Source: a bacterium (GTDB lineage Bacteria; Myxococcota_A; Bradymonadia; UBA7976; UBA1532). Taken from it: a stretch of 36,991 bases of DNA. Within the stretch, counting starts at the first letter, position 1. Each line of letters begins with the position of its first letter. The notes under the pieces were generated by a model. It saw only the letters and a program-made list of their open reading frames with translations. It ran no database searches and was not told where the DNA came from. The stretch spans positions 1-36,991 of the forward strand of contig JAUHXL010000016.1 of assembly GCA_030426945.1 (NCBI GenBank). The letters are read 5' to 3'. Positions 1-36,991 of this stretch are shown one piece after another. Made by a program: the position numbers and the translations under genes.

Positions 1-363
1 CCCGGCGAGACGTCCCTGTGGCTCGACCCCAACGCGCCGACCCCCTGGGACGGGGCGACCGACGCGGCCATCCCCGCGCCCACCTGGGACGCCACCGCCG
101 TCGACGCCGCCCTCGACGTGTGCGCCGACGCCGCGGTCGCCGAGCGCCTGCGCGCGCTGCCCGACCTCGCCGCGCGCGGCTTCGCCCTCGCCATCGAGCA
201 GGTCTTCCGCCCCTTCCTCTTTCCCGCGCCCCTGCGCCTGACCGCGCAGCCCACGCGGCGCGCGGCCCGCCTGTCCTTGCCGCTGCACCGCGAGGACTTC
301 GACGGCGTGGTCATGCTCGACGACGTCGGGCCCGCGCTGCTCCGCGCGCTGGCCAGCGGCTGA
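1..363 (+). CDS. C-terminal part of an unidentified protein, 5' truncated by the window edge
   Basis: Frame 1 is open from base 1 (PGETSLWLDPNAPTPWDGATDAAIPAPTW...) through to the tga at 361-363; the listed ORF 118..363 is its internal portion. No family recognised. Confidence 0.55.
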   Translation, partial: PGETSLWLDPNAPTPWDGATDAAIPAPTWDATAVDAALDVCADAAVAERLRALPDLAARGFALAIEQVFRPFLFPAPLRLTAQPTRRAARLSLPLHREDFDGVVMLDDVGPALLRALASG

Positions 364-427
364 TCCCGCCGGTCCCTGGGGGGCACCGCCGTCGACCGGA
401 TCGCCAGCCGCCCAGGCCCGGAGCCGT

Positions 428-3400
428 TCAGGGGCCGGGGCACCCGCGGCGGTAGATCTCGGCGCGCGCGGGCACCTCGAAGTCGGTCGGCCCGTAGAGC
501 AGCGCGCGCCGGTCGGGCAGCGGCGCGAGGCTGCGTTGCGCGCGGCCGTCGACGACGGTGGCGGTGGTCACCCAGGTGTCGGTCGCCGGGTCGAAGACGC
601 GGGCCAGGTCGCGCATCACCAGCGCGGTGCCGTCGCTCAGCGTCGCAGCGGCGGGGCCGGGGAACAGGGGAGCGTCCAGGGCGGGGCCGGGCGTCCACGC
701 GCCCGCGGCGGCGTCCAACAGGGCCACGGCGGTCGAACCACGGAAGCCCTCGCCGAGGCCCGCGGCGGCCAGCACCCGGCCGTCTCCGAGGCGCGCGAAC
801 GCGGCGGCGTACCGGCCCTCGAGGCGCGGGCCGGGTGTCGTCCCGTCGTCGGCCGGGTCGAACACGGCCGTGGTCATCGCGAACACCACGTCGCCGCCCT
901 GCGGGGCGCTGCCGGCCAGCAGCACCCGGCCGTCGTCCAACGCCACACCGACGGGCGCGCCCTGGAAGGGCAGGTTCATGGCCAGCGGCGTAGCCTCGCC
1001 CTGCGCGCCGTCCACGGCGTAGATCACGCCGTCGCGCAGCGCGTCCGCGTCCACCCGCCGGGCGCCGAAGCCACCGGCGATCAGCACCCGGCCGTCGGGG
1101 AGGGCGACGGCGGCGTGGTCGCGCCGCGGCGCGGGCAGGGGGGCGAGCTCTGTCCAGGCGTCGGCGACCGGATCGTAGAGCTCGACCACCGCGGTGGGCG
1201 TGTCCTCGAAGCCGAAGACCGTGGTGCCGCCGGCCACCAGCACCCGACCGTCGGGCAGCAGGGTCGCGCTGTGGCCGTAGCGCGCCGTCGGCATCGGCGC
1301 CGTCGCCAGGAAGCGCTCCGTCGGCGGGTCGAAGCGCCAGGCCTCCGCCGTCACGGCCTCGCCGAGGTAGCCGCCGCTGAACAGCACGCGCCCATCGGCC
1401 AGCGGCGTCAGGCGCGCCTCCACCGCGCTCGGCCCCTCGCCCCCCAACCGGCGCCAGCCCGAGCAGCGGCCGTCCGCCTCGAGCGTCGAGCCCGCCGCGC
1501 AGACGCCCGCCGCGACGCAGGCGCCGTCGCCCCCGTCGTGCATGCCGGCCGGGCAGGCCGGGCAGCCCGCCACCGGCGCCACGGCCTCGGGCTGCGACGT
1601 CGGATCCGTCGGATCGCTGCCCGCCTCGATCTCGAGGTCGTCGAGGAAGCCGTCGCGGTCGGTGTCACGGTCGAGCGGATCCGTGCGGAAGCCGTCCGCG
1701 CCCGCGACCACCTCCTCGCCGTCGGGGATCTGGTCGCCGTCGCTGGTCAGCCGCAAGGGATCGGTCTCGAAGACGTACACCTCTTCGCCATCGCTCAGGC
1801 CGTCGTTGTCGGTGTCGGCGCGCGCGACGTCGGTGCCCAGGCGCGCCTCTTCGCCGTCGGCCAGGCCGTCCCCGTCGGTGTCGTCGCCCGGCGTGCTGGC
1901 GGGGTCGGTGGGATCGCTGCCCAGCGTCACCTCGGCCCGGTCGACGAAGCCGTCACCGTCGGTGTCGCGTCGCGTGGGATCGGTGCCCCACACCCGCACC
2001 TCGGTGCCGTCGCTCAGCCGATCGCCGTCCGTGTCGCGGTCGGTGGGATCAGTGCCCAGCGCCGGCTCGTCGCCGTCGGCCAGCCCGTCGCCGTCGCCGT
2101 CGTCCGACGGCACGCTGTCGGCGTCGAGCGGATCGCTCAGCGCCAGGCCTTCGGCGCGGTCATCGTGGCCGTCGCCGTCGCTGTCGGCCCGATCAGGATC
2201 GGTTCCGGCGATCATCTCGGTGCCGTCGTTCAGGCCGTCGCCGTCGCGGTCGCCCAGCAGCTCGGGCGGCAGCCCGATGCTGATCGTGCCGGCGTCGACG
2301 CCGAACTCGAATTGACCTGCGCCTGGGAAGACCACCTCGTCCCAGCCCACCTCGGCCGCGCCGCGGAGGAAGCCGCTGGCGCTGGCGTCCACCGCGGCGT
2401 CGCCGGCGGCCAGGCCCCGCTCGCCGTCGATCGACACCAGCGGCGTGTGCGCGATCAGCACGAAGCGGCCGCCCGCGGTCGTGGTGGCCTGGTGGTGGGC
2501 GCCGAAGGCCTCGAGGCCGACTCGCACGCCGGCCTTGGGCAGGCCCCCCTCGCGCGGGATGGCGTCGACCATCGCGCAGCTTTGCTGCACGGCCGCGCTC
2601 TCGGCCGGCGCGGCCGTGGCGTCGGCGGCCTGGGCGGCGGCGAAGTCGGCGCGCGCGCCGCTCAGCGCGCGGTGCGCGGCCTCCATGCGCGCGCCCAGAT
2701 CGGCCGCGCGGATCAGCCGCCGCTCGGCCTCGTCGCGGTCGGCCGCGGTGGCCTCGCCGGCCACCAGGCGTGCCGCGATGGCGTCCAGCCCGTCGAGGGC
2801 CTCGGCGAGGGCCATGCCGTCGCCGCCGAGGGCCTGCACGTCGGCCATGACGGCATCGATGGCGCCCAGCGCGGCGTCGTCGCGGACCGCGGCCATCGAC
2901 GCCGCGCGCGATGCGTCCATGGCCGCCGCAGCCGCCGCGGTGTAGCTGTCGGTGCAGCCGCTGAAGTGGTGCGCCGCCGCCAGGTGGCCCGCCTTCTGCG
3001 TGGTGAGATCGGCGATGGCCGTCTCGTAGCTGGCGATGTCGGCGGTGAGATCGGCGTAGCGGCCGATGTCGCGGTTGAGGTCCTGCAGCGCGTCGATGCC
3101 GAACTCGGCCAGCTTCACGAGCGCGTCCTTCAGCATCCCCACGATCATGCCGAAGGCGAAGTCGGCGGCGTTGCTGGGCACGGTCTGGCCGTCGGCCCCC
3201 ACGAAGGCGGCGCTGGCCAGCACGCGGATCAGCTGCCAGGTGCCCAGGCTGGCGGCGTCGTGGCCCGCGGCCAGCGCGAGGGGCTGCAGCACCGACTCGG
3301 CGACGACCGGGGCGGCCTCGATGGCGATCAGCGCCGCCAGCCCGGCGGCCAGCGAGCGGGTGAGGCTGCCGTTCTCGCCGAGGATGTTGTCCAGCACGTG

Positions 3401-4822
3401 CCGGGTGCGCTCGCCGCGGGTGCGGTCGAGGCTCCGCATCATGTCGCCCACCTCGCTGTCGAGGCGGCGCGCGAGATCCTCGTGGATCTTGGCGAAGCTG
3501 TCGGGGCGACACTTGACGTCGCCCTCGACCGGCACGGCGGCGACGCCGCAGCAGCAGGCGACGAAGGTGACCGAGCTGTGATCGAGGCCGTCGACCTGGT
3601 CGATGCTGTCGTCGTCGAAGCCGGCCGCGCGGTCGAAGCGGAAGCCACCGCCCAAGGGGCGCACCGGGCGCATGCGGCCGTCCTCGCCCACCTGGGCCTC
3701 GCTGACCAGCGTCAGCTCGGGCCGGCCGTCGCCGTCGCTGTCCGGCGTCAGCTGCAGGATCCACAGGGGGACGTGGTTGGTCAGGCCGCCGTCGGCGGGC
3801 ACCGAGAAGTCGAGCGGCATGTTCACCAGGGCGTCCTCGGGCAGCTCGGCCGAGTCGAAGGTCATGGCCAGGGCGCCGGGGATGACGATGCGCCCGTTGG
3901 GCAAGCCATCGGGGGGCGTGCCGTTGATGATCTCGTCGCCCTCGTCGCCCAGGCTCGCGCGCAGGTTCAGCGTGCTCAGATCGCGCAGCTCGACGGTCTG
4001 GTCGGGCCGCACCAGCGCCCCCTCGGGCAGCGTCACGCGTCCGCCGAGGGGTGACTCGTAGGTGGCCGCCGCCGAGACGAAGACGGTCAGCGGTCGGACC
4101 TCGGTGGTCGTGTTGCCGGCGGCGTCGGTGGCCTCGATCGTCAGGTCGTGATCACCCGACGCCAGGTCGACGGTGGCCTCGAACCGGCCGGACGCGTCGA
4201 CCGGGGTGGGCGCGCCCATCACGTGGACGGTGACCGCGCTGGTGTCGTCGAGGGCCATCCCGCGCACGGTGAACTGGGTGCGGTGGACGAGGGCGGGCAG
4301 CGCCTCGACCACCAGCGCCGGCGCGCGATCGTCGAAGAGCACCCGCAAGCTGGCCTGCGCCTCGTTGCCCGCCCCGTCGACCGCCGTCAGCGTCACGGTC
4401 GTCCGGCCGGGGGGCACCGTCACCTCGAGCGCGAACGCGCCGTCCGGCCCGGGCACCACCTTGCCACCCCCGGGCCCGATGACGATCACGTCGCCGGCGT
4501 CGTCGCGGGCCTCGCCGCGCACGATCAGGGACGCGACGTCCACCGTGAGCTCGGCGGGCCCGTCGAGCGTCAGCGTCGGCGCCTCGCGGTCGGCGGCGCA
4601 AGGCGCGCAGGGCCCGCCGCAGTCGACGCCCTGCTCGCCGGGCGTCCACACGCCGTCCGCGCAGCCGCTCCCCCCGGCGCCGGCGTCGCCCGCGCCGCCG
4701 TCGCCGCCGGGCCCGGCGTCGCCGGGTGCGTCCGGCCTCGCATCCACGAGCGTCTGTCCGCCGCCCCCGTCATCACAGGCGACGAGCATCAGAGCCAGCC
4801 ACCCGAACACTGCGCGTCTCAT
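428..4822 (-). CDS. Large secreted lipoprotein with Ig-like/adhesion-type N-terminal domains, Ala-rich helical middle, thrombospondin type 3 (calcium-binding) repeats and C-terminal Kelch repeats
   Basis: ORF 428..4873; likely start is the internal MRRAVFGWLALMLVACDD (signal peptide with lipobox LVAC) at 4822. DCGGPCAPC motif, repeated DxDxDGxxD...GTDP units, and repeated 'LPDGRVLxxGG' Kelch-like units. Confidence 0.85.
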   Translation of the reverse strand: MRRAVFGWLALMLVACDDGGGGQTLVDARPDAPGDAGPGGDGGAGDAGAGGSGCADGVWTPGEQGVDCGGPCAPCAADREAPTLTLDGPAELTVDVASLIVRGEARDDAGDVIVIGPGGGKVVPGPDGAFALEVTVPPGRTTVTLTAVDGAGNEAQASLRVLFDDRAPALVVEALPALVHRTQFTVRGMALDDTSAVTVHVMGAPTPVDASGRFEATVDLASGDHDLTIEATDAAGNTTTEVRPLTVFVSAAATYESPLGGRVTLPEGALVRPDQTVELRDLSTLNLRASLGDEGDEIINGTPPDGLPNGRIVIPGALAMTFDSAELPEDALVNMPLDFSVPADGGLTNHVPLWILQLTPDSDGDGRPELTLVSEAQVGEDGRMRPVRPLGGGFRFDRAAGFDDDSIDQVDGLDHSSVTFVACCCGVAAVPVEGDVKCRPDSFAKIHEDLARRLDSEVGDMMRSLDRTRGERTRHVLDNILGENGSLTRSLAAGLAALIAIEAAPVVAESVLQPLALAAGHDAASLGTWQLIRVLASAAFVGADGQTVPSNAADFAFGMIVGMLKDALVKLAEFGIDALQDLNRDIGRYADLTADIASYETAIADLTTQKAGHLAAAHHFSGCTDSYTAAAAAAMDASRAASMAAVRDDAALGAIDAVMADVQALGGDGMALAEALDGLDAIAARLVAGEATAADRDEAERRLIRAADLGARMEAAHRALSGARADFAAAQAADATAAPAESAAVQQSCAMVDAIPREGGLPKAGVRVGLEAFGAHHQATTTAGGRFVLIAHTPLVSIDGERGLAAGDAAVDASASGFLRGAAEVGWDEVVFPGAGQFEFGVDAGTISIGLPPELLGDRDGDGLNDGTEMIAGTDPDRADSDGDGHDDRAEGLALSDPLDADSVPSDDGDGDGLADGDEPALGTDPTDRDTDGDRLSDGTEVRVWGTDPTRRDTDGDGFVDRAEVTLGSDPTDPASTPGDDTDGDGLADGEEARLGTDVARADTDNDGLSDGEEVYVFETDPLRLTSDGDQIPDGEEVVAGADGFRTDPLDRDTDRDGFLDDLEIEAGSDPTDPTSQPEAVAPVAGCPACPAGMHDGGDGACVAAGVCAAGSTLEADGRCSGWRRLGGEGPSAVEARLTPLADGRVLFSGGYLGEAVTAEAWRFDPPTERFLATAPMPTARYGHSATLLPDGRVLVAGGTTVFGFEDTPTAVVELYDPVADAWTELAPLPAPRRDHAAVALPDGRVLIAGGFGARRVDADALRDGVIYAVDGAQGEATPLAMNLPFQGAPVGVALDDGRVLLAGSAPQGGDVVFAMTTAVFDPADDGTTPGPRLEGRYAAAFARLGDGRVLAAAGLGEGFRGSTAVALLDAAAGAWTPGPALDAPLFPGPAAATLSDGTALVMRDLARVFDPATDTWVTTATVVDGRAQRSLAPLPDRRALLYGPTDFEVPARAEIYRRGCPGP

Positions 4823-4960
4823 CGATACCCCCTCGCCGCCCAGACGGCCCCCTGCGCCCGGCCGCACCCCCAACGGACGAGCGGCGTGGGCTCATCCCCC
4901 GATTGACCGGACGCCGAGAGCGTCCTACCGTGCGAACGCGGGTGCGATGCGGGGGTGGGC

Positions 4961-5377
4961 ATGAACGTCGCAGCAGGTGGGCCCGGCAGCGTGGTGATCG
5001 TCGACGACGACCCGGATGATCTCGAGTTGGCCAGGCGGTGCTACGTGCGCAGCGAGGCGACGCGCCCCCTGGTGATGTGCGCGGGGGCGCCCGCGTTCTT
5101 CGACCACCTCGACGCCGTCGAGCGCGGCGAGGCCGGTCCCATCGCCGTCGCGCTGGTCGACCTGCGCATGCCCGAGATGACCGGCTTCGAGCTCGTCCAG
5201 CGGCTGCGCGCCCGGCCGGCCTTCACCGAGGCGCCGGCGGTGGTGGTGCTGACCACCTCGCTTCAACCCGCCGACCGCGATCGCGCGGCCGCCCTCGGCT
5301 GCGTCGACTACGTCGTCAAGCCCACGCACGTGCGCGAGTTCGTCGCTTTCTTCGAGCGCCTCGAGGCGTCGGCGTGA
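4961..5377 (+). CDS. Single-domain CheY-like (Rcp1-type) response regulator
   Basis: MNVAAGGPGSVVIVDDDPDDLELARR...VALVDLRMPEMTGFELVQRLR...VVVLTTS...YVVKP: acidic pair, phospho-Asp (VDLRMP), T/S and K motifs. ORF may also start at GTG 4955. Confidence 0.9.
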   Translation: MNVAAGGPGSVVIVDDDPDDLELARRCYVRSEATRPLVMCAGAPAFFDHLDAVERGEAGPIAVALVDLRMPEMTGFELVQRLRARPAFTEAPAVVVLTTSLQPADRDRAAALGCVDYVVKPTHVREFVAFFERLEASA

Positions 5378-6525
5378 GCCAGGACGCCTTGAGCGTCCAG
5401 CAGCTGCTGGCCGTCGCGAATCGGGTGCAGCTGGCGCTGCTGGTGGTGCAGGTGGTCGATCCGGACGATCCGGACACGTGGGTGCTGCGCCTGGCGAACC
5501 GGGCGGCCCGCGGCGCCGCCGAGCGGGAAGGCGACGACGCGTTGGGTGGTCGGCTCTTCCTCGAGGTGTTCCCCGGCGCGCGAGGCAGCGCCCTGCTGGA
5601 TGGCTGCCGTGACGTGCAGCGCCACGGTCGGCCGTGCGAGGTGCGCGAGATCGTCCTGGGCGATCTGCACGGGCCCCGCGCGGCCTACCGGGTGAGCCTG
5701 GCGCCCCTGCCGGGTGACTGCGTGTTGGCGCAGTACCTCGACGTCACCGCGCAGCGCCGCGCCGAGGACGAGCTGCGGGCGCTGACCGCCGATCTCGAAG
5801 CGCAGGTGGCGGCGCGCACGGCCGAGCTCGAGGCCTCGCGCACGGTCATCCGCGAGATCGCGCACGCCGCCGCGCACGACCTGCAGACGCCGCTGCGCCA
5901 CGTGGTGGGCTTCGCCGAGTTCGCGCTGGACACGCTCGAGTCCGACGCGCCGGCGCGCGACAACGTCGAGCGCGCGCGCGCCGCGGCGCTGCGCATGAAG
6001 ACGCGGGTGGACGCGCTGCTCGAGTTCACCGACGAGCGCCGCGTGGACGAGGAGGTGTTCGCCGTCGCGCCGCTGGTCGAGGGGGTGCGCCGCGATCTGC
6101 TCGACCTGGCGGGCGATGCCCGGGTGCGGGTCGAGCTCGAGGTCGAGCGGCTGCGGGCCAGCCGCGAGCACCTGCGCACGCTGATGAGAGAGCTGCTGGC
6201 CAACGCGCTGACCTTCACCCGGCCCGGCGAGGCGGCGGACGTGCGGTTGAGCCTGCGGGCGCGCGACGACGAGGTGGTGCTCGAGGTCGAGGATCGCGGC
6301 ATCGGTATCCGCACCGAGGATCAAGCGCAGGTGTTCCAGGCCTTCCATCGACTGCAGCCGGATCGGGACGGGAACGCCGCGGGGGTCGGCCTGGCGCTGT
6401 GCCGGCGCGCGGTCGAGGCCTGCGGCGGCACCCTGGCGGTGCGGTCGACGCCGGGCGAGGGGGCCACCTTCGTGGCGACCCTGCCGGCGCAGGTGGAGCC
6501 GATGGCGCACGGCGCGTTCGGCTGA
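5374..6525 (+). CDS. Sensor histidine kinase (PAS-like N-terminus, HisKA, HATPase_c)
   Basis: Starts at a GTG overlapping the stop of the response regulator (GTGA). H-box AHDLQTPLRHVVGF, N-box RELLANALTFTRPG, G1 VEDRGIGI, G2 GVGLALCRRAVEACGG. Confidence 0.88.
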   Translation: MSQDALSVQQLLAVANRVQLALLVVQVVDPDDPDTWVLRLANRAARGAAEREGDDALGGRLFLEVFPGARGSALLDGCRDVQRHGRPCEVREIVLGDLHGPRAAYRVSLAPLPGDCVLAQYLDVTAQRRAEDELRALTADLEAQVAARTAELEASRTVIREIAHAAAHDLQTPLRHVVGFAEFALDTLESDAPARDNVERARAAALRMKTRVDALLEFTDERRVDEEVFAVAPLVEGVRRDLLDLAGDARVRVELEVERLRASREHLRTLMRELLANALTFTRPGEAADVRLSLRARDDEVVLEVEDRGIGIRTEDQAQVFQAFHRLQPDRDGNAAGVGLALCRRAVEACGGTLAVRSTPGEGATFVATLPAQVEPMAHGAFG

Positions 6526-6597
6526 TCCGCCGGGCGCGGCTGCGCGCGCGTCGCGCGTGCCGTAGTATCGTGCCGGCCGCGCCGACCGGGAGACGCC

Positions 6598-7743
6598 GTG
6601 CATCCAATCGACGAGCGGGCCCTCGAGGCCGATCTCGACGCCCTGCGCGCCGCGCTGCGCGCCGAGGCGGGCCCCGAGGATCTCGCGCACCTGCGTCGCA
6701 TGGCGCGCTGGGGCCGGATGTGCTCGCTGGTCGGCCTCGCCGCCGCCGGCTTCTTCCCCAACCCGCTGGCCTGGTTCGGCCTGGGCCTGGGCAACTTCGC
6801 CCGCTGGGCCATCGTCGCCCACCACGTGATCCACCGGGGCCTCGACAAGCTGCCCGGCACGCCGCGCCACTTGCACGGGCGGGTCTTCGCGCGCGGCTGG
6901 CGCCGGCTGATCGACTGGTTCGACTGGATGCACCCCGACGCCTGGCACCACGAGCACGACGTGTTGCACCACTACCGCCTCGGCGAGGGCGCCGCCGAGG
7001 CCCGGCCGGGCGACCCCGACGTGGCCGAGGACAACGCCTTCTTCCTGCGCGACTCGAACCTGCCCTCGTGGGCGCGCCGCGCGGTCGTCTACCTGGGCAG
7101 CCTGGTGTGGAAGCCGCTCTACTACGCGCCCAACACGCTGAACCACCTGCTCGATCACGACGCGCGCCGCACCACCGGCGAGCGCGTGTCGATCTTCAGC
7201 TGGGACGCCTGGCTGCCCTGGAGGCCGCGCGCGCGCGCCGCGCTGCTGCGCTGCTGGCTGCCTTACGCCGCCTGGCGCTTCGGCGCGCTGCCCGCCCTGT
7301 TCCTGCTGTGGAGCCCGACCGCGGCCCTCTACGCGCTGAGCAACCTGCTGATCGCCGAGGCCGTCGCCAACGCCTGGTCGTTCTGGGTCATCGTGCCCAA
7401 CCACACCGGCGACGATCTCTATCGCTTCGACGGCCCGGTGCGCGGCCGCGGCGACTTCTACCTGCGCCAGATCGTGGGCTCGACCAACTACCGCACGGGT
7501 GGCGATCTCAACGACTTCCTGCACGGCTGGCTGAACTACCAGATCGAGCACCACGTGTTCCCCGACCTGTCGCCGCGCCAGTACCAGCGCGCACAGCCGC
7601 GGCTGAAGGCCCTGTGCGCGAAGCACGGGGTGCCCTACGTGCAAGAGAGCATCTTCACCCGCATGCGCAAGACGACGGACATCCTGATCGGCGCCACGTC
7701 GATGCGCCGCTGGCCGGCCGCCGAGGCGGCCGAGGCGGCGTAG
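6598..7743 (+). CDS. Membrane fatty acid desaturase-like protein
   Basis: Histidine boxes AHHVIHRG / HHEHDVLHHY / NYQIEHHVFP, hydrophobic segments, GTG start. Confidence 0.88.
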   Translation: MHPIDERALEADLDALRAALRAEAGPEDLAHLRRMARWGRMCSLVGLAAAGFFPNPLAWFGLGLGNFARWAIVAHHVIHRGLDKLPGTPRHLHGRVFARGWRRLIDWFDWMHPDAWHHEHDVLHHYRLGEGAAEARPGDPDVAEDNAFFLRDSNLPSWARRAVVYLGSLVWKPLYYAPNTLNHLLDHDARRTTGERVSIFSWDAWLPWRPRARAALLRCWLPYAAWRFGALPALFLLWSPTAALYALSNLLIAEAVANAWSFWVIVPNHTGDDLYRFDGPVRGRGDFYLRQIVGSTNYRTGGDLNDFLHGWLNYQIEHHVFPDLSPRQYQRAQPRLKALCAKHGVPYVQESIFTRMRKTTDILIGATSMRRWPAAEAAEAA

Positions 7744-8021
7744 CGGCGCGGTCCTCGGCTGCCCCGCCGAGGGCGCGGGGGCGCGCGACGTGGCGGCGGC
7801 GCTGAGCGGGTGCTCCGGCGCTCCCTGCGGTTCGCCGGGTTGCCCGCGACGGCGCGCGTCGCGCCGGTGGAAGCCGGTCGACGGACGATGCGCAAATCGT
7901 GCGTCCGGCGCGCCCTCGACGCGGGTGGGGGCATCCATTGGGCGGCCGACGCGCGCCTCGGCCAGGACGCTCGGCGACCGATGCGATCTCGAGACGGCGC
8001 GCCCGAACGCAAGCACGGAGC

Positions 8022-8948
8022 ATGTTCATGGCCAAGCCGGTCATCACGGTCATCGGTGGGACGGGTTCGCAGGGGGGCGGCGTGGTCGACGCGCTGCTCG
8101 CCGACGGTGCGTACGCGGTGCGGGTGCCGACCCGCGATCCCGACAGCGCGGCGGCGCGGCGGCTCGCCGAGCGCGGCGTGCAGCTGGTGCAGGCGAACCT
8201 GCACGAGCCGGCCACGCTGCGGGCGGCCTTCGAGGGGGCGCACGGCGCGTTCGTGGTCACCAACTTCTGGGATCCCGGGCAGATGCAGCAGGAGACCGAG
8301 GTGGGTGTCACGGCCGTGAAGGCCGCGCGGGCCGCCGGCGTGCAGCACCTGGTGTGGTCGACGCTGCCCGACTGCGCGGCGATCAGCGAGGGGCGCTTCG
8401 AGGTCGTGCACTTCACCGGCAAGGCGCGCGTGGACGAGGCGGTCGAGGCCGCCGGCTTCGCGCGACACACCTTCGTCGAGGCGCCGTTCTACTTTCAGAA
8501 CTTCCTCGGCATGCTGGGCCCGCAGCCCCTGCCGACCGGCGGCCGCGGCTGGGCCGTGCCGATGGATCCCGCGGCGCGCGTCATCCACGCGGGCGACGTC
8601 ACCGAGGTGGGCCGCGCGGTGGCGGCGGCCTTCGGCGCGGGCGACCGCCTGCCCAACGGCAGCCACCTGGCCGTGTGCGGCGGCGCTTACTCCTGGAACG
8701 ACTTCGTGGCGGCCTTCAACGCGCTCGGCAACGACTTCGCGGTCGTCCAGGTGCCCGGCGAGGCCTACGACGGCTTCTTCCCGGGCGCCCACGAGATGCG
8801 CGAGATGTTCGAGTACTTCGAGGCCTACACGTACTTCGGGCCGAAGGCCGAGCAGCACATCGCGGCGGCGAACGCGCTGGTGCCGGGCGGCTTCACGCCC
8901 CTCCGCGCGTGGTTGGAGAAGAACTGGAAGGACGCGCCCGCGGCCTGA
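8022..8948 (+). CDS. NmrA-like/atypical SDR NAD(P)-binding protein
   Basis: MFMAKPVITVIGGTGSQGGGVVDALLADG (Rossmann GxxGxxG), HSCARG/NmrA-like layout. Start placed at ATG 8022 within ORF 7899..8948. Confidence 0.85.
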   Translation: MFMAKPVITVIGGTGSQGGGVVDALLADGAYAVRVPTRDPDSAAARRLAERGVQLVQANLHEPATLRAAFEGAHGAFVVTNFWDPGQMQQETEVGVTAVKAARAAGVQHLVWSTLPDCAAISEGRFEVVHFTGKARVDEAVEAAGFARHTFVEAPFYFQNFLGMLGPQPLPTGGRGWAVPMDPAARVIHAGDVTEVGRAVAAAFGAGDRLPNGSHLAVCGGAYSWNDFVAAFNALGNDFAVVQVPGEAYDGFFPGAHEMREMFEYFEAYTYFGPKAEQHIAAANALVPGGFTPLRAWLEKNWKDAPAA

Positions 8949-9043
8949 GGTCGATCGCGTACGGCGCGCGCCGTCCGCGAGGCTGGACGTCGTCGCCGGC
9001 GGGCGCGCATGCTGACGCCACCGTCTCGACGTGAGGTGTGCGC

Positions 9044-10126
9044 ATGAACCGCCGGCTGCTGGTCGTGGCGTCGATGGTGGCGCTGGTGGGCTGCGGGGGC
9101 TCCAACAGCGCGGGCGGCGGGGAGGGCGGCGACGGGCGCCTCGAGGACCGCCTCGAGGCGATCCGCGCCGAGCACGGCGTGCCCTCCATCTCGCTGGCGG
9201 TGGTCCGCGGAGGCAAGGTGGCCGAGGCGGTCGCGGTCGGCGAGGCGGACGCCGGGCGGGCCGCCCGCCCCGACACGATCTATGCGTTGGCGTCGGTCTC
9301 CAAGGTGCTGGTGGGGCTGACCGCGGCGCGCCTGATGGAGGTGTCGCCCGGGGCCGTCGACCTCGACGCCGACGTGAACGACGTCCTCGAGTGGACGCCC
9401 GCGCTGGCCCACCCCGGCCACCCCGACGTGCCGGTGACGCTGCGGCAGCTGCTGCGGCACGAGGCCAGCGTCGTCGGCGACACCGACGCGGATTACGACA
9501 CCTACCCCAAGCCCGATCCCGAGGGGGATCTCGGCGCCTTCCTGAAGCCGTTCCTGGCGCGCGCCGAGGGGTGGCTGCCTGCGGCGCCCGGCGCCGCCTA
9601 CGCCTACTCGAACGTCGGCGTCGCGCTGGCGGCGCACGTGCTCGAGGAGGCGGCCGGCGAGCCCTTCGAGGCGCTGTGCGAGCGGCTCGTCTTCGATCCG
9701 CTGGGCATGGACGACACCCGGTGGTTCTTCGCCGACCTCAGCGAAGCGCAGCAGGCGCGGCTGGCGCGCCCCTTCGACGAAGACGGCCAGCCTTACGAAC
9801 ACTACGGCTTCGATGACTGGCCCAGCGGGCAGCTGCGCAGCACCAGCCTCGACCTGGCCCGGCTGCTGGTCGCGCTGGCCACCGACGGTGGAGACGCTCT
9901 CCCGGCCAGCACCGTGCGTCTCTTCGAGAGCGTGCCCATGCTCATCGACGCCGCCGACGGCGTGTTCAGCCACTCGGGCGGCGAGGCCGGCGTGAACACC
10001 TACGTCGAGTACCGCGAGGACGGCGCCGGCTACGCGGTGCTGGTGAACAGCGATCTCGAGGACGGACCCCTCGACGACCTCATGGACGACGTCGCCAGGC
10101 TGGTGGAGACGTCCGCGGGCGACTGA
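9044..10126 (+). CDS. Serine hydrolase of the class C beta-lactamase/D-Ala-D-Ala carboxypeptidase superfamily, predicted lipoprotein
   Basis: Lipobox LVGC near the N-terminus, SxxK (SVSK), YxN (YSN), HSGGEAG near the C-terminus. Confidence 0.85.
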   Translation: MNRRLLVVASMVALVGCGGSNSAGGGEGGDGRLEDRLEAIRAEHGVPSISLAVVRGGKVAEAVAVGEADAGRAARPDTIYALASVSKVLVGLTAARLMEVSPGAVDLDADVNDVLEWTPALAHPGHPDVPVTLRQLLRHEASVVGDTDADYDTYPKPDPEGDLGAFLKPFLARAEGWLPAAPGAAYAYSNVGVALAAHVLEEAAGEPFEALCERLVFDPLGMDDTRWFFADLSEAQQARLARPFDEDGQPYEHYGFDDWPSGQLRSTSLDLARLLVALATDGGDALPASTVRLFESVPMLIDAADGVFSHSGGEAGVNTYVEYREDGAGYAVLVNSDLEDGPLDDLMDDVARLVETSAGD

Positions 10127-10204
10127 GGGGATCGCTCCCCGGCGCGGGCAGCGATCCGAAACCGAGCGGCGTGCACGCGGCCCGCCGACCCACGGGCCCG
10201 CCGG

Positions 10205-11062
10205 TCAGCGACGCTCCGCCGTGACGACGTGCAGGTGCCGCATCGGCCGCGTCCACCGCGCCACCTCGGCGGACAGGCCGGACGCGATGGTGGGCACGTC
10301 CTGGTCGCGGCGGACGCGGAAGCCGTGCGCCTCGAGCAGCGCCCGCATCTCGTCGGGACGGTGCGCCGAGCGCAGGGGCTCGCCCAGACGGCTGACCACC
10401 AGCCCGATCAAGCGAACGATCAGCGCGGGGCTGTGATAGCAGATGATCAGCCGGCTGCCCGGCGCCGAGCGCCGCGCGATCACGCGCAGCGTCGCCTCGA
10501 TGTCGGCCTTCTCGAGGTACATCACGACGCCCTCCCACACCCACGTGGTGGGGCGATCGCTCGCGTGGCCCGCGGCAGCCAAGGCGGCGTCGAGATCGTC
10601 GCGACCGAAGTCCACGGGGACGAAGCGGACGTCGCCCGCGGCCTGATCGAGCGCGGCGGCGCGCTGCTGCTTGGTGCGCTGAGAGTCCGGGTGATCCACC
10701 TCGAAGACGGTGGCGTCGGCCAGCGCCGGCATGCGCCACGCGCGACCGTCCAAACCCGCGCCGAGGATCGTCAACTGAGGTAGCACGCCGCCCGCGTCGG
10801 CGCCGCGGATGGCGTCGTCGATGGCGACGGTGCGGGGCACCATCATGTAGGACAGCCGCTGAACGTGGCTCTGGGCAAAGCCCTCCCGCCTGCTGCGCGG
10901 CGACCCCCCGGCCAGCATTCGCTGCACCCGCTGCCGCGCCTCGTCGGGCAGCAGCGGCAGCGCCGTCGGGTCGTCGAAGCGCTCCACGGCTGCGCGGGCG
11001 TGCGCCAGCGCGCGACCCATGCACACGAGTACGGCGGTCTGGCTCTCGGTTCCTGGCTTCAT
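10205..11062 (-). CDS. Class I SAM-dependent methyltransferase, leucine carboxyl methyltransferase-like (TIGR00027-type)
   Basis: LTILGAGLDGRAWRMPALADATVFEVDHPDSQRTKQ motif and TTWVWEGVVMYL motif; start at ATG 11062 (MKPGTESQTAVLVCMGRA) within ORF 10205..11101. Confidence 0.82.
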   Translation of the reverse strand: MKPGTESQTAVLVCMGRALAHARAAVERFDDPTALPLLPDEARQRVQRMLAGGSPRSRREGFAQSHVQRLSYMMVPRTVAIDDAIRGADAGGVLPQLTILGAGLDGRAWRMPALADATVFEVDHPDSQRTKQQRAAALDQAAGDVRFVPVDFGRDDLDAALAAAGHASDRPTTWVWEGVVMYLEKADIEATLRVIARRSAPGSRLIICYHSPALIVRLIGLVVSRLGEPLRSAHRPDEMRALLEAHGFRVRRDQDVPTIASGLSAEVARWTRPMRHLHVVTAERR

Positions 11063-11177
11063 GGCGCCGCACCATGCCGGACGAAGGCGGCCGCTGTCCA
11101 CGCGCGCGCCGAGAGGACCGGATGCGGTGGTGGATCTGGGTCGTCGGAGAGCTGGGCTCCCGGCGGCCGGCGGCGCA

Positions 11178-11681
11178 TCACCTCAGCAGGTCTTCGAGCG
11201 CGTCGATCTCGCATCGCACCTGCTCGTGCAGCAGGGCCAGCGCACGGCCGGCGAGACCGTCGTGAGGCGGGAAGGCGTCGAGCGCGCGCAGCCGCCGGCG
11301 GCGCTCCGCGCACATCGCCTCGAGCGCCGCGCGCTGCTCGGCGGGCGCGACGCCGTCGAGGTGGGCGAGCAGCGCGGCGACCGGGTGCGTACCCTCGGTC
11401 AGGTCGCCGATGCAGCGCCGCAAGAGCTCGCCGTGGGCCCGCTCGCCCGCCGCGGTGACGCGGTACACCTCGCGCTCCGGGTAGCGCGTGTCGCGCACCG
11501 CTTCGCCGTCGATCCACGCGCGATCGACGAAGCGGCGCAGGATGGCATAGACCGTCGGGCGCGTCAGCCCGACGGTCCATCCCAGCCCGCCCTCCAATGC
11601 CTCCACCAGGGCATAGCCGTGAAGCGGGTGGGCGCGAAGGGTGCTGAGCACCATCAACTCCTTCAGCGCCGTCAGGCTCAC
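11178..11681 (-). CDS. PadR family transcriptional regulator
   Basis: LTALKELMVLSTLRAHPLHGYALVEALE...TRPTVYAILRRFVDRAWIDGE winged helix; GTG start overlaps the stop of the upstream gene (GTGA). Confidence 0.85.
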   Translation of the reverse strand: MSLTALKELMVLSTLRAHPLHGYALVEALEGGLGWTVGLTRPTVYAILRRFVDRAWIDGEAVRDTRYPEREVYRVTAAGERAHGELLRRCIGDLTEGTHPVAALLAHLDGVAPAEQRAALEAMCAERRRRLRALDAFPPHDGLAGRALALLHEQVRCEIDALEDLLR

Positions 11682-11995
11682 CCGATGTGTCCGCTGACCG
11701 GGGTCATCTCGTACATCTCGAAGGTGTCGATGATCGCGGACAGATCCTCGTGCTCGCCGTGGTCCCGCTTGCCCTCCTCCGACGCGAGGTACGCGTACAG
11801 GGGCTCTCGCTGCGCGAAGGTCGCCCAGACGACGACGGCGTTGCGCGTGCGGTCGACCGCGACCTGCCGGCCCAGGACGCCGTCGACCTTCTGGCCCATC
11901 AACTCGTTGGGCCGGCTCGCCAGGCGCACGAGGTCGTCGAGCCTGCCCGGCTTGGCGGTGGAGACGCTCACGAAGGTGAAGGTGGGGGTCTGCAT
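11678..11995 (-). CDS. Small antibiotic-biosynthesis-monooxygenase (ABM)-like protein
   Basis: MQTPTFTFVSVSTAKPGRLDDLVRLAS...VVVWATFAQREPLYAYLASEEGKRDH: dimeric alpha/beta-barrel-like pattern; start ATG 11995. Confidence 0.65.
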   Translation of the reverse strand: MQTPTFTFVSVSTAKPGRLDDLVRLASRPNELMGQKVDGVLGRQVAVDRTRNAVVVWATFAQREPLYAYLASEEGKRDHGEHEDLSAIIDTFEMYEMTPVSGHIG

Positions 11996-12016
11996 GATGG
12001 GGTACCTCGAAGTTGA

Positions 12017-12034
12017 CTGGTCAATATTGACTAG
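12017..12034. promoter_or_regulatory. Operator-like palindrome upstream of the ABM-padR operon
   Basis: CTgGTCAATATTGACtAG: perfect 12-bp core GTCAATATTGAC plus matching outer bases with one mismatch pair; overlaps a second inverted repeat TTGAC-TG-GTCAA (12013-12024). 22 bp before the ABM start. Confidence 0.7.
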
Positions 12035-12220
12035 CGGCGCGCGGACGCCGCCGTCAAGCGGTTCGATCGTGCGGTGAGGATCGCGGAGGTCGGTCGGGAC
12101 GATCACGTCTCGCCTGCGCGGGCTGCTCCCGCAGGCCGCGGGCCAGAAAACGACCGCCGCCGCGCAACAACGGCCGCCGCTGTCCGATGGATCTCCCCCG
12201 CTTCACCCCGGAGGAGACCC

Positions 12221-13315
12221 ATGCCCGCGCCCGACACCACCCCCGCGCGGCCCCACCGCGCCCGCAAGCGCAGCCCGCGCCACCGCTGCATGCTGCCCGG
12301 CCACTGGATCCACGTCAGCAGCCGAACGGTCCACGGCCGCTACGCGTTCGTGCCGCCCCAGGACGAGGGCGAGCTGCGGCGCCTGATGTGGGGCGTCGTC
12401 GGCCGCGCACAGACGCGCTATCAGGTCGACATCGCGTACGGCGTCGTCACGAGCAACCATTTCCACTTCATCCTGCGCGCCGAGCGCCCCGGCGCGATCA
12501 GCACGTTCATGCAGTACGTGAAGGCCGGCTTCGCGCGGCTGACCCACAAGACCTACGAGACGTCGGGCCCGGTCTGGGACGGCCGCTTCCGGTCGAGCAC
12601 GATCCTCGACGCGGAGGCCGAGGTCTGGTGGCTGCGCTACTGCATGGCTCACATGACGAAAGAGGCGATCGTTCCCCGCCCGAACATGTGGCCCGGCTTG
12701 CAGTGCGTCGACCACCTGCTCGAGGGCACCCAGCCCGAGGGCCTCTGCTTCGACGCCGTCGCTTGGATGATGGCGAAGTGCCCGAAGGACAAGCGCCCCT
12801 TCTTCCGCAAGGTGAAGGTGCGCATCCACCGCCTGACCGGCTGGGAGCAGGAGCCGCTGCACGCCTACCAGGCATTCTGCCGGCAGATGTTCGACGACAT
12901 CGTCGCCGAGCACGCCGAGCGCCAGTTCTTCGGCCTCGACGCGGCGCTCGCCCTCCCACACTTCTTCGTGCCGAGCGAGGTGAAGCACAGCCCGTGCGCG
13001 GCGTTCTCGGCGATGGGCCCCCAGTCGAAGGAGCTGCTGAAGGCCGCCTACGAGGCCCGCGGCGAGGGCATCGCCGCCGTGCTCGAGGCCGTCCGCACCG
13101 TCGCGAAGGACGGCCACACCGCCGCCGCCAAAGCGGCAGAGTGCGACCCCGAGTGCCCCTGGCGGCTGCTCCCCGAGGGCTTCGACTGGCCCCCGCTGAT
13201 CAACGACGCCCTCGACGATCCGCCCATCGTCGGCCCCTTCCTGCCCCCCGACGCCGAGCTGCCGTTCTGGCCAAAGAGCTGGGGCCCACCACCCCGCGTC
13301 ATCGGCGACGGATAG
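12221..13315 (+). CDS. RAYT/IS200-like HUH (Y1) transposase
   Basis: GHWIHVSSRTVHGRYAF...YGVVTSNHFHFILRAERPGAISTFMQYVKAGFARLTHKTY...VWDGRFRSS; HFHF HUH motif and downstream Tyr. ATG preceded by GAGGAG. Confidence 0.85.
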   Translation: MPAPDTTPARPHRARKRSPRHRCMLPGHWIHVSSRTVHGRYAFVPPQDEGELRRLMWGVVGRAQTRYQVDIAYGVVTSNHFHFILRAERPGAISTFMQYVKAGFARLTHKTYETSGPVWDGRFRSSTILDAEAEVWWLRYCMAHMTKEAIVPRPNMWPGLQCVDHLLEGTQPEGLCFDAVAWMMAKCPKDKRPFFRKVKVRIHRLTGWEQEPLHAYQAFCRQMFDDIVAEHAERQFFGLDAALALPHFFVPSEVKHSPCAAFSAMGPQSKELLKAAYEARGEGIAAVLEAVRTVAKDGHTAAAKAAECDPECPWRLLPEGFDWPPLINDALDDPPIVGPFLPPDAELPFWPKSWGPPPRVIGDG

Positions 13316-13533
13316 TCCAGCCGCCGCCCTCCCGAACCCGCCATTCACCCGCGCGCCCCGCGGCGCCAGCGCCGAGGTGCGCGCGAAGTCCTGCGCCGAA
13401 GCCGCCCGCCGCCCGGATCAACGTCTCGAACCGCGCCCAACGGGCCGATCACGGGCGGTTCGGCCCCGGCTCAGCCCCCCGCCACGAGCGCCCCACCACC
13501 GCTCCGCCAGAATCCGCAGCAATTCCAAAGGCC

Positions 13534-14004
13534 TCAGAGTCGGTATGCGCCGGAGAGTCCACAACTAGCCCCATCATCCAAGGCAGCTCGTGCGTCATCC
13601 CTCACCACGCCGCGTGCACAGGCTTGGTCGGCGGCGCAGTCGCCGCGGTAGCCCGACACAAGTTCCGCAGCGGAGCCGAAATGTAGCTCGCCGCCGCAAT
13701 CCGCCACAACACCACAGACATCCGCTCCGGCGGTGTAGCTCCACGGCTCAGGACCTACTTCGGAGTAGTCAACGATCACAGCATATCGAAACGGTAGCGG
13801 CGCAACGCCACCGTCGTCTGTCAGCCCGCCGTCGGGGCATCCGCAGCTGCCATCCTCGATGCACTCCCGCCCCTCCTCTTGAGTACATGCGACGATTGCA
13901 GCACACCAAGCGGCCAAGAGAAGCTGACGCAGTGGTTTCCGATGGCGCCCAAGACGCCTGCAACGGCCTATCCCGCGCCCCGCCTTGGAAATTCCTATCG
14001 CCAT
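13534..14004 (-). CDS. Putative small Cys-rich lipoprotein
   Basis: MAIGISKAGRG...LRQLLLAAWCAAIVACTQEEGRECIEDGSCGCPDGG; lipobox-like AIVAC; start ATG 14004 within the longer ORF 13534..14241. Confidence 0.5.
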   Translation of the reverse strand: MAIGISKAGRGIGRCRRLGRHRKPLRQLLLAAWCAAIVACTQEEGRECIEDGSCGCPDGGLTDDGGVAPLPFRYAVIVDYSEVGPEPWSYTAGADVCGVVADCGGELHFGSAAELVSGYRGDCAADQACARGVVRDDARAALDDGASCGLSGAYRL

Positions 14005-14303
14005 GTGGGCCCTGCCGTTGGGTGATAGGTGCCGCCCTCGGGAATACCCAACAGCCCAGCCAAGTGGAAGAACCAATCCTTCTTCATCACATCCGCCAGC
14101 ACCGCTGCCCCGTCCTCCAGACACACCTGAAGGATGGAGCCTCCGTGTGCACTTCGCCCTACTCCCCTGATCGGCGACCTCAAGATGTTCAACGACAGCA
14201 ATTCGTGCGCCTCCCAGTCGCTGGAGAACTGCGCCGTCCACAGAGAGGGGGCCCTTGTAGAAAAGGTATGGGGTCGGGCGAGACTACAGGGCATCGATGG
14301 CAT
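13995..14303 (-). CDS. Small hypothetical protein between nuclease-like gene and lipoprotein
   Basis: 102-aa ORF overlapping its neighbours by 20 and 10 nt in the same orientation; natural-looking composition (LADVMKKDWFFHLAGLLGIPEGGTYHP). No family recognised. Confidence 0.4.
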   Translation of the reverse strand: MPSMPCSLARPHTFSTRAPSLWTAQFSSDWEAHELLSLNILRSPIRGVGRSAHGGSILQVCLEDGAAVLADVMKKDWFFHLAGLLGIPEGGTYHPTAGPTWR

Positions 14304-15486
14304 CTGCTGCCGTGATGATTCGCTGTACCGTCAGGCGAAGGGTCGACAGGAACTCGTCGACCCGTTCTTCGAGCTCGCTCAGAAAGACGTCCCGCGACAG
14401 CGAACTCCCATCGCCCCCCTTCGGCTGCACTCCAGGAAAGAGACTCGCGACACTATCCACCCACTCGACCGCGATAGACGGGCTGATTCCGATGGACCTG
14501 AGCTGACCTGGCAGCCAACCGGTGTACAAGTCGCCGGACTTCGTGAAGCCAAAGAGTGTCAGCTTCTGCTTGCTGCCACGAGGATCACGCAGCTTGACGG
14601 AGAGGCTACTCGACCCCAATTCGACAAATGCCCCAAGTTCCCGACTCGCCTCGAGAATTTTCTGCACCGTCTCCCTTGCTGACGGCTTGAGGTGTTCAGT
14701 AAGAAACGCCTGCTCAGAGGGTGGGCGTGCGCGGCTCTGACTTTCGGAGTCGGGGGAGGGGAGTTCAACCCTCACATTGGCCTCTCCCGAAGTCTCGACG
14801 TGCACGACCGCTCTGGTGATCTCGACCGAGTTCGCGACGACACTGGGGACAACGATCGTGCTGCCGGGCTCTTGAGTGTCCCTGAAGATCTGAAGCTCGA
14901 CCAAGCCAAACGTGAACTGCAGGCGAGGATGGGCGTGTAGCGCACCAAGGAGGTGCTCCAGGCCGCGACGAATTCCATCGCCGACGACCAAGAGGAGGAA
15001 CCGCCCGTGCCGAAGGGATGTAGCGACGCTGTCGATGAAGTCGGCTTCCACCCAACCCTGGTCTGGGTGCGTCGCTGAAACGTAGTCGAAGAGTGACCCA
15101 CCGCCGATGGGAGCGGGCGCGAGAGCGCTTCGACACTTCGCTTCCAACTGCTCATACGACCAAGAGGAAGCATTCACGGCGTACTGGAGAATCTGGGCGA
15201 CGACTTCACGGGTGGCCTGCGGATTCCTCCACAGCTTCGTCTCAACAATCGTCAGGTAGCCAGACGGCGAGATGAAGAGATTGTCGATACAGTCGATCTC
15301 GCGCCCGAGGTTGATGAGCGGTCCGAACTGCTCGCCGAATTCCTTTACCGGGAGGATGTCTGGACAGTTGCTGATGAGTCGTTGAAGCGAGTCTTCAGCG
15401 TACTCGCGACTCTGTCGAGACGCGGGTTGAAGGCGCAAGTACTCACCGGAACTCGTGATCCGACAGGGAGTGGCTCGGCGTCTCAT
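14284..15486 (-). CDS. PD-(D/E)XK nuclease-like protein of unknown specificity
   Basis: GREIDCIDNLFISPSGYLTIVETKLWRNPQATREVVAQILQYA: Asp...E-x-K core plus a QxxxY-type motif (QILQY). ATG preceded by AAGGAG on the minus strand. Confidence 0.7.
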   Translation of the reverse strand: MRRRATPCRITSSGEYLRLQPASRQSREYAEDSLQRLISNCPDILPVKEFGEQFGPLINLGREIDCIDNLFISPSGYLTIVETKLWRNPQATREVVAQILQYAVNASSWSYEQLEAKCRSALAPAPIGGGSLFDYVSATHPDQGWVEADFIDSVATSLRHGRFLLLVVGDGIRRGLEHLLGALHAHPRLQFTFGLVELQIFRDTQEPGSTIVVPSVVANSVEITRAVVHVETSGEANVRVELPSPDSESQSRARPPSEQAFLTEHLKPSARETVQKILEASRELGAFVELGSSSLSVKLRDPRGSKQKLTLFGFTKSGDLYTGWLPGQLRSIGISPSIAVEWVDSVASLFPGVQPKGGDGSSLSRDVFLSELEERVDEFLSTLRLTVQRIITAADAIDAL

Positions 15487-15939
15487 CTCTCACTCCTTCA
15501 GGATGGAGCGCGCCAAGCGCTCAGCATTGGTGACGGTGCGGACCACGCTGCGAAGCGTGGAATTGTTCGACGGACCCACGACGCGCATCGTACGCCGCCG
15601 ACACGCGCGGGAGAACCCCCTTTGTAGCATCGTGGCTGTAACTTGGGAGGGGACGTCGAGTGGCCACCTCGAGGATTCAGGGCGCGCACACGCCTTTCTG
15701 CTCGACGCACGGCGCTGGCGTGTCGTCGCAGGTCGCGCCTTGGCGACCGGACCGACGGGCTGGACGTCTCCGAGCCGAAGCAACTGGCGGCGTCGGCCAC
15801 CGGGGCGGTGCTGAGCCGTCGCCAGTCGCGGGCCGCGGACGGGAAAGTGTGGTCGTCCCGACATCATCACCATGCGACGAGAACTGTCGCCCAGCAGCGG
15901 CATCCTCTGCCCAGCACCGAGAGGCCCAGGACATCGCCC

Positions 15940-16677
15940 ATGGGGTTCGACCCGATTCGCACCGGCATCGGCTGGCTCGACGACTCACCCGGCGCGCTGT
16001 CGCGCGGCGGCTTGACCCTGCTGGCGGGCCGGCCCGGTACCGGCAAGACGAGGCTGGCGCTCGATCTGGCGCTGCGGGCGAGCCGTCGCGCGCAGGTGGC
16101 TTGGTACTTCAGCATCGGCGATGGGGCTCTGCCGCTCGCCGCTCGACTTTCGGGTGGGCGCGTCGAGGTGATGGGACCGGATCGGCTGCGAAGCGCTGCC
16201 GATGGAGGCGGCGTGCTGGAGGTCTTCGGTGAAGCGGACCGTGACACCGCTTCGATCGGTGCGGAGGTCGAATCGTCTGCGCAGCACCCTGCGCTCGTCG
16301 TGGTCGACTACCTCCAGATGGTGCGCGAGCCGCCCGGTGCGTCCAGTCGAGTCGAGGCGATGGTGGCCATCGTGGCTGACCTCGCGGAACTCGCGCGACA
16401 GGCGGAACTCGCGGTGCTGCTCACAACGCAGCTCACTCGGGCACGCCGCGCGGACGCGCCGAATCTGCACCCGCTCGTCGCGCAGTTGCCGGCCGCTGAG
16501 CGCGTCGTCGCGCTCTGCGATGTCGTGTGGGCGCTCTCCGTCTCGGGCGACGACGATTTCGGAGCGCCGCGGGAGGACGCTTGGCTCCACCTCGCCCACG
16601 CGCCCGCGCTCGACGCCCCACGGAAGCACCGTTTGGGGACGGCCGCGCTGAGTGAGCCGTGGCTTCCTGATGATTGA
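15940..16677 (+). CDS. DnaB-C/RecA-fold ATPase without a helicase N-terminal domain
   Basis: IGWLDDSPGALSRGGLTLLAGRPGTGKTRLALDLALRA (Walker A), PALVVVDYLQMVREP (DnaB-like Walker B), LLTTQLTRARR (Q/R sensor-like). Start ATG 15940. Confidence 0.75.
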   Translation: MGFDPIRTGIGWLDDSPGALSRGGLTLLAGRPGTGKTRLALDLALRASRRAQVAWYFSIGDGALPLAARLSGGRVEVMGPDRLRSAADGGGVLEVFGEADRDTASIGAEVESSAQHPALVVVDYLQMVREPPGASSRVEAMVAIVADLAELARQAELAVLLTTQLTRARRADAPNLHPLVAQLPAAERVVALCDVVWALSVSGDDDFGAPREDAWLHLAHAPALDAPRKHRLGTAALSEPWLPDD

Positions 16678-16682
16678 TGCCC

Positions 16683-17693
16683 TCACGAAGGTCGGTGTCG
16701 TCGCGCAACCGCCTCGGCCGTCTCGGCGACCCACGCGCGCAGCGCGGCGGGCGCCACGACCTCGAGCAGCGCGCCCTGGCTCAGCAGCCAGCCGAACAAC
16801 TCCATCGTCTCCATCACCCGAGCCTCCACCCGAACCTGACCATCGGGCTCGGTCGTCACCCGTTGACCGATGGACAGCGGCGCCTCGATCACCGCGGGTG
16901 CGATCTCCGGCGCGAGGCGCAGCACGAGATCGATCGGCGACGGATCCAGCCGATAGCCGAGGTTGCCGGCGGCGATGTGGGTGTCCAGATCGAAGTCATC
17001 GGGGCGCTCGAAACGTAGGTCGAGCAGGCGTGCGGCGGTGCACCGATGAAGGAGCAACTGCCAGGGCTCGCCGGTGTCGCGGACCACGAGGTGCTCGGCG
17101 CGTCCCCGGACCACGAGCCCGAGCGGGCAGACCGTGTGCGTGCGGGGCCGGTCGGCGTTGCGTGCCCGATAGTCCACCTCGAGCCAGCGATCTTCGAACA
17201 GGCCCCGCAGGACGACCTGGCGAACGGCTGGGTCCACGCGGGGCGCGAGTCGTGCGGGTCCGGGCGCGAGACTCCGCACCTTGTCGGACCAGGCCAGCAG
17301 CCGTGGGTCGCCTCCTCCGCGCACCACCTCGCCGGCACGCTGTACGTGGGGGGCGAGCGCCGCCTCGACGGGCGGCGGAAGGATGGGCGGCAGGCCCTCT
17401 CGTCGCATCAGCAGCGGCAGCGCGTCGCTCGGCGCGGTGCCCGAGACGCCAAACGGCTCGCTGTCGCCGCTCCATGACCAGCCGAACGATCTTCCACGCC
17501 CATCGCAGAGGAGCGGAAAGACACGTGACAGTCGGTTGAGATCGCGCTGCACCGTACGAAGGTCGATCGCGACGCCGCGTGCCGCGAGGCGGGCTTGCAG
17601 CGCCACGGTCCCGATCCGACGCGGCGCACGAGGGATGAGGGTCAGCATGGTCCAGTGACGGACGAGCGTGTCGCTCACCGGACGCCTTGGCAA
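16683..17693 (-). CDS. WYL-domain transcriptional regulator with N-terminal HTH
   Basis: SDTLVRHWTMLTLIPRAPRRIGTVALQARLAARGVAIDLRTVQRDLNRLSRVFPL; WYL-like middle (RWLEVDYRARNADRPRTHTVCPLGLVVRGRAEHLVV). First codon TTG; alternative ATG at 17648. Confidence 0.82.
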   Translation of the reverse strand: MPRRPVSDTLVRHWTMLTLIPRAPRRIGTVALQARLAARGVAIDLRTVQRDLNRLSRVFPLLCDGRGRSFGWSWSGDSEPFGVSGTAPSDALPLLMRREGLPPILPPPVEAALAPHVQRAGEVVRGGGDPRLLAWSDKVRSLAPGPARLAPRVDPAVRQVVLRGLFEDRWLEVDYRARNADRPRTHTVCPLGLVVRGRAEHLVVRDTGEPWQLLLHRCTAARLLDLRFERPDDFDLDTHIAAGNLGYRLDPSPIDLVLRLAPEIAPAVIEAPLSIGQRVTTEPDGQVRVEARVMETMELFGWLLSQGALLEVVAPAALRAWVAETAEAVARRHRPS

Positions 17694-17860
17694 GCCGAGC
17701 CGGTCACCGCTGTGTCGCGCGTGACCACCGACGAGGCTGCCATGCTGGGCTCAACCGGGAAGCCGTTGCCCCGAACGCTCCGTCTCGAGTCCCCGTGGCC
17801 CATCATCGGGGCCATCGGCGCAGCTCCGGTCGGCTCAGCGGGTCGGATGCCACCTCACTC

Positions 17861-20632
17861 CTACTCCACCCGCTCCACCCAAACCGGCGCCGTCCACGCC
17901 ATCACGTCCGTATCCTTCTGCCAAACCTCGAGGTAGAAAAACCACCCCCCCACCGCCGGCACGTCCAACGCCACGCCCTGCCAATCCCCCCCCGGCACCC
18001 CATCGAACGTCGCCACCGCCTCCACCGCCTTGCCCCCAACCTCCCCCCGCCACACCGTCACCACCCAATCCCCCGGCGCGTCCGGATCCACCAACCGAAA
18101 CACCCCCGTCGCCCGCGCCCCACGCACGCCGAGCCGCCCGCCCATCGGCACCCGGTCGCCGGCGTAGAACGCGATCTCCAGGTTCGGATCCTCCGTCGCG
18201 TACGCCCGCGCCTCCCGCACCGCCCCCAGCAGCGCCTCCTCCGTCAACGCCTCCGCCTGCACCGCCGTCCGCGTCGTGTGCCCGTAGCCCCAGTTCGCCC
18301 GGTGGTTGTCGTGATTCGCGGCAGGCGCGAGCCGGAAGCCGTGCAGCAGGTAGTGGTCCCAGTCGCTGTGCGTCTTCACGAAGCGCGACACCTCGCCGGT
18401 CTCGGGGTCGACCGACAGGCTCGGGTTCACCGGCGTGTGGCCGCCCAGCTCCGTCCCCCGCGCGACGGTGACCTCCATCAGGCGCGCCGTGTCGGCCGTC
18501 GCCGCGGCGACGTTGCGCAGCGTCGCGCTCACCAGCGCTTCGTCGGGCATCGCGGTGCCGGCGATCCAGTCCTCGAGCACGTCGCGCAGGGGCGCGTAGT
18601 CGTCGAGGCCGTAGTCGTTGAACTTCTTCTTCGCCTCGCTGGCCTTGGGCAGGTCACTCAGCCGCACGCCGAAGATCTGGTCCCAGCTCCCGTTCAGGAA
18701 CTCCTCGTTGTGCCGGAAGGTGCGCGGGTGGTTGAACATGACCAGGGGGCGCTCGCCCTCGGCGCGGCGGTCCTTCACGAACTCGTCGTACAGGCGGTCG
18801 AAGGCGCCGGTGTCGACCTTGGCCAGCGTGCGGGTGCCCATCACGTTGACGTGGTTGCCGGCGCTGTTGGTGCTCCACTCCATCGCCGGGATGGCGACGA
18901 AGGCGCCGTTGGCGGCCAGGGTGGCGGCTTCGGCGGCGCCGACGATCTCGGCGTAGGCGTCGGGGGTCATGTTGGCTTCGGCGTTGGGGTCGTCGGCGCC
19001 GGTGACGTGGGGGCTGAGGGCCATGAAGTCCATGCCGCTGGCTTGGGCGACGCCGAAGGCGAAGCGGGCGGCCTTGGCGGGGGTCTCGCCGACCTCGACG
19101 TGCTCGGGGTTGCCGTGGTCGTCGAGCACCTCGGGGTGGCCGTCGTCGAGGGCGCCGCCGCCGGCGTGGATGTGGGCGTGCAGGTTGCCGAAGTAGGTCT
19201 TGGTGCGGGCGGCGTCCTGCTGGGCGGCGGTGAGGCCGGCGTCGAGGCTGTCGGCGGTGAGGCTCCACTGCCACAGGCGCGCGTAGAGGTCGACGAAGGG
19301 CTCGACGGCGGCGGGATCGTCGTAGCGGACGTAGTTCTCGTAGTTGTTGAAGAACGCGCTGCCCGACCAGTTGCCCGAGCCGTTGACCAGCACGCGGTCG
19401 TCGACGATGACCAGCTTGTGGTGCATCAGCTGGTAGGCCTCGGCGTTGGTCTGCTTGTAGCGAATCTGGCCGCCGGCGGCGACGATGCGGTCGACGTAGC
19501 GGCCGCGCAGCTCGTCGCGATCCTCGGCGTTGATGACGATGCGCACCGACACGCCGCGCTCGGCGGCCTGGGCCAGGCGCTTCTGCAGTGTGTCGAACAC
19601 CAGGTGGTGCATCAGGACGTCGACGCGGGTGGTGGCCTCGGCCAGGGCGTCCTCGATGAGATCGATGGCGCCGCCGCCGGGCGTGAAGCCCACGAGGCCG
19701 TCGACCGAGCAGGCGCTGGCGTCGTCGGGGCGGTCGGCCCACATGGCCTCGAAGTGGCACGCGAAGCCGGCGCGCAGGGGGTCGGCCTTGTCGGCGTGCA
19801 CGACGACGGCGCTCTCTTCGTTGATCGAGGTGCCCGTCGACGACCAGTTGTTGCTGCCGGTGAGCAGGGTGGTGTCGTCCACCAGCAGGAACTTGGCGTG
19901 CTGCAGGCCGGCGTAGCTGCCGTTGTTCTTGCCGCGGACGAAGCGCACGGCCAGGCCGGCGTCGCGCAGGCGGCGGGCGACGCTGCCGTCGCGATCCTGG
20001 CCGCCGTCGATGGCGACGCGCACCTTCACGCCGCGGGCGTGGGCGCGCTGCAGGGCGTCTTCGATGGCCTTCACGCTGAAGGTGAACTGCGCGGCGTCGA
20101 CGGTCTCGCGCGCGCCGTCGATCAGCTCGACCACGCGGCGGGTCATCGGCGAGCGCGCCACCAGTACGGCCTTGTCGTCGGCGTCGCAGACGTCGCAGTA
20201 GGGCGCGGTGAGCACGACCTCGTAGCGCTGGGCGCCGCGGCACTGGCTGCCGGCGGCGTCGACGAGCTGGCGCAGGGCGGCGGGGCCCACCCAGGGCACG
20301 TCGTCGACGGCCTGCAGGTCGCGGAAGCGGCGATCGTCGCCGGTGCCCACCACGCCGTCGGGGCCGGCGCGGAAGGTGACCAGGTTCTGCGCGGCGCGGC
20401 TGTGGACGCCGTCGGCCCTCAGGCCCTCGGCGTCGAGGTCGAGCCGGTTGACCCGCGCCAGCACGTTGGCCTGCGTGCAGCGGTCCAGGCCCAGGCCGTC
20501 GGCCTTGCCGTCGGGGCTGAAGGGGTCGTCGGCGCCGTCCGTGGCGGGGGCGTCGTCGGCGGGGCCGTCGCAGCCGGCGGGCAGCAGGGCCAGCAGGGCG
20601 AGCAGCGAGAGCAGTCGGGTGAGTACGCGCAT
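17861..20632 (-). CDS. Lipoprotein with HhH-like segment, tandem phospholipase D (HKD) motifs and C-terminal PHP/CehA-McbA-like metallohydrolase domain
   Basis: Signal/lipobox LALLPAGC; DLQAVDDVPWVGPAALRQLVDAA (HhH-like); HAKFLLVDDTTLLTGSNNWS and HHKLVIVDDRVLVNGSGNWS; then TYFGNLHAHIHAGGG...LSPHVTG...FNHPRT...NHDNHRANWGYG. Confidence 0.85.
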   Translation of the reverse strand: MRVLTRLLSLLALLALLPAGCDGPADDAPATDGADDPFSPDGKADGLGLDRCTQANVLARVNRLDLDAEGLRADGVHSRAAQNLVTFRAGPDGVVGTGDDRRFRDLQAVDDVPWVGPAALRQLVDAAGSQCRGAQRYEVVLTAPYCDVCDADDKAVLVARSPMTRRVVELIDGARETVDAAQFTFSVKAIEDALQRAHARGVKVRVAIDGGQDRDGSVARRLRDAGLAVRFVRGKNNGSYAGLQHAKFLLVDDTTLLTGSNNWSSTGTSINEESAVVVHADKADPLRAGFACHFEAMWADRPDDASACSVDGLVGFTPGGGAIDLIEDALAEATTRVDVLMHHLVFDTLQKRLAQAAERGVSVRIVINAEDRDELRGRYVDRIVAAGGQIRYKQTNAEAYQLMHHKLVIVDDRVLVNGSGNWSGSAFFNNYENYVRYDDPAAVEPFVDLYARLWQWSLTADSLDAGLTAAQQDAARTKTYFGNLHAHIHAGGGALDDGHPEVLDDHGNPEHVEVGETPAKAARFAFGVAQASGMDFMALSPHVTGADDPNAEANMTPDAYAEIVGAAEAATLAANGAFVAIPAMEWSTNSAGNHVNVMGTRTLAKVDTGAFDRLYDEFVKDRRAEGERPLVMFNHPRTFRHNEEFLNGSWDQIFGVRLSDLPKASEAKKKFNDYGLDDYAPLRDVLEDWIAGTAMPDEALVSATLRNVAAATADTARLMEVTVARGTELGGHTPVNPSLSVDPETGEVSRFVKTHSDWDHYLLHGFRLAPAANHDNHRANWGYGHTTRTAVQAEALTEEALLGAVREARAYATEDPNLEIAFYAGDRVPMGGRLGVRGARATGVFRLVDPDAPGDWVVTVWRGEVGGKAVEAVATFDGVPGGDWQGVALDVPAVGGWFFYLEVWQKDTDVMAWTAPVWVERVE

Positions 20633-20774
20633 GGGCGCGCGGTGTAAGCAGGGGGCGTGCCGGCGGGGCGGGGCGGGGCGGTGGGGGTTGGCGGCGCTGT
20701 GACCGGCCAGCGGGGCTGCGGGGGTGGCGGGTGGAGTGGCCGGGGCGTCCTCGCGTCCGGTCGCGAGCGGTCGT

Positions 20775-22193
20775 TCAGTCGCCCGTCACGTCCGCCGCCG
20801 TGAACCACAGCGCTTCGCCCGCATCGACCGCCTCGCGGATGGTCGCGTCGGCCTCGTCGCGGGCCGAGAAGAAGGCGAGGTGGATCGTGTGGGCGCCGAG
20901 CTGGGCGGCGACGCGCGTGGCGCGGGTGCGCAGGGCGGTGAGATCCTCGCGGGTGACCGCGCCCCACTTGCACTCGGCGGCCAGCAGGCGGCCTTCGGCG
21001 TCGAGGGCGACGATGTCGAGCTGGTCGTTGCCGTGGGCGTCCCACCACTCGCCCACGCGCATCGGCTGCAGGGGCAGGCGGGCGCCGCGGCGTACGAACT
21101 GGCGGCAGGTCTCTTCGAAGACGGGGCCGAGGTGCTCCGACAGCGTGGGCTGGACGATGCGCTGCCACAGCACCTCGGGGCGCTGCAGGCCGAGGCTGCC
21201 GGCGCGCAGCAGGGGGGCGACGCTGCGGTGCCAGAAGGTCACGTAGGGATCGGCGATGCGGTAGAGCGCGCGCTTCGAGCGGGCCGGGTTCTTCTCGGTG
21301 ATGGGCACGACGCGCTCGACGAGGCCCATGTCTTCGAGCCACCGCAGCGGGCGCAGCAGGGCGCCGCCGCTCTGGCCGACGCGGCGGGTGATGCCGCTCC
21401 AGGTGTGGTCGCCGGTCGCGATGGCCTCGAGGATGGAGTAGTGCACGCGCGCGTCGGTGAGGAAGGCGTCCAGCATGTGCTGGGCCTCGTCCACCAGCGG
21501 GCCGATGGGGTCGAACAGCGCGGCGGCGGCGTTCTCGGCCACCGAGCGCTGCGGATCGAGGCGGGCGAGGTGTCCGGGCAGGTTGCCGAAGGTCGCGTAG
21601 GCGATCAGGCGGTCGAGCGGGCTGTAGCCGGGCAGGAACGCGGCGGCGTCGGCGACGTCGAACGGGCCGAACAGCAGCCGCGCGGTGCGGCGGCCGTAGA
21701 GGGGCTGGTCGGCCTCCTCGAGCGCGCGCATCGCGGTGACGAACGAGCCGCTCAGGACGAGCTTGATCGGCCGGCCGACGAAGTCGTGATCCCAGTAGCG
21801 CTGGAGGATCGAGGGCAGCGCGGGCGAGGCCGCGGAGAGGTAGGGGAACTCGTCGAGAACGAGGACGAAGGGCGTGTCGCCGACGCGGCGTCCGAGGTCG
21901 TCGAGCAGCTGCTCCCAGGACGCGAAGGTGACGCCGGCGCGCAGGGCGGGATCGTCGAAGCGCTCGCCGACCAGCCGGGACAGGTGGACGAGCTGCTCGC
22001 CCTCGGTGCGGCGGGTGGCCTGGTAGTAGAGGCCGCCGGTGTGCTGGGCGAAGCGCGACAGCAGGTGGCTCTTGCCGACGCGGCGGCGGCCGAGGACGAA
22101 GACGAGGTCGGGCTGGGGGCGCTGGGCGATGCGCTCGAGGGCGCGCCACTCGGCGTGGCGGTCGAACACGTCGGGGGGCTTCGTGGACGGCAT
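20775..22193 (-). CDS. AAA ATPase (archaeal-type P-loop ATPase) with DUF234-like C-terminal nuclease-like domain
   Basis: FVLGRRRVGKSHLLSRF (Walker A), FVLVLDEFPYL (Walker B), C-terminal DIVALDAEGRLLAAECKWG (D...ExK). Confidence 0.85.
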   Translation of the reverse strand: MPSTKPPDVFDRHAEWRALERIAQRPQPDLVFVLGRRRVGKSHLLSRFAQHTGGLYYQATRRTEGEQLVHLSRLVGERFDDPALRAGVTFASWEQLLDDLGRRVGDTPFVLVLDEFPYLSAASPALPSILQRYWDHDFVGRPIKLVLSGSFVTAMRALEEADQPLYGRRTARLLFGPFDVADAAAFLPGYSPLDRLIAYATFGNLPGHLARLDPQRSVAENAAAALFDPIGPLVDEAQHMLDAFLTDARVHYSILEAIATGDHTWSGITRRVGQSGGALLRPLRWLEDMGLVERVVPITEKNPARSKRALYRIADPYVTFWHRSVAPLLRAGSLGLQRPEVLWQRIVQPTLSEHLGPVFEETCRQFVRRGARLPLQPMRVGEWWDAHGNDQLDIVALDAEGRLLAAECKWGAVTREDLTALRTRATRVAAQLGAHTIHLAFFSARDEADATIREAVDAGEALWFTAADVTGD

Positions 22194-22240
22194 GGGGCGC
22201 TCCCTGCGCGAGGATGGACGAGCGCCAGGCGTGTGGACCT

Positions 22241-22345
22241 GGAACTTTTAGCGATGAAACTTCCGGTTGCGGAACTTCCGGCGGTGGAACTTCCAGCGGT
22301 GGAACTTCCGGCGGTGGAAGTTCCAGTCGTGGACGTTAGCGGCCG
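22241..22345. repeat. Tandem 15-bp repeat array, about seven units, core GGAACTTCC
   Basis: Units at 22241 ggaacttttagcgat, 22256 gaaacttccggttgc, 22271 ggaacttccggcggt, 22286 ggaacttccagcggt, 22301 ggaacttccggcggt, 22316 ggaagttccagtcgt, 22331 ggacgttagcggccg (degenerate). Confidence 0.9.
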
Positions 22346-22601
22346 GCGCTCAGCCCGTCAATCCGCGGGAAGGGCCGCGAGCACGGCGTGGGCGCTGGCT
22401 TCGTCGCCGGCGAGGGTGACGGTGGCGCTGGTGGTGGGTTGGTCGGTCGACCAGGGCGACCGCCCGGTGGGCGTGGCGCAGGCCCCGGGGGGCGCCGGTG
22501 GCGAGGGCGCGGCGGGCGGCGTGCTGGTGGTGCTCGGCCCAACGTACGGGGCGGCGCTCGCTCCGGCGACCTACCGGTCGAGCTGTTCGCGTAGGTTGGG
22601 C

Positions 22602-22937
22602 TCACTGGCCGCCTTTGCGCAGCAGCTCGGCGAGGGCGTCCGGATCGAGGCGGCGTCGCGGTCGGCCCTCGGCCCAGGTGGGGAAGTCGTCGGTGAGCGC
22701 GGTGCCGCGGGCGTCGAAGTGGAAGAGGCGCGTCTCGCGCCGGTCGCACGCCGTGCGCAGCGCGTCGTAGGCCCGGTGCAGCAGGCGGAAGCGCGCCGGA
22801 TCGCGGTCCGGTGGGTGGCGCCGCAGCAGCGCCTGGTAGGCCGCCTCGACCTGCGCGTCGGTGGCGTCTTCGGGCACGTCGAGCACGGCGAAGGGGTACA
22901 CCCGGGGCCTCCTACTCGTCTGGGTCGGCGTCGACAT
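22602..22937 (-). CDS. J-domain-like protein with degenerate HPD motif
   Basis: YPFAVLDVPEDATDAQVEAAYQALLRRHPPDRDPARFRLLHRAYDALRTA; start ATG 22937 within ORF 22602..23135, overlapping the upstream TPR-like gene. Confidence 0.72.
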   Translation of the reverse strand: MSTPTQTSRRPRVYPFAVLDVPEDATDAQVEAAYQALLRRHPPDRDPARFRLLHRAYDALRTACDRRETRLFHFDARGTALTDDFPTWAEGRPRRRLDPDALAELLRKGGQ

Positions 22938-25221
22938 CGTCGGCGAGGGGTAGCTGCGGCTGTGCGTCGTCGCGCCGTCGGCGGCCTGGTCGGGCGCTCG
23001 GCGCAGCGACGGCCGGGCCGGCCGGCGAGGGCCCGGGGGCGTTCGCCGGCGGGGGAGGCGAGAGGCCTTCGAGGTACTGCTCGATCTCGTCGAGCAGATC
23101 GAAGGCCCGCCGCCGGTCCCACCACCCGGGGCCAAACACCGGCTTGCCCGTGGCGTCCAGCTCGTTCGACCCGAGGTGGGGCCGGAGGTCGTCGTCCGCG
23201 GTGGTGAAGGCGTCCGCGGGCAGCTTCAACACCAGCGCCATGTCGTAGCGGGCGATGACGAACTCGACGTCGGTCGGATCGAGCGCCAGGCCCTGCAGCG
23301 CGAGGGCCAGCGACGGCTCGGGCGAGCCGACCGCCTCGAGGGCCAGGCGCACGAAGCGCGCGGAGGACAGCGTCGGCGTGGCGGTCACGGCGGCGTGGTC
23401 CAGCACGCGGCGCAGCACCATGTCGCGCGACTCCTTGGCGCGGCGCGCCTGCCACAGCAGGAGCACCGCCTCGAAGTCCTCGGTGGTGGGCGGCGTGGTG
23501 GTGGCCTCGAGGAAGTACGGGAAGCAGGGATCGAAGTACAACCGTCGGAGCGTCTTCCCGCTGGCCTGGAGGTACGCCAGATCGGCGTACGCGAGCCACA
23601 GCCAGGGGCGCGGATCGATCGCGAGGGCGGCGTCGCGCACGGCCTCCGCGGCCTCGACCCAGCCGGCGCGCAGCTCGAAGATGGCCTCCTGGGCGGCGAG
23701 ATCGAGGGCGAGGTCGGATGGCAGATGGGGCGTGGCGCGCGCCTCCGCGAAGAGCGCGCGGGCGGCGTCGTCCTGGCCCGCCTTGGCCTTCTTGCGGGCC
23801 TTGCCGGCCAGCAGCCGCGCCTGCAGCGCGTCGAGCTCGACATCGTGGGGGTGCAACTCGGCGGCTCGGCGGGCGTAGCGCAGGCCCTTGTCCCAGGACC
23901 TGCGGTCCCCACACGCCTCGGCCGCGCGGCGCAGCGCGTCGGGCGCGTCGGGGAAGCGCGCGACGTAGGCCTCGAGCACCTGCGTGCGCTCGCTGCGGCC
24001 CGCGCCCGAGGCCGCCTCGATCAGGGCCGGCCACCACGCAGGCTCGTCGGGATCGGCTTCGGTGGCGGCTCGCAGGTTCGCGAAGGCCGCCACGCGATAC
24101 TCCTCGGCGGCCGCCCGATGGTGGTGTCGCTGCCCCCAAGACCGTTCGGCCTTGGCCTCGAAGACGGCCGCGCCCAGCGCGAGCACGACGCCGCAGTGGT
24201 GGAGGACCGTGGCCCGGTCGGCGGGCGGCAGTCTCTCGGCCAGCGCCCGCCAGTGGTGGATGGCCTGGGGCGTCTCTTCTTCGAGCTCGGCGGCGTGGGC
24301 CGCGAGGATCAGCGGATCGACCCGGTCGTCCTGCCCCGGCAGGGCGCGGCGGACGCGCTCGACGGCCGCGCGGGGCGGCACGCCCAGCGCAGCGATCGCG
24401 CCGGGCAGGTCGCGCGCGAGCATGAGCTGGGCCGACGGCGAGAGCGCGTCGAAGGTGGCCGCGACCGCGGAGAGGGCCTGGTTCGGCTCGCCCGCGCGGA
24501 GCGCGGTCAGCGCGCCCTGCAGGGCGGTGAGATCGTCCGATCCGCTCGGCGGGGCGCCCTCGAGCAGCCGGGCGACCACGGGGCCGAAGGTCGGGGTCTC
24601 GCGCAGGGGCGCCCACCGCAGCGCGGCCTGCTCGTCGTCCCGGTCGTACCAGGCGGCGAGCCCGCGGAGGAAGCGCTGCGGGCCCTCGAACGCCGGGGCG
24701 TCGCCGACGGCGAGCTGCGCCGCGGTGGCGGTCGCGTCGTCGCCAGCCGCCAGGTGGGCCGAGGCGCCGCGCAGGTGCTGGGCCCGCTCGACCCAGTCGG
24801 CGGGCAGGCCCTCGAGCGCGAGCAGAGCGTCCGCGTCGTCGTCGCCGAGCATCAGCAGCGCGTCGGCCAGGGTGGTGAGCGTCGCGGCGTCGGCGCGGAC
24901 ATCCGGCGGCAGGGCGCGAACCTCGTCGACCGCGGCGGTGGGCGCGTGGGTGACGAGCCAGCGCAGACGGTCGGGGTGCAGCCGGTCGGCGGGCCGCGGC
25001 CAGAAGCGGTCGAGCACGGCGACGGCGTCGTCGAGCCGGCCCTTGCCGACGAACCGCGTGGCCTTCTCGAGCCAGTAGTCGAGCGCGCCGTCGTCGTTCG
25101 AGGTCGCCTGCGGCGGTGCCGCGACAGCCTTCGATTTGGGCTTGGACTTCTTGCGTTTGGAGCGGGCCGCGACGTCTCCCGGCGAGACACCGCAGATGGC
25201 AGAGCAGGGGGAGGGCCTCAT
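22912..25221 (-). CDS. Large helical-repeat (TPR-like) protein
   Basis: Repeated amphipathic helical motifs rich in A/L (e.g. DALQARLLAGKARKKAKAGQDDAARALFAEARA, RYARRAAELHPHDVELDAL). Start uncertain; MRPSP... used. Confidence 0.7.
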   Translation of the reverse strand: MRPSPCSAICGVSPGDVAARSKRKKSKPKSKAVAAPPQATSNDDGALDYWLEKATRFVGKGRLDDAVAVLDRFWPRPADRLHPDRLRWLVTHAPTAAVDEVRALPPDVRADAATLTTLADALLMLGDDDADALLALEGLPADWVERAQHLRGASAHLAAGDDATATAAQLAVGDAPAFEGPQRFLRGLAAWYDRDDEQAALRWAPLRETPTFGPVVARLLEGAPPSGSDDLTALQGALTALRAGEPNQALSAVAATFDALSPSAQLMLARDLPGAIAALGVPPRAAVERVRRALPGQDDRVDPLILAAHAAELEEETPQAIHHWRALAERLPPADRATVLHHCGVVLALGAAVFEAKAERSWGQRHHHRAAAEEYRVAAFANLRAATEADPDEPAWWPALIEAASGAGRSERTQVLEAYVARFPDAPDALRRAAEACGDRRSWDKGLRYARRAAELHPHDVELDALQARLLAGKARKKAKAGQDDAARALFAEARATPHLPSDLALDLAAQEAIFELRAGWVEAAEAVRDAALAIDPRPWLWLAYADLAYLQASGKTLRRLYFDPCFPYFLEATTTPPTTEDFEAVLLLWQARRAKESRDMVLRRVLDHAAVTATPTLSSARFVRLALEAVGSPEPSLALALQGLALDPTDVEFVIARYDMALVLKLPADAFTTADDDLRPHLGSNELDATGKPVFGPGWWDRRRAFDLLDEIEQYLEGLSPPPPANAPGPSPAGPAVAAPSARPGRRRRDDAQPQLPLADDVDADPDE

Positions 25222-25364
25222 GGGGGAGCGGGGAGGTGGGCCCCGCCAAAATCCACCCCACCCCGCCGCAACAGCGCGCCGGGGTGGGGTGGGCGCGGCC
25301 CGAGGTGTGGAGGCGCGCGCCCCGGGTGGTCACCCGAGGGCGCGCGCGGGAGCGAGGCCGTGGC

Positions 25365-26642
25365 TCAGCGCAGGCAGCGGCCGCCGCGCTTCGACTTCTT
25401 GCCCTTCTTCTTGGACTTGCCGCGGTCGTGGCTCCAGTCCGGGCGGCCCCGATCGTCGTCGTCCCGGCCGCCGCGATCCTCGTCCGCGTCGTCGTCGCGG
25501 TCGTCGTCGTCGTCGCGGTCGTCGTCGTCGTCCTCGTCGTCGTCGTCCTCGTCGAGGCCGCCGTGATCGTCGTCGTCGTCGTCGCTGCCGATGCCGTTGT
25601 CGCCGTCGTCGCCGCCGGGGCCACACAGCGCGCCGCCGTCCTTGCTGGCGCCCTCGAGCACCTCGAAGTCGCCGGCCATGTCGCCGGGGCCGATCTCGAC
25701 CGAGCAGCTCGTGTGCAGCGAGCCGTGGTAGGCGTAACCGGCCAGCAGGTGGATCTTCGGGCCCATCATCCGGTGGTTGTGGCGGCCGTCGAAGCTGAAG
25801 GCCTCGCCGGGCTCGACCCGGCCCGAGAACAACGTGCGGCCCCAGTGATCCAGCACGCGGACGTCGGCGCCGTGCTCACCCTGCCAGGCCAGCGTGAGGT
25901 CGGTGACGCCGCCCTCGCACGCGCCGCAGTCCTCGGGGGGCGGCGCGCACACGCCGCCGTCGTCGGCGAGGTGGTTGCAGTCGTTGTCGAGGCCGTCGCA
26001 CAGCTCGGCGGCGCCGAAGTAGACGGCCGCCTCGCCGTCGTCGCAGTCGCCGCCGCAGCTGGTCTGGCCGTCGCCGTCGCGGTCGTAGCCCTCGTCGATG
26101 TTGCCGTCGCAGTTGTCGTCGAAGCCGTTGCAGTACTCGGCGTTGCCCGGCCGGATCAGGACGTTGTCGTCGTCGCAGTCGCCCTTGCAGGTGGTCCAGC
26201 CGTCGCCGTCCTGGTCGAAGCCCTCGTCGATGCTCCAATCGCAGTCGTTGTCGACCTCGTCGCAGATCTCGGCGGCGCCGGTGTAGACGCTGGGATCGGT
26301 GTCGTCGCAGTCGCCGGCGCACCAGGTCTGGCCGTCGCCGTCGGCGTCGTAGCCCTCGTCGATCTTGCCGTCGCAGTTGTCGTCGAAGCCGTTGCAGTAC
26401 TCGTCGTTGCCGGGGCGGGCGAAGACGTTGTCGTCGTCGCAGTCGGGGGCGCGGCCGTCGTCGCCGGGGTCGCCGGGGGCGCAGGTGTCGTAGCCGTCCT
26501 CGTCGAGGTCGACGCACGTCACCGGGTCGAGGAGGGGGTTCCCGCCCTGATCGCCGCCGCCGATCTGATTCTGGGCGAGGGCCGCGCCGGCGGCCGAGGC
26601 CAGGCCGGCGGCGATGAGGGCCATGAGGAAGCGTCCGCGCAT
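25365..26642 (-). CDS. MopE-like putative metal-binding repeat protein with Asp-rich, Lys-terminated tail
   Basis: Signal peptide MRGRFLMALIAAGLASAAGAALAQ (start ATG 26642); repeats of DCDDxNxxxxPGxxExCNGFDDNCDGxIDEGYDxDGDGxTxC; tail DDDDDDHGGLDEDDDDEDDDDDRDDDDD...KSKKKGKKSKRGGRCLR. Confidence 0.88.
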   Translation of the reverse strand: MRGRFLMALIAAGLASAAGAALAQNQIGGGDQGGNPLLDPVTCVDLDEDGYDTCAPGDPGDDGRAPDCDDDNVFARPGNDEYCNGFDDNCDGKIDEGYDADGDGQTWCAGDCDDTDPSVYTGAAEICDEVDNDCDWSIDEGFDQDGDGWTTCKGDCDDDNVLIRPGNAEYCNGFDDNCDGNIDEGYDRDGDGQTSCGGDCDDGEAAVYFGAAELCDGLDNDCNHLADDGGVCAPPPEDCGACEGGVTDLTLAWQGEHGADVRVLDHWGRTLFSGRVEPGEAFSFDGRHNHRMMGPKIHLLAGYAYHGSLHTSCSVEIGPGDMAGDFEVLEGASKDGGALCGPGGDDGDNGIGSDDDDDDHGGLDEDDDDEDDDDDRDDDDDRDDDADEDRGGRDDDDRGRPDWSHDRGKSKKKGKKSKRGGRCLR

Positions 26643-26772
26643 GTCGCTGCTCCTGGTCGGTGGTGGGGGCACCAACGACCATAGCGGGCCACATGACGAA
26701 AGCAAGTTTTAGAAGAAAAAGAAGATGAAGGTGGAGGGGTGGATGCGGCGGCGAGCGTGCGCGGACCTGCCA

Positions 26773-28176
26773 TCACGCGCGGGCGGCGGGCCGGGCCAGG
26801 GAGAGCGCGACGTACACGCCGGCGCTGACGGCCAGCGCGATCAGCGGCACCGGCACCCCGAGATCGATGTCCGGCCAGATCATCTCGGCCAGCGTGATGG
26901 CGTAGCCCAGCACCAACGAGGTGACCGCGGCGCGCTCGTCGCCGCGGCGCCAGAAGAGGCCGAAGGTCAGCACCACGAAGGGGCCGGCCAGGGTCAGCGC
27001 GTAGCTGCCTTCGAGCAGGCTGAAGGCGCTCTCCCCGGCGAACGCGAAGGCGACGCTGAGCACGGTGGTGGCGACGACGCAGGCCTGCGTGACCGGCATC
27101 ATCGCCGTGCCCTTCTTCAGGTGCGGGCCGAGCAGGTTGTGGGCGAACACGCTGGCCGCGGTGAGGATGGCGCTGTCGAGCGTCGACAGCACGGCCGAGA
27201 GCAGCGCGAGCACGAAGAGCACCACCAGCGCGGGGCTGAGCACCTGCGCGGCCAGCACGGGCAGCACCGAGCTCTCGACCTCGGCCGGCAGCAGCGCCTG
27301 CGCGGCCAGGCCAAGCAGCGCCGGCGCCACGCCGACGACGATGTACGCGCCGCCGGCGAACAGGCAGGCCTGCTGCGCCACCTTCTCGGATTTGCTCGAG
27401 AAGACGCGCTGCATCAGGTCCGCGCCGGCCAGGTTGCCGAGCGAGCCGATGACCAGCAGGTTGATCCAGTCGAAGAGGTCGCCCAGCTTCTCGGTGGGCA
27501 CCAGCACCAGGTGGTCGGCGGGCACGCGGTCGAGCAGCGCGCCGAGCCCGGCGGCGACGCCGGCGTCGCCGCCCAGCCCGCTGAGGACGTTGAAGACGAC
27601 GACCACCAAGCCGACGATCAGGATGGAGATCTGCGCGGCGTCGGTCAGCGTGACCGACCACATGCCGCCGAGCAGCGTGTACACCATCGCGACGCCCGCG
27701 GCGCCGAGGATGCCCGCCCACAGGGGCCACCCGAAGAAGACCTCCATGATGCCGGCGACGCCCACGAGCTGGGCGGCGATCCACCCGAAGTAGGTGACCG
27801 TGCCGAGGGCGAACCAGACCTCGGCCCGGCGGCCGAAGCGGTCGCGGTAGAAGTCCGCCAGCGTCAGCAGCTTGAGGCGCCACAGCGGCCGCGCGAAGAA
27901 CAGGCCGGCCAGCACCAGGCACAGGCCGGCGCCCAGGGGCTCCATCGCCACGGCGCGCAGGCCGACCGCGCGGATCTCGTCGGCGGAGGCCAGCAGCGTG
28001 CCGGCGCCGAACCAGGTAGCGAACAGGGTGGCCCAGGCCAGGGACAGCGGCAGCCGCCGGCCGGCCACCAGGAAGTCCTCTTCGTCGTTGACCTTGTCGC
28101 GCACGAAGAGCGCGAGGCCGAACATCAGCACCAGGTAGACGGCCAGCGCGACGGCCAGCCCGGTATCGACGGTCAT
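26773..28176 (-). CDS. Sodium:solute symporter (SSF family)
   Basis: Many TM segments; DEEDFLVAGRRLPLSLAWATLFATWFGAGTLL and YRDRFGRRAEVWFALGT motifs. Start ATG 28176. Confidence 0.9.
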   Translation of the reverse strand: MTVDTGLAVALAVYLVLMFGLALFVRDKVNDEEDFLVAGRRLPLSLAWATLFATWFGAGTLLASADEIRAVGLRAVAMEPLGAGLCLVLAGLFFARPLWRLKLLTLADFYRDRFGRRAEVWFALGTVTYFGWIAAQLVGVAGIMEVFFGWPLWAGILGAAGVAMVYTLLGGMWSVTLTDAAQISILIVGLVVVVFNVLSGLGGDAGVAAGLGALLDRVPADHLVLVPTEKLGDLFDWINLLVIGSLGNLAGADLMQRVFSSKSEKVAQQACLFAGGAYIVVGVAPALLGLAAQALLPAEVESSVLPVLAAQVLSPALVVLFVLALLSAVLSTLDSAILTAASVFAHNLLGPHLKKGTAMMPVTQACVVATTVLSVAFAFAGESAFSLLEGSYALTLAGPFVVLTFGLFWRRGDERAAVTSLVLGYAITLAEMIWPDIDLGVPVPLIALAVSAGVYVALSLARPAARA

Positions 28177-28299
28177 CCACCCCTCCGCGCGGTGAGGCCA
28201 GGGTGCACCAATGGCCGCGCGGGCGCGAGGCGCCTGTTGCGCATCGAGGGCGGGCGGGCCGACTTCCACCGCTCGGCCGATCCGGGTAGGGTGCTCGAG

Positions 28300-28893
28300 A
28301 TGCGGACCTCGATCTTGATCGTGCTGGCGCTGCTGCTCGCGGCACCCCTCGACGCGGACGCCCGCCGGCGCCGACCGAAGAAGAAGCCCAAGCCCCGTCC
28401 CGCCGCTGCCGCGCAGAGCAGCCCGAGCGACGTCTACGACAGCGCCTTCACCTACGGCCTCGACGTCTTCATGGTGCAGGGCAAGGCCATGGGCGGTGTT
28501 CGCCTCGGCGGCTACAAGGGCTCGCTCGGCCTCGACATCGCCGGCGATCTCATCTGGCTGACCGAGGATGACCCCAACGGGGTGGTCGACAGCTTCGTGG
28601 GCGCCCTCGTCGGGCTGCACCTTTACGGGCGCGTCGTCCGCACGCGCTCGGCCGAGCTGCGCATCGGCACGGGCGTCGACATCTACCCCCTGTTCGGCAT
28701 CAACGCCGACGAGGTGCTGTACAGCTGGCCGGTGTTCGCGGAGGCGCGCTATTGGCTGACGACGCAGTGGGGTGTCGGGGCGCAGGTGCGCTTCAACCTG
28801 TTGCACAGCGACGCGCTGGAGCCGGGCGTCGCGCGCGACGGGCAGGAGTCCATCCCGCTGATGTTGGTGCTGACGCTGGGAGGGCGGTCGTGA
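28300..28893 (+). CDS. Hypothetical secreted/outer-membrane-like protein
   Basis: Signal peptide MRTSILIVLALLLAAPLDADA, basic RRRRPKKKPKPRP stretch, alternating beta-like strands (GGVRLGGYKGSLGLDIAGDLIWL). ATG 28300. Confidence 0.7.
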   Translation: MRTSILIVLALLLAAPLDADARRRRPKKKPKPRPAAAAQSSPSDVYDSAFTYGLDVFMVQGKAMGGVRLGGYKGSLGLDIAGDLIWLTEDDPNGVVDSFVGALVGLHLYGRVVRTRSAELRIGTGVDIYPLFGINADEVLYSWPVFAEARYWLTTQWGVGAQVRFNLLHSDALEPGVARDGQESIPLMLVLTLGGRS

Positions 28894-29339
28894 GGCGCTC
28901 GGTCTTCGCGGCGACGCTGGCCTTGGCGGCGTGCACCCCGCTGACCTTCTCGAACACGGCGCCCATCGACTTCGAGCGCTATCAGTCGGTCTACGTCGAG
29001 GGCGCCGAGGGCGGGGGGATCGACATCTCCCTCGCCGGCCTGTCGCCGCGCGAGTACCTGATCGAAGGCCTGCGGGAGGACAGCGGCTTCCGCCGGGTGG
29101 AGCGGGGGCCGGGTGGCGTCGACGTCCACCTGCGCGTCTCCCTGTTCATCGACCTCGACCGCGGCTTCGACCGCGCGGACGACGAGTACCAGGTCACGGC
29201 CACGTTCGAGCTGTACACGCCCGACGGCCGCGTGGTGGATCAGGGCTCGGTGGGCGACCAGGACGAGGATCTCTACGAGGCCGTCGAGGACGCGCTCGAC
29301 GAGATCGTCCATCACTACCTGCCCAGCTATCGGCTGTAG
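28890..29339 (+). CDS. Small lipoprotein of unknown function
   Basis: GTG start overlapping the previous stop (GTGA); RRSVFAATLALAACTPLTF lipobox. Confidence 0.7.
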   Translation: MRRSVFAATLALAACTPLTFSNTAPIDFERYQSVYVEGAEGGGIDISLAGLSPREYLIEGLREDSGFRRVERGPGGVDVHLRVSLFIDLDRGFDRADDEYQVTATFELYTPDGRVVDQGSVGDQDEDLYEAVEDALDEIVHHYLPSYRL

Positions 29340-29344
29340 AGCGC

Positions 29345-30148
29345 GTGTTCGGCCGGCGCCCCGACGGCACGCTGGTGCGCGACCTGGCGCCGGTGCGGCG
29401 CTTCCTGCCCTTCATCTCGCCGCGCCGCAACGACAGCCTGGTCTACGCGGCCCAGACCTTGCCGGTCGAGGCGGCGCTGGCGCACATCGCGGCGCTGAAC
29501 GCGGCGCGCCCCGACGGGCCGCGCGTGACGCTGTTCCACCTGGTGCTGCGGGCCATCGCGGTGGCGCTGCACGAGCGGCCGCGCATGAACCGCTTCGTCA
29601 GCGGCGGGCGCATCTATCAGCGTGACGGCATCTGGCTCAGCTTCAGCGCCAAGAAGGCCTTCGCCGAGGACGCGCCCATCCTGACGGTCAAGCGGCGCTT
29701 CGATCCCGGTGAGTCGATCGAGGCGATGGTCGACGGGGTGCTGGCGCCGCTGGGCGCCGCGCGAGGCGGCGCGCTCACGCAGGCGGATCGCGAGGTGAGC
29801 GTCCTGCTGCGGCTGCCGGTGCCGCTGTTGCGCGTGGCGGTGGGCTTCGCGGGGTGGGCCGACCGGCTGGGCCTGCTGCCGCGCGGCATGATCGAGAGCG
29901 ATCCGCTCTTCGCGTCGGCCTTCGTCGCGAACCTGGGCTCGGTGGGCCTCGACGGGGGCTATCACCACCTGTGGGAGTGGGGCACCTGCTCGGTGTTCTG
30001 CGTGATGGGGCGCATCGCCGGGCCGGCGGGCGCGCGCACGGTGACGTTGAAGTGGAGCTTCGACGAGCGCGTGGCCGACGGGTTCTACGCGGCGACGGCG
30101 CTGGCGGTCGTGGCGCGCGAGCTCGAGGCGCCCCCCGGTCGCGGCTGA
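29345..30148 (+). CDS. Stand-alone 2-oxoacid dehydrogenase E2/CAT-like acyltransferase-fold protein
   Basis: TLFHLVLRAIAVALHERPRMNRFVSGGRIYQRDGIWLSFSAKK... and C-terminal LKWSFDERVADGFYAATAL aligned to the E2 DHRxxDG motif; no lipoyl domain. GTG start 29345. Confidence 0.7.
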   Translation: MFGRRPDGTLVRDLAPVRRFLPFISPRRNDSLVYAAQTLPVEAALAHIAALNAARPDGPRVTLFHLVLRAIAVALHERPRMNRFVSGGRIYQRDGIWLSFSAKKAFAEDAPILTVKRRFDPGESIEAMVDGVLAPLGAARGGALTQADREVSVLLRLPVPLLRVAVGFAGWADRLGLLPRGMIESDPLFASAFVANLGSVGLDGGYHHLWEWGTCSVFCVMGRIAGPAGARTVTLKWSFDERVADGFYAATALAVVARELEAPPGRG

Positions 30149-30222
30149 CCCAGGGCGCAGCGCGCCCGCCGGGAGGGCGCCGAACCCAGGAGGCAGCCCA
30201 CCCGCACCCGGAGCCCGCAGCC

Positions 30223-31038
30223 ATGGTCGCCCCAGCCTTCGATCCCCGCATCGCTCGCGCTCGTGTCGTCGGCCTCGGCGAGCTGCTCTGCGATCTTCGC
30301 CGGCTGGTGCTGGCGGGTCTGCGCGAGGCCGCGCGCCGGCGCGCGGCGGCCTTCGTCGCCGACTTCGGCGCGGCCGAGGCGTCGCTGGCCCCCGGCCTGG
30401 TGCGGCTGGCCGGCGAGACGCACGCCCACCGACACCACCTGCCGGGCGAGCTGCTGCGCCCGGCGGGCGAGCCCTTGCGCGCGGTGCGCGTCGTCACGTC
30501 CGGCGCGATCGAGCTGGTGGGCCCGGCGGGCGAGCCCTTCGGGCAGGTGGGGCCGGGCGGCGTCCTGGGCGGCGCGCTCGTGGTCGGCGGGGTGTCCTCG
30601 CGGCTCGGCCTGCGCGCGACCCACGGCGCCGGCGTCCTGACCATCGCGCCGGCGCGGCTGCGGGCGCTGACCGGACGCTCCCGCGGCTTGCAGCAGGCCG
30701 TTCAGGCGGACGTGCAGCAGGCGGCCGTGCACGCGCTGCTGGGGGAGCACCCGGCGCTGAGCGCCCTGGATCCGGAGGTGCGGCGCTACGCGGCGGGACG
30801 CTTCGCGCGCGTCGACGTCGCCGTGGGCGACCCTGCGCCCTGCCTTGCGCTGCGCGGCCTGAGCGTCGTGGTGGAGGGGCGCGGCGCCCTCGACGGGCGC
30901 TCGGTGCGGCCGGGCGCCGTCGTCGAGACGCTCGACGTGCCCATCGTGCGCGCCCTCGAGCCGCTGGTCACGCTGACCCTGGCGCCCGAGGCGTTGGCGA
31001 CCGCGTACGCCCTGTACGGGGAGGCGCGCGCCGCCTGA
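30223..31038 (+). CDS. Hypothetical protein, possibly degenerate tandem cyclic-nucleotide-binding-like domains
   Basis: ATG 30223; Gly-rich beta pattern (VTSGAIELVGPAGEPFGQVGPGGVLGGALVVGG). Family call weak. Confidence 0.45.
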   Translation: MVAPAFDPRIARARVVGLGELLCDLRRLVLAGLREAARRRAAAFVADFGAAEASLAPGLVRLAGETHAHRHHLPGELLRPAGEPLRAVRVVTSGAIELVGPAGEPFGQVGPGGVLGGALVVGGVSSRLGLRATHGAGVLTIAPARLRALTGRSRGLQQAVQADVQQAAVHALLGEHPALSALDPEVRRYAAGRFARVDVAVGDPAPCLALRGLSVVVEGRGALDGRSVRPGAVVETLDVPIVRALEPLVTLTLAPEALATAYALYGEARAA

Positions 31039-31113
31039 GGAACCCGGCAACCCCCGTGGGCGTTCGCGTCTCCCTTCCAAGAGGCCGGCCTTCGCCGGAG
31101 GAGGGAGAGCGAT

Positions 31114-32136
31114 GTGAACGTACCCAGCGAACAGACCCCGACGGCGTCGACGCTGTCGGCCGGCGGCCTGCCCATCGAGGAGGTCGACTGTCCGCTCTGC
31201 GGACGGGACGACGCCGAGCCCATCGCGGTCGGCGAGGACTTCGAGTACCACACCACCCGCGACAGCTGGCGCATGGTGCGCTGTCGACGCTGCCGGCTGC
31301 TGTATCTGAACCCGCGCCCGGCGCCGGCGGCCCTCGACGCCATCTACCCGGATGACTACCACGCCTTCGCGTTCGAGCCGGCGCGCTTCGGTCTGATCCA
31401 CGCGGTGCGGACCCGGCTCGAGGCGCGCCGGCTGAGGCGCTGGTGCCGCGGGCTGCCCAAGCGCGCGCGCGTCGTCGACGTCGGCTGCGGTGATGGCTTC
31501 CACCTGCAGATCCTGCGGCGCTACGGCCGCCCCGGGTGGCAGCTCGAGGGGGTCGATCCCAGCCCGCGCGCGGTCACGGCGGCCCGCCGCGCCGGGCTGA
31601 ACATCCACGCGGGCACGGTCGAGCAGGTGGGTCTGCCGCCGGCAAGCTATGACCTGGCGCTGATGATCATGACCCTCGAGCACGTGCCCGATCCCCTCGC
31701 AAGTTTGGCGGCCGTGCGGCGGGCCCTGAAGCCGCGGGGGCGCCTGGTGGTGGTGACCGACAACGCGGACACCCTCGACTTCCGGCTGTTCGGTCGGCGG
31801 CACTGGGGTGGCTATCACTTCCCGCGCCACTTTCACCTGTTCGACGCGGCGACGCTCGGCGCGACCGCCGCGGCGGCGGGCTTCGGTGTGCGGCGCGCGG
31901 AGACCGCGGTGAGCCCGATCAACGCGATGTACTCGCTGCGCAACCTGCTGGTGGATCTGGGCGCGCCGGCGAAGGTCCACGACCGCTTGACGCTCGACTC
32001 GCCGGTGGGGCTGGGCCTCTTCACCGTGCTGGACGCGCTGCAGGCGGCGAGGGGCGAGGGCAGCGTCCTGTGCGCGACGCTCGAGCGATCCGGCCGCGGG
32101 CGGGTCTTGCGGGGCCGCTTCGGAGGGGCGCGATGA
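31114..32136 (+). CDS. Class I SAM-dependent methyltransferase with N-terminal zinc-ribbon-like CPLC/CRRC motif
   Basis: VDCPLCGRDD...MVRCRRCRLLYLNPRP; VVDVGCGDGFHLQILRRYG; MTLEHVPDPLASL. GTG start. Confidence 0.88.
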   Translation: MNVPSEQTPTASTLSAGGLPIEEVDCPLCGRDDAEPIAVGEDFEYHTTRDSWRMVRCRRCRLLYLNPRPAPAALDAIYPDDYHAFAFEPARFGLIHAVRTRLEARRLRRWCRGLPKRARVVDVGCGDGFHLQILRRYGRPGWQLEGVDPSPRAVTAARRAGLNIHAGTVEQVGLPPASYDLALMIMTLEHVPDPLASLAAVRRALKPRGRLVVVTDNADTLDFRLFGRRHWGGYHFPRHFHLFDAATLGATAAAAGFGVRRAETAVSPINAMYSLRNLLVDLGAPAKVHDRLTLDSPVGLGLFTVLDALQAARGEGSVLCATLERSGRGRVLRGRFGGAR

Positions 32137-33488
32137 GCGCCCGGACGCAGCCGGCGCCGGTGGTGATCGTCGGCGGTGGGCTGGCCGGCCTGACCGCGGC
32201 CCACGCGCTGCGGCACCATGGCATCCCGTTTCGCCTGTTCGAAGCCAGCGATCGGCTGGCCGGCCTGGCGCGAAGCTTCCGCGACGCCGACGGCTTCAGC
32301 CATGACTTCGGCGCGCACTTCATCACCAACCGGCTGGCGGCGGCGTTGGGGATGGGCGCCGAGTGTCGGACGGTGCAGCATTATGGCGAGGTGGTGCGGC
32401 TGGGCGGCGAGGACATCAGCTATCCGCTGGGCTTGCTGGGCGTGCCCCGCTTCGATCTGAGCGCCGCCTGGACGCGGCTGAGGGACGCCGTCCGGTCGAC
32501 GGCGTCGCCCAACGACGCGGCGACCTGGTTCCGTCACAACTTCGGCAGGGCGCTGGCCGACGAGGTGGCGCTGCCGCTGCTCGAGGCCTGGAGCGGGCAG
32601 GCGGCCGAGCGTCTGGCGCCCGCGGTCGGCGAGAAGCTGCCCGGGGGGCTGCTCGAGACGCTGTGGCTGAAGCTGGCGGGTCGGCTGACCGATCGCGCCG
32701 TGGCCATCGGCTACTGCGGCGCGCTGCCGCAGAGCGCCAGCGTCTGGCACGTGTACCCCGAGCACGGCGTCGGCGCGATCTGCGCGCGCCTGGCGGAAGG
32801 CCTGGACGACGCGGTGACGCTGGGCACGCGGGTGCAACGCATCCGGGTCGAGGGGGGGCGCGCGGTGAGCGTTCGGGTGGAGGACGACGAGCTGCCGGTG
32901 TCGGCGGTGATCAGCACCGCGCCCATCCACGTCCTTCCGCGGCTCGTCGAGGGCACCGACGCGCTGGAGCGTTTCGCGCGGTTCCGGTTTCGACCGATGA
33001 TCCTGGCCAACCTGAACCTCGAGGGGCGGCACCTGCTGAGCGATACCGTGGTGTGGCTGCCCGAGCGGGGCTTCGCGAGCTATCGGGTGACCGAGGCGCC
33101 GATCTCGATGCCCTGGCTGGCGCCCGAGGGCAAGACGACGCTGACCGTCGACATCGGCTGCGAGGTGGGCGATGACTGGTGGACGGCGTCCGACGCGGCG
33201 ATCGCCGCGCGCTGCCTCGAGGACATCGCGCCGCTGGTGCCCGACGCGGCGCGGCGTCACCGGAGCCATCGCGTGCTGCGCACGCCCATCGGATATCCGC
33301 TGTTCATGCGCGACTACGAGTCGGACCGGCTGCGGCTGGCCATCGACGGGACGGGCGTCGACAACCTGCTGAGCGTCGGGCGGAACGGCGCCTTCGACCA
33401 CCTGCTGATGGAGGACGTGTACTGCCGCACGTTGGCGCAGGTTCAGCCGCTGATCGACGAGCTGTTGCCGGCGGTGCGCGCGGCGTGA
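32133..33488 (+). CDS. FAD-dependent amine-oxidase/protoporphyrinogen-oxidase-like protein
   Basis: VVIVGGGLAGLTAAHALRHHGIPFRLFEASDRLAGLARS; C-terminal NLLSVGRNGAFDHLLMEDV. ATG overlaps upstream stop (ATGA). Confidence 0.87.
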   Translation: MSARTQPAPVVIVGGGLAGLTAAHALRHHGIPFRLFEASDRLAGLARSFRDADGFSHDFGAHFITNRLAAALGMGAECRTVQHYGEVVRLGGEDISYPLGLLGVPRFDLSAAWTRLRDAVRSTASPNDAATWFRHNFGRALADEVALPLLEAWSGQAAERLAPAVGEKLPGGLLETLWLKLAGRLTDRAVAIGYCGALPQSASVWHVYPEHGVGAICARLAEGLDDAVTLGTRVQRIRVEGGRAVSVRVEDDELPVSAVISTAPIHVLPRLVEGTDALERFARFRFRPMILANLNLEGRHLLSDTVVWLPERGFASYRVTEAPISMPWLAPEGKTTLTVDIGCEVGDDWWTASDAAIAARCLEDIAPLVPDAARRHRSHRVLRTPIGYPLFMRDYESDRLRLAIDGTGVDNLLSVGRNGAFDHLLMEDVYCRTLAQVQPLIDELLPAVRAA

Positions 33489-33491
33489 CGG

Positions 33492-34379
33492 TCAGTCGAA
33501 CGCTGGCGCCGGGGGGCAGCGGAGCGTCGTGAGGCGGCCGCCGATCTCGAGCGTGAGGCGGGCGGCGTGGAGCATCAGCCGCGCAGCCGAGGTGCCGTCG
33601 CCGTAGAGGACGTCGCCTTGGATGGGGTGCCCTCGGTGGGCGAGGTGGACGCGGATCTGATGGGTCCGGCCGGTGAGCGGGCGGGCCTCGAGGAGGGCGT
33701 CGCCGGCGCCGCGGCGCAGGACCGTGAAGTCGGTGACGCTGGGGCGGGCGTCGGGCCCGTCGCCGACGCGGAAGACGAGGGGGGCGGGCTCGTCGGAGGG
33801 CGGCGGTACGCGCTCGAGGGCGCCGTCGGCGCGGAAGGCCGGCTCGGTGGGCGCCGGCGCGACTCGAGCGAGGTAGCGTTTGTCGACGGAACGCTCCCGG
33901 AACTGCGCGTGCAGCGCCGCGGTGGACGCGCGATCGCGGGCGAAGAGGACGACGCCCGAGGTGTCGCGGTCGAGGCGGTGGACGGCGCGCAGGTCCGAGT
34001 CGCCGAGGGCGGCGCGCAGCAGCGCCTCGAGGTTGCGGTGGGCGCTGACGCGGGTGCGTTGAGTGGTGAGGCCGGCGGGCTTGTGGACCGCGACGACGCC
34101 GTCGCGGTCGAGCAGGATGCGCGCGGGCGGCAGAGTGGGCAGGGGCGGCGGGGGCGCGCGGAAGGTGTAGACGGCGAGGCGCGCGCCCGCGGGCGCGTGG
34201 TCGCGACCGGGGTGGCCCTCGCACCAGACGCCCTGGTGCGTGCGCGCGGTGGCCCAGGCCGCCGCGTCGACGGGGCAGCCGGGCGGTGGGCGATCCAATG
34301 AGACGGCGGCGGCGGTGACGCCGCGCCAACAGTCGACGGGCGGATCGTCGGGCAGCAGATCGAGGTGCGGGTCGAGCAT
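33492..34379 (-). CDS. RluA-family pseudouridine synthase
   Basis: LRAVHRLDRDTSGVVLFARD motif, VVAVHKPAGLTTQ, PLTGRTHQIRVHLAHRGHPIQGDVLYG. Confidence 0.9.
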   Translation of the reverse strand: MLDPHLDLLPDDPPVDCWRGVTAAAVSLDRPPPGCPVDAAAWATARTHQGVWCEGHPGRDHAPAGARLAVYTFRAPPPPLPTLPPARILLDRDGVVAVHKPAGLTTQRTRVSAHRNLEALLRAALGDSDLRAVHRLDRDTSGVVLFARDRASTAALHAQFRERSVDKRYLARVAPAPTEPAFRADGALERVPPPSDEPAPLVFRVGDGPDARPSVTDFTVLRRGAGDALLEARPLTGRTHQIRVHLAHRGHPIQGDVLYGDGTSAARLMLHAARLTLEIGGRLTTLRCPPAPAFD

Positions 34380-34477
34380 CGGCGGAGTGTAGCGGGCGGG
34401 GCGGTCCGGATCAGCCCGCGACCCGGCAGGGCGCCGACGAATCGGTCTCGCCGGGGCACTGCGCAGGAGTCGGAGCG

Positions 34478-35707
34478 ATCGAAGGCATTCTCTCGAAGTG
34501 GGGCGAGGCCGCGCTCGCCTCGACCGGGTTCTTCTGGAAGGCCGGCTGGGCCTTCGTGCTGGGCTATGCGATCAGCGCGATGATCCAGGCCTTCGTGCCC
34601 AAGGCGTCGCTGACGAAGCGCATGGGCGGCGAGGGTCCGAGAGACGTCGGGCTGGCGACGGCCTTCGGCGCCATCTCGTCGAGCTGCTCGTTCGCCGCGT
34701 TGGCGACGGCGCGGTCGCTCGTCGCCAAGGGCGCGAGCATCGTCGCGGGCGTGGCCTTCATGTTCGCCAGCACGAACCTGGTCATCGAGCTGGGCATCCT
34801 GGTCTTCATCTTCCTGGGGTGGCCCTATCTGCTCGCCGAGCTGATCGGCGGCGTGGTGCTGATCGGCATCAGCACCACGCTGGTGCGGCTGACCGCGCCG
34901 GACGCGCTGCGGGCGGCGATGCGATCACAGGCCGAGGAGGACGCGCCCGACGAGCCGGACGACTTCGACTGGCGGCAGCGGATGCGCAGCGCCGCGGGGT
35001 GGCGGCTGGTGGGCCATCAGTTCGTGATGGAGTGGAAGATGGTGTGGGAGGAGATCGCCCTCGGCTTCACCGTCGCCGGCTTCATCGCCGTGCTGGTGCC
35101 CGACGCGTTCTGGAAGGTGCTGTTCCTCAGCGGCGTCGAGGGCGTCCCGGGTTGGCTGGTGTCCATCGAGAACGCGGTGGTGGGACCCCTGGTGGCTGCG
35201 TGCACCTTCATCGGCTCGATGGGCAACATCCCGCTGGCCACCGTGCTGGCGTCGAGCGGCGCGGCCTTCGCGGGCGTGATGGCCTTCATCTACAGCGATC
35301 TGATGGTGCCGCCCCTGGTGCGGGTCAACGCGCGCTACTTCGGGTGGCGGGGGGCGCTGTACGTGGCGGGCGTGATGTTCGTCAGCATCGTGGCGACCGC
35401 GCTGCTGTTGGACGCGAGCGTCTCGCTCTTGGACCTGGAGCCGGGCGCGGGGCGGGGCGAGGCGGTCGGGGGTCGCTTCGCGCTCGATTACACCTTCTTC
35501 ATGAACCTGGGGTTCGTGGCGGTGGCGGGAGCGATGGTGTGGCTGCATCATCGGCACGTGGGCGCGCAGGACGATGGGGGCGGCCGGGGCGACGAAGAAG
35601 GGGGCGGGCTGGGGCCGAAGCGCTGGCTGGTCTACGGGTGCTTCGCGCTGGTCGGCGGGGGGTTGGTGGTCGAAGGACTGAAGGCGGCGGGGGTCTTGGG
35701 CGGATGA
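34478..35707 (+). CDS. ArsP_1/DUF318-like membrane permease; start codon non-canonical or uncertain
   Basis: Membrane protein with AFGAISSSCSFAALATARSLVAKGASIVAGVAFMFASTNLV; frame is open well upstream of GTG 34556 with no ATG/GTG/TTG; AGGAG at 34465-34469 lies 8 nt before ATC 34478. Confidence 0.75.
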   Translation: MEGILSKWGEAALASTGFFWKAGWAFVLGYAISAMIQAFVPKASLTKRMGGEGPRDVGLATAFGAISSSCSFAALATARSLVAKGASIVAGVAFMFASTNLVIELGILVFIFLGWPYLLAELIGGVVLIGISTTLVRLTAPDALRAAMRSQAEEDAPDEPDDFDWRQRMRSAAGWRLVGHQFVMEWKMVWEEIALGFTVAGFIAVLVPDAFWKVLFLSGVEGVPGWLVSIENAVVGPLVAACTFIGSMGNIPLATVLASSGAAFAGVMAFIYSDLMVPPLVRVNARYFGWRGALYVAGVMFVSIVATALLLDASVSLLDLEPGAGRGEAVGGRFALDYTFFMNLGFVAVAGAMVWLHHRHVGAQDDGGGRGDEEGGGLGPKRWLVYGCFALVGGGLVVEGLKAAGVLGG

Positions 35708-36296
35708 AGCGATCGGCGCAACACGGGGGGACATCACCGCGGTCAGTCGGCGGGAGGCGCTGGGCCTGCTGGGGGCGGTGGGCGCCTTCGCGCTGGGCGT
35801 GCGCCTGCGGCCGGCCGCGGCCGCGGCAGGAGCGTCCGCGGAGAGTGAGGTGAGGCTGTTCGTCGCCATCCGGCCGGACGGGCGGACGCTGCTGACGAGC
35901 CATCGCTCCGAGATGGGGCAGCACGTGTGGACGGCGATGGCGCAGGTCATCGCCGACGAGCTGGACGGCTGGCCGCGGTGGTGCGGCAGGCGGCGACCAC
36001 CGAAGCGCGCGTGCGTCACACCGCTGCGCCGCGTCGAGGGCGCGGCGGTCACGACCATCGAGGGGGCCGAGGGGCGCATCGCCGAGGCGCTGCGCGCGGC
36101 GTGGATCGACCTGCAGGTGCCCCAATGCGGGTTCTGCCAGGCCGGCCAGCTGATGTCGGCCGTGGCGCTGCTGAAGGCGGTGCCGACGCCGGACGACGCG
36201 GCCATCGACCGCGGCATGAACGGCAACCTGTGTCGCTGCGCGACCTACACGCGCATCCGCGCGGCCATCCACCAGGCGGCGAGGGCGGTGAAGTGA
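35704..36296 (+). pseudogene. Frameshifted and chimeric isoquinoline 1-oxidoreductase-like remnant (IorB-like N-terminus joined to IorA-like [2Fe-2S] C-terminus)
   Basis: ATG 35704 (ATGA overlap with permease stop) leads to a 6-G run (35735-35740); frame then must shift to read ITAVSRREALGLLGAVGAFALGVRL (Tat-like) and RPDGRTLLTSHRSEMGQHVWTAMAQVIADELDGW (IorB-like), then CVTPLRRVEGAAVTTIEG...VPQCGFCQAGQLMSAVALL...NGNLCRCATYTRIRAAIHQAA (IorA-like). Confidence 0.65.
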
Positions 36297-36862
36297 GCGT
36301 CCTGCTGCTGATCGGCGCGGTGCTGCTGGGCGCGCCCGCGCCCCCCGAAGAGCTGAAGGATCCCGGCCACTTCGCCGACCTGGCCGATGAAGAGACGCGG
36401 GCGAAGGCGCTGTTCGGCGAGGTGGCGAAGGTGCTGTTGCACCCGCGCTGCGCCAACTGCCACCCCGCGACGCCGCGCCCGCTGCAGACCGACGCGCAGC
36501 GACCCCACATCCCGTGGGTGGTGCGCGGGAAGGACGGCGAGGGCGCGCCCGGGCTGACCTGCGACACGTGCCACGGCGAGACCAACGACCTGCAGCAGCC
36601 GGGCGCCCCGCACTGGCACCTGGCGCCCGCCGAGATGGCCTGGGTGGGCAAGACCGCGGGCGGGGTGTGTCGGCAGCTGAAGGATCCGGCGCGCAACGGC
36701 GGCCGCACGCTCGAGGCGGTGCACCGGCATCTGGCGGAGGATCCGCTGGAGGCCTACGGGTGGCGGGCGCCGAAGCATCTGCAGCCCGCGCCGGGGAGTC
36801 AGAAGCGGTTGGCGGCGCTGTTCCGCGCGTGGATCGAGGCGGGGGCGCACTGCCCCCAGTGA
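36293..36862 (+). CDS. Small exported protein with two CxxCH heme-binding-like motifs
   Basis: GTG start overlapping the previous stop (GTGA); signal-like VSVLLLIGAVLLGAPA; CANCH and CDTCH motifs. Confidence 0.75.
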   Translation: MSVLLLIGAVLLGAPAPPEELKDPGHFADLADEETRAKALFGEVAKVLLHPRCANCHPATPRPLQTDAQRPHIPWVVRGKDGEGAPGLTCDTCHGETNDLQQPGAPHWHLAPAEMAWVGKTAGGVCRQLKDPARNGGRTLEAVHRHLAEDPLEAYGWRAPKHLQPAPGSQKRLAALFRAWIEAGAHCPQ

Positions 36863-36904
36863 AGGGACGAGGTGTACCCGACGCGGCCGGCGGGCAGGGA
36901 GAAC

Positions 36905-36937
36905 CTTGCCCTTGCCCTTGCCCTTGCCCTTGCCCTT
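36905..36937. repeat. Hexanucleotide tandem repeat (CTTGCC)5
   Basis: Five exact copies of CTTGCC at 36905-36934 plus partial; the same unit reappears at 36981-36991 where the window ends. Confidence 0.95.
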
Positions 36938-36991
36938 TCGCACCCACGTACGCATTGGCCGCTGCGCTCGGGATGGAGCCCTTGCCCTTCC

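Follow-up and report, generated by a model that had tools for sequence, protein, structure and literature searches.

Does one gene really place two hydrolases of different chemistry on a single lipid-anchored chain, and, if it does, what might the two parts do together? The gene in question lies on the reverse strand of the window (the whole stretch of DNA analyzed, 36,991 nucleotides), at positions 17861 to 20632, where an open reading frame (ORF) with an ATG start encodes 923 amino acids. Its features are the following.

17861-20632, reverse strand: whole gene, a 923-residue lipoprotein with tandem phospholipase D (PLD) repeats and a CehA/McbA metallohydrolase (ORF, Pfam/NCBIfam matches, ortholog alignment, codon GC)
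20570-20632, reverse strand: predicted signal peptide with lipobox, residues 1 to 21, LLPAGC, likely lipid-bearing Cys21, Asp at +2 (sequence; more canonical ortholog lipoboxes)
20498-20509, reverse strand: GKAD motif, residues 42 to 45, in the post-lipobox linker; common to other Myxococcota lipoproteins (sequence comparison)
20228-20479, reverse strand: HhH (HHH_3)-like segment, residues 52 to 135, found only in orthologs G000, G008, and G237 and in separate ~590-residue tandem-PLD lipoproteins (alignment, Pfam)
20186-20203, reverse strand: invariant PxCDxC motif, residues 144 to 149, where the conserved core begins (ortholog alignment)
19736-20140, reverse strand: PLD repeat 1, residues about 165 to 299 (PLDc_2)
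19847-19900, reverse strand: active-site motif 1, H245-x-K247-x4-D252-x6-G259-S-N-N262, with E273 downstream (invariant in 14 orthologs; NucT signature)
19268-19669, reverse strand: PLD repeat 2, residues about 322 to 455 (PLDc_2)
19370-19423, reverse strand: active-site motif 2, H404-x-K406-x4-D411-x6-G418-S-G-N421, with E432 downstream (invariant in 14 orthologs)
17864-19195, reverse strand: CehA/McbA-type PHP metallohydrolase with a C-terminal beta-sandwich-like segment, residues 480 to 923 (NF038032, ligand columns, profile-profile matches)

The GC content by codon position (0.73/0.47/0.97) is typical for a coding frame of GC-rich DNA and thus identifies this frame as the coding strand; by the same measure, a 986-residue plus-strand ORF over the same stretch is its antisense mirror. 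Between the window gene and its nearest ortholog, synonymous codons differ at 157 of 597 identical residues. The ORF and all the motifs quoted in a sequence-only reading of this DNA were recovered as stated: HAKFLLVDD with GSNNWS, HHKLVIVDD with GSGNWS, LHAHIHAGGG, SPHVTG, NHPRT, HDNHRANWGYG, and DVPWVGPAALRQL. Since PLDc_2 matches the protein twice, NF038032 matches it as well, and the catalytic residues are invariant in 14 orthologs, these motifs are not chance occurrences. That reading's central claim is borne out: a single lipoprotein chain combines tandem HKD/PLD motifs with a distinct metallohydrolase of the PHP/CehA-like kind.

The PLD half resembles nucleases of the NucT/Nuc kind

The two PLDc_2 matches (E=1.1e-44, 152 bits against a gathering score of 27) correspond to repeats that both fit HxK(x)4D(x)6GSxN exactly, and the motif residues together with E273 and E432 are invariant in 14/14 orthologs. 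This pattern is the signature given for the NucT/Nuc/Zucchini nucleases (PMC5714352). In line with it, the top NCBIfam PLD match is nuclease NucT (1.2e-26), with cardiolipin synthase models far weaker, and the best PDB matches are MitoPLD/Zucchini, NucT, and Nuc. The NucT equivalog cut-off is missed (93.4 versus 297 bits), so the window protein is a NucT relative rather than NucT itself. Signature and relatives together thus give good support, at the level of sequence, to reading this half as a nuclease. Where the earlier reading had left nucleic acid and phospholipid side by side as possible substrates, the repeats match the NucT/Nuc signature better than cardiolipin synthase, which makes nucleic acid the likelier substrate and phospholipid the less likely one.

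The window protein shares with NucT, Nuc, and MitoPLD (Zucchini) both the signature and the downstream Glu and, with NucT, an extracytoplasmic location, here predicted from the signal sequence. In contrast to these enzymes, which carry one HKD motif per chain and form dimers, it holds two repeats in one chain, which presumably replace the NucT homodimer, and it differs further in its predicted lipid anchor and its fusion to a metallohydrolase. Four cysteines in this half, C146 and C149 (of CDxC), C292, and C308, are invariant in all orthologs and probably form disulfides or a small metal site; together with the signal sequence, they fit an extracytoplasmic protein.

The C-terminal half is a divergent CehA/McbA-type metallohydrolase

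The C-terminal half had been read as a PHP/CehA-like fold, with a missing match set beforehand as the observation that would count against it. A match was found: NF038032 CehA_McbA (NCBIfam) matches the window protein at 1.5e-20 and 14/14 orthologous C-terminal domains at E<0.01 (best, 5.8e-23). The curated cut-off of 80 bits is narrowly missed, at 73.9 bits for the whole window protein and 77.3 for its isolated domain, which marks the protein as a divergent member. These direct matches are dominated by the final ~150 residues of the domain, and its N-terminal half alone matched NF038032 weakly (0.0024, in 1/3 orthologs). Profile-profile comparison covered both parts: the N-terminal half matched stand-alone Myxococcota relatives at an hhalign probability of 99.2% (score of 117, where 40 column shuffles reached no more than 19), and the C-terminal half gave 99.3%. 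Among the stand-alone relatives, one (L098) exceeds the CehA/McbA cut-off and another (L101) falls slightly short of it, both with matches that span the full length. The CehA-like domain had no credible match in a profile search of the PDB, and an AlphaFold2 model from few input sequences had a pLDDT of 42.7 for the whole protein and 41.7 for the C-terminal domain, with active sites not discernible.

All eight putative metal ligands—H485, H487, H542, E585, H594, H635, D775, and H777—are invariant in the 14 orthologs. We take their ligand roles from analogy with PHP structures. Nearly all of the putative ligand residues are also present in annotated CehA/McbA proteins in the alignment, and H774 is a subtype-specific addition to the set. 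Mutagenesis of CehA has pointed to four important histidines, including the HxH pair His313/His315 (PMC8292978), a pattern consistent with H485/H487, H635, and H777 of the window protein. The likeness to CehA/McbA proteins thus extends over a co-linear series of HxH, xxH, E, H, NHP, and DxH and the C-terminal segment, whereas the window protein departs from them in its fusion to PLD, in an insertion of about 130 residues between NHP and HDNH that is found in the fused subtype, and in two marks of its own: SPH replaces T/S-D/E-H, and HDNH replaces SDxH.

A further point of comparison is Sb-PDE from Sphingobium sp. TCM1, a secreted PHP enzyme and proven zinc phosphodiesterase (PMC5460133). Sb-PDE is like the window protein in having a signal peptide and in being a PHP enzyme directed out of the cytoplasm, and its Zn-dependent action on phosphate diesters would be shared by the window protein on the reading proposed below; it differs in its length of 441 residues and in that PHP is the only domain reported for it.

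The fusion appears to be inherited as a unit and represents a new domain architecture

Of the 379 Myxococcota genomes sampled, 17, from five families (f1, f3, f7, f14, and f32), carry the fusion; 14 copies are complete, at 48 to 65% identity to the window protein, and three are cut by contig ends. In a profile search of the sampled Myxococcota with the metallohydrolase domain, this subtype was found only in the fused protein, apart from a stop-containing C-terminal fragment in G111 and a piece located on a second contig of G194; all other matches, none stronger than 2.5e-19, were to distant CehA/McbA proteins that stand alone. Wherever support is strong, trees of the PLD half and of the metallohydrolase half show the same clades; the fusion thus behaves like a single unit of inheritance. 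In the relatives examined, the two parts are always joined, and each is old and intact. An assembly chimera or artifact was also considered, and is ruled out by the agreeing trees and by the 14 complete orthologs in independent genomes.

Searches outside these genomes gave little. Phage records held no match to the 923-residue protein, viral contigs held no relative of it, and no plasmid record covered most of it, the full query matching in the PLD region only; the C-terminal half had one distant plasmid match, a PLD-free CehA/McbA protein on a Hymenobacter plasmid. A scan of genome contigs with exact peptides of one sequence returned two loci, both assigned to Myxococcota by title or kinship, a design that leaves room for occurrences in other phyla. 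Within the window protein's own genome (~76% complete), the PLD pair was not found a second time.

The PLD and CehA/McbA parts are of known kinds, and their combination is a new domain architecture. That the architecture is unusual had been proposed from the sequence, on the understanding that a common family already bearing a name would speak against it. No such family emerged: no Pfam or NCBIfam model covers the whole PLD plus CehA/McbA arrangement, and the accessible part of the literature on phospholipase D and PHP domain fusions describes no such fusion.

Lipidation, linker, and HhH-like segment

The window lipobox, LPAGC after a hydrophobic stretch, is imperfect, with P at -3. The orthologs carry the more canonical forms LSAC, LAAC, IGAC, and LGAC, which makes lipidation of the window protein likely, at Cys21 as judged from the sequence. 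With regard to the surface anchoring suggested in the sequence-only reading, which would call for placement in the outer leaflet, the residue at +2 varies among orthologs (D, E, G, S, V).

A set of ~590-residue lipoproteins found across Myxococcota (L028-L037, L040), not named as a family in NCBIfam, has a GKAD linker, an HhH-like head, and a NucT-like tandem PLD without the metallohydrolase. These proteins share the lipobox, the linker motif, the HhH-like segment, and the tandem PLD with the window protein, to which they are roughly 31 to 44% identical over the N-terminal third; they differ in lacking the metallohydrolase domain and in being present in more genomes than the fusion. The HhH-like segment, which is their standard head, was part of the sequence-only reading and holds up here as a real but weakly scoring likeness outside the conserved core, seen in only three orthologs. 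Pfam HHH_3 matched the segment of the G237 ortholog at E=4.5e-4 (20.7 bits, curated cut-off of 27) and L037 at E 0.05, both weak matches; the window segment had no Pfam match, and a PDB profile search with the segment found nothing. HHH_3 is known from ComEA and other competence proteins that bind DNA.

The GKAD motif lies ~20 residues past the lipid-bearing Cys in the window protein and many orthologs, in a linker that is otherwise unconserved. GKAD or a variant (GKGD, GKED, GKTD) occurs roughly 10 to 35 residues past this Cys in many Myxococcota lipoproteins (besides the ~590-residue proteins, L116, L123, L134, L149, L151, and L153), several of them apparently unrelated. In a small sample from two genomes, GKAD[G/E/D] codings were lipoprotein linkers in 7/30 cases, versus 2/30 for the permuted control DAKG. 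The motif might serve to direct sorting or processing.

A proposed two-step phosphoester-degrading enzyme and its alternatives

We propose, with about even confidence, that the protein is a bifunctional enzyme, anchored in the envelope outside the cytoplasm, that degrades phosphoesters: a PLD nuclease would act first and PHP hydrolysis of its products would follow, for scavenging of phosphate and nucleosides. The two PLD repeats of the chain would come together in a single phosphodiesterase site that needs no metal, where, as in Nuc/NucT, one His would attack phosphorus and the other protonate the leaving group, cutting DNA and/or RNA to fragments. The resulting phosphate mono- or diesters would then be hydrolyzed at a di- or trinuclear metal center in the PHP domain of CehA/McbA type, and the organism would take up phosphate and nucleosides liberated outside the cytoplasm; in some lineages, the HhH-like segment might help to hold the nucleic acid. 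We infer the substrate, the two-step order, the location, and the physiology, and the order in particular from the obligate fusion in the sampled genomes. Phosphate-ester chemistry of the C-terminal half draws support from the PHP superfamily and from Sb-PDE (PMC5460133). We count against the nucleic-acid model the absence of the HhH-like segment from most orthologs, the unconserved neighbors, and the breadth of the PLD superfamily. This superfamily also includes lipases and transferases.

That breadth, together with anchoring at the membrane, leads to an unlikely but serious alternative, a degrader of phospholipid or envelope polymer, in which the PLD half would strip the phospholipids of the cell's own or prey membranes of their head groups or cut phosphodiester-linked glycopolymers and the metallohydrolase would dephosphorylate the product. 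CehA/McbA genes elsewhere can indeed adjoin a gene for a phosphatidylinositol (PI)-specific phospholipase C1-like protein, as in Hymenobacter; however, the motif signature and the best relatives of the PLD half are those of nucleases, and the cardiolipin synthase models score weakly. A doubt of similar weight, which we likewise hold to be unlikely, concerns the other half. CehA and McbA are themselves carbamate-ester hydrolases, so phosphorus chemistry does not follow automatically for the C-terminal part: it could be a carboxyl- or carbamate-ester hydrolase or another non-phosphorus hydrolase, two unrelated degradative activities then having been joined. NF038032 is named after carbaryl hydrolases, and several stand-alone CehA/McbA genes adjoin TonB/SusD and glycoside hydrolase genes, suggesting non-nucleotide substrates. 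Yet the kinship to CehA is distant (73.9 bits against the cut-off of 80), the subtype has its own motifs (SPH, not TDH; HDNH, not SDxH), and PHP enzymes generally act on phosphate esters.

Two further readings keep the nucleic acid and change the purpose. NucT is periplasmic and membrane associated and has been linked to transformation as well as to purine salvage (PMC5714352), and the HhH-like segment resembles HHH_3, so a periplasmic NucT/ComEA-like role in DNA processing during natural transformation, rather than in nutrition, might be considered; we regard it as improbable, given that no competence genes were recognized nearby, that most orthologs lack the segment, and that the distribution among the sampled Myxococcota is patchy. 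Least probable of all is an anti-phage or predatory effector, which would destroy nucleic acid of phage, prey, or other foreign origin at the envelope. PLD nucleases are known in defense systems, and there is weak similarity to DISARM DrmC (89.9 bits versus a cut-off of 133), but the gene stands alone outside any defense neighborhood, and the fusion is kept as a unit and not spread on plasmids or phages.

The preferred reading of a two-step phosphoester-degrading enzyme can be sharpened, more tentatively, into an unnamed Myxococcota enzyme family in which one lipid-anchored chain would combine metal-free PLD endonucleolysis with subsequent metal-dependent PHP end hydrolysis of the same polymer. 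If true, this would be a one-chain extracellular machine from nucleic acid to phosphate, and it would supply a defined enzyme for a possible use of nucleic acid as food by Myxococcota of soil and water. Few CehA/McbA proteins have a known reaction chemistry, and the family takes its name from pesticide hydrolases; that at least this branch acts on phosphate esters is hinted at directly by its obligate fusion to a PLD of the nuclease type, which also makes such a role testable in one protein.

Gene neighborhood

The upstream neighbor of the gene encodes an ATPase_2/DUF234 protein and the downstream one, on the same strand, a WYL/WCX regulator, across gaps of 142 and 167 bases. A comparison of the window with 16 other loci revealed no conserved neighbors besides the gene itself, and no nucleotide-uptake genes or phosphate regulon were obvious near it or near its orthologs. 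Elsewhere in the window, there are a gene for an IS200-like (Y1_Tnp) transposase (12074-13312, plus strand) and one whose product has four MopE-type putative metal-binding repeats and a DUF7467 match (25368-26705, minus strand).

Two other loci are worth recording. About 2 kb upstream of the G073 ortholog, a gene (L052:4980-6986, plus strand) encodes a second tandem-PLD lipoprotein, whose C-terminal stretch looks lamin-tail-type. In Hymenobacter volaticus (L096:859-3403), a CehA/McbA gene follows genes for a PI-specific phospholipase C1-like protein and SusD, which is another pairing of a phosphodiesterase with CehA/McbA, here as adjacent genes.
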